Origin: Flavobacteriaceae bacterium PS02334
GTDB lineage: Bacteria; Bacteroidota; Bacteroidia; Flavobacteriales; Flavobacteriaceae
Direction: 5' to 3'
Length of the DNA: 64,000 nt
NCBI GenBank assembly: GCA_029959295.1
Contig: JASCOH010000001.1
Location: forward strand, 558,001 to 622,000
Below the pieces are notes generated by a model that was not told the DNA's origin, ran no database searches, and saw nothing but the letters and a program-made list of their open reading frames with translations. Below are positions 1 to 64,000 of this stretch, piece by piece (positions within the stretch are counted from its first letter, which is position 1; each line of letters begins with the position of its first letter). The position numbers were made by a program, and so were the translations under genes.

Positions 1-192
1 GATTTTGCACAATGGCTTTTAGAATCATATGATTTCAACGGAGAAACGGTTATGGTTGCTCCTGCTGCAGGATTTTATTCTACTCCAGGTGTTGGTCTTG
101 ATGAAGTGAGGATTGCTTATGTTTTGAAAAAAGAAGACTTGATTAAATCTGTAGAAATTCTTGGTGAAGCATTGAAAGTTTACAATAAATAA
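1..192 (+). CDS. Aminotransferase class I/II, C-terminal fragment (cut by window start)
   Basis: The first 192 bases are open in frame 1 and end in TAA. They encode 63 residues containing VMVAPAAGFYSTPG and GLDEVRIAYVL, the usual end of PLP-dependent fold-type I aminotransferases of the aspartate aminotransferase group. The Arg in EVRIAY corresponds to the conserved arginine that binds the substrate alpha-carboxylate in this family. The lysine that carries PLP lies upstream of the window, so the substrate cannot be judged. A strong terminator follows 18 bases after the stop. Confidence 0.75.
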   Translation, partial: DFAQWLLESYDFNGETVMVAPAAGFYSTPGVGLDEVRIAYVLKKEDLIKSVEILGEALKVYNK

Positions 193-210
193 GAAAGATT
201 TATAAAATTA

Positions 211-239
211 AAAAAGCCTCTTAATTGAGGCTTTTTTTT
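211..239 (+). terminator. Rho-independent terminator of the aminotransferase gene
   Basis: AAAAAGCCTC and GAGGCTTTTT form a perfect stem around a TTAATT loop, followed by a T run. The A run on the other side would let it also work on the minus strand. Confidence 0.85.
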
Positions 240-272
240 GTGCTTATATTTAATTCATTTCTATTATAAAAG

Positions 273-304
273 AAAAAGGCTTCCAAATTGGAAGCCTTTT
301 TTAT
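273..304 (-). terminator. Rho-independent terminator of the giant T9SS cargo gene
   Basis: AAAAAGGCTTCC and GGAAGCCTTTTT pair around a short AAATT-type loop. The hairpin lies 13 bases beyond the stop codon of the minus-strand gene that ends at 317, and the A run at 273 becomes its T tract. Confidence 0.85.
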
Positions 305-316
305 AATCAAATTCTA

Positions 317-3300
317 TTATCGTTTCAGAGAGAAATGCGCTTTGAATTCTTTCATTACGTTATTCTCAAGATATTCTACTTTGAACCAGTAATCAGTAGA
401 TGGCAGCATCTGACCGTTCATTGTTCCATCCCAGCCTCCATTTTCATCAGAGCTGATTTGTTTTACTAATTTACCATAACGGTCAAAGATGTAAATTCTT
501 GCTTCGTCTCCTAGTCCTAGAATTGTCCATTTGTCGTGGATTCCATCACCATTTGGCGTGAAGAATTTAGGATAGTTAATTACTGTAACAGTCAACGGAA
601 TAAATTCGTCACAGCCTCCAGCATTTTTATCGCGAATTTGTACTAAGTGATCTCCGGTAGCAACAGGCGAAAACACATTGCTATCTTGCCATTGACCTTC
701 GTCAAGCCTGAATTCATACTCTCCTAAACTTAATAATTTATCAACAATTACTGTGATTGTAGCATTATCTGTAAAGTATCCAGTCACGCTAGCAGTTGCA
801 ATAGCAGTTGAAGTTGGAGAAACTGTAACATCATCAGATTTTACTGAAATACAACCAGTGTCAACATTTGTAACAACTACACTATATATACCAGCTTGAT
901 CAACAGGAATAACATTTGTAGTGTTATCAGTTACTGGGTAAGGTGCTCCGTCTTTTGTCCATTCAAAAGTATAGTTTCCTGCAGCAGGATCAACAGTTGC
1001 TGTTAATGCGAAAGTATTTAACGGCAAATTAGTGATAGGATCAAGACAGAAGAAACCGTCTTCTAATTTTACTTCAGGCAATTTGTTAACTGTCAATGTA
1101 AAATCTACTCTTGCAGGACAACCTGTTGTAGATGTTCTATTAATCACTAAAGCAATAATATCTTTTGTACTAGTAATATAGTTTGTGATATCAGGAATTG
1201 CTCTTGTATTAGCTGTTGTAACTCCTTCTGCCAAATCTAATAAATAATCTGGCTCATTATCATAGTAATGAATTGTAAAGTTAGCAGGCGCTGGAGTACC
1301 TAAAATGATATCATTTAAAGGTGTCAAATTAAATGTAGTTGAACCGTCATTTCTAACATCATTATCACAAGTTGTCAATAATGGCTCTGTTGGAGAAACT
1401 GGATTGGCAACTGCTGCTTCGTCCACAACTAAATTAAACGTTCCAACATTCACACAAGTTGTTGTATTGTTTACGACTCTTACCCAAATTGGTTCTGGAT
1501 TAGAAGTGTTTGTATATGAATTAGTTAAAAGTCCGGTAGCGGTACCGCCTTCGGCATTAACTTGAGAATCATAATAAGTAAATGTATAATCACTTGGAGT
1601 TAATCCGCTAGCGATAACATTGATGTTATGATCACTTAAAGTAAAAGTATGTACTCCTGTGCTACCAACAACACAAGCAACAAAATCTTTAATTACACCA
1701 TTGACACCTAAAGCAGGTAAAGGATTCACCGATAATTTAAGTTCAACGATTTGATAACAGCTTTTTGCAGTCGGGTTTCCAACATTAGTTGCAACTAAAA
1801 CATAAATAGTCTGATTGAAAGGAACCGTACTTGTAAAGTTTGTTGGTGTTGGAATTGCATTCGGGAACGTTGTTCCTTGTTCTCCATCCAAGACAGCTTG
1901 ATTTCTATCAATATAATAAAAGAAAGATACGTTTGTAGCTAGATTTCTAATATAATTTTCTCTTATGGTTAAATCAAATTGCGTAAGACCATCGCCAGGA
2001 CTGTCATTATCACATTCTACAATTTCTTTTGGATCTAATTTCGGATTTGGAAGTGGCACAACTCTGATAGTAAGTGTAGATGTACTTTCACAAGAAGTGG
2101 CATTATTTGTAGTGATAACATTTAAAGTCTGAGCACCTGGATTTACATTCATATAGGCATTTGGAGTTGTAATAAGTACGCCAGCTAGAGTATAATAAGC
2201 TACTGTATAGTTACTTCCTCCAAAATATTGGTTTTGGCTTGTTAAATTAAACGTAGTGAATCCATTATTCGGCAAACCATCATCACAAAGTGCATATTCT
2301 ACACTTGGAAAACGAACTGCTGGATTAATGATAATTTCAAAACTAATTTTATTATAACAACCTGTATCAACATTGGTTATTCTAACCCAAACAACATCAC
2401 CATTAGAAGCTAAATGATTAGCTGGAGTCACAATAGCACCAATTGTTCCTTGATCAGCATCAGCTTCAGTAAGGAAATATTTGATGTCATAATTTCCAAT
2501 TACTGGCTGTGGCAACAGAATAGCTTCTGCATGTGATTGCAAATCAACTCTTCTGATTTGATCATCATTATCATCACAAACAGTTAGAGGATCAATTGGA
2601 GTTGATGGAACAACTGGAATTGGATTAACAATTAGAGAAAGTGGCGCCACAGAAAAACATCCTGTAGTAGCATCTGTAGCTCTGATAAAAATAATCCCTG
2701 AAGCTAAATTTTCATATGGGCTTGCATAAGGGAAAAGATTATTTTCAGCATTTAAGAAAGTCTCATGGAAAGTAACAATATAACCAGCTCCACCAGTAAT
2801 TTCAGGAATCAATGCGTCTAAATCAAATTGTCCAGCATTATTTCCATCAGCATCACATATTTCAGGAGTAATTGCAGGTATAACAATCACAGGCAATTCT
2901 TTAACTCTTAAAGTAAGAGTTGTTCTCGAAGTACAGCCTGTCAATGTATTTTGAACAATAGCAACAATAGTTTGAGCAGGAACTATTACATTCTCATAAT
3001 TCAATAACAATGGAGTTCCAGCAGCTACTGCAGCATCATCAAAATAAAATTTAACTTCCATTCCTGGAGTAGTTGTAATTAAAGGAATCTGAGATTGTAA
3101 ATTAAAAATCTCTTTTCCATCCCCTGTATTGTTCACATCACAAAGCGTATACTCAGGCAAAACGCCTGGCGCAGGAATTACTGGATTAGGATTTACAATC
3201 AAACGTAAAGAAACTGCTTTGAAACATCCAGTTATAGTGTTTGCAACTCTTACCCAAATTGTTTGAGAAAAAGCAACTTGATTTGTATAATTCGTTACTG

Positions 3301-6300
3301 GAAGCGGTGTCGCTGTTGGAACAGCTGCACTTGCATCAGCTTCATCGCGATAATAAGTAAAAGTATAATTATCTAATGGATTTAGTACTGCCAACATTTG
3401 AGCCTCTCTAATTCTTAAATCAGGGAAAGTCGCAAAACCATCTGCTGTTGTGTCATCACAAATTTCAATTGAATCAGGAGATACTGGCTGAGGTGTTCTA
3501 TTTACAATCAATCTCAATTGTGCAATAGAAGGACATGCACTTCCACCTACTTCTTGAACTCTTACCCACATTATATAAGGTACTTGATCAGGATGTGCGT
3601 TAACAAGATTTTCATAAGGCGCATATTTTGGAAATACACCATCAAGCGCATTTCGCTGTGTTTCGTGATATGTAATTTGTAATGTTGAACCTGCACCTAT
3701 GATTTCATCATTTTTTAGAGCAAGATTAAATAATGCAATTCCATCAGTATTATCATCACAAACTTCTAAAGGAGTTGGATTAAAATTAATAGCAGGTGCT
3801 GCTGTAGGCGTAATCGTTAATGTTCCTGCAATATTAGCTGAACAAGAAGGAATACTTCCGCTAGCAGCAGAAACAACAGATACTAAATTAAACGTTGTTG
3901 TTGCTGTAATTGGAATTGTTGTATAAATCCAACCACCAGATCCATTTAATGTTACACTATCAGAGGTTGCAACTGCCCCAACTGTATAAGTAAAATTAAC
4001 TTGTGCATTTGGCGTACCTGTAAAAGTAATTTCAGCTGTTCTATTGGAACAAATATTTGGCAAAGCCGTAAAACTAGCTGTTGGCAAAGCCACAACTCTA
4101 ACTACAGAAGTCGCATTTAACGTACTTTGGCAAGTAATTCCATCAAGCAGACTAACACTTACTAATCTGTAAGTAGCATCTGCGGTTAATGTACCTGTAT
4201 TGATTGTTCCAGTTCCTGATCCGTTTATTGGTAAATTAATAGTAGCAGGACCTCCATTTAAAGTATAAGTAACAGTACTGTTTGGAGTACCGGTAACTAA
4301 AACTGTTGTACTAGAACCTGTACAAATATTTTGATTTGCTTGAATAGTTGCTGTTGGCAAAGGCTTAACATCTACTAAAACTGAACCCGTAAGCAAGGTC
4401 TCACAAGATAGTGTTCCTGTTGTTACAACTTTTACTAATTGATAAGTAGTATCGGCAGTTAAAGCTGGTGATGTATAAGTTCCTTCTCCAATAGCTGGAT
4501 TAGCCGTAGACGGCAAAAGCGAAACCTGTTGATCAGGACCTCCATTTATTTTAAAATATACTGTCGTATTTGGTGTTCCTGAGAAATCAATTACTGTATT
4601 ACCTCCAGAACAAATTGTAGGAATAGCAGTAGAAATTGTTGCTGTTGGCAAACCAACAACTGTAATAGCAACAGTTCCTGTAAGAGTTTGTGAACAAGTA
4701 GATGGAGCTGGCATTGCCACGCTTACCAATTCATATGTAAAAACTCCTGTCGCAGGCAAAGTTTCAGAAAACGTAATCTCTCCTGATGCTGGGATCGTAA
4801 TTGTAGGTTGCAGATTGGTATTCAATCTATAAGTCACAATTGAGTTTGGCGTACCTGAAAACTTAACACTTGAAGCATTCCCTAAACAAACTTGAGAATC
4901 AATCTGTGTAATTGTAGCTGTTGGATTTGGCGATACAGTAATAGTAACAACGTCTGTAAGCGTTTGCTCACATGGAGGCGTTGAAGCTGTACTTACCTTA
5001 GTCAATCTGTATGTATAAGTAGTATTCGGCGTTAAGGTTGTAGGCATGTTAATCGTCCCTTGGCCTAAAGTATCCAGAAGTAAAGTTTGAACAGCACCAG
5101 CATTTTCAGTATAACTTACAGTTGTGCCAGCCGTACCTGATACATTAATTGTAATCACATCATTTTCACAAATTGTAGTGCTAGTGGTTGTAAATGCAGC
5201 CGTTGGAAGACCTCCAACAGTTACTATGGCACTTTGAGGCACTGGGCTTGAACAAATATATCCATCAGTGTCTGTATATGTCGCACCAGTAACCGTATAA
5301 GTGTAGGTATTTCCAGAAACTACAGGCGGTGTTGTTAAAGTAATAGTCCTACTTGCCGGAATAGTTACAGAAGGCTGTGCGGTACTATTAAAAGTATAAT
5401 TTACAACTGAACCTGGTTGACCAGTAATAGTAATCGGAGCAGTAGCTCCTGCACAAATTTCAGTAGTCCCTGTAATTGTAACATCTGGATTTGGTCTAAG
5501 TTTTACTTTAAGATATTTAACAATATAGCTTGATGGATCCGCAATTTTTTGCACACGCACATAGACGTCCTGACCATTTACTACCGTAAAAGGATTCAAT
5601 ACAGTTATTTGAGTCGCTATGTTGTCAGCATCAGTGGCAGAATTGTGAAAAGTAATCGAATAATCAGCTGGATTTAAACCATCAGCTGTATTTGAAGTAT
5701 CAATCAAAGGTCTATAATTTAAAAGATTTACATCCTCAGTATTGTTGTTACCTGTATCACATACATCCACATCAATTTTACAATCTATAATGCTTACAGT
5801 AAATGGAACTATACTATTACATCCTCCTAATCCATCTTCTACACGAATATAAAGTGTATGAGAAGTTTCACTAGCAGGCAAAGTATATACTGCTGCAGTA
5901 TCATTAGAAATAGGAGATACCATATTATTACCAAAACCATCTTGGGCATCTGCCAATGTTGTATAGATATATGCATTAGTGTTTGCAAGACTTAAACCAC
6001 TACTAGCATAAATCGTATTAATATTATCTCCAACAGTAAATTGATTGGCATTTGCTGCAGAATTACAGTGTACCATATCTAATGGATTATTAATAGCTAC
6101 TTCCCCGAATTTTATAGTGGTAAAATCAGAAGCAGGCAAAAGTGGTATTGCAGGATCGCAAGTTCCAAAAAGAGCATCAACTCTATATCTAGTCTCAGCA
6201 GTTGGCGCAACAGTTTTTGTTTGACCAACTCCAAGATCATTAATAATTGTATTAGTAGCATCAACTTCATACCAATGGTAATTTACCGAAACATTTGCTC

Positions 6301-7183
6301 CGCTTGGCGTAAATCTCCAAGCTTCATTTGTGACAGAAAATGTATCTGCATTTCTACCTGGCGCTGCTAAACCGATATTTCCAGTTTGATCTTGAATACC
6401 AATTGTTCCTTTTCCAGCATTAATACCTGTTGGCCAACTTGTACAACTTGTTCTTTTCTTAACATGAACCTCAATAATATTTGTTGATTCAAATAAAACA
6501 ATCTGATAAGACTGTAAATCCGTTGAACTACAAGAACCTGAATAAAGAGGCACTTCACTCCAGTTTGCTACGAAAACTCTACAAGGATAAGCACCTATTG
6601 CAAAAAAGTTAATTTCTGCTGGTGCTGGTGGAGGAGTTCCAAAACGAATCATGTATAAATCTTGGTATACTCCAAATATAGCATTTCTGATATGATTGGC
6701 ATTAGGAACTGGAACACTTATATTCCAATCACAATATCCTCCTGGAGCATAAGTTCCAGAGGGAGAATCAGGATCTCCAGCAACACCAAATGTCAATACT
6801 CCGTTGTCACCTATTAAACATTTATTATACTTTTCTCCATAAAAGCAAAAGTTAAAAGTTGTTGCCTGTTTCCCTTGTAATCTAGCGTAAGGCCCGCCAA
6901 TAGCAGGATCGACATTACACCATTTGTCGTCAGCAACAATATTTGTTTTATCATTATTATTGTCTGGGCTTCTCCAAGAAAAACTTACAGGCGTAACTGT
7001 ATAAGAAGTAGTCTGTTTTGGGACACTCCCAATTGGAGGTGCCGCCGTTAAAACCCTTGTTTCACCTGGAGCACAAATAGGCCTAACTGTTTGCGCTACT
7101 ATCTTAAGACAGTTATCGGTTTGCGCATATGCACCGACAAAAAACAAAGCAAATAATAATGATAGAAAGTAACTCTTTTTCAT
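317..7183 (-). CDS. Giant secreted repeat protein with gliding-motility-type T9SS C-terminal domain
   Basis: The protein has 2288 residues. A signal peptide (residues 1-20, ending GAYAQ) is followed by a beta-sandwich-like N-terminal region with FNFCFYGEKYN and GDNGVLTFG. A CDTGNNN-type repeat lies near residue 474. Six Ig-like repeats of about 90 residues follow (about 563-1130), each opening near PTATI...IC. About nine repeats of about 100 residues then begin with a CDDN-like motif (about 1139-2039), and a PKD-like module comes next. The last 85 residues (about 2203-2288), starting FFTPNGDGIHD and containing IYIFDRYGKLV, match the CHU_C/TIGR04131 domain that directs export by the type IX system. 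Role by family: surface adhesin or secreted matrix protein. I see no catalytic domain. It stands alone, with its own terminator at 273-304. Confidence 0.85.
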   Translation of the reverse strand: MKKSYFLSLLFALFFVGAYAQTDNCLKIVAQTVRPICAPGETRVLTAAPPIGSVPKQTTSYTVTPVSFSWRSPDNNNDKTNIVADDKWCNVDPAIGGPYARLQGKQATTFNFCFYGEKYNKCLIGDNGVLTFGVAGDPDSPSGTYAPGGYCDWNISVPVPNANHIRNAIFGVYQDLYMIRFGTPPPAPAEINFFAIGAYPCRVFVANWSEVPLYSGSCSSTDLQSYQIVLFESTNIIEVHVKKRTSCTSWPTGINAGKGTIGIQDQTGNIGLAAPGRNADTFSVTNEAWRFTPSGANVSVNYHWYEVDATNTIINDLGVGQTKTVAPTAETRYRVDALFGTCDPAIPLLPASDFTTIKFGEVAINNPLDMVHCNSAANANQFTVGDNINTIYASSGLSLANTNAYIYTTLADAQDGFGNNMVSPISNDTAAVYTLPASETSHTLYIRVEDGLGGCNSIVPFTVSIIDCKIDVDVCDTGNNNTEDVNLLNYRPLIDTSNTADGLNPADYSITFHNSATDADNIATQITVLNPFTVVNGQDVYVRVQKIADPSSYIVKYLKVKLRPNPDVTITGTTEICAGATAPITITGQPGSVVNYTFNSTAQPSVTIPASRTITLTTPPVVSGNTYTYTVTGATYTDTDGYICSSPVPQSAIVTVGGLPTAAFTTTSTTICENDVITINVSGTAGTTVSYTENAGAVQTLLLDTLGQGTINMPTTLTPNTTYTYRLTKVSTASTPPCEQTLTDVVTITVSPNPTATITQIDSQVCLGNASSVKFSGTPNSIVTYRLNTNLQPTITIPASGEITFSETLPATGVFTYELVSVAMPAPSTCSQTLTGTVAITVVGLPTATISTAIPTICSGGNTVIDFSGTPNTTVYFKINGGPDQQVSLLPSTANPAIGEGTYTSPALTADTTYQLVKVVTTGTLSCETLLTGSVLVDVKPLPTATIQANQNICTGSSTTVLVTGTPNSTVTYTLNGGPATINLPINGSGTGTINTGTLTADATYRLVSVSLLDGITCQSTLNATSVVRVVALPTASFTALPNICSNRTAEITFTGTPNAQVNFTYTVGAVATSDSVTLNGSGGWIYTTIPITATTTFNLVSVVSAASGSIPSCSANIAGTLTITPTAAPAINFNPTPLEVCDDNTDGIALFNLALKNDEIIGAGSTLQITYHETQRNALDGVFPKYAPYENLVNAHPDQVPYIMWVRVQEVGGSACPSIAQLRLIVNRTPQPVSPDSIEICDDTTADGFATFPDLRIREAQMLAVLNPLDNYTFTYYRDEADASAAVPTATPLPVTNYTNQVAFSQTIWVRVANTITGCFKAVSLRLIVNPNPVIPAPGVLPEYTLCDVNNTGDGKEIFNLQSQIPLITTTPGMEVKFYFDDAAVAAGTPLLLNYENVIVPAQTIVAIVQNTLTGCTSRTTLTLRVKELPVIVIPAITPEICDADGNNAGQFDLDALIPEITGGAGYIVTFHETFLNAENNLFPYASPYENLASGIIFIRATDATTGCFSVAPLSLIVNPIPVVPSTPIDPLTVCDDNDDQIRRVDLQSHAEAILLPQPVIGNYDIKYFLTEADADQGTIGAIVTPANHLASNGDVVWVRITNVDTGCYNKISFEIIINPAVRFPSVEYALCDDGLPNNGFTTFNLTSQNQYFGGSNYTVAYYTLAGVLITTPNAYMNVNPGAQTLNVITTNNATSCESTSTLTIRVVPLPNPKLDPKEIVECDNDSPGDGLTQFDLTIRENYIRNLATNVSFFYYIDRNQAVLDGEQGTTFPNAIPTPTNFTSTVPFNQTIYVLVATNVGNPTAKSCYQIVELKLSVNPLPALGVNGVIKDFVACVVGSTGVHTFTLSDHNINVIASGLTPSDYTFTYYDSQVNAEGGTATGLLTNSYTNTSNPEPIWVRVVNNTTTCVNVGTFNLVVDEAAVANPVSPTEPLLTTCDNDVRNDGSTTFNLTPLNDIILGTPAPANFTIHYYDNEPDYLLDLAEGVTTANTRAIPDITNYITSTKDIIALVINRTSTTGCPARVDFTLTVNKLPEVKLEDGFFCLDPITNLPLNTFALTATVDPAAGNYTFEWTKDGAPYPVTDNTTNVIPVDQAGIYSVVVTNVDTGCISVKSDDVTVSPTSTAIATASVTGYFTDNATITVIVDKLLSLGEYEFRLDEGQWQDSNVFSPVATGDHLVQIRDKNAGGCDEFIPLTVTVINYPKFFTPNGDGIHDKWTILGLGDEARIYIFDRYGKLVKQISSDENGGWDGTMNGQMLPSTDYWFKVEYLENNVMKEFKAHFSLKR

Positions 7184-7294
7184 TTTTAAGAATATTTTGA
7201 GGAGCGAAATTTACATAAATTTAAGAAACAATTATCTTAAATTTTCATTTTTTTTAAAATTAACATGTATACAAATTCTTTGCTTTTAATTATT

Positions 7295-7302
7295 TATCTT
7301 TG
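7295..7302 (+). promoter_or_regulatory. -7 element upstream of folE
   Basis: TATCTTTG matches the Bacteroidetes -7 consensus TAnnTTTG and lies 39 bases before the folE ATG. The nearest TTTG (7279-7282) is only 12 bases upstream, too close for a standard -33 box, so only the -7 box is supported. Confidence 0.5.
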
Positions 7303-7341
7303 CTCACTTTATAATCATATTACAATAACATTCTATTTTCA

Positions 7342-8013
7342 ATGATAAATAACGAGGAATTTCAAGACGAAATTGGAGATAATCATATTGCAACTAACGC
7401 AAAAAATCCCATCAGAAGTGATGCTTTTGACATTACTGACGAACAAAAAATTGAGCTGATAAAAAAAGATGTTGAAAACATTCTAAATACTTTGGGAATG
7501 GATTTAACAGACGACAGCCTAAAAGGCACTCCAAATCGTGTGGCCAAAATGTTTGTAAAAGAGATTTTTGGAGGCTTAAATCCAGATAAAAAACCAAAAG
7601 CTTCTACTTTTGATAACAATTATAAGTATGGAGAAATGCTGGTTGAAAAAAACATCACTTTATATTCTACTTGCGAGCACCATCTGCTTCCGATTATTGG
7701 TAGAGCTCACGTGGCGTATATTTCAAACGGAACTGTAGTTGGTCTTTCAAAAATGAACCGAATTGTAGAATATTTTGCAAAGCGCCCTCAGGTTCAAGAG
7801 CGCTTGACAATGCAGATTGTTCAAGAATTGCAAAAAGTTTTGAATACTGAAGATGTTGCCTGCGTAATTGATGCGAAACATCTTTGCGTAAATTCAAGAG
7901 GAATCAAGGATATCGAAAGCAGTACTGTTACTTCTGAATTTGGAGGTAAATTTAAAGACGAAGCAACTCGCCGTGAATTCTTGGATTATATTAAATTTGA
8001 CACTAAATTTTAG
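7342..8013 (+). CDS. folE: GTP cyclohydrolase I
   Basis: This 223-residue enzyme converts GTP to 7,8-dihydroneopterin triphosphate, the first step of tetrahydrofolate and pterin synthesis in the cytoplasm. The type I family signature is clear: STCEHHLLP supplies the zinc ligands Cys111 and His114, and Cys182 (HLCVNSRG) is the third. GLSKMNRIVEYFAKRPQ is the conserved active-site segment. Length is typical; the first 30 residues are a variable extension. ATG at 7342 is preceded by a -7 box at 7295. A 10-bp inverted repeat follows the stop codon. Confidence 0.96.
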   Translation: MINNEEFQDEIGDNHIATNAKNPIRSDAFDITDEQKIELIKKDVENILNTLGMDLTDDSLKGTPNRVAKMFVKEIFGGLNPDKKPKASTFDNNYKYGEMLVEKNITLYSTCEHHLLPIIGRAHVAYISNGTVVGLSKMNRIVEYFAKRPQVQERLTMQIVQELQKVLNTEDVACVIDAKHLCVNSRGIKDIESSTVTSEFGGKFKDEATRREFLDYIKFDTKF

Positions 8014-8027
8014 TTAGTTTAATTGAT

Positions 8028-8085
8028 AAATCGTTTATTTGTTTAATCGCTGTGAACAGTCAAGCAACTGGCAATTAAACGATTT
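8028..8085. repeat. Inverted repeat with GTTTAATCG motifs downstream of folE
   Basis: AAATCGTTTA (8028-8037) and TAAACGATTT (8076-8085) are perfect 10-bp inverted arms. The loop contains GTTTAATCG, and further CGATTAAAC copies follow at 8095-8103, 8499-8507 and 8523-8531. There is no T run after the arm, so a plain terminator is less likely than an intergenic repeat. Confidence 0.6.
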
Positions 8086-8110
8086 CGGTATTAACGATTA
8101 AACAAAATAG

Positions 8111-8476
8111 ATGTATATTTTTTCTTTTGAAAAACTGGAAGCTTGGCAAAATTCCCGAATGCTAATTTTAGATATTTATAAAATTGCAAATAATTTTCCA
8201 AGTAGCGAAAACTTTGGGTTATCTTCTCAAATAAAAAGAAGTACCGCATCAATAGCTACGAATATTGCCGAAGGAACTTCTAGAAATACAAATAAAGACA
8301 AAGCTCATTTTTTAAACATATCCTATTCGTCAGCAATGGAAACCCTGAATCACTTGATAATTTGCAATGATTTAAATTATATTTCTAATGAAGACTATAT
8401 TCTTTGCAGAGAAAAGCTATCCAAAATTTGCAATCAAATCAATAGCTTAAAAAAATATTATACAGAAAAAGGTTAA
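8111..8476 (+). CDS. Four-helix-bundle protein (S23/IVS-protein family)
   Basis: The 121-residue protein has the family pattern FEKLEAWQNSRML...FP.SE.FGLSSQIKRSTASIATNIAEG, followed by a helix with FLNISYSSAMETL. This places it in the S23 ribosomal-protein or 23S rRNA intervening-sequence family. Such proteins form pentameric four-helix bundles. Their molecular role is not established, and genes of this kind are often found free-standing in Bacteroidetes genomes, as here between folE and cysS. Both flanks carry GATTAAAC-type repeats, which may mean that gene and repeats entered together. Confidence 0.85.
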   Translation: MYIFSFEKLEAWQNSRMLILDIYKIANNFPSSENFGLSSQIKRSTASIATNIAEGTSRNTNKDKAHFLNISYSSAMETLNHLIICNDLNYISNEDYILCREKLSKICNQINSLKKYYTEKG

Positions 8477-8498
8477 TCGTAAAATCGTAACTTTCCTC

Positions 8499-8531
8499 CG
8501 ATTAAACAATTAAACATAAAACCGATTAAAC
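8499..8531. repeat. CGATTAAAC direct repeats between the four-helix-bundle gene and cysS
   Basis: Two copies of CGATTAAAC lie at 8499-8507 and 8523-8531, with an AATTAAACAT segment between them. The same nonamer, on either strand, occurs downstream of folE and between mdh and gyrB. Confidence 0.55.
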
Positions 8532-8540
8532 ATAAAAAGC

Positions 8541-10019
8541 ATGCCTTTATACCAGAATCAAAATCTAAAAATATACAATTCTCTTTCGGGAGAAAAAGAA
8601 GTTTTCAAGCCTTTGCACGAAGGAAATGTTGGAATGTATGTTTGCGGACCGACGGTTTACAGCAATGTGCATTTGGGAAATGTGAGAACTTTTATGTCTT
8701 TTGACGTAGTTTTCAGATACCTGCAACACATTGGTTATAAGGTTCGTTATGTTCGAAATATCACCGATGTCGGCCACGTGGTGGATGATGAAGATGAAGG
8801 CGAGGATAAAATTGCGAAGAAAGCGCGTGTTGAAAAATTAGAACCGATGGAAATCGTGCAGCGTTATACTGTTGATTTTCATGAAATTTTGAAGGAATTT
8901 AATTTCTTGCCGCCTAGTATTGAGCCGACGGCAACGGGACATATCATTGAGCAGATTGAAATTATCAAAAAAATTATTGAAAACGGAATTGGATATGAAT
9001 CTAACGGTTCAATTTATTTTGATGTCGTAAAATTTAATAAAACACATAATTACGGAAAATTGAGCGGTCGAAATATCGAAGATATGATCACCAATACTCG
9101 CGAATTAGACGGGCAATCTGACAAGAGAAATCCGCAAGATTTTGCTTTATGGAAACGTGCAGAACCAGAACATATCATGCGTTGGCCTTCGCCTTGGAGC
9201 GACGGTTTTCCAGGTTGGCATTTGGAATGTACAGCAATGAGTACGAAATATTTGGGTAATCATTTTGACATTCACGGTGGTGGGATGGACTTGAAATTTC
9301 CGCATCACGAATGTGAAATTGCTCAAAACGAAGCTTGTACTGGCGAATCTCCTGTAAATTATTGGATGCATGCCAATATGCTGACTTTGAATGGCAAAAA
9401 AATGGCCAAATCTACTGGAAATAATATTTTGCCAAGAGAAATTTACACAGGCGGAAGTCCGTTTTTAAGCAAAGCTTATTCTCCTTCGGTTGCTAGATTT
9501 TTTATGCTTCAGGCGCATTACAGAAGCAATTTAGATTTTACGGATGATGCAATTGCAGCTTCTGAAAAAGGCTTTGTACGTTTGATGGAAGCTTTTGATA
9601 CGATTAATGAAATTACGCCTTCAGGAAATTCTTCTATAGATATTCAAGCTTGGATTTCGTTATGTTATGACGCCATGAATGACGATTTCAATACGCCTAT
9701 TTTAATTGCACAGCTTTTTGAAGCCGTTCGTTATATCAATTTATTGAAAGAAAACAAAGAGACAATTACCGCAGAAGATTTGAATTTGCTGACTAAAACC
9801 ATGGAAGGTTTCTTGTTTGATGTTTTAGGCTTGACAACTGAAAAAGCTGTTGGAAATACTGAAAAACTAGACAGTGTTGTAAACATGTTGATTGGAATGC
9901 GAAATGAAGCAAGAGCCAACAAAGATTTTGCCCTTTCAGATAAAATTCGCGACCAGCTAACAGGACTTGGAATAAATTTGAAAGACGGAAAAGACGGCAC
10001 AACTTTTACGATAAATTAA
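8541..10019 (+). CDS. cysS: Cysteine--tRNA ligase
   Basis: This 492-residue class I aminoacyl-tRNA synthetase charges tRNA-Cys with cysteine. The HIGH-type motif is HLGN (44-47), preceded by CGPTVYSNV. The KMSKS-type motif is KMAKS (287-291). The zinc ligands of the family appear as Cys35, Cys230 (GWHLEC), His255 and Glu259 (FPHHECE). The C-terminal DALR-like helical region contains [14 protein letters not shown]. Length is normal and the ATG start fits the conserved N-terminus. A terminator follows directly. Confidence 0.97.
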
Positions 10020-10024
10020 AACAA

Positions 10025-10059
10025 AAATGATGAAGCTAAACGGTTTCATCATTTTTTTT
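10025..10059 (+). terminator. Rho-independent terminator of cysS
   Basis: AAATGATGAA (10025-10034) and TTCATCATTT (10045-10054) pair around a ten-base loop, followed by a run of T. It separates cysS from yidD. Confidence 0.8.
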
Positions 10060-10073
10060 AAAACACAATTGCA

Positions 10074-10325
10074 TTGGAATTCAAGAAAATCATAATATTT
10101 CCTTTTGTTGCATTGGTACGATTTTACCAAATGGCAATCTCCCCTATTTTGCCTTCCGCTTGCCGATACGAACCCACTTGTTCTCAATATACAATTGAAG
10201 CTTTGCAGAAAAGAGGATTACTCATAGGAAGTTATTTGGCTATAAAAAGAATTTTGAGTTGCAATCCCTGGGGCGGAAAAGGTTATGATCCAGTTCCAGA
10301 AAAAGGATGCAATCACAAACATTAA
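10074..10325 (+). CDS. yidD: Membrane protein insertion efficiency factor YidD
   Basis: The 83-residue protein carries the YidD core: [28 protein letters not shown] and [12 protein letters not shown]. Family members are membrane-associated helpers of YidC-dependent inner-membrane insertion. The start is TTG at 10074: an in-frame stop lies at 10059-10061 and no ATG occurs before the conserved region. It is followed by lgt, another envelope-biogenesis gene, and is likely co-transcribed with it. Members are normally 70-100 residues, so it appears complete. Confidence 0.9.
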
Positions 10326-10390
10326 CGGCATTTTTTGTATTTGGTTAAATGCAAATCTTTATTTTTACGCATAAATTAGAATTAAAAAGT

Positions 10391-11335
10391 ATGACTACAC
10401 CACTAAGTATTGTCTGGAATCCCGCTGAAGGAATTGATCTAGGTTTTTTTGTTATTCGTTTTTACAGCTTGATGTTTGTAATTGCCTTCGTTTTAGGATG
10501 GTATCTTATGAAAAGTATTTTCGTTCGTGAAAATGAATCAATTGAAAAACTAGATTCCCTATTTATTTATACATTCTTGGCAACATTGATCGGAGCGCGT
10601 TTAGGCCATGTTATTTTCTATCAGCCAGAACTTTTCAAGGAAGATTTTTGGAGCGTATTTTTACCTTTCAGAACAAAACCTGAATTTGAATTTACTGGTT
10701 TTACAGGATTAGCTAGTCACGGTGCCGCAATTGCAATTATCATCATGATGTATTTTTACAGCAAAAACATCATCAAAAGACCAATTTTATGGGTTTTGGA
10801 TAGAATCGTAATTCCGGTTTCAAGCGGTGCAATTTTCGTCAGGCTAGGAAATTTTTTCAATTCTGAAATCTTCGGACATCCAGTTTCTGGAGACAAGTTT
10901 TATGCTATAAAATTCATCAGAGACGATGAATATTGGTTGAGAAAAAGCGATGTTTTGAGAATTACCGGAGCCAAAGATATCAATGAAGGATTTAAATTGA
11001 TTCAAACAGATCCGAAATACGCACAAATATTAGCTGAAATTCCTTACAGACATCCAGCACAGCTTTATGAAGCATTTGGATATGTATTTGTATTCCTAAT
11101 CTTATTCTACGCTTATTGGAAAACAGACGCAAGAGAAAAATCAGGTTATTTATTAGGCCTATTTTTAATTCTTTTATGGACAGTGAGATTCTTTGTGGAA
11201 TTTGTAAAAGAATCGCAAGGAGGATTTGAAAATAGCCTAGGAATTCTTTCAACAGGACAGTGGTTAAGCATTCCTTTTATCATTGCTGGATTTTACTTAA
11301 TGATTAGAGCCAAGAAAAAAGTACATTCTTTATAA
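10391..11335 (+). CDS. lgt: Prolipoprotein diacylglyceryl transferase
   Basis: Lgt transfers the diacylglyceryl group from phosphatidylglycerol to the lipobox cysteine of prolipoproteins in the inner membrane. Conserved segments are IRFYSLMFVIAF, GARLGHVIFYQPE (with the family's essential Arg/His region), GLASHGAAIA, and RLGNFFNSEIFG, the Lgt signature. At least seven hydrophobic segments are visible. An upstream in-frame ATG at 10349 would add 14 residues unlike the family. I prefer ATG at 10391 (MTTPLSIVWNP), giving 314 residues. A terminator follows at 11352. Confidence 0.95.
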   Translation: MTTPLSIVWNPAEGIDLGFFVIRFYSLMFVIAFVLGWYLMKSIFVRENESIEKLDSLFIYTFLATLIGARLGHVIFYQPELFKEDFWSVFLPFRTKPEFEFTGFTGLASHGAAIAIIIMMYFYSKNIIKRPILWVLDRIVIPVSSGAIFVRLGNFFNSEIFGHPVSGDKFYAIKFIRDDEYWLRKSDVLRITGAKDINEGFKLIQTDPKYAQILAEIPYRHPAQLYEAFGYVFVFLILFYAYWKTDAREKSGYLLGLFLILLWTVRFFVEFVKESQGGFENSLGILSTGQWLSIPFIIAGFYLMIRAKKKVHSL

Positions 11336-11351
11336 AGATTATAATAAGATT

Positions 11352-11379
11352 AAAAGGAGAGCAATTGCTCTCCTTTTTT
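11352..11379 (+). terminator. Rho-independent terminator of lgt
   Basis: AAAAGGAGAGC and GCTCTCCTTTT form a perfect stem with an AATT loop and a T tract. Confidence 0.92.
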
Positions 11380-11635
11380 ATTAAAGCATTATTATTAAGC
11401 CAAATTATTTTGGAAATTTTACAAGCACAATTTTAATACGATTAAAACCTATTTTGGGTACCTTCTTCACGACTTGCACGAAGTTATTCAACAGCTTAAA
11501 TGCTTGCAACAACATTCGTTTAAGCAATCAAATCTGTTGCTTTCCTTCTAGAAAACTTACTTGAAGCAATTCAACAGGTTGGACGGCATTATATTTTTAT
11601 ATTATTTGCAAATTTTATACATTTCAATTATAGTC
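11380..11635. other. Gene-free gap between convergent lgt and secDF
   Basis: I find no convincing ORF in this stretch. It holds imperfect inverted segments (for example GCTTAAATG near 11496 and CGTTTAAGC near 11518) and several GCAACA/TGTTGC matches. It may be a degenerated intergenic repeat; no known RNA family is recognised. Confidence 0.35.
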
Positions 11636-11671
11636 AAAAAAAAGGCCTCAATTTCTTGAGGCCTTTTTTTT
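11636..11671 (-). terminator. Rho-independent terminator of secDF
   Basis: AAGGCCTCAA and TTGAGGCCTT pair around TTTC, with A and T runs on both sides. It lies 14 bases beyond the secDF stop codon. Confidence 0.92.
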
Positions 11672-11684
11672 ATATTGAAGAAGA

Positions 11685-14600
11685 TTAAACTGTTTCTTCT
11701 TTTGCATTGTTGTGCAAGTCTTCAATTCTTTTGTGCTCAGCATCTGAGATAGAATCTACAAGTACCGGAGTCGCAATGAATAATGAAGAGTAAGTTCCTA
11801 CGATGATACCAACCAACATTGCGAAGATAAATCCTCTGATTGATTCTCCACCGAAGATAAACATGATCAATAACACCAAAACCATTGTCAAAGAAGTATT
11901 GATTGTTCTAGACATTGTAGTATTTACAGATTTGTTTACGATTTCATTGAAGCTACCTTTAGTTTTACCAGCAAGGTACTCACGAATTCTATCAAATACA
12001 ATTACGGTATCATTCATCGAGTATCCAATTACGGTCAAGATCGCAGCAATGAAGTGCTGATCCATTTCCATGTGGAATGGCATGAATTTGTAACATAAAG
12101 AATAGATTCCTAAAACGAAGATAACGTCATGCGCAACCGCAGCGATTGCACCTAAACTATATTGCCATTTTCTGAAACTTATCATCAAGTAAAGGAATAC
12201 AACTGTCATAGCTCCCAAAACCGCCCAGATTGAGTTAGTTTTGATGTCTTTTGCTACTGCTGGACCAACTTTTGAAGAAGACATGATACCAACTTGTTTT
12301 CCATCATATGCATTTACAAATTTTTCGTAAGTCAAATCAGCATTGTAATACTTTTTAAGGTTATCAAAAAGCATTTTATTTACTTCGATATCTGCTTCAG
12401 TTGCAGGATCGTCAATTTTGTATTTAGTAACGATTTTCAATTGCTCTTTGTCTCCAAGAACTTTCGCTTGAACACCGCTTCCGAAAACATCTGACAATTC
12501 ATCAGCAACAACAGAAGCTTCAACTGGTTTTTCAAATCTTACTTGCAAAGTACGACCTCCAACAAAATCTACACCCTCATCTAATCCGTTTATTGACAAT
12601 GAAATAATACTGATGATTACAACACAGCTAGAGAAAATATAAGTGATTTTCTTTTTACCTAAGAAGTCATAATGGAAGTTTGTAAACCAGTTTTTAGACA
12701 TAGAAGTTACAAACGTCAAGTTATTTTTTCTAGACATACTCCACTCCAACAAGATTCTTGTAATGAAGATAGAAGTAAACAATGAAGTAAAAATACCAAT
12801 CAACAATGTAGTTGCGAAACCTTTAATTGGTCCTGTACCAAAAATAAACAATACGGCTCCAGTTAGAATGTGCGTTACGTTAGCATCAGTAATTGATGAC
12901 ATCGCACCTCTCCAGCTGAATGAAACTTTTATCGCTTCATCAAGAGATTTACCCAGTCGCAGTTCTTCCTTGGCTCTTTCATAGATAATGATATTCGCAT
13001 CGACCGCCGTACCCATTGTTAATACGATACCTGCAATACCTGGCAATGTCAAAATCGCACCAATGCTTGCAAGAATACCGAATAAGAAAAGTAAGTTGAC
13101 AATCAAAGCGATATTTGCATACCAGCCAGATTTGCCATAATAAACAATCATCCAAAGAGAAACCAATAACAATCCAACCAAAGCAGAATTGATACCATTG
13201 TCAATAGCTTCTTGACCCAAAGATGGACCAACAGCATCAAATTGAACAATATCAGCAGAAGCAGGCAATTTACCAGCTCTTAAGATGTTCGCTAAATCTT
13301 TAGTTTCAGCAATATCAAAGTTTCCTGTAATTTGAGAAATTCCTCCAGAGATAGCACCGCTAGTAACTCCAGGAGCAGAATAAACTACATCATCAAGAAC
13401 AATCGCGATAAAACTTTTTTCAGTATAAGCTTTACCAGTAAGTTCTTCCCAGTCTTTTGCACCTTTGCTGTTCATAACCATTTCAACCGATGGTTTACCC
13501 ATTTGGTCAAATTTATCGCTTGCATCAGTTACGACAGCACCGCTCATTGCTGGCTGGTTTTGTCTGTTTCCTTTTAAAGCATACAATTCAAGAACTGCAA
13601 CTTTTTTAGAACCTTGTGTTTTAATCGGATCAACGATTTGTTGATTTAAAACATTAATATTTTGTGGCTTGCTCCAAACAAATTTAGCATAACGCTGTTC
13701 TCCTGCAAGCAAAGACTTAACTTCTGGCATTCTCAAAAAGCGACCGATTGTAGCAGTATCTTTTGGAGCAAAATAACCAAGAACTGGTCCGCTTCCGTAA
13801 GCAGTCATTTTATCAATGAAAGGATTATTTCCTTTTGCAGTAGCTGCAGAATCTGTTGCTTTATCAGTCAATAAGTTTCCGATAGTATCGGTAGCACTTT
13901 TTGGAGTTTCTTCTTTAGTTACTGTTTTTTCAGTTTTTTTCAAAACTTCATTGGCAGCCATAATAAAGTTACCCATTTCTTCAATTTTGTAAGTTTCCCA
14001 AAATTCAAGCTGTGCAGTACTTTGTAATAATTTTTTAATACGATCAACATCTTTCGCACCCGGAAGCTCAACCAAGATTCTTCCTGACTCACCCAATTTT
14101 TGGATGTTTGGTTGAACAACTCCAAATTTATCGATACGCTCAGTCAATACTCTAAAAGCACTTTCTACTGATTCGCTTACTTTTCTTTTGATAACAGTTT
14201 TTACTTGAGAATCTGTCATGTTGAAAGTAACTTCTTCTAAATTTCTGTGTGCAAAAATTTCAGGATCAGCTAATTTTACAGTTCCTTTAGACTCTTGATC
14301 AAAAGCAACGAAAAAGGCATCAAGATAATCTTGATTTCCTTCTTGGTTTTTAGTTGCATTTTCTAAAGCTTTGTTGAAAACGGCATTTTTTGAATTGTTA
14401 GCCAAAGTTTTCAAAACGTCTTTCACAGAAATTTGCAAAATCACGTTGATACCTCCTTCAAGATCCAGACCTTTATTAATCTGTTTGTCTGAAACTTCTT
14501 TGTAGGTAAACTTTGTGAAACCTAAATTGTAAACGGTTTCTTTTTCAATCGAATCAAGATATTTTACTTCTCTTTTCTCATCTCCGTTAGCAAAAGCTTT

Positions 14601-14705
14601 TGCATCACTCTTAATGCCATCGGCAACGAATGTGAATGAAAGTTGGTAAATACTTACCAATGCAAATAAAATTGCAAAAAATTTAACGAGTCCTCTATTC
14701 TGCAT
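11685..14705 (-). CDS. secDF: Protein translocase subunit SecDF (fused SecD and SecF)
   Basis: This 1006-residue fusion uses the proton-motive force to pull exported proteins through SecYEG. SecD covers about residues 1-660: a first membrane helix, NKGLDLEGGINVILQI, a large periplasmic region with VELPGAKDVDRIKKLL, and a membrane bundle with GTAVDANIIIYERAKEEL. SecF begins near residue 675 (NFHYDFLGKKK), with GVDFVGGRTLQVRF, GYSMNDTVIVFDRIRE and a membrane C-terminus. Fused SecDF of about 1000 residues is usual in Bacteroidetes. The periplasmic SecD part contains a Thr/Lys/Ala-rich insertion around residues 255-290. The terminator at 11636 ends the unit. Confidence 0.97.
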   Translation of the reverse strand: MQNRGLVKFFAILFALVSIYQLSFTFVADGIKSDAKAFANGDEKREVKYLDSIEKETVYNLGFTKFTYKEVSDKQINKGLDLEGGINVILQISVKDVLKTLANNSKNAVFNKALENATKNQEGNQDYLDAFFVAFDQESKGTVKLADPEIFAHRNLEEVTFNMTDSQVKTVIKRKVSESVESAFRVLTERIDKFGVVQPNIQKLGESGRILVELPGAKDVDRIKKLLQSTAQLEFWETYKIEEMGNFIMAANEVLKKTEKTVTKEETPKSATDTIGNLLTDKATDSAATAKGNNPFIDKMTAYGSGPVLGYFAPKDTATIGRFLRMPEVKSLLAGEQRYAKFVWSKPQNINVLNQQIVDPIKTQGSKKVAVLELYALKGNRQNQPAMSGAVVTDASDKFDQMGKPSVEMVMNSKGAKDWEELTGKAYTEKSFIAIVLDDVVYSAPGVTSGAISGGISQITGNFDIAETKDLANILRAGKLPASADIVQFDAVGPSLGQEAIDNGINSALVGLLLVSLWMIVYYGKSGWYANIALIVNLLFLFGILASIGAILTLPGIAGIVLTMGTAVDANIIIYERAKEELRLGKSLDEAIKVSFSWRGAMSSITDANVTHILTGAVLFIFGTGPIKGFATTLLIGIFTSLFTSIFITRILLEWSMSRKNNLTFVTSMSKNWFTNFHYDFLGKKKITYIFSSCVVIISIISLSINGLDEGVDFVGGRTLQVRFEKPVEASVVADELSDVFGSGVQAKVLGDKEQLKIVTKYKIDDPATEADIEVNKMLFDNLKKYYNADLTYEKFVNAYDGKQVGIMSSSKVGPAVAKDIKTNSIWAVLGAMTVVFLYLMISFRKWQYSLGAIAAVAHDVIFVLGIYSLCYKFMPFHMEMDQHFIAAILTVIGYSMNDTVIVFDRIREYLAGKTKGSFNEIVNKSVNTTMSRTINTSLTMVLVLLIMFIFGGESIRGFIFAMLVGIIVGTYSSLFIATPVLVDSISDAEHKRIEDLHNNAKEETV

Positions 14706-14878
14706 TATTACTAAAAATTAATTAAATTTCTTATTTATGGTGTGTTTATACAAATAAAACAGGCTAAATCAAGTAGTTACCCTTAAATGAATACTACAAC
14801 TTGAGTTATCCCATTTTTTTAAAACGAGCAAATATATAATTAACCAAAAGATTAACCAATTAATTTACTAATTATATC

Positions 14879-14906
14879 ATAAAAAAAAGACTGCAAGAAG
14901 CAGTCT
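14879..14906 (-). terminator. Rho-independent terminator of mdh
   Basis: AGACTGC (14888-14894) and GCAGTCT (14900-14906) enclose AAGAA. The A run at 14879-14888 becomes the T tract on the minus strand, 20 bases after the mdh stop. Confidence 0.85.
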
Positions 14907-14926
14907 CTTAATTTATAAGGTGGAAA

Positions 14927-15862
14927 TTACGCCAAAACCGACTTTAAATCGGCGTTCATATTTCTAACCGCATCGGCACTTTTTGCAAGCAATGCTTTTT
15001 CATTTTCATCTAAATTAATAGTAAGAATTTCTTCAATACCATTTTTTCCGATGATGCAAGGAACACCTAGACAGATATCATTCTGCCCATATTCTCCTTC
15101 TAAAAATACTGAACAAGCAATCATTTTCTTTTGGTCGTTCAAGATACTGTCAACTAAATAAGCTACAGAAGCTCCTGGCGCGTACCAAGCTGAAGTTCCT
15201 AACAATCCAGTTAAAGTTGCACCACCGACCATTGTATCAGCAGCTACTTTTTCTAATTCTTCTTTAGAAAGAAATTCAGAAACCGGAATACCATTATAAG
15301 AAGCCAATCTTGTCAAAGGAATCATAGTCGTGTCTCCGTGACCTCCGATTACCATTGCTGAAACGTCATTTGACGGCTTATCTAAAGCTTTTGACAAATA
15401 ATATCTGAAACGAGAACTATCCAAAGCGCCACCCATTCCGATTATTCTATTTTTTGGAAGTCCAGTCGCTTTTAAAGTCAAGTAGGTCATCGTGTCCATT
15501 GGATTTGAAACTACCACAACAATTGTATTTGGAGAATATTTTAAAACATTTTCTGCAACTGATTTCACGATTCCAGCATTGATTCCGATTAATTCTTCTC
15601 TAGTCATTCCAGGTTTTCTTGGAATTCCAGAAGTAATAACTACAACATCGCTGTCTGCAGTTTTAGAATAATCATTAGTAACACCTGAAACTTTTGTATT
15701 AAATCCAGTGTTTGTAGCACATTGCATAATATCCATAGCTTTACCTTCAGCAAAACCTTCTTTAATATCCAATAAAACTACTTCGCTAGCAACTCCTCTG
15801 TAAGAAATCACATCTGCACAAGTTGCACCGACGTTTCCGGCACCTACTATTGTAACTTTCAT
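14927..15862 (-). CDS. mdh: Malate dehydrogenase (LDH-like type)
   Basis: The 311-residue cytoplasmic enzyme interconverts malate and oxaloacetate with NAD+ in the TCA cycle. The Rossmann motif GAGNVGA is at 7-13. The substrate loop IPRKPGMTR places Arg at 82, as in malate rather than lactate dehydrogenases. The catalytic dyad is Asp148 (GGALDSSRF) and His175 (GGHGDTTM). The chain is close to the usual 310-320 residues and the ATG gives the expected MKVTIVGAGN start. An 87-base gap with GATTAAAC repeats separates it from gyrB upstream. Confidence 0.96.
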   Translation of the reverse strand: MKVTIVGAGNVGATCADVISYRGVASEVVLLDIKEGFAEGKAMDIMQCATNTGFNTKVSGVTNDYSKTADSDVVVITSGIPRKPGMTREELIGINAGIVKSVAENVLKYSPNTIVVVVSNPMDTMTYLTLKATGLPKNRIIGMGGALDSSRFRYYLSKALDKPSNDVSAMVIGGHGDTTMIPLTRLASYNGIPVSEFLSKEELEKVAADTMVGGATLTGLLGTSAWYAPGASVAYLVDSILNDQKKMIACSVFLEGEYGQNDICLGVPCIIGKNGIEEILTINLDENEKALLAKSADAVRNMNADLKSVLA

Positions 15863-15881
15863 ATTATATGTTTGTTTATTT

Positions 15882-15947
15882 GTTTAATCGTTTAACTGTT
15901 TAATCGGCAAAATCGGATAAACATTTAAACGATTAACCGATTAAACA
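15882..15947. repeat. GTTTAATCG/CGATTAAAC repeat cluster between gyrB and mdh
   Basis: GTTTAATCG occurs at 15882-15890 and 15898-15906, and inverted forms TTTAAACGATTAA and CGATTAAAC occur at 15924-15947. The same nonamers flank the four-helix-bundle gene near 8.0-8.5 kb. Confidence 0.6.
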
Positions 15948-15949
15948 TT

Positions 15950-17902
<1,953 letters not shown>

Positions 17903-17930
17903 CTAAAAAGGTATTTTAATGTTTAACGAA

Positions 17931-17938
17931 CAAATATA
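17931..17938 (-). promoter_or_regulatory. -7 element of gyrB
   Basis: On the minus strand this reads TATATTTG, a perfect TAnnTTTG box, 41 bases upstream of the gyrB start. No clear TTTG -33 box is seen at 17-23 bases. Confidence 0.5.
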
Positions 17939-18183
17939 TAAAAATGGGAGTGATTATCAGCCATAAAAGCCAATTTTAGCACTTAAGTTATCAACATTTT
18001 GTTAGGTATAAGTTATGATTTAGGAGTTATAAATTACACGATTTCCATGTTATTAGATTCAAAATAATTAGCGGATTTCTATAAATTATATCGCAACCAT
18101 CTGAGCTTTTGAGTAACTTTAGATATTGTTGGGAGCTTTGACTATGTAAAGAAATCAGAACGCTTAAAAAAATTATAATACGA
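17939..18183. other. AT-rich gap between gyrB and asnB
   Basis: Apart from the gyrB promoter element at its left edge and the asnB terminator at its right edge, I see no gene, RNA or repeat in this stretch. Confidence 0.4.
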
Positions 18184-18214
18184 AAAAAGCGCTACTAAAA
18201 AAGTAACGCTTTTT
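18184..18214 (-). terminator. Rho-independent terminator of asnB
   Basis: AAAAAGCG (18184-18191) and CGCTTTTT (18207-18214) pair, with an inner TACT/AGTA helix separated by one mismatch. The hairpin lies about 30 bases after the asnB stop on the minus strand. Confidence 0.8.
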
Positions 18215-18242
18215 AACAAACAAACTAAACTCCCAATTGAAT

Positions 18243-19859
18243 TTAAACACTAATATTATTTTTTGCGATTGCCGTATCTGCCTGCACGTGAGCTGCATTT
18301 GCACGACCGCTCGGATCTTGATTTTCTTGCCATTTTGGAATCCATTTCCTAACAGTCTGCGCGGCGCTAACCTGCGGAAAATGTTTATGAAATATATCTC
18401 TATAAAAATACGCTTCTTTAGTTGTCGGCGTGTTGTAGGTAAATCTTTCTCCAGCTCTTTCTAATTGATAATCGGTAATTTGCGAGGCACAATATTCAAT
18501 TAAAGTGTCAATCCAGTTGTAACCAACTCCGTCAGAAAACTGCTCTTTTTGCCTCCACAAAACTTCTTGTGGCAGATAAGGATCTTCTGGCGTATCGAAA
18601 GCTTTTCTCAAAATATATTTTTCAACGCCATCATATGTTTTTGGCTGTTTTTCTTTTGGTTCAATTTTAATAGTCAGATCTAAAAACGCTTTGTCTAAAA
18701 ACGGAACTCTAGCTTCTAAACCATGCGCCATTGTTGATTTATCTGCACGAAGCAAATCGGCAGTGAATAATTTTTGGACTCTTTCAATGGTTTCTTTTTG
18801 GAAATCTTCTGTCGACGGCGCATTTCTGAAATACAAATAGCCTCCGAAGATTTCGTCTGCTCCTTCTCCTGAAAGAACGACTTTCACGCCCATGTCAGTA
18901 ATGGCTTTTGAAAGGAAATACATCGGCGTACTTGCTCTCACTGAAGTGACGTCATACGTCTCTAAATGCCAAATCAATTTATCTAAAACTTCAATTCCTT
19001 GTTCAATTGTAAAGTGGATTTCGTGGTGTTCTGTTCCTAAGAATTCTGCCACTTTTCTTGCCGCTTTTGCATCCGGCGCTTCTGCATCCAAACCGATTGA
19101 AAACGAATGCAAGGTTTTTCCTTTTTCTTTTAATAAGCGTGCTGCGATTGCTGAAGTCAAAGAAGAATCCAAACCTCCAGAAAGCAAAACTCCGATTGGC
19201 ACGTCGCTCATCAATCTTTTGCGTGTTGCTTCTGTCAATGATTCACGGATTGCAGTCAAATCTAAAGCTTCTGTCGCTTTTGTATAATCTTCATATTCTG
19301 GCTTGTAGTATTTCACAAAGCCCGTTTTTGGCGTGTAATAATGTCCCGGAGGGAAAGTCGCGAACGTTTTGCACTGGTCAGCAATCGGCTTCATTTCTGA
19401 AGAAAAATAAACGCGACCTCTTTCGTCTAGTCCGTAATATAAGGGCTTTACTCCTATTGCGTCTCTTCCTGCGATAAAATCGTCTCCGTCAATTACTACG
19501 AAAGCGAAATCTCCGTCGAGCCTATTTAAAAATTCATAACCAAATTCTTCGTATAAATGAACGATTACTTCTGAATCAGATTTTGTTCGGAAAGTGTGCG
19601 ATTTCAAAATGGTTTCTCTCAATTCTTGGTGATTGTAGATTTCTCCATTGTGCACCATATAGGCAGTTTTTGTTCCTCTTATCGGTTGTTTTCCTGAGTG
19701 CAAATCGATAATTGACAAACGTTCGTGGCTCAAGATGTGGCCATTTTCAGTCACGTGCAGATCGCTCTCGTCTGGTCCGCGATGCGACATTCTTTTTGAA
19801 AGTTGTTTTACCAATTCCTCGTCTTTGCCTTTTCCTATAATTGCTAAAATTCCGCACAT
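18243..19859 (-). CDS. asnB: Asparagine synthase (glutamine-hydrolysing)
   Basis: The 538-residue enzyme makes asparagine from aspartate, ATP and glutamine. Cys2 (MCGILAIIG) is the N-terminal nucleophile of the class II glutaminase domain, with SHRGPDES, NGEIYNHQELR and GDFAFVV following. The synthetase domain starts near residue 205 and has the pyrophosphate-binding loop SGGLDSS (227-233), then LSGEGADEIFGGYLYF and GLEARVPFLDKAFLDL. Cys2 fixes the start. Length matches E. coli AsnB (554). It has its own terminator and appears monocistronic. Confidence 0.96.
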   Translation of the reverse strand: MCGILAIIGKGKDEELVKQLSKRMSHRGPDESDLHVTENGHILSHERLSIIDLHSGKQPIRGTKTAYMVHNGEIYNHQELRETILKSHTFRTKSDSEVIVHLYEEFGYEFLNRLDGDFAFVVIDGDDFIAGRDAIGVKPLYYGLDERGRVYFSSEMKPIADQCKTFATFPPGHYYTPKTGFVKYYKPEYEDYTKATEALDLTAIRESLTEATRKRLMSDVPIGVLLSGGLDSSLTSAIAARLLKEKGKTLHSFSIGLDAEAPDAKAARKVAEFLGTEHHEIHFTIEQGIEVLDKLIWHLETYDVTSVRASTPMYFLSKAITDMGVKVVLSGEGADEIFGGYLYFRNAPSTEDFQKETIERVQKLFTADLLRADKSTMAHGLEARVPFLDKAFLDLTIKIEPKEKQPKTYDGVEKYILRKAFDTPEDPYLPQEVLWRQKEQFSDGVGYNWIDTLIEYCASQITDYQLERAGERFTYNTPTTKEAYFYRDIFHKHFPQVSAAQTVRKWIPKWQENQDPSGRANAAHVQADTAIAKNNISV

Positions 19860-20155
19860 AAATATATCTTTTCTGTATTTTACTTATTTTGATAAAGCAA
19901 ATTTCAAGTTTTTGTTTTATTTATTAAAGCGTAATTCTATTTTTAGTTACAATTATAAACTTTAAACAAACTTTTTAATCAATTCTAAAAGTTAATCGCT
20001 TTAAAAGCGTGAATTTAGTTTGAAATTATAAAAAAAGCCATTCGATTGGAATGACTTGATGACTTTATTAAACGCAGATTTAAAACGATGACATGGATTT
20101 TCTCGAATGAATTTTTATTCCTTTTGCCTTTTGCCTGCCTACTCTTGCGTAATAC

Positions 20156-20605
20156 TTACTCCACGCTTTCAATTAAATATTTAGTTCCGTTGATTTCGAA
20201 AGTGTAATCGACTTGCTGTCCCATTAATTTATTCCCTAGTGGTGATTGCGGAGAAAGCGCAATGATATTTTTTTCTTCTATTTTGATTTTTGGAAGTGCT
20301 GCAGACATGAATAATAAAATTCCATTGGCTTTAATCAAACTGCCAACTGCTATTATTTTGTTTTGTTTTGAAGCGTCAATTTTTTCTAAAATATCTTTTT
20401 GCTCTAAGTATTCTTTTATTTTATGATTCAGTTTTTCTTGTTCTAAATGCATCATTGACAAGGCAGTTTCGTGCTTGTCTCCTGCCGAACCTTTTGCGTC
20501 GTTTTTAGCGTCTTCTGTCAGGTTTGCAATCATGTCTTGGAAAGCATCGATTTTATCTTGAACTAATTGCTTGTAATATTGGAGCGTTTTTTCTTTTAGG
20601 GTCAT
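20156..20605 (-). CDS. GreA/GreB-like small protein
   Basis: The 149-residue protein has a predicted coiled N-terminal half with GSAGDKHETALSMMHLEQEKLN, close to the GDKHET region in the Gre-factor coiled coil. Its C-terminal domain contains IIALSPQSPLGNKLMGQQVDYTFEINGTKYLI, resembling the FKBP-like domain of GreA (SPLG...L.G...GD). This suggests a protein that binds RNA polymerase, possibly in the secondary channel. Database entries for similar flavobacterial proteins often carry the name 3-oxoacyl-ACP synthase, which nothing here supports. It lies downstream of the TPR/barrel pair but behind a hairpin, so it is probably transcribed separately. Confidence 0.65.
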   Translation of the reverse strand: MTLKEKTLQYYKQLVQDKIDAFQDMIANLTEDAKNDAKGSAGDKHETALSMMHLEQEKLNHKIKEYLEQKDILEKIDASKQNKIIAVGSLIKANGILLFMSAALPKIKIEEKNIIALSPQSPLGNKLMGQQVDYTFEINGTKYLIESVE

Positions 20606-20641
20606 TTTGTTCTTTTGGAAAGCTTAATTATTTTTTTTTAG

Positions 20642-20690
20642 AACGCGGATTTAAACGGATTATACGGATTATACGGATTTTCGCAGATTT
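20642..20690. repeat. Short tandem ACGGATTAT repeat
   Basis: ACGGATT recurs at 20655, 20664 and 20673 with a 9-base period, flanked by CGCGGATTTAA and TTTCGCAGATTT. It resembles the degenerate CGCGGATT/CGCAGATT intergenic repeats that accompany the palindrome next to it. Confidence 0.55.
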
Positions 20691-20705
20691 TTTCTTTATA
20701 AAAAA

Positions 20706-20744
20706 ACCGCAGATTCGTCGATTTAAAATCTGTGAATCTGCGGT
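20706..20744 (-). repeat. CCGCAGATTC palindromic intergenic repeat, probably acting as terminator
   Basis: ACCGCAGATTC (20706-20716) and GAATCTGCGGT (20734-20744) are perfect 11-bp arms. On the minus strand the hairpin is followed by a T run and lies 22 bases after the stop of the barrel gene, so it can also end that operon. A second copy with the same 18-base core is at 46463-46505. Confidence 0.75.
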
Positions 20745-20766
20745 AAAAATAACAATTTGAATTGGT

Positions 20767-22521
20767 TTAGAAATCAAATTTGTAATTTGCTCCTATCAAA
20801 AACTGGAATCCTTGAACTGGATAGTTTATCCATTTTTGGTAGTCTTGGTTGGCGATGTTGTTCAGTTTTAAAAATCCGGTCAATCTCTCGCTATATTTGT
20901 AGCCAACGTGCGCATTTAAGTCAAAATAACTGTCTAATGTTGTGTTTTCTAAATCATTTCTCAAAGCTGACGTATAGCTGAATTGGTCTTTTCTTTCGCC
21001 TACAAAAAATACACTTGTTCCTGCATACCATTTTTCAGTGATGTTGAAATCTAGGTTTGCGGCAACTTCAAGCGTTGGCAGATTCCAAGCTTCTGATTCT
21101 GCATCTGTAGTGAAGCTGTTGAAAGTTCCTGAGATTCCGAAAGACACATTTTTTGAGAAATCTGCTTTTAATTCTCCGAAGAAACTGATTGTTTTTACGT
21201 TATCATAGACCACGTCAAAGGAGTTTCCGAAAGCATATCCTTCCGTATTTGGATTTGTAGAAAAATAAGGATTGTTTTTGAACATCGCTTTTTGGTCTTC
21301 ATTTTTGTAAGAACCTCTTATGTTGAAACCTACATTGTTTGCGATTTTTCCTTTTAAACCTACATAGATATCATATTTTTGGTCTGTCGGAGCGATGCCC
21401 AAAGTTGGCGATACAAAGAAATTTTCCTGCGTAAAATCACGATAGGAGTTTTGTTTCAAGCTTCCTTCCGCGCCAGCGTAAGCAATCATCACGTCGCCGA
21501 CAATTCTGTAAGTTGCCGTAACTTGCGGATACACGAAGAATTTATTGTCGCTGTTTTCATTGTCAACGCTGTAGAAAAGTCCAGCGCCCAAATTCACCGT
21601 CAAGTCATCTTGCTGATACGTAAAACTTGGCTGTACTCCGAAATTTGCGTAGCCGTATTTTATTTCATCGCCACCGAAATAGGTCTTTTCAAACGAACCC
21701 CCGATGTAATCTACCACAAAACTTGCATTTATTTTTTGTCCGGAAACTTCAAAACCAACCGTCGGTTTTACGAAAAATCTATTTTCTCCCGAACCAAAAT
21801 CATCTGAAAAACGACTAAATTTCAAAGTTGCGTCTTTGAAAATACCGTCCTCAACGCTAAATCTTCCTCCTAAATAAATATTTTGATAAGTATGCTGCGG
21901 ATCAATTCCTCTCACTAAATTATTTCTATCTTCTTCTAAAAGATCGCTTCCGAAGTCAGTTCTCAAACCATACCAATTATAAATTTGGTGCTGGTAACCC
22001 GCATCAACATTCCAAGAATAGTCTTTTTGCTGGTTTCCGTAAGTCAAATCTAAAGACGTATTGTAGAATTTATCGTCTAGCAAAATATCGTTAATGCCGC
22101 CTTGCGAAGAAATATGGCGAAGCATTCCACCTACATATTCGTTTTTGTTCAGGTTTTCAGTTACGAATAATTCTGCATTTACCGTTCCGTAGTTTCCTAC
22201 GCCCAAAGTCGCATAATTTTTATACAGTTTTTCTTGTTTGGCTTTGTCAACTGTCGCCGCTCTTCCTTTTGAAGGAGTGAACGTCGAAGCTACAGGAAAA
22301 GAAAAAATATTATACTTAATTTCTTCTTTTTTCGTATTGTCATCGTCTTCTAAAGTCGGCGTTTCTTTTACTTTGAAAGCATCAGAAATTGTCGGCGTGT
22401 AAGGTTTTACTACGTTCACGACTTCCGTCCCGATATTTTCGTCTTTTTTCTGTGCAAAAGTGGTTTGGAGTCCTGCAAAAAGAAACAGAGCCGCCATTTT
22501 ATATTGAATTTTATTTGTCAT
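20767..22521 (-). CDS. Outer-membrane beta-barrel protein without plug domain
   Basis: The 584-residue protein has a signal peptide (ending TTFAQ), an acidic/proline linker (VVKPYTPTISDAFKV...LEDDDNTKKEE), and from about residue 100 a series of amphipathic strands with alternating aromatic residues. It ends in FQFLIGANYKFDF, a typical outer-membrane barrel C-terminus. Similar proteins are often named TonB-dependent receptor. I see no N-terminal plug domain or TonB box, so porin-like or scaffold function is equally possible. It starts 33 bases after the TPR gene and is almost certainly in its operon. The substrate is unknown. Confidence 0.7.
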   Translation of the reverse strand: MTNKIQYKMAALFLFAGLQTTFAQKKDENIGTEVVNVVKPYTPTISDAFKVKETPTLEDDDNTKKEEIKYNIFSFPVASTFTPSKGRAATVDKAKQEKLYKNYATLGVGNYGTVNAELFVTENLNKNEYVGGMLRHISSQGGINDILLDDKFYNTSLDLTYGNQQKDYSWNVDAGYQHQIYNWYGLRTDFGSDLLEEDRNNLVRGIDPQHTYQNIYLGGRFSVEDGIFKDATLKFSRFSDDFGSGENRFFVKPTVGFEVSGQKINASFVVDYIGGSFEKTYFGGDEIKYGYANFGVQPSFTYQQDDLTVNLGAGLFYSVDNENSDNKFFVYPQVTATYRIVGDVMIAYAGAEGSLKQNSYRDFTQENFFVSPTLGIAPTDQKYDIYVGLKGKIANNVGFNIRGSYKNEDQKAMFKNNPYFSTNPNTEGYAFGNSFDVVYDNVKTISFFGELKADFSKNVSFGISGTFNSFTTDAESEAWNLPTLEVAANLDFNITEKWYAGTSVFFVGERKDQFSYTSALRNDLENTTLDSYFDLNAHVGYKYSERLTGFLKLNNIANQDYQKWINYPVQGFQFLIGANYKFDF

Positions 22522-22554
22522 AATACAAGTATTGAAATTTAGAATAAGATGAAA

Positions 22555-25500
22555 TTAGTTTTGAATTGAGGAGTTGCGTTTTGCCTCTTCTCCCTTAATA
22601 ATATCCAATTCTTTTTGTGCTTCTTCTATAACATCTGGGTAATCTTTGAAGTTTTTCAGAACGCTTTCCAAGATGTAATTTGCCTGGAAACTGTCTTTTA
22701 ATCCGTAGAAATTTTTAGCCATCACGACCAATCCTTTTGCACCGAAATATTTATATCCTGAATAATCTTTTGCCAGTTTTTGAACCGCCGTGTTTGAAGC
22801 GTCAAACTTTCCGTCTTTGTTTTTGAAATAAGCGTCATAGTACAAAGCTTCTGCCGCCAATTCTCCTTTTGCAATCGTTAATAATTTTACGTAAGCCGTT
22901 TTTGCCTTCTCTTCGTCATTGATTTTTATAGCTGAACGTGCCACGATTACTTGCGCATCACTTTTTACAGCGTTGTCTGTTTTTGGATTGTTCAAGACTT
23001 TTTCTGCGTAAACTGCTGCGTTTTCATAATCTTTTTGATCGTAATAAGACTTCATCAGATTTGACTGCGCGAACGTAATATTCTGCGGATAATCTGCTTC
23101 AGTTTCCAATCTTTTTAATACTGGAACCGCTTTTGCATAGTCCGCTTTTTTCAAATGAATTTGAGAAAGACGCGCCAAAGACTGCTCTGTAAATTCATTT
23201 CTTGGTTTAGAAATTACGAATTCATAATTTGGGATTGCGTTGTTTGGCAAGCCGTCAGCAAAGTAAGATTGCGCCAAATAAAAGTTCGCTTTCAAAGCAT
23301 TAACGCCATTTGGAAATTTCGCCACATAACCGCTTAACGCCGTAATTGCGGGTTTTGTATTGTTTTGCAGATATTGTTTTTCTGCTGCTTCATAGGTATC
23401 ATTATCTAATTCAGCATCAGAAACTTCTACGAAATCTAAAGTTTTCACCCAAGTTGCGTATTCATCCACTTTTCCGCTATCCAAATAAATTAATCTTGCC
23501 GTTGAAACTGCTTCTAAAGCCTCTGGCGTATTTGGATATTCTGCAACGACTTTTTTCAATTTTGCCAAAGCCAATTGGTCTTTTTCTCCGTTATAATACA
23601 CCAAGCCTTGGCGTAAAATTGCTTTTGCAGAATAAGAACCACCTTTATATTCAGCAATTAATTTGTCATAAGTCTGCACTGCAAGATCGATTTTCTTTTC
23701 TGCAACATAAGTATTTCCTAGCTCATACAAAGCATCATCACGCAATTGCGATTTCGGAAAATTCTTCACGAAGCTGTTTAAGTCTTCAATTTTTTTATCG
23801 TTTCTAGAAACAAATCCGTAGCTGATTGCTTTTTGGTAAGCTGCGTAATCTGCGTCAACACCTTTGATTTCAATCGCTTTGTTGTAAGCATCCATCGCCG
23901 GCCAGTATTTTGCAGAAACATAATAACTGTCTCCCAAACGAAGGTAAGCATCGTTCAAACGCACTTTATCGTCTTTTGCCCCAGTTGCAATAAAACTTTG
24001 GAAATTCACCGCCGCTTGGTCGTATTCCTTCAGTTTGAAATAAGTGTAGCCTACATTATAATAGATGTTTTTATTTTCTGGAGTATTCTTTGCTTCAGCA
24101 CTTCCGATGAATTGTTTATAAGTCAGCAAAGCTTCGTTGAAATTATCTAAAACATATTCTGTTTCCGCTTTCCAGAAAGTGGCTCTTGCTGTGAATTTTG
24201 CATTATTTCTTTCAGCTAAAGATTTCTTGAACATGGCCAAAGCTTCTGGATAGCTTCCGTCAGTATATAATTCTAAACCTCTGTAAAAAGTCACTTTTTG
24301 ATACGCTTCTCTGTTTGAAGATTTATTTTTTTCTAATAAAACCAACGCTTCTTTGTAGTTTTTAGACGTAATATAAGAGTTGATCAAAAGCGTTTCGATT
24401 TCAGCTCTGCTTGGATTATTTGGATATTTTTCAATAAATCCGCTTAAAACTGCAGGAATACTTTGGTAAGAATTCCCTATTTCATAGCTTAATTTGGCAT
24501 AGTTCAAATAGGCATCTTCTTGGATTTTTGCATCAAATTCCATTTCAGAAGCATTTTTGAAAGCATTCAAAGCTTGCTGTTTTTTGTCGGTTTTCAAGTA
24601 GCTTTCTCCTAAATGATAATACGCATTTTGAGCCACAGCATCTTTTCCGTCAATGATTTTATTGAATTGCGCGATAGCATTTTCAAAATCGCCTTGCTTG
24701 TAATAAGCATATCCTAATTGGTAAAAATCAGTATTGTTCCACTTGCCCTTTTTTCCTCTATATTCATTCAAATATGGAATTGCTTTATCATATTGCTTCA
24801 AATTAAAATAGCTCTCGCCGATAATCTTATTCAATTCAGACTTTTCTTGCGCATTCGATTTTGCCATTGCCGCCTTTCCTAATTCAATGGCTTTGTCAAA
24901 TTTTCCTAGCTTGAAATTCATGTCTGCTTGGAAATAAGACATTTTATCTTGGTATTTTTCTTCGCCAGAAACTTCGTCGAATAACTTCGTAGCTTTTGTA
25001 TAATCGTCAGATTCATAAGCCATAAATCCTAAATAATATTTGGCCTGGGAACCATATTCTTTAGAATTCAAAACTTGGTTGAAGTAATTCGAAGCTTCTT
25101 TTTTATTTCCTGCCGTAAAAAAAGTATATCCTTTTTGGAAATTATATTTATCGCGGTCGTCTTGACTTAGCGTACTTTCATCCACTTTGTCAAACCATTT
25201 CATCGACTGCGGATATTTTCCCTGCTCAAAATAATAATGCGCCACTTCAATGTAGGCTTGGTTTTGCTTGGTGCTTGTCGGATAATTTTCAACGAAACTT
25301 TCCATCTTTTGATCTGCATCAGATTGGTTCAAACGAATAGCGCAATTGGCGATATAGTAAGCGCAATCGGCTTCAACATCAGAATTTTTATTTACGTTTT
25401 CAGCTTTCACTTTTTCGAAAATAATCTGTGCGGCTTGATATTGCTTGTCTTTATAAAGCGCTAAAGCCTTGTTGTATTCCCTTAAATCGTTGGTGTAAAT

Positions 25501-25575
25501 TGCCGACTGCTGCGCAAAAACCGAAGCGGTTCCCACAAATGAAAACAGCAGAAATAACCTTGAAAGTTTGTGCAT
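22555..25575 (-). CDS. Large periplasmic TPR protein
   Basis: The 1006-residue protein has a signal peptide (MHKLSRLFLLFSFVGTASVFAQQ) and is built almost entirely of tetratricopeptide-type helix pairs. Recurrent patterns include AYYHLGESYLKTDKKQQALNAF, YYNVGYTYFKLKEYDQAAVNF and DALYELGNTYVAEKKIDLA. No lipobox is visible, so it is probably a soluble periplasmic scaffold. Its partner downstream is a plug-less outer-membrane barrel, which suggests an envelope complex. A -7 box (TATATTTG) lies 24 bases upstream of the ATG. No enzymatic motif is seen. Confidence 0.85.
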   Translation of the reverse strand: MHKLSRLFLLFSFVGTASVFAQQSAIYTNDLREYNKALALYKDKQYQAAQIIFEKVKAENVNKNSDVEADCAYYIANCAIRLNQSDADQKMESFVENYPTSTKQNQAYIEVAHYYFEQGKYPQSMKWFDKVDESTLSQDDRDKYNFQKGYTFFTAGNKKEASNYFNQVLNSKEYGSQAKYYLGFMAYESDDYTKATKLFDEVSGEEKYQDKMSYFQADMNFKLGKFDKAIELGKAAMAKSNAQEKSELNKIIGESYFNLKQYDKAIPYLNEYRGKKGKWNNTDFYQLGYAYYKQGDFENAIAQFNKIIDGKDAVAQNAYYHLGESYLKTDKKQQALNAFKNASEMEFDAKIQEDAYLNYAKLSYEIGNSYQSIPAVLSGFIEKYPNNPSRAEIETLLINSYITSKNYKEALVLLEKNKSSNREAYQKVTFYRGLELYTDGSYPEALAMFKKSLAERNNAKFTARATFWKAETEYVLDNFNEALLTYKQFIGSAEAKNTPENKNIYYNVGYTYFKLKEYDQAAVNFQSFIATGAKDDKVRLNDAYLRLGDSYYVSAKYWPAMDAYNKAIEIKGVDADYAAYQKAISYGFVSRNDKKIEDLNSFVKNFPKSQLRDDALYELGNTYVAEKKIDLAVQTYDKLIAEYKGGSYSAKAILRQGLVYYNGEKDQLALAKLKKVVAEYPNTPEALEAVSTARLIYLDSGKVDEYATWVKTLDFVEVSDAELDNDTYEAAEKQYLQNNTKPAITALSGYVAKFPNGVNALKANFYLAQSYFADGLPNNAIPNYEFVISKPRNEFTEQSLARLSQIHLKKADYAKAVPVLKRLETEADYPQNITFAQSNLMKSYYDQKDYENAAVYAEKVLNNPKTDNAVKSDAQVIVARSAIKINDEEKAKTAYVKLLTIAKGELAAEALYYDAYFKNKDGKFDASNTAVQKLAKDYSGYKYFGAKGLVVMAKNFYGLKDSFQANYILESVLKNFKDYPDVIEEAQKELDIIKGEEAKRNSSIQN

Positions 25576-25598
25576 TTTTATTGTTTTTGTTTAAAATT

Positions 25599-25606
25599 CA
25601 AATATA
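25599..25606 (-). promoter_or_regulatory. -7 element of the TPR/barrel operon
   Basis: Read on the minus strand this is TATATTTG, a perfect TAnnTTTG box, 24 bases before the TPR gene start. No -33 TTTG at normal spacing is visible. Confidence 0.5.
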
Positions 25607-25749
25607 TCAAATTCCTATGTTTATAACGGCAGGGGTTTTGGGTTTATTGTGAAAAAGTTTTAACATTTTTGTGTTAAGAGCTTAAGGTTTTGGGTTTAAG
25701 GCGTTAGGATGGCTCAAAATTTAAAAAATGCAATGAACTGCAATTAAAT

Positions 25750-25780
25750 TTTGATAAAGCACGTTAACTTAGTACTTTTA
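25750..25780 (+). promoter_or_regulatory. Promoter of ftsE
   Basis: TTTG (25750-25753), a 19-base spacer and TACTTTTA (25773-25780) fit the Bacteroidetes -33/-7 pattern with only the last base of the -7 box deviating. The ftsE ATG is 20 bases downstream. Confidence 0.6.
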
Positions 25781-25799
25781 CGTCATAAACCCAATTACC

Positions 25800-26483
25800 A
25801 TGTCGCAACCTGTGCTTTTTTTGAGAAATGCAAATATCTATCAAGAGAAAAATCTTATTCTATCCAACGTAAATATTGATGTCAATCATGGCGAATTCCT
25901 TTATTTGATTGGAAAAACAGGAAGCGGAAAAAGTAGTTTCATGAAAACTTTATATGCCGATTTGCCTCTGACTGAAGGGCAAGGAAGCATTGTGGACTAT
26001 GATTTGGCAGCTTTGAAAGAAAAAAATATTCCTTATTTGAGAAGAAAAATCGGGATTGTTTTTCAGGATTTTAAATTGCTCCCAGATCGAAATGTACATG
26101 AAAATATGGTTTTTGTTTTGAGGGCGACAGGCTGGACAGACAAAAATGAAATGGAAGACAAAATTGGCGAAGTTTTAGACAAAGTCGGAATGAAAAATTT
26201 TGCGAATAAAATGCCACACCAGCTTTCTGGCGGTGAACAGCAAAGAATTGCGATCGCGAGAGCGCTTTTAAATGATCCAGAAATCATTTTGGCCGATGAA
26301 CCGACCGGAAATCTTGATCCGCAAACCAGCGTAGAAGTCATGGAAGTTTTGCGAAAAATCAATGCGAACGGAAAGACAATTATCATGGCAACACACGATT
26401 ATGCTTTGCTTTTGAAATATCCTGCGAAGACTTTAAAATGTGAAGGTGGGTCTGTTTTTGAAGTAGTTCAAAGAACAGTTTAA
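25800..26483 (+). CDS. ftsE: Cell division ATP-binding protein FtsE
   Basis: The 227-residue ABC ATPase has Walker A GKTGSGKS (38-45), Q-loop Gln89 in VFQDFKLLPDRNV, signature LSGGEQQRIAIARAL (from 142), Walker B IILADEP and the H-loop in ATHDY. FQDFKLLPDRNVHEN is characteristic of FtsE, which with FtsX controls peptidoglycan hydrolases at the division site. FtsX is not adjacent, so the subunit must be encoded elsewhere. The stop overlaps that of the convergent glycosyltransferase gene by four bases. Confidence 0.88.
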   Translation: MSQPVLFLRNANIYQEKNLILSNVNIDVNHGEFLYLIGKTGSGKSSFMKTLYADLPLTEGQGSIVDYDLAALKEKNIPYLRRKIGIVFQDFKLLPDRNVHENMVFVLRATGWTDKNEMEDKIGEVLDKVGMKNFANKMPHQLSGGEQQRIAIARALLNDPEIILADEPTGNLDPQTSVEVMEVLRKINANGKTIIMATHDYALLLKYPAKTLKCEGGSVFEVVQRTV

Positions 26484-27607
26484 GACTTTATATCTTCTAA
26501 AATTGCAGCTATTTTTTGCGCATTGACTTTATCATCTAGATATTTTTCAAGCACTACTTTTTTATTTTCACTTTCAGTATAAGATTGTGTTTTCAAGAAA
26601 TTAATTTTTGAAATCAATTCTTCTTTGGAAGCTATTTTTATGCAGAAATTTGAAACGATTTCATCATCCATAATATTTTCATTGATGATGCAAAAACGGC
26701 TTCTGAATAGCGAATTCACAAGCTTCAACTTGGTTCCAGATTTTTGGAAGGAGAGAATTACGTTGATGTGCGCGTCTTTTAAAAGCTGTTTTAGTTTCTC
26801 GAAATTTTCCAGATAGACAAATTCAATATTTGAGGAATTTCCAATATTTTTTCGGATAAAATTTTCATTCGAACCTGAAGCGATTACGAGCTTATACTCT
26901 TTGATTTCCTTAAAAACTTCAATAAGATATTTAGCCACTTTTCGATTGTCGGAAGTTTTTAAATCGCCGTGGTAAAAAGCATATTTCCCGAATCCTTCCG
27001 CAATTTCAACCGTTTCATTTCCATGAAAAACAGGAACATACGACGAATTTCCAAACTTTCGATTGACATACTCATTTTCGAATTTTGAAAGTGCCAAAAC
27101 ACGATTAAAAGTTTGCAGTTTCTTTTCGTGAATTTGATATTTTTTACTTTCTATAAAGTACAAAAACTTCTTAATCCAATTGTTTTCACTTTTAGAAATT
27201 CCGAGGAAATAATCTTGTTCTAGATTGTGAAGACGAAGAATTTTTACTCTGTCATTCAAGCTTTTATCTTCAGAAAGATAAGCTGTTTTCAAACCTTCAA
27301 ATAAAATCGGAGCATCATTTTTCTGTAAATTTTTCAAGAGATTTCCATCATTTCTAGAAATCACAGAAAAAGGAATTTTCGAAAAAAGATACAGTGGATT
27401 ATAAGCATTTTTATAGAAATATAATTCTGAAACTAAGCTTTCCAACTCTAAATTTCCCGCTGGAATCGAGTTCACAAAACAATGTAGATAAATCTTGTAA
27501 CCAATGTCATGCAAGGCTTTTATTTTATAAAAAACTTCAATTGCACCGCCATATTTTGGAGGAAATGGAGTATCAAAACTGACAATGTGAAGGCTTTTTT
27601 CTTGCAT
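26480..27607 (-). CDS. Glycosyltransferase, GT-B fold (GT4-like)
   Basis: The protein begins HIVSFDTPFPPKYGGAIEVFYKIKALHDIGY, the acceptor-side pattern of GT-B glycosyltransferases, and has a donor-side segment (FYHGDLKTSDNRKVAKYLIEVF, then FEKLKQLLKDAHINVILSFQKSGTKLKLVNSLF) with the lysine-rich end seen in GT4 relatives. An upstream ATG at 27697 would add 30 hydrophobic residues and overlap the divergent gene. ATG at 27607 is better: it gives 375 residues and follows a TATTTTTG -7 box. Role by context: transfer of a sugar onto a surface glycan. Donor and acceptor are unknown. Confidence 0.7.
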   Translation of the reverse strand: MQEKSLHIVSFDTPFPPKYGGAIEVFYKIKALHDIGYKIYLHCFVNSIPAGNLELESLVSELYFYKNAYNPLYLFSKIPFSVISRNDGNLLKNLQKNDAPILFEGLKTAYLSEDKSLNDRVKILRLHNLEQDYFLGISKSENNWIKKFLYFIESKKYQIHEKKLQTFNRVLALSKFENEYVNRKFGNSSYVPVFHGNETVEIAEGFGKYAFYHGDLKTSDNRKVAKYLIEVFKEIKEYKLVIASGSNENFIRKNIGNSSNIEFVYLENFEKLKQLLKDAHINVILSFQKSGTKLKLVNSLFRSRFCIINENIMDDEIVSNFCIKIASKEELISKINFLKTQSYTESENKKVVLEKYLDDKVNAQKIAAILEDIKS

Positions 27608-27616
27608 AACTAAAAG

Positions 27617-27624
27617 CAAAAATA
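27617..27624 (-). promoter_or_regulatory. -7 element of the GT-B gene
   Basis: TATTTTTG on the minus strand, nine bases upstream of the proposed ATG at 27607. It supports the shorter start and implies a very short leader. Confidence 0.45.
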
Positions 27625-27658
27625 CTGTTTTTAAAAAAGCATATTGAGATAAATAAAG

Positions 27659-27666
27659 TATTTTTG
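27659..27666 (+). promoter_or_regulatory. -7 element of the FkbM-like gene
   Basis: TATTTTTG on the plus strand ends 11 bases before the ATG at 27678, so the transcript would be nearly leaderless. Confidence 0.45.
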
Positions 27667-27677
27667 AAAAAAAAACC

Positions 27678-28514
27678 ATGCTGAAGCAAGCCGTCAAAAA
27701 TTTTTTAAAGAAACATTTTTATATTCTCAAGGTTGGAGAAAAATTTACGCCTGCAGTGCAAATTGGCCAAGTACAGCTTTTTCATTATTATCAAGATTGC
27801 AAGAGAAATAACACGCTTCCAGCACTAAAAGATACTGGTTTCAAGGTTTTTTCACAATTTGAAGAAGATGGAAAACTCCTTTTTATTTTTTCAGTTATTG
27901 GAATGCAAAGCAAGATTTTTGTCGATATTGGTTCTAATGACGGCGTAAACAGCAATTGCGCCAATTTCTTGATTAATTTCGGCTGGCACGGACTTTTTAT
28001 CGACAGCGATGCTTCTGTTTTGGAAATAGGCAAAAAATTTTATTCAAAATATCCAGATCCTTGGGGATTTCCACCAAAATTTCTTTGCAAAAAAGTGACG
28101 CGTGAAAACTTAAACGAATCCATTCAAAATGCTGGTTTTGAAGGAGAAATTGATCTGCTTTCTATCGATTTAGATGGTTATGATTATTGGATTTGGGACG
28201 CACTGGAAATCGTAAGACCAAGAGTTGTGATTGTGGAAACACAAGTTGAATTTGGATTAAAAGATCTGGTTTCTCCTTATGAAAAAAATTTTTCTGAAGA
28301 AATAAAGTATCAAGGAGCTTCACCCGTGGCCTACGTCAAACTTGCTGAAAAGAAAGGCTATCGTTTGGTTGGCGCTAATGATTATGGCCACAATATGATT
28401 TTCATTAAAAATGGCGTCGGAGAAGAATTTATTCCGGAAGTTTCAGTCGAATCCATATTGAATCATCCTTTCGCAAAACAAAAAATTAAAGAATTTGAAT
28501 CTCTAATAAAGTAA
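27678..28514 (+). CDS. FkbM-like SAM-dependent methyltransferase
   Basis: The 278-residue protein has a Rossmann methyltransferase core: FVDIGSNDGVNSNCANFL (SAM motif I, about residues 75-93), GLFIDSDASVLEIGKKF (acidic residue at the end of strand 2), and DLLSIDLDGYDYWIWDAL (motif IV). The last pattern is typical of FkbM-related enzymes, which O-methylate sugars or sugar-linked groups. It sits in the glycan cluster, four bases ahead of a GT2 gene, so methylation of a surface sugar is the likely role. Specificity cannot be read from the sequence. Confidence 0.65.
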   Translation: MLKQAVKNFLKKHFYILKVGEKFTPAVQIGQVQLFHYYQDCKRNNTLPALKDTGFKVFSQFEEDGKLLFIFSVIGMQSKIFVDIGSNDGVNSNCANFLINFGWHGLFIDSDASVLEIGKKFYSKYPDPWGFPPKFLCKKVTRENLNESIQNAGFEGEIDLLSIDLDGYDYWIWDALEIVRPRVVIVETQVEFGLKDLVSPYEKNFSEEIKYQGASPVAYVKLAEKKGYRLVGANDYGHNMIFIKNGVGEEFIPEVSVESILNHPFAKQKIKEFESLIK

Positions 28515-28518
28515 TCTG

Positions 28519-29442
28519 ATGCCTTTAATTTCTGTTATCATTCCGCTTTACAATAAGGAAAAGTTTATTGCCAATACGCTAAAAAGTGTCTTGTCTCAGA
28601 CTTTTTATGATTTTGAAGTGATTGTAATTGATGACGGATCGACAGACAAAAGTGCCAAAATTGTCAATGAATTTAATGACGAAAGGATTCAATTTATTTA
28701 CAAAGAAAATGAAGGCGTTTCAGCCACAAGAAATCTTGGAATTGAAAAAGCCACTGGAAAATATATCACTTTTTTGGATGCTGACGATATTTGGAAAATT
28801 GATTTTTTAGAAGAAATGACTTCCCTTATTGCTTCTTTTCCTGAAGAAAAAGTTTTTTCTGCAGCGATAGAAATTGAAATTGGCAAGCGAGTCTTTCCAG
28901 CGGAATATTCAATTTCAAAAGATAAAAATCCTCAGATTATTAATTATTTTGAAGGAAGTTTGTTGCATACCGCAATTTGTACTTGCAGTGCCGTTTTTGA
29001 AAAATCTGTTTTTGAAACAGCCGGAAACTTTGATATTTCTTTAAAAACGGAAGAAGATATTGACTTGTGGATTCGAATCGGATTGCAATATCCAATTGTT
29101 TTTACATGGAAAATCGGGGTTCGCTATGTTCATGATGACAAAGGATTGTCTAGCTTGAAAAATACTGTTTTGAAAACTGATTTTTCAAAATATTCTGAAT
29201 TAGCAAAAACCAATCTTGAGCTTGAAAAATTTTTAGATATGAATCGTTATTCGTTTGCTTTAAAAAGCAAGCTTGCCGGAGAAATTAATGGTTTTGAAAA
29301 ATTTAAAAGCAAAATCAACTTGAAGAATTTGAATTCAAAACAACGATTTTTGCTGTCGCTTCCTTCATTTGTTTTGCGTAAATTATTTGCTCTTAAGTTA
29401 TTTCTTCAGAAAAAAAACATAAGATTGTCGGCTTTTAAATAA
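28519..29442 (+). CDS. Glycosyltransferase family 2
   Basis: The 307-residue protein has a clear GT-A family 2 domain: ISVIIPLYNKEKFIANTLKSVLSQTF, VIDDGSTDKSAKIV, NEGVSATRNLGIEKATGKYITFLDADDIW with the metal-binding DXD (DAD), and TEEDIDLWIRIG with the likely catalytic acidic pair. No membrane segment is seen, so it should act at the cytoplasmic face. It follows the FkbM-like gene by four bases and is convergent with, and touching, the next gene. The sugar donor is unknown. Confidence 0.88.
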   Translation: MPLISVIIPLYNKEKFIANTLKSVLSQTFYDFEVIVIDDGSTDKSAKIVNEFNDERIQFIYKENEGVSATRNLGIEKATGKYITFLDADDIWKIDFLEEMTSLIASFPEEKVFSAAIEIEIGKRVFPAEYSISKDKNPQIINYFEGSLLHTAICTCSAVFEKSVFETAGNFDISLKTEEDIDLWIRIGLQYPIVFTWKIGVRYVHDDKGLSSLKNTVLKTDFSKYSELAKTNLELEKFLDMNRYSFALKSKLAGEINGFEKFKSKINLKNLNSKQRFLLSLPSFVLRKLFALKLFLQKKNIRLSAFK

Positions 29443-30309
29443 CTAATCGTATTTATTTTCGAGCTTTGATTTAAGCAATTTTTTATAGTCTTGAATTCCT
29501 TTTAAGCCAGTTTTGAATTTTGGAATAACTTTCTTGAAAGAAATGTAGCCTTTCCTTACTAAGAAAAAAATGAATTTTACTAGAAAAAAGTAAGCTACAG
29601 AATTATATCTTTTATAAAATCCAGCCATTTTCGCATAAATCAAACGATCTGAAGCAACATCATCGCTAGACGAAAAAGCTTCATGAATCACTATATTTTC
29701 TGGACAAAACAGCACTTTTAATTGATTGTAATTTGCCCTGCGAAGAAAAAAAAGAGATTCCGCATCTTGAAACTTTGCTCCGAGTCCGAAATATTCATTG
29801 AAAATTATATTTTTCTTTTGAAGATCTTCAGGTTTGAATGTCAATTCTATCGATAGAACATCTCTAAAATCTTTTTCTTTCATCCAAAATTGTTCTTTTC
29901 TATAGCTAATATAAGGTCGGTTTTCACTAGTCAAAGTCTGGAAACAAATGATCGAATAATCTGCATTTCGTTGATGCGCTTCTAAAATTTTAGAGTCAAA
30001 ACCGGGAAGAAAAACAACATCGTCGTCAGCAATCAAAGCTACTTTTCCGATCGTATTTTTAAGTGCTAAATTTCTGCTTTTGGACAAGCCTTTTTCATAA
30101 GAATTAATCACTCTGACATTTTCATAGTCAGAAATAATCAAATTTTCAGCATCAGTTTGGTTGATGACAAGGATAGAAAACTGAGAAAAATGGGCGAAAG
30201 GAAACATTGGAATCAAGAAATCAAGACTGCTCCTATTCGTGGTTGCCACCAAAATTTCTAAATCTGATTTTTTAAACTCGTCTGCCAATTTGTTGCTATA
30301 TTTACACAA
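29443..30309 (-). CDS. Glycosyltransferase family 2-like protein
   Basis: The protein (up to 288 residues) has LEILVATTNRSSLDFLIPM, VRVINSYEKGLSKSRNLALKNTIGKVALIADDDVVF with the DXD-like metal site, and FGLGAKFQDAESLFFLRRA, which fits the acceptor-side acidic residue of GT-A enzymes. A hydrophobic stretch near residues 240-255 may anchor it to the membrane. No ATG precedes the domain. TTG at 30309 is the first possibility, but it overlaps a -7 box, so a TTG near 30288 is also plausible. It points against its neighbours in the cluster. Confidence 0.75.
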   Translation of the reverse strand: MCKYSNKLADEFKKSDLEILVATTNRSSLDFLIPMFPFAHFSQFSILVINQTDAENLIISDYENVRVINSYEKGLSKSRNLALKNTIGKVALIADDDVVFLPGFDSKILEAHQRNADYSIICFQTLTSENRPYISYRKEQFWMKEKDFRDVLSIELTFKPEDLQKKNIIFNEYFGLGAKFQDAESLFFLRRANYNQLKVLFCPENIVIHEAFSSSDDVASDRLIYAKMAGFYKRYNSVAYFFLVKFIFFLVRKGYISFKKVIPKFKTGLKGIQDYKKLLKSKLENKYD

Positions 30310-30314
30310 ATATA
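30307..30314 (-). promoter_or_regulatory. -7 element overlapping the GT2-like gene start
   Basis: TATATTTG on the minus strand. It spans the first possible TTG codon of the gene ending at 29443, which argues for a start a few codons further in. Confidence 0.35.
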
Positions 30315-30332
30315 AAAATTTCTATCCCGTTA

Positions 30333-31496
30333 ATGAAAATACTTTTAGTTGGCGAATATAGCAGGTTGCACAATTCTTTGAAAGAAGGACTTGAACTCGT
30401 TGGGCATCAGGTAAAAATTGTGGGAACTGGCGATGATTTTAAGAAGTATAACGTAGATTTTTCTATCCATCCAAAATTTTGCAGGGAAATTTGGCTTGCC
30501 AAAAAGTTTAAAAATTTAGTTTACAAGCTTACAAATATTGACCTCGAAAAAACTGAAAAAGGACTTCGTTTTTATTTTTTGCTCTCCAAATTAAAAGGAT
30601 TTGACCACATTCAGCTTATCAATTCTGATGCTCTTGAAACGCATCCAAATTTTGAAATTTCTCTTTATAAAAAACTTTTCAGAAACAATTTTACGGCCAC
30701 AAAAAGCCTTTTGGTTTGCGGTGATGAAACTCCAGTTGTAGATTATCTTTTGAAAGAAGAGCTTGAATATTCAATTTTGACGCCTTTCTTGAGAGACAGA
30801 TCATTACAGAAAAGCTTCAAATTTACATTAAAATATACACAAAAAAATTACCGAAAATTATTTCATTGGGTTCATGAAAATACGCAATCTTTGATAGTTT
30901 CAGATTTGGATTATAAAATTCCGATGGAAAAAATGGGTTATGCTTTTGATTTTATTCCAAATCCAATTAATTCTGAAAAGTTTGAATTTCATGATTTAGA
31001 AATTCAAGATAAAATTGTAATCTTTTTAGGAATAAATCGGATGAATTATGTCAAAAAAGGAATTTCTTATTTTGAGAAAGCCTTGGCAATAATTCAAGAG
31101 AAATATGCAGACAAAATAGAATTGATTGTCTGTGAAAATCTTCCTTATGCTGAATATATAAAATCTTACAATAAAGCACATATTTTACTTGACATGACGT
31201 ATGCTTTTGACCAAGGTTATAATGCACTTGAAGCCATGGCAAAGGGCAAAGTAGTTTTTACAGGAGCTTCGCCTGAATTTGAAAAGCAGTTTAATTTAAG
31301 TAAAAAAGTAGCGATCAATGCAGTTCCCGATGCCGTAGAAATCGCAAAAGAGCTTTCTTATTTGATTGAAAATCCACAGGAAATTATTGCTGTTGGGAAA
31401 AGAGCAAGAAAATTTATTGAACGTGAGCATGGATTGAATCTTATCGCAGAAAAATATTTAGAAATTTGGAAAAATAAAAAAGATGCGATTGCTTAA
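30333..31496 (+). CDS. Glycosyltransferase family 4-like protein
   Basis: The 387-residue protein has a GT-B pattern: MKILLVGEYSRLHNSLKEGLELVGHQV at the N-terminus, KIVIFLGINRMNYVKKGISYFEKAL at the start of the donor domain, and FDQGYNALEAMAKGKVVFTGASPEFEKQF, equivalent to the nucleotide-sugar E(x7)E region. It begins 23 bases from the divergent GT2-like gene and overlaps the next membrane-protein gene by 14 bases, so the two are translationally coupled. Donor and acceptor are unknown. Confidence 0.8.
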   Translation: MKILLVGEYSRLHNSLKEGLELVGHQVKIVGTGDDFKKYNVDFSIHPKFCREIWLAKKFKNLVYKLTNIDLEKTEKGLRFYFLLSKLKGFDHIQLINSDALETHPNFEISLYKKLFRNNFTATKSLLVCGDETPVVDYLLKEELEYSILTPFLRDRSLQKSFKFTLKYTQKNYRKLFHWVHENTQSLIVSDLDYKIPMEKMGYAFDFIPNPINSEKFEFHDLEIQDKIVIFLGINRMNYVKKGISYFEKALAIIQEKYADKIELIVCENLPYAEYIKSYNKAHILLDMTYAFDQGYNALEAMAKGKVVFTGASPEFEKQFNLSKKVAINAVPDAVEIAKELSYLIENPQEIIAVGKRARKFIEREHGLNLIAEKYLEIWKNKKDAIA

Positions 31497-33012
31497 AACT
31501 ACTAATCTGCTTTTTTTCTGCATAATTTTCATCACTCTAATCAAGCTGAATTTGATCGGAAATGGCTTTCTCGCTTTTCCAGATGAATGGCGGCATATTG
31601 CGTCCGGACATGTTTTAAAAGATTTGCAAGCTGGCGAATTTAAGAGTGCGCTTGCTACCGTTTTCAGTACGCAAGGACGTCCGGTTGACACGATTATAAA
31701 AACAATTCCTAACGGATTTCAATATCTTTCTGCACAGATTTTAGGTTTGGAATATTATGAAAGCGCCAATTCTTTTCCGCTTTTCCTCTTTAATTTTAGT
31801 GTTTATTGCCTGATTTTAGCAGTACATTATAAATTTTCGAAATTAATTTTGAAAGATAAAACTTGGAGTCTTTTCAGCGTTTTAGTTTTGGGCTGTTTAG
31901 CCAATTCATATATTTATCTTCGCCACGGACTTCCTTATGACACAAGCCTTTTACTTCTATATTTTGCTTTTTATAAAGTTTTAAAAACTTCTGAAAGTAA
32001 AAATTTAAGTTTTGCAAAAGCTTTGTTTTTTGGCTTTTTTACCTTTTTTGGATATCTCGCCTACCCAGGTTATTTTCTTTTGTTCGTGATTATTGGATTA
32101 GTTTTCTTCTTCAATAATTTAGAGAAAAAAGAATTGAATAAAAGGATAAAACTGAGTCTGGTTTATGGCATTGGGAGCCTCATTTGCCTTGCCATTTTTG
32201 AAGGATTATCAAGAATTGCCGGTACTTCTTATCTCGCTTCTTCACAAGAATTATCAGGAACTCTAAACCAAGGATCTTTCGAAGAATGCTTTAGTTTTCT
32301 AATCAAGTATTTATTTCAAGTGGAAAAATTAACTGGAATTTTTATCCTTTTAGGAATTCTGTTTTTTGTATTTCTGGTCATTAAAAACAAAAAAAAATTA
32401 GAAACTATTCATACAATTTTCATTATTACGGCATTTGTTTTTATTGTATTTTGTGGTGCTGGTTATTTTTTCCAAAAGGTAATTTTAAGTGGTCGCGTTT
32501 TGCATCAATTTTTCCCGCTTTTAGTTTTGTTTTTCATATCTGCTTGCAGAGAATTTATACCAAGAGAAAACACAAAAACTATTGCCATTGCAATATTCTC
32601 AATCATATTCATTACTAATTTTGGAATACAATTTTGGGAATATAAAAACTATTCTTATCCGAGAGATGTGAGTTGGGAATTTTACAAAAAATACCATCCA
32701 AAAAAAATTATTTCGGTTTGTGAAATCAATAAAAATTCATGGGATATTCTTCCGATTGAAAGCGATATATTAGAAAAATTTGCATCCAAAAAGACAAATC
32801 ACACAATTAAAATTATAAATTCTTGCAGCGTTTATCCTTTCCCTGGTTTGGAAAATTATTCAGAATATCAAACTGCTAGAAATGAAAAACTTCTTTTTTC
32901 AAAATCCTCTTACTTAAATTTTGTAGGATATAAATTTGAAGGATATTCTATTCAAGATCGAGAAAATGTTGGTTTGGCAAATCTTAAAACAAAAGTGTAT
33001 ATCGAAGAATAA
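31483..33012 (+). CDS. Multi-spanning membrane protein, GT-C glycosyltransferase-like
   Basis: The 509-residue protein has about ten hydrophobic helices in its first 380 residues and a hydrophilic tail of about 110 residues. The first loop contains FLAFPDEWRHIASG, with the acidic residue expected in the first extracytoplasmic loop of GT-C enzymes, which use polyprenyl-phosphate sugars. The gene overlaps the GT4 gene by 14 bases and is followed two bases later by another membrane protein of similar layout. A GT-C transferase is the best guess; a polymerase is possible. Confidence 0.55.
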   Translation: MRLLKTTNLLFFCIIFITLIKLNLIGNGFLAFPDEWRHIASGHVLKDLQAGEFKSALATVFSTQGRPVDTIIKTIPNGFQYLSAQILGLEYYESANSFPLFLFNFSVYCLILAVHYKFSKLILKDKTWSLFSVLVLGCLANSYIYLRHGLPYDTSLLLLYFAFYKVLKTSESKNLSFAKALFFGFFTFFGYLAYPGYFLLFVIIGLVFFFNNLEKKELNKRIKLSLVYGIGSLICLAIFEGLSRIAGTSYLASSQELSGTLNQGSFEECFSFLIKYLFQVEKLTGIFILLGILFFVFLVIKNKKKLETIHTIFIITAFVFIVFCGAGYFFQKVILSGRVLHQFFPLLVLFFISACREFIPRENTKTIAIAIFSIIFITNFGIQFWEYKNYSYPRDVSWEFYKKYHPKKIISVCEINKNSWDILPIESDILEKFASKKTNHTIKIINSCSVYPFPGLENYSEYQTARNEKLLFSKSSYLNFVGYKFEGYSIQDRENVGLANLKTKVYIEE

Positions 33013-33014
33013 CT

Positions 33015-34652
33015 ATGGAAATCCTCAAAAAAACAAATATTTACCGTCTATTATTTTTTATAACAATCAGCATTTATTGCATTTTTCTAGCTCCTTTGGG
33101 TTTTGAAAATTGGGATACTGGTTTTATTCCTGGTTTTTCTTGGAGATTATTGAATGGCGAAAGAATTTATGAAGATTTTTTATACATAAGACCGCCTGTT
33201 TCGGCTTATTTTCATTCTATTTATTTGAGAATTCTTCCCGAAGAAGGCCAATATTTCTACATGAGAATAATTGGCTATCTTTTATTTGCATTACAGACTT
33301 TTTGTGCCGTTTCAGGTTTTGATAAATTGTTTGATTTAAAAAAATTAGGATTGGACAAATGGGCTTTGATGACCGTTGGATTTATCCTTTCCATGCATAA
33401 CTTTTTTGCGAATCCGTGGTTTACAACAGACGGGATTTTATTCGCCTCAATTGCTTTTTACTTGATGGCAATTCTAAAAAAGAAAAACTTTTTCACGCTT
33501 TTTATCGTTGCTTTTTTCTGCTTTTTATCGGCATTGACGAAGCAATCCTTTTATTCGATTCCGATTATGTTTTTTCTTTGGATTTTGATTGAAAGCGGAT
33601 TTAAGAAGAGTTTATATTTTCTTATTTCTACTGCTATTTTGATCGCTTTTTTTAGATTCTGGATAAGTTCTTTCACTTCAATGGAACTTTATTCGAGCCA
33701 AGTCAGCGAAAACACAAAACTCGGAAGCTTATTTTTCACAGGATTTGAAATTTACATCCGCTGTTTTCATAATATTTATGTGCTTATTTTTGTTGGAATT
33801 CTTCCTGCTTTGATTGCTTTTTATGACGCAGGAAAGAAAATCCCAAGCCTATTTTTATACTTAAAATGGTTATCCATTACATTATTTATTTCTGGATTGA
33901 TTGCTTTTTTCATAATCGATTTCAAGCAAATAACTGTGATATTTTTCAACGCAACTGCCGTAGCTTTCATCTATAAATCTGGCTTAAATTTCAACAAAAT
34001 CAAGGAAAATTTCCCGATTGGCGTTTTGCTTTGCATCGCTTGGTGTTCCGGCTTGAGCTTGGGATATTCTTATCCCGTTTTATTTACGACAGGATTAATT
34101 TTGGGCTATTTTTATCTGATGCACGACGATTTTAAATCTTATAAATTGAATAGATTCTATCCTTGGATTGCGATTCCTATATGCCTATTTGTGTTTTCAA
34201 TGAACAAACGTCCTTATCGCGAGAAGAATTTCACTAAACTAAATTATTCGATGGAAGCTGTTTCTCCGAAATTGAAACACATTTATTCAAGCAAAGAGAA
34301 TCTTGAAAAATTTCTTGAATTAAAGAATTTAGTCCAGAAATATCCGAATTATGTGACCGGGCCGAGTATGCCGCAGTCGTATTATCTTTTCAATCAAAAA
34401 AATCCGATTTCGGCAGATTGGCTTACGAATTTTGAAATCAACAATAAGGTAGACGAATTTTTCAAATTAATTTATGAAAAAAGCGATTATCTTTTCATTG
34501 AAAAATCTTTTATTGAGAATGAGGAATTTATTGAAAGTGACGAAAACAGAAAAGAATTCAGCCTTTTGACTTGGGAAATTTATAAGAATTCAAAGCCTAT
34601 TTCTGAAACTAACCATTTCCTCATTTACAAATCCTCTGAAATATCAAAATAA
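33015..34652 (+). CDS. Multi-spanning membrane protein, GT-C glycosyltransferase-like
   Basis: The 545-residue protein resembles its upstream neighbour in layout: about eleven hydrophobic helices and a soluble C-terminal tail of about 130 residues. Its first loop has FENWDTGFIPGFSWRLLNGERIYEDFLYIRPPVSAYFHS, with acidic and Arg-Pro-Pro motifs typical of ArnT/PMT-like GT-C proteins. It starts two bases after the upstream stop, so it is in the same operon, and its 3' end overlaps the convergent flippase gene by nine bases. Substrate is unknown. Confidence 0.6.
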   Translation: MEILKKTNIYRLLFFITISIYCIFLAPLGFENWDTGFIPGFSWRLLNGERIYEDFLYIRPPVSAYFHSIYLRILPEEGQYFYMRIIGYLLFALQTFCAVSGFDKLFDLKKLGLDKWALMTVGFILSMHNFFANPWFTTDGILFASIAFYLMAILKKKNFFTLFIVAFFCFLSALTKQSFYSIPIMFFLWILIESGFKKSLYFLISTAILIAFFRFWISSFTSMELYSSQVSENTKLGSLFFTGFEIYIRCFHNIYVLIFVGILPALIAFYDAGKKIPSLFLYLKWLSITLFISGLIAFFIIDFKQITVIFFNATAVAFIYKSGLNFNKIKENFPIGVLLCIAWCSGLSLGYSYPVLFTTGLILGYFYLMHDDFKSYKLNRFYPWIAIPICLFVFSMNKRPYREKNFTKLNYSMEAVSPKLKHIYSSKENLEKFLELKNLVQKYPNYVTGPSMPQSYYLFNQKNPISADWLTNFEINNKVDEFFKLIYEKSDYLFIEKSFIENEEFIESDENRKEFSLLTWEIYKNSKPISETNHFLIYKSSEISK

Positions 34653-35918
34653 TTTTTTACGAAAATAAATCATCAAAACAGCCAGATAAATCCCATACGT
34701 AAAAGCGTGCGCCATCACGATTCCTTCTATTTGGAAATGGTTTATAAAATAAAAACTGGAAAAATAAAGAATTCCCAAAGACATCAATTCGGTAACAATA
34801 AATGCTTTTGTCATTTTTTTTGCAAAAAATTCATAGCCCAAAATAATGGAAGCCGCTTTTAAAATATCTCCTAAAAGTTGCCAGAAAAACAAGGTCGCAA
34901 CTGGCGTGAAATCTTCTGTAAAAAGAAGTTTTATTATAAAAAAACGGAGAAAATAAATCGCAATCAAACTAATTATAAATAAGGGAAGAATGGTTTTGTA
35001 ATAGCTCCAAAATACTTTTTTAGTTTCTTGATTTGTCTTGGCCAGAACTAATTTTGGAAGGAAATAAACTGTCAATAGTGTAGAAATAAAAAGCAAATAA
35101 TTCGCTGAAATTCTTTCCATTGCAGACCAATATCCGGCTTGTTCTAGCCCTAATTTTTCGATAACATTATTCCGTATTGCAAGATAAACTAATGGTCCGA
35201 TGAAGCCATAAACAATGGCCATCATCGAATAAGAAAGCAGTTTTTTTATAATCGAAAAGTCAAAAAAAGCAAGGCTGATATTCTCTCTTAAATTAATCTC
35301 TTTTCCAATAAAATAGAAAGAAATGAAGAAAAGCAACGCAGGAGAAATGGCGACAGAAACCAACGCTCCGGCGACATTAAATTGATAAATCAATGCAATC
35401 GACACAATCAATCCGAGGATATTTCCAATAATATTAATGTAAATGACAGCCTTAAATTTGCCGAAACCATTGATTATTCCTAACAAAAAAACGTTGATTA
35501 TGTACCAAGGCAAGGCAATTGCTAAAATTCTAAAGACATAATCGTACCGATTTTCAACGCCAAAAACTTGGTCGTTCCAATAATTAGACAGAAAAAATAA
35601 AGCAAGTCCGAAAACCAAAGAAGCCGTCAAAAGACTTATGAAAATTGTAGAAATTACTTTCTTTAATTCCTGCTTATTTTCTTGATTTTCTGCGGCATAT
35701 TTTACAATTCCGTTTTGAAAACCTAGCGTTGAAATTGTCTCTACGGAAGTGAAAAAATTACGCATATTTCCGACCAAAGCCATTCCCGAAGCGCCTAAAA
35801 AGATAGCGACAACTTTAGAAGAAATCAATCCTGTAAAAATCTTCAGAATAACGCTGAGGCTATTCAAAGACGTGATTTTGAACAAGGAAGTTTTTAGTAT
35901 TTCTTTTTTGAAGATCAA
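34644..35918 (-). CDS. Polysaccharide flippase (Wzx/MOP-type exporter)
   Basis: The 424-residue protein has about twelve hydrophobic segments. Its N-terminus, SLNSLSVILKIFTGLISSKVVAIFLGASGMALVGNMRNFFTSVETISTLGFQNGIVKY, is the hallmark of O-antigen translocases in the MOP superfamily, which flip undecaprenyl-linked oligosaccharides across the inner membrane. It supplies the export step for the glycan built by the neighbouring transferases. It is convergent with them, so it has its own promoter. Confidence 0.85.
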   Translation of the reverse strand: MIFKKEILKTSLFKITSLNSLSVILKIFTGLISSKVVAIFLGASGMALVGNMRNFFTSVETISTLGFQNGIVKYAAENQENKQELKKVISTIFISLLTASLVFGLALFFLSNYWNDQVFGVENRYDYVFRILAIALPWYIINVFLLGIINGFGKFKAVIYINIIGNILGLIVSIALIYQFNVAGALVSVAISPALLFFISFYFIGKEINLRENISLAFFDFSIIKKLLSYSMMAIVYGFIGPLVYLAIRNNVIEKLGLEQAGYWSAMERISANYLLFISTLLTVYFLPKLVLAKTNQETKKVFWSYYKTILPLFIISLIAIYFLRFFIIKLLFTEDFTPVATLFFWQLLGDILKAASIILGYEFFAKKMTKAFIVTELMSLGILYFSSFYFINHFQIEGIVMAHAFTYGIYLAVLMIYFRKKLF

Positions 35919-36040
35919 TGCATTATAATTTAAGAATCTAATCTCGTAGACACTGGAAAAGTAGTGATTTTTTTAAATATAACTGTTAAAATGTTTTGCC
36001 CCTATTTCAAGCATTAACAAATTCTGAACCAAATATATAC

Positions 36041-36048
36041 TATCTTTA
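36041..36048 (+). promoter_or_regulatory. -7-like element of the second T9SS cargo gene
   Basis: TATCTTTA matches TAnnTTTG except for the last base and lies 27 bases before the GTG start. No clear -33 box is seen. Confidence 0.35.
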
Positions 36049-36075
36049 TTCCTTAAAATTTCACAAAAAGCTGAA

Positions 36076-37878
36076 GTGAAACGAAAACTACAAGTCATAA
36101 TTTCTGCCGTTTTCTTACTATTTTCACCTGCATTTTTTGCGCAGGATGTTTCGCTATTGGAACAATTTAACGGTCGCTATGACTTTATTTTCATAGGAAA
36201 TACGCTGAATACTTCTGAAAATAATCTCAATGAAGAGTGCACAATTACCAACACTTCTTCGGCAACTTTAAACTTAAATTCGGATGATGAAATCACAAAA
36301 GCATATTTGTATTGGGCAGGTTCTGGAACTGGTGATTTTGAAGTGAAATTAAACGGAAATACAATAAATGCACAAAGAAGATTTGCACTTTTTCAGAATA
36401 ATTTTGACTATTTCTGCGCTTTTACAGATATTACTTCCCAAATTCAAAGTACTGGAAACGGAAATTATACACTTTCAGATTTAGACCTTCAATCTTTCAT
36501 AAATTCGACAGCTTATTGCAATAATCGAACGAATTTTGGAGGCTGGGCAATCGTAATTATTTATAAAAACGAAAATCTTCCGCTAAATCAGCTTAATGTT
36601 TATGACGGATTGCAAGGTGTTTCTGCTGATCGCCAAAATTTAAATCTGACTTTGAACAGCTTGAATGTGATTGATAATGACGGAGCGAAAATTGGTTTTG
36701 TAGCTTGGGAAGGCGATAAAAATCTAGCAGTAAATGAAACCCTGAAAATCAATGGAAATACTCTCAGCAATGCCCTGAATCCGCCAAATAATGCTTTTAA
36801 CGGAACCAATACTTTTACCAATTCCAGTACTTTGTATAATATGGATTTGGATGTTTATGATATTGAAAATCATATCCAAATCGGAAATCAATCTGCTCAA
36901 ATCCAGCTGACTTCAGGGCAAGATTTTGTAATGATCAGTACGATTGTGACGAAATTGAACAGCCAGCTTCCCGATGCCACAGTTTCGATTGACCAAGTTG
37001 ATTTGCAATGCAAATCGAGGATTATAAATGTGGATTATACGGTTTATAATAGTAATAGCACGAGCTTTTTGCCTTCGCGAGTTCCGATTTCAATTTATGC
37101 GGATGGAATTTTTATCCGAACCATTTTTACAGACCGTCAGCTTCCGATTGGAGGAAGTTACAGCAACTCGATTTCGCTTACGATTCCAGACTCGATTCCG
37201 AATGATTTTACGCTTAAATTTGTAATTGACGATTCCGGAAATGGTACAGGAATTATTACGGAAACCAATGAAAACAACAACGTTTTTTCTCAAAATGTTT
37301 CCTTTTATATTCCTCCAAAATTTAATGATTTGGAACCCGTTTTTGCTTGCAATCAAGGCTTGACAAAAGGCACTTTTGATTTTTCCAGTTATGAAAATGT
37401 AGTCAAAGTTGATCCTACTCATGAAGCTTATTTTTTTGAATCGTATGAAAATGCTGAAGCTAACCAATATCCAATTTTAAATTCGCACGATTATACTTCA
37501 AATACAACTCCGAAGGAAATTTTTATACGAATTGAAGATGAAAACTGTTTTTCGATTACCTCTTTTTTATTAGAAACAAGAAACTGCAAGCCTTTGGTTC
37601 ACAATGCTTTTTCTCCAAATAACGATAACTTGAACGAACATTTTCAAATTGACGGATTACGCGATATCTTTATGAATTTCAAGCTTTTCATATACAATCG
37701 CTGGGGAACTATGATTTGGAAAGGAAGCCAAAATACTGAAAATTGGATTGGAGAAACTACGGAAGGCATGACGATAAACGGAAACCAAGCGCCAGACGGA
37801 ACTTATTTCTATGTCTTAGAACTTCATGATCCAGATTTTCCAGAACCGATGACTGGCTGGGTTTATTTGACGCGATAA
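36076..37878 (+). CDS. Secreted protein with CARDB-like and T9SS gliding-type C-terminal domains
   Basis: The 600-residue protein starts at GTG and has a signal peptide ending PAFFAQ. Residues about 30-295 form a beta-rich domain (AYLYWAGSGTGDFEVKLNG...FGGWAIVIIYKNE...LNVYDGLQGV) like the DUF3344-type region. Residues about 296-411 resemble a CARDB adhesion module (VDYTVYNSNS...ETNENNNVFSQNV). The end from about 508 (HNAFSPNNDNLNEHFQIDG, LFIYNRWGTMIW, APDGTYFYVLEL) is a CHU_C domain for T9SS export. Probably a surface or secreted adhesin. Its position beside the glycan cluster might reflect glycosylation of T9SS cargo, but that is only a guess. Confidence 0.8.
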   Translation: MKRKLQVIISAVFLLFSPAFFAQDVSLLEQFNGRYDFIFIGNTLNTSENNLNEECTITNTSSATLNLNSDDEITKAYLYWAGSGTGDFEVKLNGNTINAQRRFALFQNNFDYFCAFTDITSQIQSTGNGNYTLSDLDLQSFINSTAYCNNRTNFGGWAIVIIYKNENLPLNQLNVYDGLQGVSADRQNLNLTLNSLNVIDNDGAKIGFVAWEGDKNLAVNETLKINGNTLSNALNPPNNAFNGTNTFTNSSTLYNMDLDVYDIENHIQIGNQSAQIQLTSGQDFVMISTIVTKLNSQLPDATVSIDQVDLQCKSRIINVDYTVYNSNSTSFLPSRVPISIYADGIFIRTIFTDRQLPIGGSYSNSISLTIPDSIPNDFTLKFVIDDSGNGTGIITETNENNNVFSQNVSFYIPPKFNDLEPVFACNQGLTKGTFDFSSYENVVKVDPTHEAYFFESYENAEANQYPILNSHDYTSNTTPKEIFIRIEDENCFSITSFLLETRNCKPLVHNAFSPNNDNLNEHFQIDGLRDIFMNFKLFIYNRWGTMIWKGSQNTENWIGETTEGMTINGNQAPDGTYFYVLELHDPDFPEPMTGWVYLTR

Positions 37879-38487
37879 TTATTTTCTTTCAAGCGCAGGC
37901 AGATACCACTTGAATTTCACGGCCATCAATCGAATCGCAATCATGACGGACGATGTGATCAAATAAAGTATGTCGTTGTCTAAATTCCAGTGCTTTAAAA
38001 TGAAGAATAATATGCCTCCGAAAATACAGATGGTCGCATAAATTTCTCTTCGGAAAATCACGGGAATTTCATTGCACAAAATATCTCTGGTTACGCCTCC
38101 AAAACAAGCGGTCATGGTTCCTAAAGCAATACAAATTATGGGATGCAGATTCGTTGCCAAGCCTTTTTCTAAACCAATTAAAGTGAAAACACCGAGACCA
38201 ATCGTATCAAATAAAAACAGGGAAGTTCTTAATCGGTCTAACTTCTTCCTAAAAATAACTGCCAGAAAATAACCTGCAATAATCAAATAAACATAGTTTA
38301 AATCGCGCATCCAGCCGACCGGAGTTCTTCCGATTAAAATATCGCGCAAAGTTCCGCCACCGACAGCAGTTACGAAAGCAATAATAAAAACGCCAAACGG
38401 ATCGAGTTTTTTATTCATTGCCGTTAATGCTCCGGAAACCGCAAAAGCCATGGTTCCGATGATATCGAGTAAATAGAACAGTTTCAA
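37879..38487 (-). CDS. UPF0126/TRIC-like membrane protein
   Basis: The 202-residue protein has seven hydrophobic segments and the duplicated family pattern: FAVSGALTAMNKKLDPFGVFIIAFVTAVGGGTLRDILIG, then TLIGLEKGLA...GTMTACFGGVTRDILCNEIP. The two GG-x-x-RD motifs are the internal repeat of this family (E. coli YicG/YadS relatives). Bacterial homologues of trimeric intracellular cation channels belong here, so a cation-conducting role is likely but unproven. Its stop codon abuts that of the T9SS cargo gene. Confidence 0.85.
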   Translation of the reverse strand: MKLFYLLDIIGTMAFAVSGALTAMNKKLDPFGVFIIAFVTAVGGGTLRDILIGRTPVGWMRDLNYVYLIIAGYFLAVIFRKKLDRLRTSLFLFDTIGLGVFTLIGLEKGLATNLHPIICIALGTMTACFGGVTRDILCNEIPVIFRREIYATICIFGGILFFILKHWNLDNDILYLITSSVMIAIRLMAVKFKWYLPALERK

Positions 38488-38519
38488 TTTGAAATATTTT
38501 TAGATAAATTATTAAAAAT

Positions 38520-39263
38520 CTACATTTTTTGGGTGTAGAAATTATAGTCTTTTAAGATAGTTTTTATAAAATCTTCGTCGTTTCCAGACTGATTTTTGAT
38601 TCCGGTTACTTGCTCCACTTTGCTTCTCAGCTTATAAATAACCTGATAATCTCGATTGTGGCGAGCAGTGTGAAAAGTTTCCTTTATAATTCGGGCATCG
38701 TTGTCGCTCAATTTTATTACTAGCGGATAAGTCGGCACGTAATCAGTATCAATTTCCTCTAAAATCGTATGGTTGATATTGATATTATTTTTCAACGTAA
38801 TTACTGAAGTTCCAGCAGTCATGTCGCCTAATCTTTGCGACTTATCGCTTACGATTATCGAAATCAAGCCGACAACGCCGCCGCTGAAATTCACATCTAC
38901 AATTCTGAAAATCCAGCGCATCAAATAATCCCCGAAGGAAGCTTGATAACCGTCAATTTTCACGACTTTAATTTTCAATAATTTCTTTCCTAAAGTTTGT
39001 CCTTCCAAAAGGCTTTCGAGTATAAGCGTGTAAAAAATTACAGGAAAATAGAACAAAACGATGATTGCCATTCGTGACCAATAGTCCATTCCGTCCATAA
39101 AATTATTAAGCCCCAAAAGATAGAAAAACAAATAAAAAACTACGATTACATACGCCGCTTTAACCACTAAATCAAGCAGATAAGCTAAAATTCTATGCCC
39201 TACGGAAGCAACTGTAAAATTTATATTAACATTTTGCGTAGTATTTATCGATAATTCTGACAT
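38520..39263 (-). CDS. RDD family membrane protein
   Basis: The 247-residue protein has an RDD domain: VASVGHRILAYLLDLVVKAAYV, then ESLLEGQTLGKKLLKIKVVKIDGYQASFGDYLMRWIFRIVD and DKSQRLGDMTAGTSVI. Arg and two Asp occupy the positions that name the family. Three to four membrane helices lie in the first 150 residues; the last 80 residues are soluble. It is divergent from the SpoIIM-like gene with 20 bases between starts. RDD and SpoIIM-like genes commonly accompany MoxR/DUF58 operons, so it likely belongs to that system. Confidence 0.88.
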   Translation of the reverse strand: MSELSINTTQNVNINFTVASVGHRILAYLLDLVVKAAYVIVVFYLFFYLLGLNNFMDGMDYWSRMAIIVLFYFPVIFYTLILESLLEGQTLGKKLLKIKVVKIDGYQASFGDYLMRWIFRIVDVNFSGGVVGLISIIVSDKSQRLGDMTAGTSVITLKNNININHTILEEIDTDYVPTYPLVIKLSDNDARIIKETFHTARHNRDYQVIYKLRSKVEQVTGIKNQSGNDEDFIKTILKDYNFYTQKM

Positions 39264-39283
39264 ATTTTATATTTTAGCTTTTC

Positions 39284-40252
39284 ATGAGAGAAGTTGCATT
39301 CATAAAACAAAATAAAGAAAAATGGCTCGATTTCGAGCAGGCAATTTTTGGTAAAGCTAAAAAAAATCCTGATGAAATGGCCAGTTTATATATACATTTG
39401 GTTAATGATTTGTCATATGCACAAACTTATTATCCTAGAAGTAAGACAGTTGTATACTTAAATTATTTAGCCTCACAGATTTACCAAAAAATTTACAAGA
39501 CCAAAAGAACTGAAACCAATCGCATTGTTTATTTTTTTTCAATTGAAGCGCCGCTTTTGATTTATCAATACAGAAGATATGTTTTGTACTCTTTTGTGCT
39601 GTTTTTTCTCTTCGTAGGCATTGGCGCGATCTCAGCAAGATACGACCAAGATTTTGTGCGCCTGATTTTAGGAGACGATTATGTCAACATGACTTTGGAA
39701 AATATCAAAGACGGAAATCCTGTTGCGGTTTATAAAAAAGGAGGCAATTTCGGAATGGCTTTCGGCATCACATTGAACAATTTATACGTCGGATTGCGCT
39801 GTTTTCTCTATGGAATTTTTGGAGGTCTTGGCACTTTTTACATTTATATGCAAAACTGTATTATGCTTGGTGCTTTTCAATATTTTTTCTATGATCAAAA
39901 AGTGTTTTGGGAAAGCGTTAGAGGTATTTGGATTCACGGTTCGATGGAAATTTTCGCCATCGTAATTGAAGCTGCAGCTGGATTTATTTTAGGCGCTTCC
40001 ATCCTATTTCCAAAAACATATTCTAGATTTAATTCTTTTAAAATAGGCTTTAAAGATAGTTTCAAAATTTTATTGAGTACGATGCCCTTTACAGTCGCCG
40101 CTGGAATTTTAGAAGGTTTTGTGACCCGATATTCCTTAGAAATGCCGAACTGGTTGAATGTTTTTATCATTCTTTCCACACTTTCGCTGATTTCTTTTTA
40201 CTTTTTAATATTTCCATTCATCGTACATAAAAAAATGCAGAAAGCAGTATGA
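39284..40252 (+). CDS. SpoIIM-like (stage II sporulation protein M family) membrane protein
   Basis: The 322-residue protein has a soluble N-terminal region (about 100 residues, with MREVAFIKQNKEKWLDFEQAI) and about five membrane helices containing NNLYVGLRCFLYGIFGGLGTFYIYMQNCIMLGAF and IHGSMEIFAIVIEAAAGFILG. These match the SpoIIM family, whose Gly-rich helices and HGxxE motif are conserved. The organism does not look sporogenic. In MoxR operons this family is a membrane component of unknown mechanism. It is the first gene of the operon and overlaps the next by four bases. Confidence 0.88.
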   Translation: MREVAFIKQNKEKWLDFEQAIFGKAKKNPDEMASLYIHLVNDLSYAQTYYPRSKTVVYLNYLASQIYQKIYKTKRTETNRIVYFFSIEAPLLIYQYRRYVLYSFVLFFLFVGIGAISARYDQDFVRLILGDDYVNMTLENIKDGNPVAVYKKGGNFGMAFGITLNNLYVGLRCFLYGIFGGLGTFYIYMQNCIMLGAFQYFFYDQKVFWESVRGIWIHGSMEIFAIVIEAAAGFILGASILFPKTYSRFNSFKIGFKDSFKILLSTMPFTVAAGILEGFVTRYSLEMPNWLNVFIILSTLSLISFYFLIFPFIVHKKMQKAV

Positions 40253-41199
40253 TAACTTTATTTAAAAAACGCACTTTCAGCGACTTGCTTAGCGATTCCT
40301 TTAATTTTTTTAAATTGGAAGGCAAGCATTTTTTCAAGAATTATTTCATCGTAAATGGAATTTTTCTCTTGCTTTTGATCGTGCTTTCCTATTTTCTCTT
40401 CCAAGTATATTTTGAAGCGCTGACTTCCGGAATGGCTTCAAACGGAAATTCTGGTTATAATTTTGCTGAAAAGCTTTTCAATAATAATTTCGGATTAATT
40501 GTCGGCGGCGCTATATTTTTTGGAGTTTTGATGCTTTTCATAACGCTTTTGAATTTTGCTTATCCAGTAATTTATTTAAAATTATACGAAAAAAATAACG
40601 GCAATAATTTCCAAATCAGCGACATCGTAAAAGAATTAAAATCTAAAATCGGGAAAATGTTTTTATTTTTCCTAATTTCTTTAGTGACAGTACTTCCGCT
40701 GATTGTAATCTTATTTTTAGTCTTAATATTGCTCTCATTTGTGCTAATCGGAATTCCGCTGTTGATTATTTCATTTCCGCTACTTTTCAGTTTGATGAGC
40801 TTGAGTCTCTACGAATATATCAACAATGACAAAGGTTTTTTCAGTGCGATAAGAAAAGCTTTTGAATACATTTTTAAGGAATTTTGGCCCATCGTCGGCT
40901 CCACTTTAATCATGTATGTTATCATCCAAACTGTCATGACGATTATTTCGATGATTCCTTATTTTATAGGCATGATTTCTATTTTTTCTACGATAGAAGA
41001 AAATCCAAATTCACAGGAAACATTTTCTGCCCTTGGAATTTTGATGATCGTCATTTTCATAATATCGATTTTATCAAATTACATTCTTCATAACTTGCTG
41101 ATGATCAACCAAGGAATGATTTATTATAGCATCAGAGAAAAAATAGAGCATAAAACTTCATTTACAGATATCGATAGCATCGGAACCCATTTTGAATAA
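40249..41199 (+). CDS. Integral membrane protein of the MoxR operon
   Basis: The 316-residue protein has about six hydrophobic segments. It begins with a soluble stretch, LFKKRTFSDLLSDSFNFFKLEGKHFFKNYFIVNGIFLLLLIVLSYFLF, and continues with paired long helices. The DUF4013-like or glycerophosphodiesterase-membrane-domain-like arrangement is suggestive, but I cannot assign a family firmly. Overlaps of four bases upstream and eight bases downstream tie it into the operon. Confidence 0.65.
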   Translation: MITLFKKRTFSDLLSDSFNFFKLEGKHFFKNYFIVNGIFLLLLIVLSYFLFQVYFEALTSGMASNGNSGYNFAEKLFNNNFGLIVGGAIFFGVLMLFITLLNFAYPVIYLKLYEKNNGNNFQISDIVKELKSKIGKMFLFFLISLVTVLPLIVILFLVLILLSFVLIGIPLLIISFPLLFSLMSLSLYEYINNDKGFFSAIRKAFEYIFKEFWPIVGSTLIMYVIIQTVMTIISMIPYFIGMISIFSTIEENPNSQETFSALGILMIVIFIISILSNYILHNLLMINQGMIYYSIREKIEHKTSFTDIDSIGTHFE

Positions 41200-41953
41200 A
41201 TTCTTCTACATATTTTTTCTTTTTTTCTGCCTAAATGTTGCGGCTCAAGATTCTTTGGCCATAGCTGAAAATGATTCGGTTGAAAAAATAATTTTCAAAG
41301 AAAGTGATATCTTGATTGATTCAAGCGCTGTAGAAAAACGCTCTTTTTCGCCAAATTTGAAGCAGAAATACAATGATGATGAATTTATCTACGAAGAAGT
41401 AATAAAAGAAAAAAGCTCGTGGACACGTTTCATGGAATGGCTCAGCTATTGGCTTGGAAGAATTTTCAGCTTCGGAAGCGATGGGCAATCGATGTCAGTC
41501 ATCGAAATTCTATTGAAAATTATTGCTGTCGGAATCGTCATTTTTGTAATTTATCTTATCGTAAAAGCAATCATGAACGACGAAGGCCAATGGATTTTCG
41601 GAAAATCATCTGATAAAAAAATCATCAATTATGATGAAATCGAAAAGAATTTACAGCTTGTAGATTTTGAGAAACTAATCAAAGAAGCCTTAAAATCAGG
41701 AGAAAACCGCTTGGCAATTCGCTATCATTATTTGTGGCTCTTGAAAAAAATGGCGGCGAAAGAAATCATCGAGTGGGATGTCGAAAAAACCAATTCTGAT
41801 TATCTCTATGAAATAAAAAACGTGAAGCTGAAAGAGGATTTTGCCTATCTCTCCTATTTGTACAATAATATTTGGTATGGTGAATTCGACCTTGAGGAAA
41901 AAACTTCTGAAAAGGCCATAAAAGCTTTCCAAAAAACAATCCAAACACTTTAA
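41192..41953 (+). CDS. DUF4129 domain protein
   Basis: The 253-residue protein has a signal-like N-terminus (FFYIFFLFFCLNVAAQ), an extracytoplasmic region, one membrane helix near residue 110-125 (IIAVGIVIFVIYLIV) and a cytoplasmic C-terminus with LAIRYHYLWLLKKMAAKEIIEWDVEKTNSDYLYEI...LSYLYNNIWYGEFDL, the DUF4129 motif. The start is TTG at 41192, overlapping the upstream stop by eight bases. DUF4129 proteins commonly accompany DUF58 and transglutaminase/MoxR genes. The function is unknown. Confidence 0.8.
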   Translation: MNKFFYIFFLFFCLNVAAQDSLAIAENDSVEKIIFKESDILIDSSAVEKRSFSPNLKQKYNDDEFIYEEVIKEKSSWTRFMEWLSYWLGRIFSFGSDGQSMSVIEILLKIIAVGIVIFVIYLIVKAIMNDEGQWIFGKSSDKKIINYDEIEKNLQLVDFEKLIKEALKSGENRLAIRYHYLWLLKKMAAKEIIEWDVEKTNSDYLYEIKNVKLKEDFAYLSYLYNNIWYGEFDLEEKTSEKAIKAFQKTIQTL

Positions 41954-41954
41954 G

Positions 41955-43178
41955 ATGAACAAAACCATCAAAATATATATCGTGTTTTTGGTACTGCTTT
42001 TAGTGGGAATTATTTTTGTGGATGCCAATCGCCCAAAACCTATAAATTGGTCGCCAACTTATGCAATCAATGACAAAATTCCGTTTGGAATGTATGTTTT
42101 CAAGCAAGAATCAGACAAGCTTTTTAAAAATCAAAAGGTAAATGCGATTTTTGAAACGGCTTATGAATATTTTGAACCTTTGTATGATTATGATACTTTG
42201 GTCAATACGTATAAAAAAACCGGAACAATCCTCTCCATTTCAGAAAATTACTTGATTGACGACGAATCTACACAGGAGATTTTATATTTCGTCCAGCATG
42301 GAAACAAGGCTTTTATAAGCTCTAAAAACTTTCCGCAGAAATTGATGGACAGTTTGAAATTTACGTATTCCGCAAAATATATTGGTAATGACAGCCTAGA
42401 CTCTTGGGTTGCAAATCCAAAATTAGGAAGCAAAAAATACAATATTGCCATTGGCGCCGGAAATACTTATTTTGAAAAAATTGATACGCTTACAACTACT
42501 GTTTTAGGCTATCAAGGCAATAAAGAAAAGTTAGTAAATTTCATAAAAGTGCCTTACGGAAATGGAGAAATTTATCTTCACACACAGCCTGCTGCTTTTA
42601 CAAATTACCATCTTTTAAAAGAAAATCATGCCGAATATGCTTCAAAAGTTTTATCTTATGTTGGCAAAGGCGAAGTTTTCTGGCTCTTAAAAAATCAATC
42701 CGGAATTGTAGTTTCAAACTCGCCATTGCGCTATATTTTAAGCCAGCCAGCTTTAAAATGGGCAATGTATATTTCCTTAATCGGAATGCTGATTTTCATC
42801 ATTTTCACAGCAAAGAGAAGACAGCGAATTATTCCGATTATAAAGCCTTTGACCAATACAACGGTCGATTTTACAAAAACAATTGGCAATTTATATTTTC
42901 AAGAAGGAAATCACGATAACATTATTGAAAAGAAAATCATATATTTCCTAGAAAAAATAAGGCATGAATATCTTCTCGACACAACAGTTTTAGATGAAGT
43001 TTTCATAAAAAGATTGCAGCAAAAAACGGGTCGAAAAATAGAAGATATCGAAAGAGCGGTATATTTGATCAATCAGCACAGAAAAAATTACCATCAATCC
43101 GTCGAAAGCGATTTGATTGCATTAAATGCGGCGATTGAAAAAATTACGGCAGAAAACAAATCAGAAAAGAACACTTAA
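41955..43178 (+). CDS. DUF4350 domain protein
   Basis: The 407-residue protein has an N-terminal membrane helix (YIVFLVLLLVGIIFV), followed by RPKPINWSPTYAINDKIPFGMYVFKQ and GTILSISENYLIDDESTQEILYFVQHGNKAFISS, typical of DUF4350. A second membrane helix lies near residues 270-285 (MYISLIGMLIFIIFT). The C-terminal cytoplasmic helical part (IENLE...KKIIYFLEKIRHEYLLD) may contact the MoxR ATPase. It begins one base after the DUF4129 stop. The function is unknown. Confidence 0.82.
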   Translation: MNKTIKIYIVFLVLLLVGIIFVDANRPKPINWSPTYAINDKIPFGMYVFKQESDKLFKNQKVNAIFETAYEYFEPLYDYDTLVNTYKKTGTILSISENYLIDDESTQEILYFVQHGNKAFISSKNFPQKLMDSLKFTYSAKYIGNDSLDSWVANPKLGSKKYNIAIGAGNTYFEKIDTLTTTVLGYQGNKEKLVNFIKVPYGNGEIYLHTQPAAFTNYHLLKENHAEYASKVLSYVGKGEVFWLLKNQSGIVVSNSPLRYILSQPALKWAMYISLIGMLIFIIFTAKRRQRIIPIIKPLTNTTVDFTKTIGNLYFQEGNHDNIIEKKIIYFLEKIRHEYLLDTTVLDEVFIKRLQQKTGRKIEDIERAVYLINQHRKNYHQSVESDLIALNAAIEKITAENKSEKNT

Positions 43179-43189
43179 TCCAAATAAAA

Positions 43190-44206
43190 ATGGAAGAAAA
43201 TATAGAGAATAACAATATCGAAAACACAAGCGAAAATGTAAATTTTCAGTCAAGATTGGATTTAAGTCCGTTGCAGGAAAGCATTGAAAAGATCAAGGCT
43301 GAAATCGGTACGGTTATCGTCGGACAGCACAAAATGATCGATCAGCTTTTGGTTGCCATTCTTTCAAATGGCCACGTTTTATTAGAAGGAGTTCCGGGAG
43401 TTGCCAAAACAATTACGGCAAAATTGCTTTCAAAAACATTGAATATTGGTTTCAGCAGAATTCAGTTTACGCCAGATTTAATGCCTTCAGATATTTTAGG
43501 AACTTCTGTTTATGACTTGAAAAAATCTGAATTCGAATTCAAAAAAGGTCCGATTTTCTCGAACTTAATTTTGATTGACGAGATCAACCGAGCTCCGGCA
43601 AAAACGCAGGCCGCCTTGTTCGAAGTTATGGAAGAACGCCAAATTACGATGGACGGAACTACATATTTATTAGAAGCGCCGTTTTTGGTAATCGCCACGC
43701 AAAACCCAATCGAGCAGGAAGGAACTTATCGTTTGCCAGAAGCCCAATTGGACCGTTTCTTGTTCAAAATCAATATCGATTATCCAAAATTAGACGAAGA
43801 AATTTTAATTATCCAAAAAGAACATCTTCTTCAAAATCAAGGAAAATTAGACAATATCAAAACGGTTTTGACTTCAGCAGAAATCCAGAAATACCAAGCT
43901 TTGGTAAAACAGATTATTGTTGAACCGCAATTGCTGGAATATATAGCAAAATTAGTCGTGAACACTAGAGAAAATGCCTTTTTATATTTAGGAGCTTCGC
44001 CTCGTGCTTCTATTGCAATTTTAAATGCGGCGAAAGGTTATGCAGCAATCCGCGGACGTGATTTTGTGACTCCGGAAGACATTAAGGAAGCGGCAATTCC
44101 TGTTTTGCAACATAGAGTTATCGTGACTCCAGAACGTGAAATGGAAGGGATTACTAGCGTAGAAATCATCAAGCAAATCATTGAAGCGATTGAAATTCCG
44201 AGATAA
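43190..44206 (+). CDS. MoxR family AAA+ ATPase
   Basis: The 338-residue cytoplasmic ATPase has Walker A GVPGVAKT (67-74), Walker B LILIDEIN (126-133) followed by RAPAKTQAALFEVMEERQ, sensor-1-like IATQNPIEQEGTYRLPEAQLDRF, and the helical lid with GASPRASIAILNAAKGYAAIRGRDFVTPEDI. These are classic MoxR features; the family acts as chaperone-like ATPases that assemble or activate partner complexes. Its partners are likely the membrane proteins encoded around it. It starts 11 bases after the DUF4350 gene. Confidence 0.93.
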   Translation: MEENIENNNIENTSENVNFQSRLDLSPLQESIEKIKAEIGTVIVGQHKMIDQLLVAILSNGHVLLEGVPGVAKTITAKLLSKTLNIGFSRIQFTPDLMPSDILGTSVYDLKKSEFEFKKGPIFSNLILIDEINRAPAKTQAALFEVMEERQITMDGTTYLLEAPFLVIATQNPIEQEGTYRLPEAQLDRFLFKINIDYPKLDEEILIIQKEHLLQNQGKLDNIKTVLTSAEIQKYQALVKQIIVEPQLLEYIAKLVVNTRENAFLYLGASPRASIAILNAAKGYAAIRGRDFVTPEDIKEAAIPVLQHRVIVTPEREMEGITSVEIIKQIIEAIEIPR

Positions 44207-44242
44207 TTTTAATTGATTTTTCATCTTTAGAACTATAGCAGT

Positions 44243-45574
44243 TTGAGCTTTTTTAAAAAATTATACCTAAACAGTTTCTTTTATTTCGCATTGTTTTGCG
44301 TCGTGTTCGTGTTTTGCTTGGCTTTTATTTTTCCAGCATTATATAACGCTTCGTGGTATTTGCTATTAGTTTTGGTATCTTTTTTATTTTTAGATATCTT
44401 GATTTTATTTCTTGCGAAAACAGGAATAGAAGCTTCAAGAATTGCTCCAGAAAAATTGTCGAACGGCGATGAAAATCCGATTGGAATTGATATTAAAAAT
44501 TATTACACTTTTCCGATTGGCGTTAAAATAATTGATGAAATTCCGGAACAGTTTCAAGTTCGAAATTTCGAGATTTCCAGAAAAGTCAAGGCTTCTTCAC
44601 CAGACGACATTCAATATTACCTACGTCCAACGGAACGTGGCGAGTATATTTTTGGAAATTTAAATGTATATGCAAGCTCTCCTTTGTGCTTGATTTCCAG
44701 AAGATTTACGTTCAATAAAAACCAAATGGTTCCGACTTATCCTTCTTATATTCAATTAAGAAAATATGATTTGATGGCTTTTTCGAACAATTTATTTCAA
44801 TATGGCGTAAAGAAAATTAGAAGAATCGGCCACACGATGGAATTTGAGCAAATCAAGGAATATGTGCAAGGCGACGACATCAGAACGCTGAATTGGAAAG
44901 CGACGGCAAAGAAAAATTCGTTGATGGTAAATCAATTCCAAGACGAAAAATCACAGTCGATTTATATGGCAATTGACAAAGGCCGTGTCATGAAAATGCC
45001 TTTCAACGGCTTGAGTTTATTGGATTATGCCATAAATGCAACTTTAGTTTTGTCAAACGTAATTCTGAAAAAGCAAGACAAAGCAGGAATGTTTGCTTTC
45101 TCAAAAAAAGTAGAAAATCGCGTTGTTGCTGAAAAGCGCTCTTCACAAATGCAACAGATTTTAGAAAGTCTTTACAACATCAAAACTGACTTTTTTGAAA
45201 GCGATTATAGCAGATTATACGCAGATATTAAGAAAAATATCAACCAGCGAAGCCTGATTATTTTATATACAAATTTTGAAACTTTAGATGGTTTGCATCG
45301 CCAATTGCCTTACTTAAAAGGAATTGCAAAAAACCATTTATTAGTTGTAGTCTTTTTTCAAAATACTGAATTGAACGAAATTATCAATTCAAAAGCGGTT
45401 ACGATTCAAGAAGTTTATGACAAAGCGATTGCCGAAAAATTTGCTTTTGAAAAAAGATTAATCGTAAACGAATTAAAGAAATACGGAATTTATTCTGTCT
45501 TGACACAGCCAGAAAATCTTACTTTAGACACAATTAATAAATATTTGGAAATTAAAGCGAGGGGGATTCTTTAA
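44243..45574 (+). CDS. DUF58 domain protein
   Basis: The 443-residue protein has two N-terminal membrane helices and the DUF58 core QGDDIRTLNWKATAKKNSLMVNQFQDEKSQSIYMAIDKGRVM (about residues 210-250), followed by a von Willebrand A-like region with LSLLDYAINATLVLSNVILKKQDKAGMFAFS. The start is TTG; no ATG is available before the membrane segment. DUF58 proteins nearly always follow MoxR genes, and the vWA-like fold is thought to serve protein contacts. It is the last gene of the operon. Confidence 0.9.
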   Translation: MSFFKKLYLNSFFYFALFCVVFVFCLAFIFPALYNASWYLLLVLVSFLFLDILILFLAKTGIEASRIAPEKLSNGDENPIGIDIKNYYTFPIGVKIIDEIPEQFQVRNFEISRKVKASSPDDIQYYLRPTERGEYIFGNLNVYASSPLCLISRRFTFNKNQMVPTYPSYIQLRKYDLMAFSNNLFQYGVKKIRRIGHTMEFEQIKEYVQGDDIRTLNWKATAKKNSLMVNQFQDEKSQSIYMAIDKGRVMKMPFNGLSLLDYAINATLVLSNVILKKQDKAGMFAFSKKVENRVVAEKRSSQMQQILESLYNIKTDFFESDYSRLYADIKKNINQRSLIILYTNFETLDGLHRQLPYLKGIAKNHLLVVVFFQNTELNEIINSKAVTIQEVYDKAIAEKFAFEKRLIVNELKKYGIYSVLTQPENLTLDTINKYLEIKARGIL

Positions 45575-45583
45575 GACAATTTT

Positions 45584-45611
45584 GTCATTCCGAAGAAGGA
45601 GGAATCTCATC
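45584..45611. repeat. GTCATTCCGAAG...AGGAATCTCATC intergenic repeat
   Basis: The segment contains the inverted pair ATTCC...GGAAT around GAAGAAGGA. It has the form of a dispersed Flavobacterium-type intergenic repeat and lies between the MoxR operon and the methyltransferase gene. Only this copy is in the window. Confidence 0.45.
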
Positions 45612-45669
45612 TTTCACAGAAACTAAAATCTTAGTACCTTAGCAACTTAAAAACTCAGATCTTAAAATT

Positions 45670-46455
45670 TTGAAACAAATCACTTCTGTCCAAAATCCTT
45701 TCATAAAATCATTGGTTTTACTTCAGGAAAAATCGAAAGCCAGAAAGCAATTCGGTACTTTTTTAATCGAAGGCCAAAGGGAAATTGAGCTGGCGCAAAA
45801 GGGCGGTTATGAAATCGAAACTATTTTATTTTTGCCAGAAATCAGTTCTGAATTTGAAGCGAAAAAACTTTCCCGTTCGGCAGAATTGATTGAAATCAGC
45901 AAAGACGTTTACCAAAAATTGGCTTATCGCGATACCACCGAAGGAATTTTAGCTATTGCAAAATCTAAAAATCTTTCTTTATCAGAATTAAATTTAGGAG
46001 AAAATCCGTTAATTCTTGTAGCAGAAGCTCCGGAAAAACCTGGGAATATCGGAGCTATTCTAAGAACTGCTGACGCTGCAAATCTCGACGCAGTTATTAT
46101 TGCCAATCCAAAAAGCGATTTATACAATCCAAATATTGTGCGTTCAAGCGTGGGTTGCCTATTTACAAATAACATTGCGACTGGAACTACTGAAGAAATT
46201 ATTTCCTTTCTAAAAGCGAAAAATATAAATATTTATTGCGCAACTTTACAGAATTCAACTGGTTACCATACGCAAGATTACACAACTCCAACGGCGTTAG
46301 TTGTGGGAACGGAAGCGACTGGATTGACTCAAGAATGGCGCGATAATGCTACTCAAAATATAATTATTCCAATGCAAGGCGCGATTGATTCTATGAATGT
46401 TTCAGTTGCAGCGGCGATTTTAATTTTTGAGGCAAAAAGACAACGAGGATTTTAA
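45670..46455 (+). CDS. SpoU/TrmH-family RNA methyltransferase
   Basis: The 261-residue protein has an N-terminal substrate-binding domain (RKQFGTFLIEGQREIELAQKGG) and a SPOUT knot domain with EKPGNIGAILRTADAANLDAVII (motif 1), VVGTEATGLTQEW (motif 2) and IIPMQGAIDSMNVSVAAAILIFE (motif 3). Members 2'-O-methylate ribose in tRNA or 23S rRNA; this one resembles the RlmB/TsnR group, but the target base cannot be assigned. The start is TTG at 45670, which fits the conserved N-terminus. Confidence 0.88.
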   Translation: MKQITSVQNPFIKSLVLLQEKSKARKQFGTFLIEGQREIELAQKGGYEIETILFLPEISSEFEAKKLSRSAELIEISKDVYQKLAYRDTTEGILAIAKSKNLSLSELNLGENPLILVAEAPEKPGNIGAILRTADAANLDAVIIANPKSDLYNPNIVRSSVGCLFTNNIATGTTEEIISFLKAKNINIYCATLQNSTGYHTQDYTTPTALVVGTEATGLTQEWRDNATQNIIIPMQGAIDSMNVSVAAAILIFEAKRQRGF

Positions 46456-46462
46456 TTTTTTT

Positions 46463-46505
46463 ACCGCAGATTCACAGATTAAAGAAAAATCTATAAATCT
46501 GCGGT
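46463..46505 (+). repeat. Second CCGCAGATTC palindromic intergenic repeat
   Basis: ACCGCAGATT (46463-46472) and AATCTGCGGT (46496-46505) form 10-bp arms. The 18-base core ACCGCAGATTCACAGATT is identical to the copy at 20706-20744 read on the minus strand. There is no T run here, so termination is unlikely. Confidence 0.75.
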
Positions 46506-46522
46506 TACTATATTTAGACATT

Positions 46523-48052
46523 ATGAAATACAAAATACTATTAGCAGGATTATTATTTACAGTAAATAGTTTTGCTCAAATTACTTCTGCTCAAATCGAC
46601 GAAGTTGTAGAAAAAACTTTAAAAACTTTTGACGTTCCAGGAATTGCAGTTGCTGTAATAAAAGACGGAAAAGTAATCCATTCAAAAGGATATGGCGTAA
46701 AATCAATCACTACAAAAGAAAAAGTAAACGAAAATACTTTATTTGGAATTGCTTCCAACAGCAAAGCTTTCACAAGTGCTTCGCTGGCCATTTTAGTCGA
46801 CGAAGGCAAGATAAAATGGGACGATAAGGTCACCAAATATTTGCCAGAATTTAAAATGTACAATGACTATGTGACTAATGAATTCACGATTAGAGATTTG
46901 CTTACTCACAGAAGCGGTCTTGGACTTGGTGCTGGAGATTTGATGATTTGGCCTGACGGATCTGATTTTAAAGCGAGCGATATCATTCAAAACATCCAAT
47001 ATTTAAAGCCCGTTTCTGGATTTAGAACTAAATATGATTATGACAATCTCTTATACATTATTGCTGGAGAAGTCGTTCACAAAGCAAGCGGATTGAGTTG
47101 GAATGAATTTGTAGAAACTAGAATTTTCAAGCCTTTGGAAATGAAAAACACTGGCTCTACTTGGAACCGCTTGAAAGATACTTCGAATGTAATCATACCT
47201 CACGTGCCGATTGATGGAAAATTAAAAGAAATAGTTCGCTATAAAAACCAAACGTTTGACGCTGCTGCCGGAATTTATTCTAGTGTAAATGACATGAGCA
47301 AATGGGCAATTATGCAACTCAACAAAGGAAAATATGGCAACCAAAAATTATTTTCTGAAAAAGAACATGCCGAAATGTGGACACCGCAGACTTTGATGCC
47401 GAATAAAACGACTATTCCTTATAATTCACTGTTTAAAGCATATGGTTTAGGCTGGCAATTGAATGATGTGAAAGGAAAACTGCAGGTTTCGCACACTGGA
47501 GGTTTGGAAGGAATTGTGACGCAAGTTACTTTGATTCCAGAATTAAATTTGGGTATAATCGTTTTCACAAATCAGCAATCTGGCGCCGCTTTTAGTGCGA
47601 TTACAAATACAATCAAAGATAGTTATTTGGGAATTGCTCCAATCGACCACGTCGCTGAATTCAGTAAAAAAGCAAAAGATTCTGAAGAAAAAGCAGACAA
47701 AGTTACTGATGAAGTTTGGAAAACCGTGGCTGACAATAAAAAGGATAAAAACCTGAAAGTAGATTTAAAAAAATACGCTGGAAATTACAAAGACAACTGG
47801 CTTGGAGAAATCGTAATTACAGAGAAAAAAGGAAAATTATATTTCGCTTCAAAACGCTCCCCGCAACTTTCAGGAGAGATTTTTTATTACAAAGAAAACA
47901 ATCTGGTCGTAAAATGGAACAACCGTTATTTTCATGCCGATGCACATTTGCTGTTTGAAAATAATAATGAAACTCTAAAAATGCAACCAATTTCGCCATC
48001 AACAGATTTCAGCTATGATTTTCAAGATTTAGAGTTTCATAAATTAAAATAA
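46523..48052 (+). CDS. Class C beta-lactamase-like serine hydrolase with DUF3471-like domain
   Basis: The protein has a signal peptide (MKYKILLAGLLFTVNSFAQ) and a serine hydrolase fold: SxxK as SNSK (Ser78, Lys81), YxN as YDN (173-175), and HTGG (324-327) replacing the KTG triad. The C-terminal 100 residues (YAGNYKDNWLGEIVI...FHADAHLLFE) match a DUF3471-type domain. It is probably an exported peptidase or esterase rather than a resistance enzyme. A longer frame opens at 46427, but ATG at 46523 gives the signal peptide and clears the palindromic repeat; length is then 509 residues. Confidence 0.88.
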   Translation: MKYKILLAGLLFTVNSFAQITSAQIDEVVEKTLKTFDVPGIAVAVIKDGKVIHSKGYGVKSITTKEKVNENTLFGIASNSKAFTSASLAILVDEGKIKWDDKVTKYLPEFKMYNDYVTNEFTIRDLLTHRSGLGLGAGDLMIWPDGSDFKASDIIQNIQYLKPVSGFRTKYDYDNLLYIIAGEVVHKASGLSWNEFVETRIFKPLEMKNTGSTWNRLKDTSNVIIPHVPIDGKLKEIVRYKNQTFDAAAGIYSSVNDMSKWAIMQLNKGKYGNQKLFSEKEHAEMWTPQTLMPNKTTIPYNSLFKAYGLGWQLNDVKGKLQVSHTGGLEGIVTQVTLIPELNLGIIVFTNQQSGAAFSAITNTIKDSYLGIAPIDHVAEFSKKAKDSEEKADKVTDEVWKTVADNKKDKNLKVDLKKYAGNYKDNWLGEIVITEKKGKLYFASKRSPQLSGEIFYYKENNLVVKWNNRYFHADAHLLFENNNETLKMQPISPSTDFSYDFQDLEFHKLK

Positions 48053-48742
48053 TTATTCTTTGGTAAGAAAATCTTCTAATGATTCTTCTCTGGTTTCTTG
48101 CTCTTTTTTATAAAAATTCTTTAGATATTTTTCCAGTCCAAAATACATAATTATGAGCAAGAATAAGATGGTTGCGAAATAATAAGCGCCTCCTAATCCT
48201 ATGGAAATCATGCCCGAACCAACGCCTTCAGCCATGGAAGAAATTGAATTTAATTCATCAGAATTTTTGATAATTATTCCAAAAGCAAGCATGACTAAAA
48301 ATCCTATGACAGAGATAATGATATGAAAAAGTGCTTTTCTTCTTATTTTTACAAAGCTGATAATTAGGCCAATTATTGCCATTAAAAAGGGAGTTCCCAT
48401 CATGATCATCATTGTGATTCTGCTTTGTTTTTCTTGTTGAGTTTCTTCAGGAAGCATTGAATCTTTAGCTTTAATCGGATTGCCACTTTCATCAACAGAG
48501 TCTGGATTTTCAGCCTCGGTTTCAAACAAATCTTTGCCCATTTTTTTCTGCATTCCTTTTACCATTTCGTTATCTTTCATCTTCTCTTTCATGTCAGTTC
48601 CTGAAACATAATCGAATCCTGTTATCGAAGCAAGTTCCGTTGAGCCACATTTTATCGTAATAAATGGAAAGAAAAAACAGATAAGAATCACCGTATAACT
48701 CGGAATTGGAAGTAAATCAGAAATAATCTTGAGTAGTTTCAT
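48053..48742 (-). CDS. Small membrane protein of unknown function
   Basis: I do not recognise this 229-residue protein. It has one hydrophobic segment near residues 12-30, an acidic, lysine- and methionine-rich central stretch (about 50-105), then three hydrophobic segments (about 112-128, 138-158, 180-205) and a charged tail (KKEQETREESLEDFL). Its stop abuts that of the convergent serine hydrolase. A TATGTTTG -7 box lies 27 bases upstream of the ATG. Confidence 0.7.
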   Translation of the reverse strand: MKLLKIISDLLPIPSYTVILICFFFPFITIKCGSTELASITGFDYVSGTDMKEKMKDNEMVKGMQKKMGKDLFETEAENPDSVDESGNPIKAKDSMLPEETQQEKQSRITMMIMMGTPFLMAIIGLIISFVKIRRKALFHIIISVIGFLVMLAFGIIIKNSDELNSISSMAEGVGSGMISIGLGGAYYFATILFLLIIMYFGLEKYLKNFYKKEQETREESLEDFLTKE

Positions 48743-48769
48743 CGTATAAAAATTTGGTTAATTTCATCT

Positions 48770-48777
48770 CAAACATA
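48770..48777 (-). promoter_or_regulatory. -7 element of the small membrane protein gene
   Basis: TATGTTTG on the minus strand fits TAnnTTTG exactly and is 27 bases before the start codon. No -33 box is visible. Confidence 0.4.
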
Positions 48778-48820
48778 CTATTTATATCTTAATATTCTAG
48801 AATTATTTTTCTTTATACTA

Positions 48821-48852
48821 AAAAAGACTGCCAAAATTTCGACAGTCTTTTC
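48821..48852 (-). terminator. Rho-independent terminator of the TPR-prfH-rtcB unit
   Basis: AAAGACTG (48823-48830) and CAGTCTTT (48843-48850) form the stem. It lies eight bases after the stop of the small TPR gene. Confidence 0.8.
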
Positions 48853-48860
48853 TTTAAAAA

Positions 48861-49397
48861 TCATTTTGATTTCTTTTTTGAATCTTTCTTAAATTTCTTC
48901 GGCTTCTTTTTCTTTTTGCCTAAATCAATTTTGCCTCTAATTCGTTTTTCAGCTTCACTAATTTCAGACTCTGAAGTATAATTTATCGAATGAAGTTTAG
49001 CATTTTTAATTTCTTTCAATGCTTTTTTAAACTCCATTTGTACTTCTAAAAGAATCGCTTTGTTGACCAAAATGGTTGCTTTATTGATTCCTTTTATGGT
49101 CAAGGCAAAATCAATTAACTTCTCCGCTTCTTCAAAATCTTCATTCAAAATCAAAGTCTGAAGATAAAACGGATACACTTCTAAAGCATGAATATTTATA
49201 GCCAAAGCTTCCTGAAAGTAGTTCTTTGCTTCTTCATAATTCAATAATTGTTCTGCCTGAATTCTTCCGTAAAGACACAAAACCATTGTGTTTTTAGCAT
49301 CATAAGAAAAAGCATAATCTAAAGATTCAATCGTTTCTTCAAGCGAATATGGATAATTATCCAATGCCTGAAAAACGTATTTATCAATTGTTTTCAT
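48861..49397 (-). CDS. Small TPR-like protein overlapping prfH
   Basis: The 178-residue cytoplasmic protein has two to three TPR-like helix pairs ([79 protein letters not shown]). It ends in a strongly basic tail ([19 protein letters not shown]) suited to RNA binding. It overlaps the 3' end of prfH by 14 bases and sits ahead of the shared terminator, so it is co-transcribed with prfH and rtcB. It may be an adaptor for ribosome or RNA repair, but this is inferred only from context and the tail. Confidence 0.75.
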
Positions 49398-50073
49398 GTC
49401 TCAAATCTGTTTTTAGTTTTTGGCGAATTCCTTTGTAGCTTTTTTCGATTTTATTCTTTTTGAAATCCGTTCCGGTAAACGTTCTTGTTGGATTTCCACG
49501 CTGTATATTCAGTTGGTTTTCCCATTGTTTCCCGACGTGATTTTTGAGCTGTTGCAAAGTTTCGCCTTCCAATTTTTTTAATAATCGCTCTGTTGCCAAT
49601 TTTTTGTTTTGGTGTTGCGAACGGTTGTCCATCGCCACTACTGCAATTCCAGTTGGAATATGCGTTGCCCGAATTGCCGAACTCACTTTGTTCACGTGCT
49701 GTCCTCCTGCTCCCGAACTTCGCATTGCTTGATATTGAATATCATTTTCTGAAATCTCTGAATTTTTCTGCTTTTCAATTTCAAAGATTCCGATGAACCA
49801 ATTCTTGCGTTTGTGCATTTTCCGAAACTGGCTTTGTCCAATCCATTGAATTGTTCCCAACCAAGAATTCACAAATTCGTCAGCATTTTTTCCTTTGACA
49901 GAAATCGTTGCCGTTTCCACGGTTCCATTTTCAGAACCCGTTTCTCTTTGCAATACAATCGTTTCCAAACTGTGTTCTTGCGCTTCTTCCAAAACTTTTT
50001 TAAGCACTTGGGCGACAACCCAAGTGCATTCTGCAGGTCCTCGACCTGCTGTTATTTGAATTATTTTTTCCAT
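49384..50073 (-). CDS. prfH: Peptide chain release factor-like protein PrfH
   Basis: The 229-residue protein has the peptidyl-hydrolase motif [18 protein letters not shown] (GGQ at 123-125) and a C-terminal basic tail, but lacks the N-terminal helical domain and the stop-codon recognition domain of RF1/RF2. The N-terminal part begins [27 protein letters not shown], typical of PrfH. PrfH is encoded with RtcB-type ligases; such pairs have been reported to act on ribosomes cleaved in the 16S decoding centre. The start is 12 bases after the rtcB stop. Confidence 0.92.
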
Positions 50074-50085
50074 TTTCTTTTATTT

Positions 50086-51477
50086 TTATCGATCCATTCT
50101 CACGATTTTAGGCGTGAATGTTCCAAGTATTTCGACCAATTCTGTCTGGTTTGCCATCACTTTTGTAATGTCTTTGTATGCCATTGGCGCTTCGTCGATA
50201 TTCCCTCCAATTAACGTGACATCGTTTGCTTGCAAGACTTTTTTAATTTCGCTTTGCGTAAAAGTACTTTTGCATTTCGCTCTTGAAAATAATCTTCCTG
50301 CTCCATGAGAAGCGGAATTCAAACTCGCTGCATTTCCTTTGCCCCGAACAATGTAACCTGGTGCGGTCATCGAACTTGGAATGATTCCCAATTGTCCTTC
50401 TCCAGCTGGCGTTGCACCTTTTCTGTGAACGATACATTCCTTGCCGTTAACCATTTCTTTCCACGCAAAATTGTGGTGGTTTTCAATATTTACGACGATT
50501 CTTTTCCCGAGTTCTTTGGCTATTCTTCGGTGAATATCGTCGTGGCAAGCCTTTGCATATTCTCCGGCTAAATTCATAGCCAACCAATATTCTTGCCCGT
50601 CGTGCGTGTTCAAATCGAGCCAAGCTAAATGCTGTACATTCTTTGGCAACGGACAATGTTTTGTGGCCAAATATGTGTAATGTTTTGCAATATTGGCTCC
50701 CAAACCACGTGAACCGCTATGCGAAAGAACTGCGAAATATTCACCTTTTTCTAACTTCCATTCGTTTAACGGATTGTCAATTTTCACGATTCCGAATTCG
50801 ACGAAATGGTTTCCTCCACCAGAACTTCCCAACTGTTTATAAGCTTTTGGCAAAAGACTTTTCAGTAACGGTATGTCTTGAAATTCACTTTTGTAAAAAA
50901 CTTCATGATCGGCTTTTACGGCGTGCGTTTCTTTCATCCCAAATTTTGTATTGTCTTTCAAAATAGCCTGCAACTGGTGGTCTTTTCCTTTCAAAAAAGA
51001 AGCTGGCAAATCAAAAATCGAAAGGCTCATTCGGCAACCGATGTCAACCCCAACTCCATACGGAATCACGGCATTGTCTGTCGCTAAAACCCCGCCAATT
51101 GGTAATCCGTAACCTGAATGTGCGTCTGGCATTAAAGCTCCAGCTACTGAAATCGGAAGTTTTAATGAATCATACAATTGAAATTTGGCTTGCTCGTCGA
51201 TTTCATTTTCTCCAAAAATCGTGAACGGAACTCTTGTCGTTTTCAATTGGTGCATTCTCACTTGAACTGGCTTGATCAAACCTTCAGCGACTTTGCCCCA
51301 CGTTCCGTGACCTTCAAATTTTTCGGGAGAAAGCAAAACCTCTTTAGCTTCCGTCAGAATTGATTCTTTTTTTTCTCTTTTTCTGTATCTATTTATTTGC
51401 CCTAGGGCGATATTTATTGAATTGTTTTTTGGAAAACCCAATTTAATCAGGTCTTTTCCAGATAATTTATTTCCCAT
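50086..51477 (-). CDS. rtcB: RtcB-type RNA ligase (PrfH-linked)
   Basis: The 463-residue GTP- and Mn-dependent ligase joins 2',3'-cyclic phosphate and 5'-OH RNA ends. Metal and catalytic residues are in place: Asp145 and Cys148 (GVGVDIGCRM), His224 (GGGNHF), His253 (LSHSGSRG), His335 (ENHHN) and the guanylylated His391 (ASHGAGR). The motif reads DIGCRM where canonical RtcB usually has DIGCGM, consistent with a divergent, PrfH-associated branch. ATG at 51477 is the only sensible start. It is first in a three-gene unit with prfH and the small TPR gene. A perfect palindrome lies about 94 bases upstream. Confidence 0.95.
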   Translation of the reverse strand: MGNKLSGKDLIKLGFPKNNSINIALGQINRYRKREKKESILTEAKEVLLSPEKFEGHGTWGKVAEGLIKPVQVRMHQLKTTRVPFTIFGENEIDEQAKFQLYDSLKLPISVAGALMPDAHSGYGLPIGGVLATDNAVIPYGVGVDIGCRMSLSIFDLPASFLKGKDHQLQAILKDNTKFGMKETHAVKADHEVFYKSEFQDIPLLKSLLPKAYKQLGSSGGGNHFVEFGIVKIDNPLNEWKLEKGEYFAVLSHSGSRGLGANIAKHYTYLATKHCPLPKNVQHLAWLDLNTHDGQEYWLAMNLAGEYAKACHDDIHRRIAKELGKRIVVNIENHHNFAWKEMVNGKECIVHRKGATPAGEGQLGIIPSSMTAPGYIVRGKGNAASLNSASHGAGRLFSRAKCKSTFTQSEIKKVLQANDVTLIGGNIDEAPMAYKDITKVMANQTELVEILGTFTPKIVRMDR

Positions 51478-51570
51478 AAATTTTGTTGATTCTTATTTTT
51501 TTGGTGCAGATTTATGCCAATCTTCAAATCGAAATTGATTTAAAAAATGAAACACAAACGTGCAAAGTCT

Positions 51571-51589
51571 TTTATCCAATCTGGATAAA
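51571..51589. promoter_or_regulatory. Perfect palindrome upstream of rtcB, possible operator
   Basis: TTTATCCA (51571-51578) and TGGATAAA (51582-51589) are perfect 8-base inverted arms around ATC. The site is symmetrical, short-spaced and 94 bases ahead of the rtcB start, which suits a dimeric repressor. No regulator gene is adjacent. Confidence 0.4.
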
Positions 51590-51631
51590 TAAAGGGACTG
51601 CCTTTCGGGAAAATTTTGAAGTGTCTAGAAT

Positions 51632-51667
51632 AAAAAAAGCCCGAAACTAAATGTCTTCGGGCTTTTT
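51632..51667 (-). terminator. Rho-independent terminator of the small-ORF unit
   Basis: AAGCCCGAA and TTCGGGCTT form the stem, with seven A at 51632 becoming the T tract on the minus strand. It lies 21 bases after the stop of the 27-codon ORF and no other gene on that strand lies just upstream. Confidence 0.85.
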
Positions 51668-51688
51668 CATATATCTAAATTTGTTTTT

Positions 51689-51772
51689 CTAAGATTGAAA
51701 TAAACCACGAAGAAGCGTTGCACCTAATCCTGTTGGTGTGAAGCTTTGAAATGATGATGCAAGTACAAACAT
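51689..51772 (-). CDS. 27-residue small ORF in its own transcription unit
   Basis: The ORF encodes a 27-residue peptide starting MFVLASSFQSFTPTGLGATL and ending in Ser before TAG. It is framed by a promoter-like pair upstream (51810-51842, TTTG, 21-base spacer, AATATTTG) and a strong terminator 21 bases downstream, giving a predicted transcript of about 170 bases. The peptide is uncharged apart from one Arg and has no signal peptide or membrane helix. It could be a real small protein, a leader-type ORF, or a chance frame in a small RNA. I do not recognise a family. Confidence 0.45.
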   Translation of the reverse strand: MFVLASSFQSFTPTGLGATLLRGLFQS

Positions 51773-51809
51773 TTTTCTTCGTTTTAAAGTGTTATTAATT
51801 TTTCGTCTG

Positions 51810-51842
51810 CAAATATTTAGAATACTTTTTGAATATTCCAAA
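51810..51842 (-). promoter_or_regulatory. Promoter of the small-ORF unit
   Basis: On the minus strand, TTTG (51842-51839), a 21-base spacer and AATATTTG (51817-51810) fit the Bacteroidetes promoter with one mismatch in the -7 box. The small ORF starts 38 bases downstream. Confidence 0.45.
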
Positions 51843-52005
51843 TTTATTTTTAAAAAAATCGAAAGTTTTTAAAGTGGAAAGTCGTAAAGTCCTTGTTTAA
51901 AACTCAAAATACTTTTGCTGCTTTTGACTTTAAGACGTTCGACTTTATGACTTATTTATAAATTTATGCCTTAATTTTCTTTATTTTTACAGAAAATTTC
52001 AAACT

Positions 52006-53604
52006 ATGCCAACCGACTGTATCAGTTATCAAGAATCTGGTTATTTTTCATCATTAATCAATGATTATTTAAACCAAAAACCAGACTTACAGTCGCTTTA
52101 CCATCGATTTCCTACTTTAGAAAACTTTGAAAAACAGCTAATTGAAAAACAAGAAAATTTCAATTCAGAAGATAATTCAAATCGAAAAACGTTAGTTTCT
52201 GTTTTAGAAAAACAATATGCTAATTTGAATATTTCTGATTTGACAAATGTAAATATCAAATCACTTTCTAGTTCAAAAACTTTTACAATTACAACCGGAC
52301 ATCAGCTGAATTTATTTACCGGTCCGCTGTATTTTTTATATAAAATTGTTTCAACAATTAACTTAACGAAACAATTAAAGGCAGAATATCCCGAATATAA
52401 TTTTGTCCCAATTTATTGGATGGCAACGGAAGACCACGATTTTGAGGAAATCAATTATTTCAATTTACACGGAAAAAAAGTGCGTTGGAATACCGAAAAT
52501 GGCGGTCCGGTCGGGAGACTTTCTACCAAAGGTTTGGATGAAGTTTTTGAAGTTTTTTCTTTAGAATTAGGCTTAGGAAAAAATGCGGAACACCTTAAGA
52601 AATTATTTCATGAAGCGTATGTAAAGCATTCCAATTTGGCAGAAGCAACCCGCTTTTTAGCCAATGAAATCTTCGGAAAAACGGGTTTGGTTATTATCGA
52701 TGCGGATGATTCTGAATTGAAAAAAGAATTTATTCCGTATGCTAAGGAAGAACTTTTAAAACAGACTTCACACCAGAAAGTTTTGGAGACTTCTGAGAAA
52801 CTAAAGAACTATAATATACAAGTAAATCCGAGGGAAATCAACCTTTTTTATATTGAAGACAATTTGCGCGAGCGAATCATTTTTCAAGATGATTTTTACT
52901 ACGTAAATAATACTAAACTGAAATTTTCGGAAGCTGAAATCTTGAAATTATTGCAAAATGATCCTGAGAAATTCAGTCCGAATGTGATTATGCGACCTTT
53001 GTATCAAGAAGTTATTCTGCCGAATCTTTGCTATATCGGCGGTGGTGGCGAATTGGCGTATTGGCTAGAATTGAAGTCTTATTTTGAAGCTTCCAATGTG
53101 ACTTTCCCGATTTTGCTTTTGCGCAATTCAGTGCTTTTGGCAACTGAAAAACAAGCCAAAAAAGCAGATAAATTAGGTCTTTCTTGGAAAGATTTATTTT
53201 TAAAACAAGATGCTTTGATGAATGATAAAGTGAAATCTTTCTCCCAATTTTCTATTGATTTTACTTCACAGAAAGAATTTTTAAAAAAGCAATTTGAGGA
53301 GTTGAATAAAATGGCAAGCGCGACTGACAAATCGTTTATCGGAGCTGTAAAAGCACAAGAAACAAAGCAAATCAAAGGTTTAGAAAATCTTGAAAAACGT
53401 CTGCTGAAAGCGGAAAAGAAAAAACACAGTGATGAATTGGAACGAATTGCTGATTTGCAAAATGAATTATTTCCTAACAAAAACTTGCAAGAAAGAATTG
53501 TAAATTTCTCAGAGTTTTATCTTGAAAATGGAAACGTTTTAATCAAGAAACTTTTTGAAGAATTACATCCTTTGGAACACGAATTTAAAATAATTGTACT
53601 GTAA
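52006..53604 (+). CDS. bshC: Bacillithiol biosynthesis cysteine-adding enzyme BshC
   Basis: The 532-residue cytoplasmic protein has the BshC N-terminal pattern CISYQESGYFSSLINDYL, then TITTGHQLNLFTGPLYFLYKIVSTINL and YWMATEDHDFEEINYFNL, which form the nucleotide-binding-like Rossmann core. The C-terminal third is a long coiled coil with LENLEKRLLKAEKKKHSDELERI. BshC adds cysteine to glucosaminyl malate, the last step of bacillithiol synthesis. A TATTTTTA -7-like box (51982-51989) lies 16 bases upstream. BshA and BshB are not in the window. A two-way terminator follows. Confidence 0.93.
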   Translation: MPTDCISYQESGYFSSLINDYLNQKPDLQSLYHRFPTLENFEKQLIEKQENFNSEDNSNRKTLVSVLEKQYANLNISDLTNVNIKSLSSSKTFTITTGHQLNLFTGPLYFLYKIVSTINLTKQLKAEYPEYNFVPIYWMATEDHDFEEINYFNLHGKKVRWNTENGGPVGRLSTKGLDEVFEVFSLELGLGKNAEHLKKLFHEAYVKHSNLAEATRFLANEIFGKTGLVIIDADDSELKKEFIPYAKEELLKQTSHQKVLETSEKLKNYNIQVNPREINLFYIEDNLRERIIFQDDFYYVNNTKLKFSEAEILKLLQNDPEKFSPNVIMRPLYQEVILPNLCYIGGGGELAYWLELKSYFEASNVTFPILLLRNSVLLATEKQAKKADKLGLSWKDLFLKQDALMNDKVKSFSQFSIDFTSQKEFLKKQFEELNKMASATDKSFIGAVKAQETKQIKGLENLEKRLLKAEKKKHSDELERIADLQNELFPNKNLQERIVNFSEFYLENGNVLIKKLFEELHPLEHEFKIIVL

Positions 53605-53618
53605 TAAAATTTACATAT

Positions 53619-53652
53619 AAAAAAACCTCAGACGAAAATCTGAGGTTTTTTT
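53619..53652. terminator. Bidirectional terminator between bshC and the sugar transporter
   Basis: CCTCAGA and TCTGAGG pair around CGAAAA, with A and T runs on both sides. It serves both bshC (+) and the convergent transporter gene (-). Confidence 0.93.
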
Positions 53653-53670
53653 ATATCAATATATTTGATA

Positions 53671-55335
53671 TTAATGTCCGCCTTCTGCTTCGATTGCGTC
53701 AACATCGATATTCTGTTTTTTCAAGATTCCTTTCACTGCAAAACCATAAAAAGCTAGGTATGCAAAACAAATAACCGGGATGAAATATGACTCGTGGATT
53801 CCGATAATATCAGAGATTTTTCCTTGCAATGGCGGGATAATTCCTCCACCTAAAATCATCATTACCAAGAAAGCTGAACCCTGAGAAGTGTATTTTCCTA
53901 AACCTGTGATTCCTAAAGCGAAAATTGCCGGCCACATAATACTGCAGAATAATCCACCGCTCATGAACGCATAAATTGCTACAGTTCCTGTTGTAAATAA
54001 TCCGATTAACATCGCAACCATACCAAAAAGGCCAAAAATCATCAGCGTTTTTGCTGGCTTATCTTGGCCTAAAAAGAATCCTGCAATTTGAATCGCAACA
54101 ACTGCAGCATAAGCGTACAACGGCGTAATATCTTGCCCTGAAATATAATTTACAGAAAGTACCACTCCAAAAGCTACGTAAGGAACGATGATCAATAAAA
54201 TTTTTCTCAAGCTATTTGAAGGATTGAAAACGGAAATCGCACCCGCCCAACGACCGATCATCATACTTCCCCAATACATAGAAATATATGGAGCGATTGC
54301 CGCGCCTGTAATTCCTCCAAAAGCTGGAGTTCCTAATAATTCGGCTAAATTACTTTGAATTGTAACTTCCACTCCAACGTAAGTAAAAAGTGCCAACATT
54401 CCCAAAACCAATTGCGGATAACGCATTGCGCCCCAACCTTCTGGATTTTTTTGAGCTGCAGTATTTGCATAAAGCAATCCGATTACTAAAACTAATAAAG
54501 AGGAAACCGTCAAAGAAAGTCCCAAATAATCTACTTCTTTATTTTCAAGGAATCTTGTGATAAATTCTGGGTCTTCATAACGCGAAAAAATGTAAGCAAA
54601 AATTGCAATCATTGCAACCGTAATCGTAATCAATACATTTCTTGCTTTGTTTGCAGGTTCAAAAACAGAATCGCTTTTTCCTGCTGGTAATTTTTTAGAA
54701 AAGAAAAATAATGCTGCAGCAACCAAAAAAAGTGCGCCAACAGCCATATAAAGAATTTCCATCTTGTCTAATGAATCTGCTTTTTTAGCAAAATCTTCCA
54801 AGTTTACGCCTGCAACAACTCCAAATAGTGCGATAGAAACCACGATTGGCCCGATTGTAGTTCCAAATGAATTCACACCGCCTGCTAAATTCAATCGGTT
54901 AGAAGCAGTCTGAGGCGAGCCTAAAGATGCTGCAAAAGGTTGTGCTGAAGTTTGCTGTAAAGAAAATCCTAAAGCAACTACAAACAAAGCCGCCAAAATC
55001 AAAGCATAACTTCCTTGTGTCACGGCAAAAATCATAAATGCCGCGCCAAAAGCACTGACAATTAATCCGTTAATGATGCCTTTTTTAAATCCCCAAGAAT
55101 TCAGTATATCTTTTTTTGCAAGACCGCTAAAAATAAAAAGCAACAAAGCTCCTAAATAGTAAGCGCCATAAAATGCGAAATCAATCAGCTGGCTTTGAAA
55201 CTGGTCAAGACCAAATTTAATTTTGCAAAAAGGAATGAAAACACCGTTCGATGCTCCGATAAATCCCCAAAAGAAAAAAACTGTAATCAGCGTGTAAAGC
55301 GCCGAATTATTAGATTTTGTTTGTTCTGAATTCAT
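53671..55335 (-). CDS. Sugar MFS transporter (FucP/GluP-type)
   Basis: The 554-residue protein has twelve or more hydrophobic segments. Its N-terminus reads [49 protein letters not shown], and [37 protein letters not shown] is the FucP-family signature for proton/sugar symporters. Related flavobacterial proteins import mono- or oligosaccharides released in the periplasm. It is about 100 residues longer than E. coli FucP, mainly in central loops. It is the distal gene of the polysaccharide locus, with a palindromic possible operator 153 bases upstream. Confidence 0.9.
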
Positions 55336-55487
55336 AAAATGAGGGTTGTTAATTAAAAGTATTATAGTTTCGATTATGAATACTTCATTAAATTATTCTA
55401 AAAATTATAGAATACTTAAAAAAATATTTGATAAATATACATTTATATAAAATTAGTATACAATAGATAGTCGATTTAGTTATTAAC

Positions 55488-55499
55488 GAAAACGATTTC
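55488..55499. promoter_or_regulatory. Possible LacI-type operator upstream of the transporter gene
   Basis: GAAAACGATTTC is a 12-base near-perfect palindrome (one mismatched pair) with the central CG and AAnCGnTT core typical of LacI/GalR-family operators. It lies between the GH43-type gene and the transporter start. No LacI-type gene is in the window. Confidence 0.35.
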
Positions 55500-55567
55500 T
55501 TAAGCGTAAATAATTTATTTTAAATCAATATTACAACGTTTGCGACCTTGATTTTCATCGTATTTGA

Positions 55568-57352
55568 TTATTCTGACTTTTTCACTTCTGATTTTGGACC
55601 GATTCCGTTGTTATTAAAAGCTTCAATTTGGAAATAATAAGCATCTGAACGATCCAATCCATTGAAATAATATTCGTTTTTGCCATAAACCATTATTGAA
55701 CCATAAAGTTTATCTGCTGATTTTCCGAAATAAATTACGTAACCGTCAGCATTTTCTTCTTGTTGCCACTTGAACCAAACGCTTCTTCTTTCGCCTTTTT
55801 TCTTGGCTTCTGCTCTTAACGGAACAAAATTCTGAACTGCATGTGGCTTTTGTCCAGCACCTTTTCCGAAAACTCTGAAACCGCTGATGGCAAATTTTCC
55901 GGTTGGCATTTGGATATTTTCTAATTTCAAATAACGTGCTGAAGCCGGTTTTTCTAATTCAATATAATCGTGTGGCACATCTTTCGTATTCTTGCTTTTA
56001 TCAACCAAAACCTTCCAATTTTTGTTGTCATTTGAAGAATAGATAATGTATTTATGTCCGGTTGTAGTTTCTGGTTTTCCCATCAAATCTACATCTTGGT
56101 CGGCATAATTTATCTGGATTGCATTGATTGTAGATTTTTCTCCTAAATCAGAAATCAGATATTCTCCTTTTTTGGAAGTTTTTGCTGACCAATAGGTTTT
56201 TATATCTTCATCAGTACTGAAATTAGACTGAAATCCACCTAAAGTGGAAGAAACTTGAACTGGTTTGTTGTAATTCAAAAGCATCCAGCCAGAGAAATTT
56301 TCATTCAGGTGATTCTTTTTTTCTGAAGGTAAAAACGTTGGATAATCGCCGTAAGCCGTATTGGAATACATCACGCCGTCCGCATCAAAACCGGCTGGCC
56401 AAATCCCGATTCTTCTTTCGAAATTATTTTTTGTAGAAAGTACGATTGTCGAAACGTGCCAATACTCATTGTTGTTATCTTGATACGTCGCTCCGTGGCC
56501 CGCGCCTCTTGCAAAACCGCCCGGCTTGTATGAAAACGGATTGTGAGATTGGTATTCAAAAGGTCCAAGCGGATTATTTCCTACGTAAACTCCGTCGGCA
56601 TAACCACTGAATTCGGTTCCTGGCGCACCATATTGCAGGTAATATTTATTGTTGTGTTTGGTCATAAATGCGCCTTCGGTAAACGGCTGTAAAAATGTAT
56701 TATCATTGTGCTCGCCAAATCTTTCCCAACCGTGTTCGTCGTCAATCAAAGCCAAAACCGGAATTCTTTCGCCTTCTGGTTGAAACGTTTTTCGGTTCAA
56801 TTTCATTCCGTATAGCGGATACAAATTGCTTGAACCATAATACATATAAACCTCATCTTTTTCCTTGTCCCAAAAAATTTGTGGGTCCCAAGCTCCAGCT
56901 TCTGATTTGTGAACCAGTTCTTTCCAATCATCCGTTTTTGGATTTTTGCTCATCCATAACGGAAAATCTTTGGTGTGCGTTGAACCGATTACCAGCAAAG
57001 TATCATTCACAAATGATACTGACGGCGCACAGAGTTCATCATAAACCTTATGTTCTGGACGAAGGAATTTCCTTGGAATAAATTTCCAGTCGAGCATGTT
57101 TGCGCTGTGCCAATATCCCCATTGATTTGTAGAAAACAGGTAATATTCTCCTTTAAAATTGGTAATTACCGGATCTGCCGTTGCGCGGTGTTTTCCTTGC
57201 GTGACAAAATTTGGAATCGGGCAATATCCATAATCAACATTGATTGGATTGCAATATGTTTTTTGCTGGGCTTTGATTTCAGTAGTTGCAGATAGCACTA
57301 AAATTGCAATCAGAAAACTAGAAAAATTATATATCTTTTTTGAAACTGTCAT
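55568..57352 (-). CDS. Family 43-type glycoside hydrolase with CBM32-like and Fn3-like domains
   Basis: The 594-residue protein has a signal peptide ending EIKAQ. A five-bladed propeller domain (about 33-355) shows the GH43 acidic residues: Asp60 (ATADPVITNFKGEYYLF), Asp156 (GAWDPQIFW) and Glu227 (TEGAFMTKHNNKYYLQY). A discoidin/F5-8C (CBM32-like) domain follows (about 365-495, NAIQINYADQDVDLMG...YIIYSSNDNKNWKVLVD...ARYLKLENI), then an Fn3-like module to the end. Substrates of this family range over arabinan, xylan and galactan; this one's is unknown. It is downstream of the GH3 gene, after that gene's terminator. Confidence 0.85.
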   Translation of the reverse strand: MTVSKKIYNFSSFLIAILVLSATTEIKAQQKTYCNPINVDYGYCPIPNFVTQGKHRATADPVITNFKGEYYLFSTNQWGYWHSANMLDWKFIPRKFLRPEHKVYDELCAPSVSFVNDTLLVIGSTHTKDFPLWMSKNPKTDDWKELVHKSEAGAWDPQIFWDKEKDEVYMYYGSSNLYPLYGMKLNRKTFQPEGERIPVLALIDDEHGWERFGEHNDNTFLQPFTEGAFMTKHNNKYYLQYGAPGTEFSGYADGVYVGNNPLGPFEYQSHNPFSYKPGGFARGAGHGATYQDNNNEYWHVSTIVLSTKNNFERRIGIWPAGFDADGVMYSNTAYGDYPTFLPSEKKNHLNENFSGWMLLNYNKPVQVSSTLGGFQSNFSTDEDIKTYWSAKTSKKGEYLISDLGEKSTINAIQINYADQDVDLMGKPETTTGHKYIIYSSNDNKNWKVLVDKSKNTKDVPHDYIELEKPASARYLKLENIQMPTGKFAISGFRVFGKGAGQKPHAVQNFVPLRAEAKKKGERRSVWFKWQQEENADGYVIYFGKSADKLYGSIMVYGKNEYYFNGLDRSDAYYFQIEAFNNNGIGPKSEVKKSE

Positions 57353-57387
57353 ATTTAAATTTTAGAAAAATTGGATTAATTGTTTTG

Positions 57388-57417
57388 AAAAAAACCCTTT
57401 AGCGCAAACTAAAGGGT
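57388..57417 (-). terminator. Rho-independent terminator of the GH3 gene
   Basis: ACCCTTTAG (57394-57402) and CTAAAGGGT (57409-57417) pair around GCGCAAA-type loop bases. The A run at 57388-57394 is the T tract on the minus strand. It is 21 bases after the bglX stop and 35 bases before the GH43-type start. Confidence 0.82.
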
Positions 57418-57438
57418 CTTTCAAAATCACAAAAAAAA

Positions 57439-59736
57439 TTATTTAACTAACTCAAACTCCTTATTTAATACTTCATCAGAATTAGTTCCTACAAACACCT
57501 GGAATTTCCCTGGTTCTGCTACGAAATCTAAATCTGAATTATAAAATTTTAGTTCTTCAATTGAAATTTCGAATGTAATTGTTTTGGTTTCTCCTTTTTT
57601 GATTAGGACTTTTTCAAAACCTTTCAACTCCTTAACTGGTCTTGTAACTGAACCAACTAAATCTCTGATGTATAACTGAACAACTTCTTTTCCGTCATAA
57701 TTTCCGCTGTTTTTCACATCCACAGAAACTGTTATTTTTTGACTAGCATTGATTTTATCTGTAGAAAGTTTTAAATTGCTGTAATCAAATTTTGTGTAGC
57801 TTAATCCAAATCCGAATGGAAATAAAGGTTCGTTTCTTTCGTCGATATAATTAGAACGAAATTTCTCGAATTTTCCTTCTTTGTTAGAAAGTGGTCTTCC
57901 TGTATTTTTATGATTGTAAAAAATTGGCACTTGACCAAGACTTCTTGGGAAAGTCGCCGATAATTTCGCCGAAGGATTTACATCTCCAAACAAAACATCT
58001 GTGATAGCGTAACCTGCTTCACTTCCTGGGAACCAAACATTTAACAATGCATTTGCTTTGCCTATATCATCAGTCAAAACCATGGGACGCCCAGCGAATA
58101 AAACTACCACAACTGGTTTTCCTGTTTTAACCAAAGCGTCTAATAAATCTTTTTGAGACTGCGGAATTTCTAGGTTTGTTCTGCTGCTACTTTCACCGCT
58201 CATTTCTGCAGATTCTCCGATTGCAGCAATAATTACGTCTGCTTTTTGAGCTACTGCAACTGCTTCAGCAATGATTTGTTTTGGAGATCTATTGTCTCTG
58301 TTCATGTCTTTGCCGAACATTGTCGCATGCTTTTGGAATTCAGCATCATAATCTAAATTTGAACCTTGTGCATAAAGCAAATTCACTTTATTGCCCAAAA
58401 CTTCTTTCATTGCATCTTTCAAAGATTTTGTTCTGGTTTGGTTTGTTGCAACGCTCCAAGTTCCTGCCATGTTGTTTCCTGCATCAGCTAATGGTCCGAT
58501 TAAGGCAACTGTTCCTGATTTTTTCAGAGGCAAAACTTGGTTATCATTTTTCATCAAAACCATTGATTCCGAAGCAATTTTTCTAGCTTCTGCTCTGAAA
58601 CCATTTGTATAAATTTCAGACTTTGCTCTTTTTTCATCACAATATCTGTATGGATCATGGAAAAGCCCCAAGTCATATTTTGCATTTAAAATCAAGCGAA
58701 CTGCGTTGTCAATTTCTGCAATTGTAACCTTTCCTTCGTCTAGAGATTTTTTTAATGTTGTAAGAAATCCATCTCCAACCATGTCCATTTCAACTCCGGC
58801 TTTCAATGCCAAGGCAGAAACTGTTTGCAAGTCGCCCATTCCGTGGTCGATCATTTCAGGAATTCCTGTATAATCTGTCACTACGAAACCTTTAAATTTC
58901 CATTCTTTTCTTAAAACATCTGTCAAAAGCCATTTGTTTCCTGTTGCTGGAATTCCATCAATTTCGTTGAACGATGCCATTACGCTTCCTGCTCCGGCTT
59001 CGATTGCCGCTTTATATGGAGGAAAATATTCGTTGTACATTCTGATGTGGCTCATGTCTACTGTGTTATAATCTCTTCCTGCTTCTGGCGCACCATAAAG
59101 TGCGAAGTGTTTTACGCATGACAAAATCGTATTGTTTTTTGACAAATCATCGCCTTGGTAACCTCTTACCATTGCGGCTCCGATTTTTCCTGCCAAATAG
59201 GGATCTTCACCGTTTCCTTCAGAAACTCTTCCCCATCTTGGTTCGCGAGAAATATCTAACATTGGAGAAAATGTCCAGTTGATTCCGTCTGCGCTGGCTT
59301 CGATTGCGGCGATTCTTGCACTTCTTTCAATTGCAGGAATATCCCAAGAAGTTGACAAACCTAACGGAATTGGGAATGTTGTTTCATAACCGTGGATTAC
59401 ATCCATCCCGAAAATTAATGGAATTCCTAAACGGCTTTTTTCTACGGCAATTTTTTGAACGTCTTTAATTTTTGCTACCGATTTGATGTTGAATAATCCA
59501 CCAACTTGGCCGTCTTCAATTTTTTTGGCAATGTTTGAGCTTTTTGCTTGGCCAGTTGTGATATCGCCAGAACTTGGCAAATTCAACTGTCCTATTTTTT
59601 CCTCAAGAGTCATTTTTGAGATCAATTCTGTAACGAACTCTTGTTTTGGTTTGATCGTGTTTTTTTTCTTGTCCTTCTGGGCGTGAACCGAGAAAGATGC
59701 TGCTAATACTAGTAATGCGACTGCTTTTAACTTCAT
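57439..59736 (-). CDS. bglX: Beta-glucosidase, glycoside hydrolase family 3
   Basis: The 765-residue exported enzyme has a signal peptide ending SVHAQ and the GH3 N-terminal barrel with KSRLGIPLIFGMDVIHGY, LSCVKHFALYGAPEAGRDYN (Lys209, His210) and nucleophile Asp288 in GFVVTDYTGIPEM. The second domain has AAIGESAEMSGESSSRTNLEIP with the general acid/base region, followed by an Fn3-like C-terminal domain (VSVDVKNSGNYDGKEVVQLYI). The sequence is close to BglX-type periplasmic beta-glucosidases; some GH3 enzymes next to GH144 genes cleave beta-1,2-gluco-oligosaccharides. It ends at a terminator of its own. Confidence 0.94.
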   Translation of the reverse strand: MKLKAVALLVLAASFSVHAQKDKKKNTIKPKQEFVTELISKMTLEEKIGQLNLPSSGDITTGQAKSSNIAKKIEDGQVGGLFNIKSVAKIKDVQKIAVEKSRLGIPLIFGMDVIHGYETTFPIPLGLSTSWDIPAIERSARIAAIEASADGINWTFSPMLDISREPRWGRVSEGNGEDPYLAGKIGAAMVRGYQGDDLSKNNTILSCVKHFALYGAPEAGRDYNTVDMSHIRMYNEYFPPYKAAIEAGAGSVMASFNEIDGIPATGNKWLLTDVLRKEWKFKGFVVTDYTGIPEMIDHGMGDLQTVSALALKAGVEMDMVGDGFLTTLKKSLDEGKVTIAEIDNAVRLILNAKYDLGLFHDPYRYCDEKRAKSEIYTNGFRAEARKIASESMVLMKNDNQVLPLKKSGTVALIGPLADAGNNMAGTWSVATNQTRTKSLKDAMKEVLGNKVNLLYAQGSNLDYDAEFQKHATMFGKDMNRDNRSPKQIIAEAVAVAQKADVIIAAIGESAEMSGESSSRTNLEIPQSQKDLLDALVKTGKPVVVVLFAGRPMVLTDDIGKANALLNVWFPGSEAGYAITDVLFGDVNPSAKLSATFPRSLGQVPIFYNHKNTGRPLSNKEGKFEKFRSNYIDERNEPLFPFGFGLSYTKFDYSNLKLSTDKINASQKITVSVDVKNSGNYDGKEVVQLYIRDLVGSVTRPVKELKGFEKVLIKKGETKTITFEISIEELKFYNSDLDFVAEPGKFQVFVGTNSDEVLNKEFELVK

Positions 59737-59882
59737 TATAGTTGTGTTTATTAAGGGGTAATTTATATTCTGGGATTGTATTTTTTATACGTTGATTGAT
59801 TGATGTTTTTGGTATGCGTAATATTGGCTAACTGGCGTTTAATTTGTGTAATTCGATTGTTCAATAGCCCCGATTGCAGGGA

Positions 59883-59923
59883 AGAACCTTTTTATTTTTT
59901 TTCTTTAAAAAATAAAAAGTTCT
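59883..59923. repeat. Long AT-rich inverted repeat upstream of the GH3 gene
   Basis: AGAACCTTTTTATTTTTT (59883-59900) and AAAAAATAAAAAGTTCT (59907-59923) pair with a single bulged C. It is about 150 bases ahead of the GH3 start. Whether it is a terminator, a leader hairpin or relic is unclear. Confidence 0.55.
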
Positions 59924-59990
59924 GGAATAAGGCGGGAAAATGGAAACCATAAAATGCCCGAACCTTTCGCTTCTAAAAAAATAGATAATT

Positions 59991-60025
59991 AAAAATTCCG
60001 ATTCTTTTTTCAAAAAACCGGAATT
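59991..60025 (-). terminator. Terminator-like hairpin of the GH144-type gene
   Basis: AATTCCG (59994-60000) and CGGAATT (60019-60025) form a stem, with T-rich sequence following on the minus strand. It is about ten bases after the stop codon, with a rather large AT-rich loop. Confidence 0.6.
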
Positions 60026-60035
60026 GATAGTAATT

Positions 60036-61415
60036 TTAAATTCCGTGTTTTCCTGAATGAAAACCCAGTTTTACCAAACCTTGGCGTACTTCTGGAGCGT
60101 TCATGAATAAGTTCCAAAGCAAGCCAGAGCGGTAATTTTCGATCATAACAACCATCGGGCCTTGATCAATGGCCAGATATCTTTTTGCAGACCAACCAAA
60201 ATGCTGACTGTGTGCATCATAAAATCCTGCTGGTCCCCAAAGCAAATTGCTGTGGTTTTCATAAAAATTGCGCATTGCTGCCAAAGATTCTGCAGGCGTG
60301 TAAACAATTGAACTAATCGCAGCCGTTGGCGAAATCACGCCTTTATCGTTTGACGGCATGTGTGCGTCATATCCGATAGAGCCGTCCGTATTTCTGCTGT
60401 AAGAAGCGGTCAATCCCCAATAATTTGCGCCATAGCCTCCAAAGTTTTTTGGATTTTCTATACAGTATTTATAGTTAATTTTTGTCTGATTTACATTTAC
60501 GTCCCAATAATTTGCGTATTGGTCAGTGAGTTGCGTAGGATCTAAACCAACGTAAGAATAATGGGCCCAAAATAATGGACCGCCAGTTTGTTCAGCTCCA
60601 TTATGCTTTAAAATTAATGGAATTCCATATTTTGTATTTGAAGAAACTATGCCTCCATTTCTTGCCCAGCCTTGATGATAAGCTTCAGCCGGAATAGTAT
60701 GAGTTGGCGAAGAACTTGCCAGAATGTAAGTTACCAGACATTCATTGTATCCTTCCAAGGGAAAATTCATTTCCCATGCATAATTTGGCGACCAATGCCA
60801 GTAAAGTATATTTTGACCGTTTCTGTACCAGTTCCAATCTACACCTTTCCAAAGCGCATCAAATTTTTGAGCCAATGCTTGTTCCTCTGGAGAACCATTT
60901 TTAAAAAATTCGCGAACGCAGATAATTCCTTCACATAAGAAAGCTGTTTCTACTAAATCTCCACCGTTGTCTTTTGTCCCGAAAGGTTTAACTCTGCCTG
61001 TATTTCCATCCATCCAATGAGGCCAAGCTCCGTGAAAACGATCTGCATTTTCAAGGAAATTTGCTATTGTATTTAATCTGGAAACTGCTTCGTTCCTTGG
61101 AACATAATTTCTAGAAACTGCTGCAACGATTGACATTAATCCAAAACCAGAACCTCCGGTTGTCACTATATTGGAATCGTTATCTGGGTAATTTCCGTCA
61201 GGATGGTAGCGTTCTCTTGCTAGTTTAGAATTTGGTTCGGCAAAATCCCAAAAATATTTAAAGGTTTGTTTTTCCACAACATCCATTAATTGTTCGTCCG
61301 TTAAAGGTGTTTGTGGGGCAACAGGTGTGGCAGAACCATCTCCCGAAGGAGACGGTTCGCTTGATCCACAACTTGTTGAAAATGCTATTAATAGTATGAA
61401 AAGTAGGTTTTTCAT
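60036..61415 (-). CDS. GH144-type endo-beta-1,2-glucanase (glucoamylase-family lipoprotein)
   Basis: The 459-residue protein is a lipoprotein: the signal ends in STSC with Cys16, followed by a Ser/Pro/Gly linker. The catalytic part begins at about residue 38 with LMDVVEKQTFKYFWDFAEPNSKLARERYHP and shows GGSGFGLMSIVAAVSR, GDLVETAFLCEGIICVREFF, NYAWEMNFPLEGYNECLVTYILA and YDAHSQHFGWSAKRYLAIDQGPMVVMIENYRSGLLW, an alpha/alpha barrel of the PF10091 group. Family GH144 was founded on endo-beta-1,2-glucanase of Chitinophaga. The gene is 16 bases after susD and sits with GH3, so release of beta-1,2-gluco-oligosaccharides is the leading hypothesis. Confidence 0.75.
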   Translation of the reverse strand: MKNLLFILLIAFSTSCGSSEPSPSGDGSATPVAPQTPLTDEQLMDVVEKQTFKYFWDFAEPNSKLARERYHPDGNYPDNDSNIVTTGGSGFGLMSIVAAVSRNYVPRNEAVSRLNTIANFLENADRFHGAWPHWMDGNTGRVKPFGTKDNGGDLVETAFLCEGIICVREFFKNGSPEEQALAQKFDALWKGVDWNWYRNGQNILYWHWSPNYAWEMNFPLEGYNECLVTYILASSSPTHTIPAEAYHQGWARNGGIVSSNTKYGIPLILKHNGAEQTGGPLFWAHYSYVGLDPTQLTDQYANYWDVNVNQTKINYKYCIENPKNFGGYGANYWGLTASYSRNTDGSIGYDAHMPSNDKGVISPTAAISSIVYTPAESLAAMRNFYENHSNLLWGPAGFYDAHSQHFGWSAKRYLAIDQGPMVVMIENYRSGLLWNLFMNAPEVRQGLVKLGFHSGKHGI

Positions 61416-61431
61416 TAAAAAAATTTAATTA

Positions 61432-62856
61432 TTAGTAACCAGGGTTTGGAACCATGGTTGGAGTAGCGATTAATTGAGCATTTGGAATTGGAAACAATTC
61501 ATGTCTTCCAACTACAAAAGTTTTTCCATCAGCTCGCATTGCTTGCTCTGCTTCACCAGTTCTAATCAAATCAAACCATCTGTCATGTTCGAAAGCCAAT
61601 TCTAGTCTTCTTTCTTTCCAGATAGCTTTTCTCAATAAAGCTTGGTCAGTAAGCGTCACGAAACCTAAATTAACTCTATCTCTAACCTCATTAAGAGCGT
61701 CACGAGCAGTTGTTTGATCGTTTAATTCATTTGCTGCCTCTGCTTTAATTAAATAAATTTCAGCTAATCTTAAAACTCTGATATTTTTATCTCCATCTCC
61801 AGCACCTGCATTGGCACTTGAATATGCTTTTTCATTATACATAGGATTTTCGACTGCGTTACTAACAATTCGTCCATCATATAATGTTTCGCCTCTGAAG
61901 ATAATCGTAGCATCTCTTCTTATATTATCCCCTTCAGCATTAAATGCATCTAAAAGATTTTGTGTAGGCGTATTGAAACCCCATCCCCATCCACTTGCAC
62001 CTCTTGCACCTTGAGTTTCAGAATATTGCTGAACACCATGTGCCACAGCTTCACCTCTAGCTTGAACTTCAAAAATAGATTCTCTACCGTTTTCAGTTTC
62101 TGCTCTCCAAATTTTTGCATAATCAGGTTCTAAACCATATTCTCCAGAAGTAAGAACTTCATTCGAATATTTTAAAGCATTTGTCCAGTCTTTTTGATAT
62201 AAATATACTTTTGCAAGCAGTGCTCTTGCAGCACCTTTAGTCGCTCTTCCTAAATCTTCTGGAGCATATTCACTTTTTTCTGGCAAAGCGCTAATTGCAG
62301 CTAACAAATCTTCTTCTATAAAATCATAAACCTGCGCTTTTGGAACTCTATTTACTAGATCTATATGCTGTAAAGGCACATCTCCCCAACCTCTTACTAA
62401 AAAGAAATAATGATAAGCTCTAAGAAATTTTGCTTCACCAATTAATCTGTTTTTGTAAGCTTCATCAGTAAGACCATAGCTTTCTGTGTATTCAATAGAA
62501 TAAGTTGCACGACCAATTGCTTTGTACCAAGTCGTCCACATTGCTTCTACTGAACCTACTGTAGAAGTGTGTGTAAGAGCATCCAAAATCCCTTTATCGC
62601 CACCTGGATCACTAGGGGAACTTCCTTTATCTGCATTATCAGAAATAATTTCAGTTATTCCCAAGTAAGAAAAGGCATAATCCCAGCTAGTCATCGTTCC
62701 ATAAATTCCATTTACAAAATCGACAGGTTTATAGGTATCCTTACTATCTTCTAATGTAACTCGTTCTCTTGAATCTACATCGAGAAAATCATCACATCCC
62801 ACTAATACGCCACACGCAAATGTGAGACAAGCTATTTTTTTATAGTTTATTTTCAT
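61432..62856 (-). CDS. SusD/RagB-type glycan-binding lipoprotein
   Basis: The protein has a lipoprotein signal with LVGC and then DDFLDVDSRERVTLEDSK, the usual mature N-terminus of SusD proteins. TPR-like helices follow (AMWTTWYKAIGRATYSIEYTE, LIGEAKFLRAYHYFFLVRGWGDVPL), and the C-terminal ELAFEHDRWFDLIRTGEAE and RHELFPIPNAQLIATP are family hallmarks. It binds glycan at the surface and caps the SusC barrel. ATG at 62877 would overlap susC by 11 bases; ATG at 62856 leaves 10 bases between them and gives 474 residues, which I prefer. Confidence 0.93.
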   Translation of the reverse strand: MKINYKKIACLTFACGVLVGCDDFLDVDSRERVTLEDSKDTYKPVDFVNGIYGTMTSWDYAFSYLGITEIISDNADKGSSPSDPGGDKGILDALTHTSTVGSVEAMWTTWYKAIGRATYSIEYTESYGLTDEAYKNRLIGEAKFLRAYHYFFLVRGWGDVPLQHIDLVNRVPKAQVYDFIEEDLLAAISALPEKSEYAPEDLGRATKGAARALLAKVYLYQKDWTNALKYSNEVLTSGEYGLEPDYAKIWRAETENGRESIFEVQARGEAVAHGVQQYSETQGARGASGWGWGFNTPTQNLLDAFNAEGDNIRRDATIIFRGETLYDGRIVSNAVENPMYNEKAYSSANAGAGDGDKNIRVLRLAEIYLIKAEAANELNDQTTARDALNEVRDRVNLGFVTLTDQALLRKAIWKERRLELAFEHDRWFDLIRTGEAEQAMRADGKTFVVGRHELFPIPNAQLIATPTMVPNPGY

Positions 62857-62866
62857 AATATTTTTC

Positions 62867-64000
62867 TTAAAATTCAATGTTTACACCAAAAATGAATGTT
62901 TTAATACTTGGATAAGCATCCGTTTCAATTCCAGCAGTTTCTTTTGGAGAACCACTATTGTTTAGTTCAGGTGTGAACCCTGAATATTTAGTAATTAAGA
63001 ATGGGTTTTGAGCAGTTCCATAAATTCTAAGACTAGATATATTGAACATATCTTTAAAAGTATATCCTAAAGTAATATTGTTGATTCTTAAGTAATCTCC
63101 TTTTTCAAGAAAATAGCTAGATGCTCTAGAATCTCTATCAGCTCCTGGATTTTTATTTGTTGATCCTGGACCTGTCCAACGTTCATTGAAAGTTTCTTCT
63201 GCAATGTTTTCACCTCCATTAATACGTTTTCCTTTTAATCCGTTGTAAACTTTGTTACCGCCTACGCCAAATCCATCAACTGATAAGTCAAAGTTTTTAT
63301 AGGCTAAGCCTAGATTGATTCCATAAGTGAATTTTGGGACATAAGAACCGAAGAATTTTTTATCTTTTTCATCTATTTGACCATCTCCATTTTGATCTAC
63401 ATAACGCAAATGACCCGGAGCCGCACTTACAAGGTGTGGGTTAGCATCAATTTCTGCTTGAGTTTGCCATACACCTGCTGCTTCATACATATACCAAGCA
63501 TACAATGGCTGTCCTTCTAATAATTTTTTAGTATTCTCTCCATCACCTAAACTTCCTCCAATAGCTCCGTCATAAGCTGGTTTCACTTTTTCAAGCGTAT
63601 TTTTATTCCAACCATAATTTACACCAATGCTGTAAGAAAGATCGTCAGTAATTTTATCTCTCCAGTTAAGAGATATTTCATATCCTTCATTTCTAACCTC
63701 TCCTCCATGGTCGTTATACCCTTCTGAGTTAGGAGAATTTGGTATTGGCGTGACATTTAATATAGCATTTTCATTTAATCTATTATAGTAATCAAATGTA
63801 CCAGTCAATCTTCTATTTAATAATTCAAAATCAACACCTGCATTAATTTCTTTTGTAACTTCCCAACTTAAATTAGTGGCTGGAGTACCTGAACTTGCCC
63901 CAAAAACTAAGTCTTGATTTGGTCCAAATACATAGTTATTATTATTTATACCTGCACCCCCATCAGTCCCAGAAGAAGTAGCTATTGTAGTATTGTTAAG
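62867..64000 (-). CDS. SusC-type TonB-dependent transporter, C-terminal part (cut by window end)
   Basis: The minus-strand frame is open from the window edge for 377 codons and ends at 62867. The text reads GASSGTPATNLSWEVTKEINAGVDFELLNRRLTGTFDYYN, GYEISLNWRDKITDDLSYSIGVNYGWNKNTL, PGHLRYVDQNGDGQIDEKDKKFFGSYVPKFTYGINLGL and a final FIFGVNIEF, the conserved C-terminal half of SusC/RagA barrels. It imports oligosaccharides across the outer membrane with the SusD partner encoded next. The plug domain and start codon lie outside the window. Confidence 0.95.
   Translation of the reverse strand, partial: LNNTTIATSSGTDGGAGINNNNYVFGPNQDLVFGASSGTPATNLSWEVTKEINAGVDFELLNRRLTGTFDYYNRLNENAILNVTPIPNSPNSEGYNDHGGEVRNEGYEISLNWRDKITDDLSYSIGVNYGWNKNTLEKVKPAYDGAIGGSLGDGENTKKLLEGQPLYAWYMYEAAGVWQTQAEIDANPHLVSAAPGHLRYVDQNGDGQIDEKDKKFFGSYVPKFTYGINLGLAYKNFDLSVDGFGVGGNKVYNGLKGKRINGGENIAEETFNERWTGPGSTNKNPGADRDSRASSYFLEKGDYLRINNITLGYTFKDMFNISSLRIYGTAQNPFLITKYSGFTPELNNSGSPKETAGIETDAYPSIKTFIFGVNIEF

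Follow-up and report, generated by a model that had tools for sequence, protein, structure and literature searches.

A conserved leader resembling a translation-coupled attenuator ahead of a putative rtcB-prfH-TPR repair operon in flavobacteria

Background

In Flavobacteriaceae bacterium PS02334, a gene for a TPR protein follows the genes for the RNA ligase RtcB and the release factor PrfH, which raises the questions of what the third protein does and how such genes might be switched on. The locus was examined within a stretch of 64,000 nucleotides, here called the window, and in samples of related genomes. In E. coli ATCC 25922, the RtcB2-PrfH module is reported to release and reseal 16S rRNA cut by colicin E3 (PMC9223846), and in Salmonella RtcR makes the rtcBA operon responsive to broken tRNAs (PMC7790460). 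The passages of the PrfH-RtcB literature on which we draw give no sensor of cut ribosomes.

The operon and its genes

The minus strand reads rtcB, a 12-base gap, prfH, a 14-base overlap and the TPR gene (Table 1), and the three genes appear to form one operon. The hairpin directly after the TPR gene has a predicted fold of -17.6 kcal/mol (z -5.5); this terminator and the one in the leader both rest on folds, and the consensus scan of the window lists neither. A sequence-only reading of this DNA had described the gap, the overlap, the 178-residue TPR product with its basic tail and the single end terminator, all of which we confirm. It had also named a PrfH-RtcB ribosome-repair pair, an identification that we uphold, and the third gene beside the pair proved real and conserved.

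Table 1. Features of the locus, with positions in the window
Feature	Position	Strand	Basis
Promoter-like element TTTGG-N-TATTTGC, conserved	51809..51842	-	aligned in 27 loci
Leader ORF, 27 codons, MFVLASSFQSFTPTGLGATLLRGLFQS	51689..51772	-	conserved in-frame block
Candidate pause hairpin inside leader ORF	51721..51738	-	mid-leader fold
Putative antiterminator strand CTTCG-T-GGTTT, inside leader ORF	51702..51712	-	complementary to 51655-51664, one bulge
Predicted intrinsic terminator with T tract	51632..51664	-	fold
Inverted repeat TTTATCC-AGATT-GGATAAA before first operon gene	51571..51589	-	exact matches in relatives
rtcB, RNA ligase, 463 aa	50086..51477	-	PF01139
prfH, release factor H, 229 aa, GGQ and basic C-terminal tail	49384..50073	-	TIGR03072
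TPR protein, 178 aa, TPR-like body and lysine-rich tail	48861..49397	-	TPR profile matches, tail charge
Predicted operon-end terminator	48820..48850	-	fold

RtcB scores 274 bits against PF01139 (cut-off 27) and carries the motifs PDAH, DIGCR, GGGNHF, SHSGSRG and SHGAGR, which we take to be its catalytic motifs. Against TIGR03073, the profile of the release-factor-linked RtcB (RtcB2), it reaches 133.1 bits, below the cut-off of 271.8, and the protein is therefore filed as RtcB rather than RtcB2. PrfH scores 235.4 bits against the TIGR03072 equivalog (cut-off 166.65), has the GGQ catalytic motif at residue 123 and aligns with its solved relative (9mor/9mq4) up to residue 224, tail included. The best Pfam match of the TPR protein, TPR_1, has an E value of 4e-5 and 23.6 bits, below the gathering score of 27.8; a search with the family profile (A2) reached solved TPR chains, an engineered one scoring best (E 5e-15). 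The body of the protein is net acidic (mean -6.2), and the last 25 residues have a mean charge of +9.5 over 97 distinct family members. A tail charge of at least +6 is found in 78 of these 97, versus 8 of 359 neighbour proteins. At E 0.001, PADLOC gave no match for RtcB, PrfH or the TPR protein of the window.

A conserved leader ahead of rtcB

The sequence-only reading ended at the start of rtcB, so that a conserved leader at 51571-51842 lay outside it. The promoter-like element at its head is close to the flavobacterial -7 consensus TAnnTTTG (PMC9723704), with one mismatch in the window (AATATTTG); a scan of the window with the sigma-70 consensus (21 found, 15.3 expected) was not used. The leader ORF is conserved with its start, its stop and its L-R codons. 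A set of 27 loci was chosen on the terminator and the repeat region, in which the block CTT CGT GG (CTTCGTGG) does not lie; all 27 carry that block unchanged and in frame, a count independent of the selection. The mid-leader fold has a mean z of -1.89 and lies below -1 in 43 of 53 cases, the window itself giving only z -1.1. The inverted repeat has exact matches ahead of the first operon gene at 12 further loci, two of them (L016 and L234) from one species, the window's own copies not being counted. It is found once in the genome, as is a reversed control pattern; its uniqueness was therefore rejected as proof, and its conserved place alone counts. No Rfam match at the leader reached the gathering score of its family (best E 0.024), and a known Rfam element was rejected on these scores.

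Leaders of this kind precede repair loci in two families. At E <= 0.001, full-length leader rows numbered 36, from 34 distinct loci (57 sources), one of the rows (L119) having belonged to the model's own alignment. When 8 whole genomes were searched with the leader model, the top match among those listed fell at the repair locus in 7. The window's leader scored 165 bits and the next match 39 bits among the matches listed (best 150 of 5086 candidates scored). Four matches of 33-37 bits (L126, L181, L218 and L289) lie near the terminator-only background and are counted as leaders only because an ORF with LR is in place. The model search gave no convincing leader match at the PcfJ-RtcB-TPR loci (L108-L113), at the genome's second rtcB (L162) or at the PrfH loci outside both families (L285 and L286).

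Antiterminator and terminator pairing

The 5' arm of the predicted terminator (AAGCCCGAAG, 51655-51664) is common to two pairings, one with the terminator's own 3' arm and one with a strand inside the leader ORF. The leader strand covaries with both terminator arms, for example as GGCTT/AAGCC/GGGCTT, GGTTT/AAACC/GGGTTT and GACTT/AAGTC/GGACTT. The rows were parsed by CTTC[GA] and CG[AG]AG, with no row lost to the parser and two antisense rows of 55 dropped, leaving 53. The outer five antiterminator pairs form in 233 of 265 instances, a count that 0/5000 shuffles reach and that slid pairings (89-141) fall below, the shuffle statistics ignoring the relatedness of the loci. The same pairs form in 136 of 165 instances among 33 leaders outside the model alignment (0/5000 shuffles), and in 78 of 100 when one row is kept for each of the 20 distinct strand sets (13/5000 shuffles). 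Outer pairs are weak in L117, L118, L120 and L175 (2/5) and in L119, L173, L126 and L289 (3/5). The inner pairs, at 263 of 265, are not independent of the parsing patterns. A further set of 30 leaders (A4) was picked by a pattern of which CTTCGTGG and AAGCCCG were obligatory parts, so its invariance and pair counts arise partly by construction and are not independent.

In predicted folds of the nascent RNA the antiterminator appears in 53/53 leaders, and when the RNA is masked to just past the leader stop the terminator appears in 53/53. Full-length predicted folds favour the terminator in 51/53, so the ON state would depend on kinetics. Complementarity, covariation and predicted folds together indicate that the two structures are mutually exclusive, and the best reading of the leader is translation-coupled attenuation, by which ribosomes failing on the leader would switch on ribosome repair. 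The ON/OFF logic that we infer is as follows. In a healthy cell, ribosomes would complete the leader and cover its 3' end with the CTT-CGT-GG block, such that the terminator forms and the operon is off. If ribosomes are cut, stalled or missing, the block could instead pair with the 5' arm of the terminator, and RNA polymerase would read on.

The leader ORF and terminator could also be a separate small gene, with the operon promoter below the terminator and perhaps a repressor acting at 51571-51589. The place held by the inverted repeat ahead of the first operon gene would suit such an arrangement. We consider it improbable, since leader and operon stay together in different genera and in both families, and since changes in the coding strand are matched in the two arms of the terminator, which a separate gene would not need.

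The TPR gene across relatives and its possible role

The genome searches were made on samples, with, for instance, the best 8 first-look candidates per genome scored. The survey of flavobacterial prfH loci that the sequence-only reading had proposed found the TPR gene directly 3' of prfH and on the same strand at 58 of 63 PrfH loci in the genus sample (199 genomes), and in a sister family (f2) all eight TPR loci have the order RtcB-PrfH-TPR. Four genus loci (L117-L120) have the leader, rtcB and prfH but no TPR gene. TPR genes are common, which could make this one a passenger or a chance neighbour, as could the 11 of 53 TPR loci in the family tally that have no module partner (the tally covers 53 of 55 TPR genomes, the one that holds the window and G231, which matched at 46 bits, being excluded). 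However, this is very hard to reconcile with the regular place of the gene in the genus and the sister family, and the sequence-only reading's thought of a chance neighbour falls with it. In the family sample (299 genomes), RtcB lies within 7.5 kb of 34 of the 55 TPR genes, always on the same strand, and the TPR gene stays through at least 10 gains or losses of linkage to PrfH along the tree of the TPR family. The remaining 21 of the 55 lie away from RtcB. A home on phages or plasmids was likewise rejected: at E 1e-3, searches of 50,697 phage and 72,556 plasmid records gave no match to the TPR gene, and 0 of 17 pattern matches on viral contigs were confirmed.

Another possibility is a dedicated partnership between the TPR protein and PrfH, in which the groove of the former binds the basic C-terminal tail of the latter and recruits PrfH to damaged ribosomes. 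Most PrfH proteins of both families carry such a tail, a tail of the KSYKxxRQKLKxDL type ends nearly all PrfH beside a TPR gene, and the acidic TPR body is a possible partner for it. The tail is absent in L117-L120 and in the two loci outside both families (L285 and L286), all of them TPR-free. Against this, 35 of the 55 TPR genomes in the family sample have no PrfH anywhere, by which we reject PrfH as the sole concern of the protein. In addition, tailed PrfH occurs in genomes without a TPR match (L105, L106 and L287), and a TPR gene adjoins a tail-less PrfH in L107 and one with a shortened tail in L043. A dedicated partnership is therefore unlikely. Equally doubtful to us is a role with tRNAs rather than ribosomes, in which the protein would handle the products of downstream tRNA genes or bring broken tRNAs to RtcB. 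The lysine tail would suit that role, a tRNA gene lies within 4 kb at 25 of 53 TPR loci (three or more at 13), and arrays of up to 17 tRNA genes come immediately after the TPR gene. However, ARAGORN found no tRNA gene in the 64-kb window, around 23/23 loci taken from named records, mostly with 5 kb to either side, or at the eight loci of the sister family (11-17 kb each).

The TPR family is thus not specific to PrfH, and the protein is not an adaptor for PrfH alone, judging from gene neighbourhoods. Sixteen TPR genes of the family sample lie near RtcB without an adjoining PrfH, in arrangements such as PcfJ-RtcB-TPR or TPR, tRNA genes, slipin and a divergent RtcB. Among PrfH-less genomes, RtcB is present in 19 of 35 with the TPR gene versus 23 of 242 without it (p 4e-9). 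Since the family also sits with RtcB where PrfH is missing, the TPR protein looks like a part of RtcB modules, with or without PrfH, a result that shifts the search for its partner from PrfH to RtcB.

A possible translation-damage response

On one strand, the sequence holds a leader ORF, a predicted antiterminator and terminator, and then rtcB, prfH and the TPR gene before a single predicted end terminator. On balance we favour reading the whole, leader switch, PrfH-RtcB repair and TPR scaffold, as a translation-damage response operon. PrfH would free the peptide from a damaged ribosome and RtcB would reseal the cut 16S rRNA, as is reported of the E. coli module (PMC9223846). The TPR protein would most likely be a scaffold, with RNA held by the lysine tail and RtcB, and PrfH where present, docked on the body. 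If true, a conserved attenuator of the leader-peptide type would sense failing translation directly and be coupled to the repair of ribosomes. More tentatively, and with somewhat more doubt than belief, flavobacterial repair loci at large (RtcB, PrfH, TPR, NTases, slipin and diverged spare tRNAs) may share one leader-peptide switch that reads translation. Ribosomes too damaged for about 27 codons would free the antiterminator, so that damage itself would trigger repair, with the TPR protein as the common hub through which RtcB reaches cut rRNA or tRNA.

Relation to known systems

Like the E. coli ATCC 25922 module, the window has an RtcB ligase and PrfH in one putative operon; unlike in that module, its RtcB is below the RtcB2 cut-off and its PrfH has the extra basic tail. 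The term TPR occurs 0 times in the main text of PMC9223846. The presence of a TPR gene beside PrfH-RtcB is already published: Burroughs and Aravind (2019) count a TPR gene, a Pol-beta NTase and genes for charged proteins among the accessories of RFH-RtcB and suggest an Rqc1-like scaffold for the TPR accessory (PMC6514570). The sequence-only reading, which had called the TPR gene a possible local addition and its product a protein with no assigned role, was not right on either point and is, as a whole, partly supported. The window fits their description of an RFH-RtcB operon with a TPR accessory, whose TPR family may be the same. Section 8 of that paper makes no mention of a leader, tRNA arrays, slipin or TPR-RtcB without PrfH.

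Leader-peptide attenuators of the trp type combine a short ORF, an antiterminator and an intrinsic terminator. The leader in the window is alike in all three, but it has no run of one regulatory codon and the genes it would control look like ribosome or RNA repair. Leader-peptide attenuators are reported ahead of amino-acid operons in Flavobacterium psychrophilum (PMC9723704), and rtcB occurs 0 times in the main text of that paper as consulted. Among the titles and abstract openings listed by a search of open-access journal papers, there was no report of a leader peptide at prfH-rtcB or of tRNA arrays with PrfH-RtcB-TPR.

In Anabaena, both translation stress and the loss of TrcR evoke a joint response of a silent tRNA array (the trn operon), rtcB and a slipin gene (PMC10272220). 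These three elements meet in one locus in several flavobacterial relatives. The Anabaena genes are scattered and under an RHH repressor, with a leader unmentioned in the text consulted, whereas in the flavobacterial relatives the genes are linked, often adjoin a WYL gene and have a leader. Array tRNAs beside the TPR gene in these relatives are 48-66% identical to housekeeping tRNAs (15 pairs, from 15 of the 32 tRNAs found at two loci and part of the housekeeping set). These arrays suggest that spare tRNAs belong to the same response.

Gene content of the operon

The sequence-only reading had described rtcB, prfH and an overlapping TPR gene ahead of a shared terminator; the re-derived coordinates, the 12-base gap and the 14-base overlap match, and a hairpin is found 3' of the TPR gene. 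The window PrfH passes its own NCBIfam model, with the GGQ present, and RtcB passes PF01139 with the conserved motifs retained, which we take to be the catalytic ones. The window RtcB falls outside TIGR03073, the model for release-factor-linked RtcB. There is one TPR match in this genome. The second rtcB, ~117 kb from the operon, adjoins a divergent WYL gene and an NTase gene; no TPR, PrfH or leader match was found at that locus, where 13 kb was examined.

A basic C-terminal tail is usual for PrfH in the window's family (f1) and its sister family (f2), and is present in the solved PrfH structures (9mor, 9mq4). It is absent in L117-L120, in L107 and in both PrfH loci outside the two families. 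Beyond the operon terminator, the 229-aa gene has only weak Pfam matches; unlike this same-strand gene, the next gene is convergent in 18 of the 23 TPR loci with titled sequence records.

Coordinates and loci of the features discussed
Feature	Position or loci	Strand	Remarks
Leader ORF	51689-51772		27 codons
Antiterminator	51702-51712		within leader ORF
Leader terminator	51632-51664		upstream of rtcB
Inverted repeat	51571-51589		TTTATCC-N-GGATAAA
rtcB	51477-50086	minus	
prfH	50073-49384	minus	12-base gap after rtcB
PrfH basic tail	49384-49460	minus	
TPR gene	49397-48861	minus	14-base overlap with prfH
Hairpin terminator	48820-48850	minus	-17.6 kcal/mol, z -5.5
229-aa gene	48053-48742	minus	
Second rtcB locus, same genome	L162, C11:484000-497000		624-aa protein nearby
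PcfJ-RtcB-TPR	L108-L113, L128, L129, L142		
WYL gene, TPR, tRNA gene, slipin, divergent RtcB	L138, L139, L140, L153; L125		L125 without slipin
RtcB-TPR-PrfH	L164 (= L107)		PrfH different, tail-less; single such locus
tRNA arrays (10-17 genes) close to TPR or PrfH	L177, L178, L180 (= L165), L136, L183 (= L135), L185, L225, L226		several followed by slipin
ORF near RtcB-PrfH-TPR-slipin locus	L163:13547-14001		start looks like a Cas9 RuvC segment

Linkage of the TPR gene to PrfH and RtcB

A survey of relatives had been proposed for the linkage of the TPR gene to prfH-rtcB, and it bears the linkage out. In a genus sample of 199 genomes, PrfH was above cut-off in at least 62, and the TPR gene lies directly 3' on the same strand in 58 of the 63 PrfH loci among the matches listed, 35 of them with model spacing identical to that of the window; the other five are in G175, G020, G123, G076 and G158. 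TPR was found in 66 genomes, nine of which have no PrfH above cut-off among the matches listed. Twenty of the 23 titled loci are named Flavobacterium, and one of these has the same TPR as a genome ranked in the window's genus. At phylum level (395 genomes, with scoring of 8 candidates per genome and a threshold of 1e-15), 33 genomes had TPR matches, of which 29 were strong (≥189 bits), all within f1 or f2, and four weak (≤75 bits); the order RtcB-PrfH-TPR was seen in 8/8 f2 TPR loci. In a separate phylum sample (296 genomes), 22 genomes carried PrfH: 20 belong to f1 or f2, and the two others have RtcB-PrfH and no TPR. Phage and plasmid collections gave no TPR match, and no match in viral contigs was confirmed.

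The TPR gene is not tied to PrfH, and RtcB is its more constant partner. In the family sample (299 genomes), TPR was found in 55 genomes, PrfH in 22 and RtcB in 64; the PrfH genomes have RtcB in 22/22 cases and TPR in 20/22. This leaves 35 TPR genomes without PrfH. RtcB is present in 19 of these 35, versus 23 of the 242 genomes that lack both TPR and PrfH (p 4e-9); it lies within 7.5 kb of 34/55 TPR genes, always on the same strand. In a tree of 101 TPR proteins the PrfH-linked members fall in separate clades, requiring at least 10 changes. However, 21 of the 55 TPR genes are away from RtcB. Some of the distant genes still have slipin or tRNA neighbours, whereas none of the partners is present at 11 of the 53 TPR loci checked.

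In the genus members G049 (at L231), G063, G792 and G655, another TPR protein with a weaker match (62-72 bits) is encoded ~8-9 kb away from the operon. At L121 (= L023) prfH and rtcB are each in two pieces, and at L112 rtcB is in three; either these genes are broken or the assemblies are in error.

tRNA arrays

A tRNA gene lies within 4 kb of TPR in 25 of 53 loci, and 13 of these 53 have three or more, up to 17. ARAGORN identified 15 at the TPR locus of G300, a genome with 52 tRNA matches overall. For 15 of the 32 tRNAs at two loci (L177 and L178; G300 and G437), identity to the housekeeping tRNA of the same anticodon was 48-66%. ARAGORN found no tRNA gene in the 64-kb window or in the stretches around the 23 titled loci. 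The excerpt of PMC10272220 describes a stress-induced trn array, rtcB and slipin in Anabaena; similar parts meet at TPR loci of several relatives.

A conserved leader

Upstream of the first operon gene, an alignment of 27 loci shows a promoter-like element followed by a 27-codon ORF and a terminator, and then by a conserved spacer and an inverted repeat, a layout also kept where another gene precedes rtcB. The choice of loci was based on the region of the terminator and repeat, outside the ORF, and the block CTTCGTGG is nevertheless in frame in 27/27. It is complementary, except for one bulged base, to AAGCCCGAAG, the 5' arm of the terminator. The inverted repeat, which relatives also have ahead of their first operon gene, may be an operator or an RNA hairpin.

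A covariance model of the leader scored the window at 165 bits; among the matches listed, the next in the same genome had 39 bits and the next full-length one 35. The top match is at the repair locus in seven of eight whole genomes (the window's genome, G103, G340, G507 of f2, G437, G300 and G354, where it directly precedes the TPR gene of a tRNA-slipin-RtcB locus), the sole exception being G024, with a PcfJ locus. Across 57 sources, 36 full-length rows at E ≤0.001 represent 34 distinct loci, and the model's alignment already included one of these. The leader peptides diverge, with LR near the end in 32/34, mostly followed by G or D, and LQ instead in L176 and L177. An Rfam search of the leader gave no family at its threshold. 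Between leader and rtcB, a charged protein of up to ~265 aa (cluster C69) is encoded at L014-L019, L025, L178, L180, L181, L185 and L225; its matches are strong in other genera and weak within the genus.

No covariation was detected in the close leader set, and the 30 rows of the leader alignment A4 had been picked with a pattern containing the conserved blocks; the pairing was therefore tested on diverged leaders. In 53 leaders, the outer five antiterminator pairs form in 233 of 265 cells, a value reached by 0/5000 shuffles, versus 89-141 for slid pairings. Restricting the test to the 33 leaders that the model's alignment did not include gave 136/165 (0/5000 shuffles); when each of the 20 distinct strand sets was represented by a single row, the count was 78/100, reached by 13/5000. 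The strands co-vary as GGCTT/AAGCC/GGGCTT, GGTTT/AAACC/GGGTTT, GACTT/AAGTC/GGACTT and GATTA/AAATC/GGATTT. The inner pairs form in 263/265 cells, but the rows were parsed by searching for these pairs. The antiterminator core appears in 53/53 predicted folds lacking the 3' arm, and the terminator in 53/53 when the RNA as far as a point just beyond the stop was barred from pairing. Full-length folds favour the terminator in 51/53, which would be as expected of a kinetic switch.

Proposed mode of control

The switch model is based on gene order, conservation, complementarity, covariation and predicted folds. Ribosomes completing the leader would mask the antiterminator and cause termination; with ribosomes cut, stalled or absent, the antiterminator would be free and the operon read. 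There is no codon run marking an amino-acid sensor, and therefore the signal is likely translation itself. PrfH and RtcB would then act as in the E. coli module, as described in the excerpt of PMC9223846. At the weakest step of the model, the TPR protein is probably a scaffold for RtcB, with its lysine tail (mean charge +9.5) contacting RNA.

Our literature search found no report of TPR spread without PrfH, of the tRNA arrays or of this leader. That a TPR gene accompanies RFH-RtcB, and that it might serve as a scaffold, have already been published (PMC6514570, in excerpt), and leader-peptide attenuation is of a known kind, described in Flavobacterium too (PMC9723704, in excerpt).
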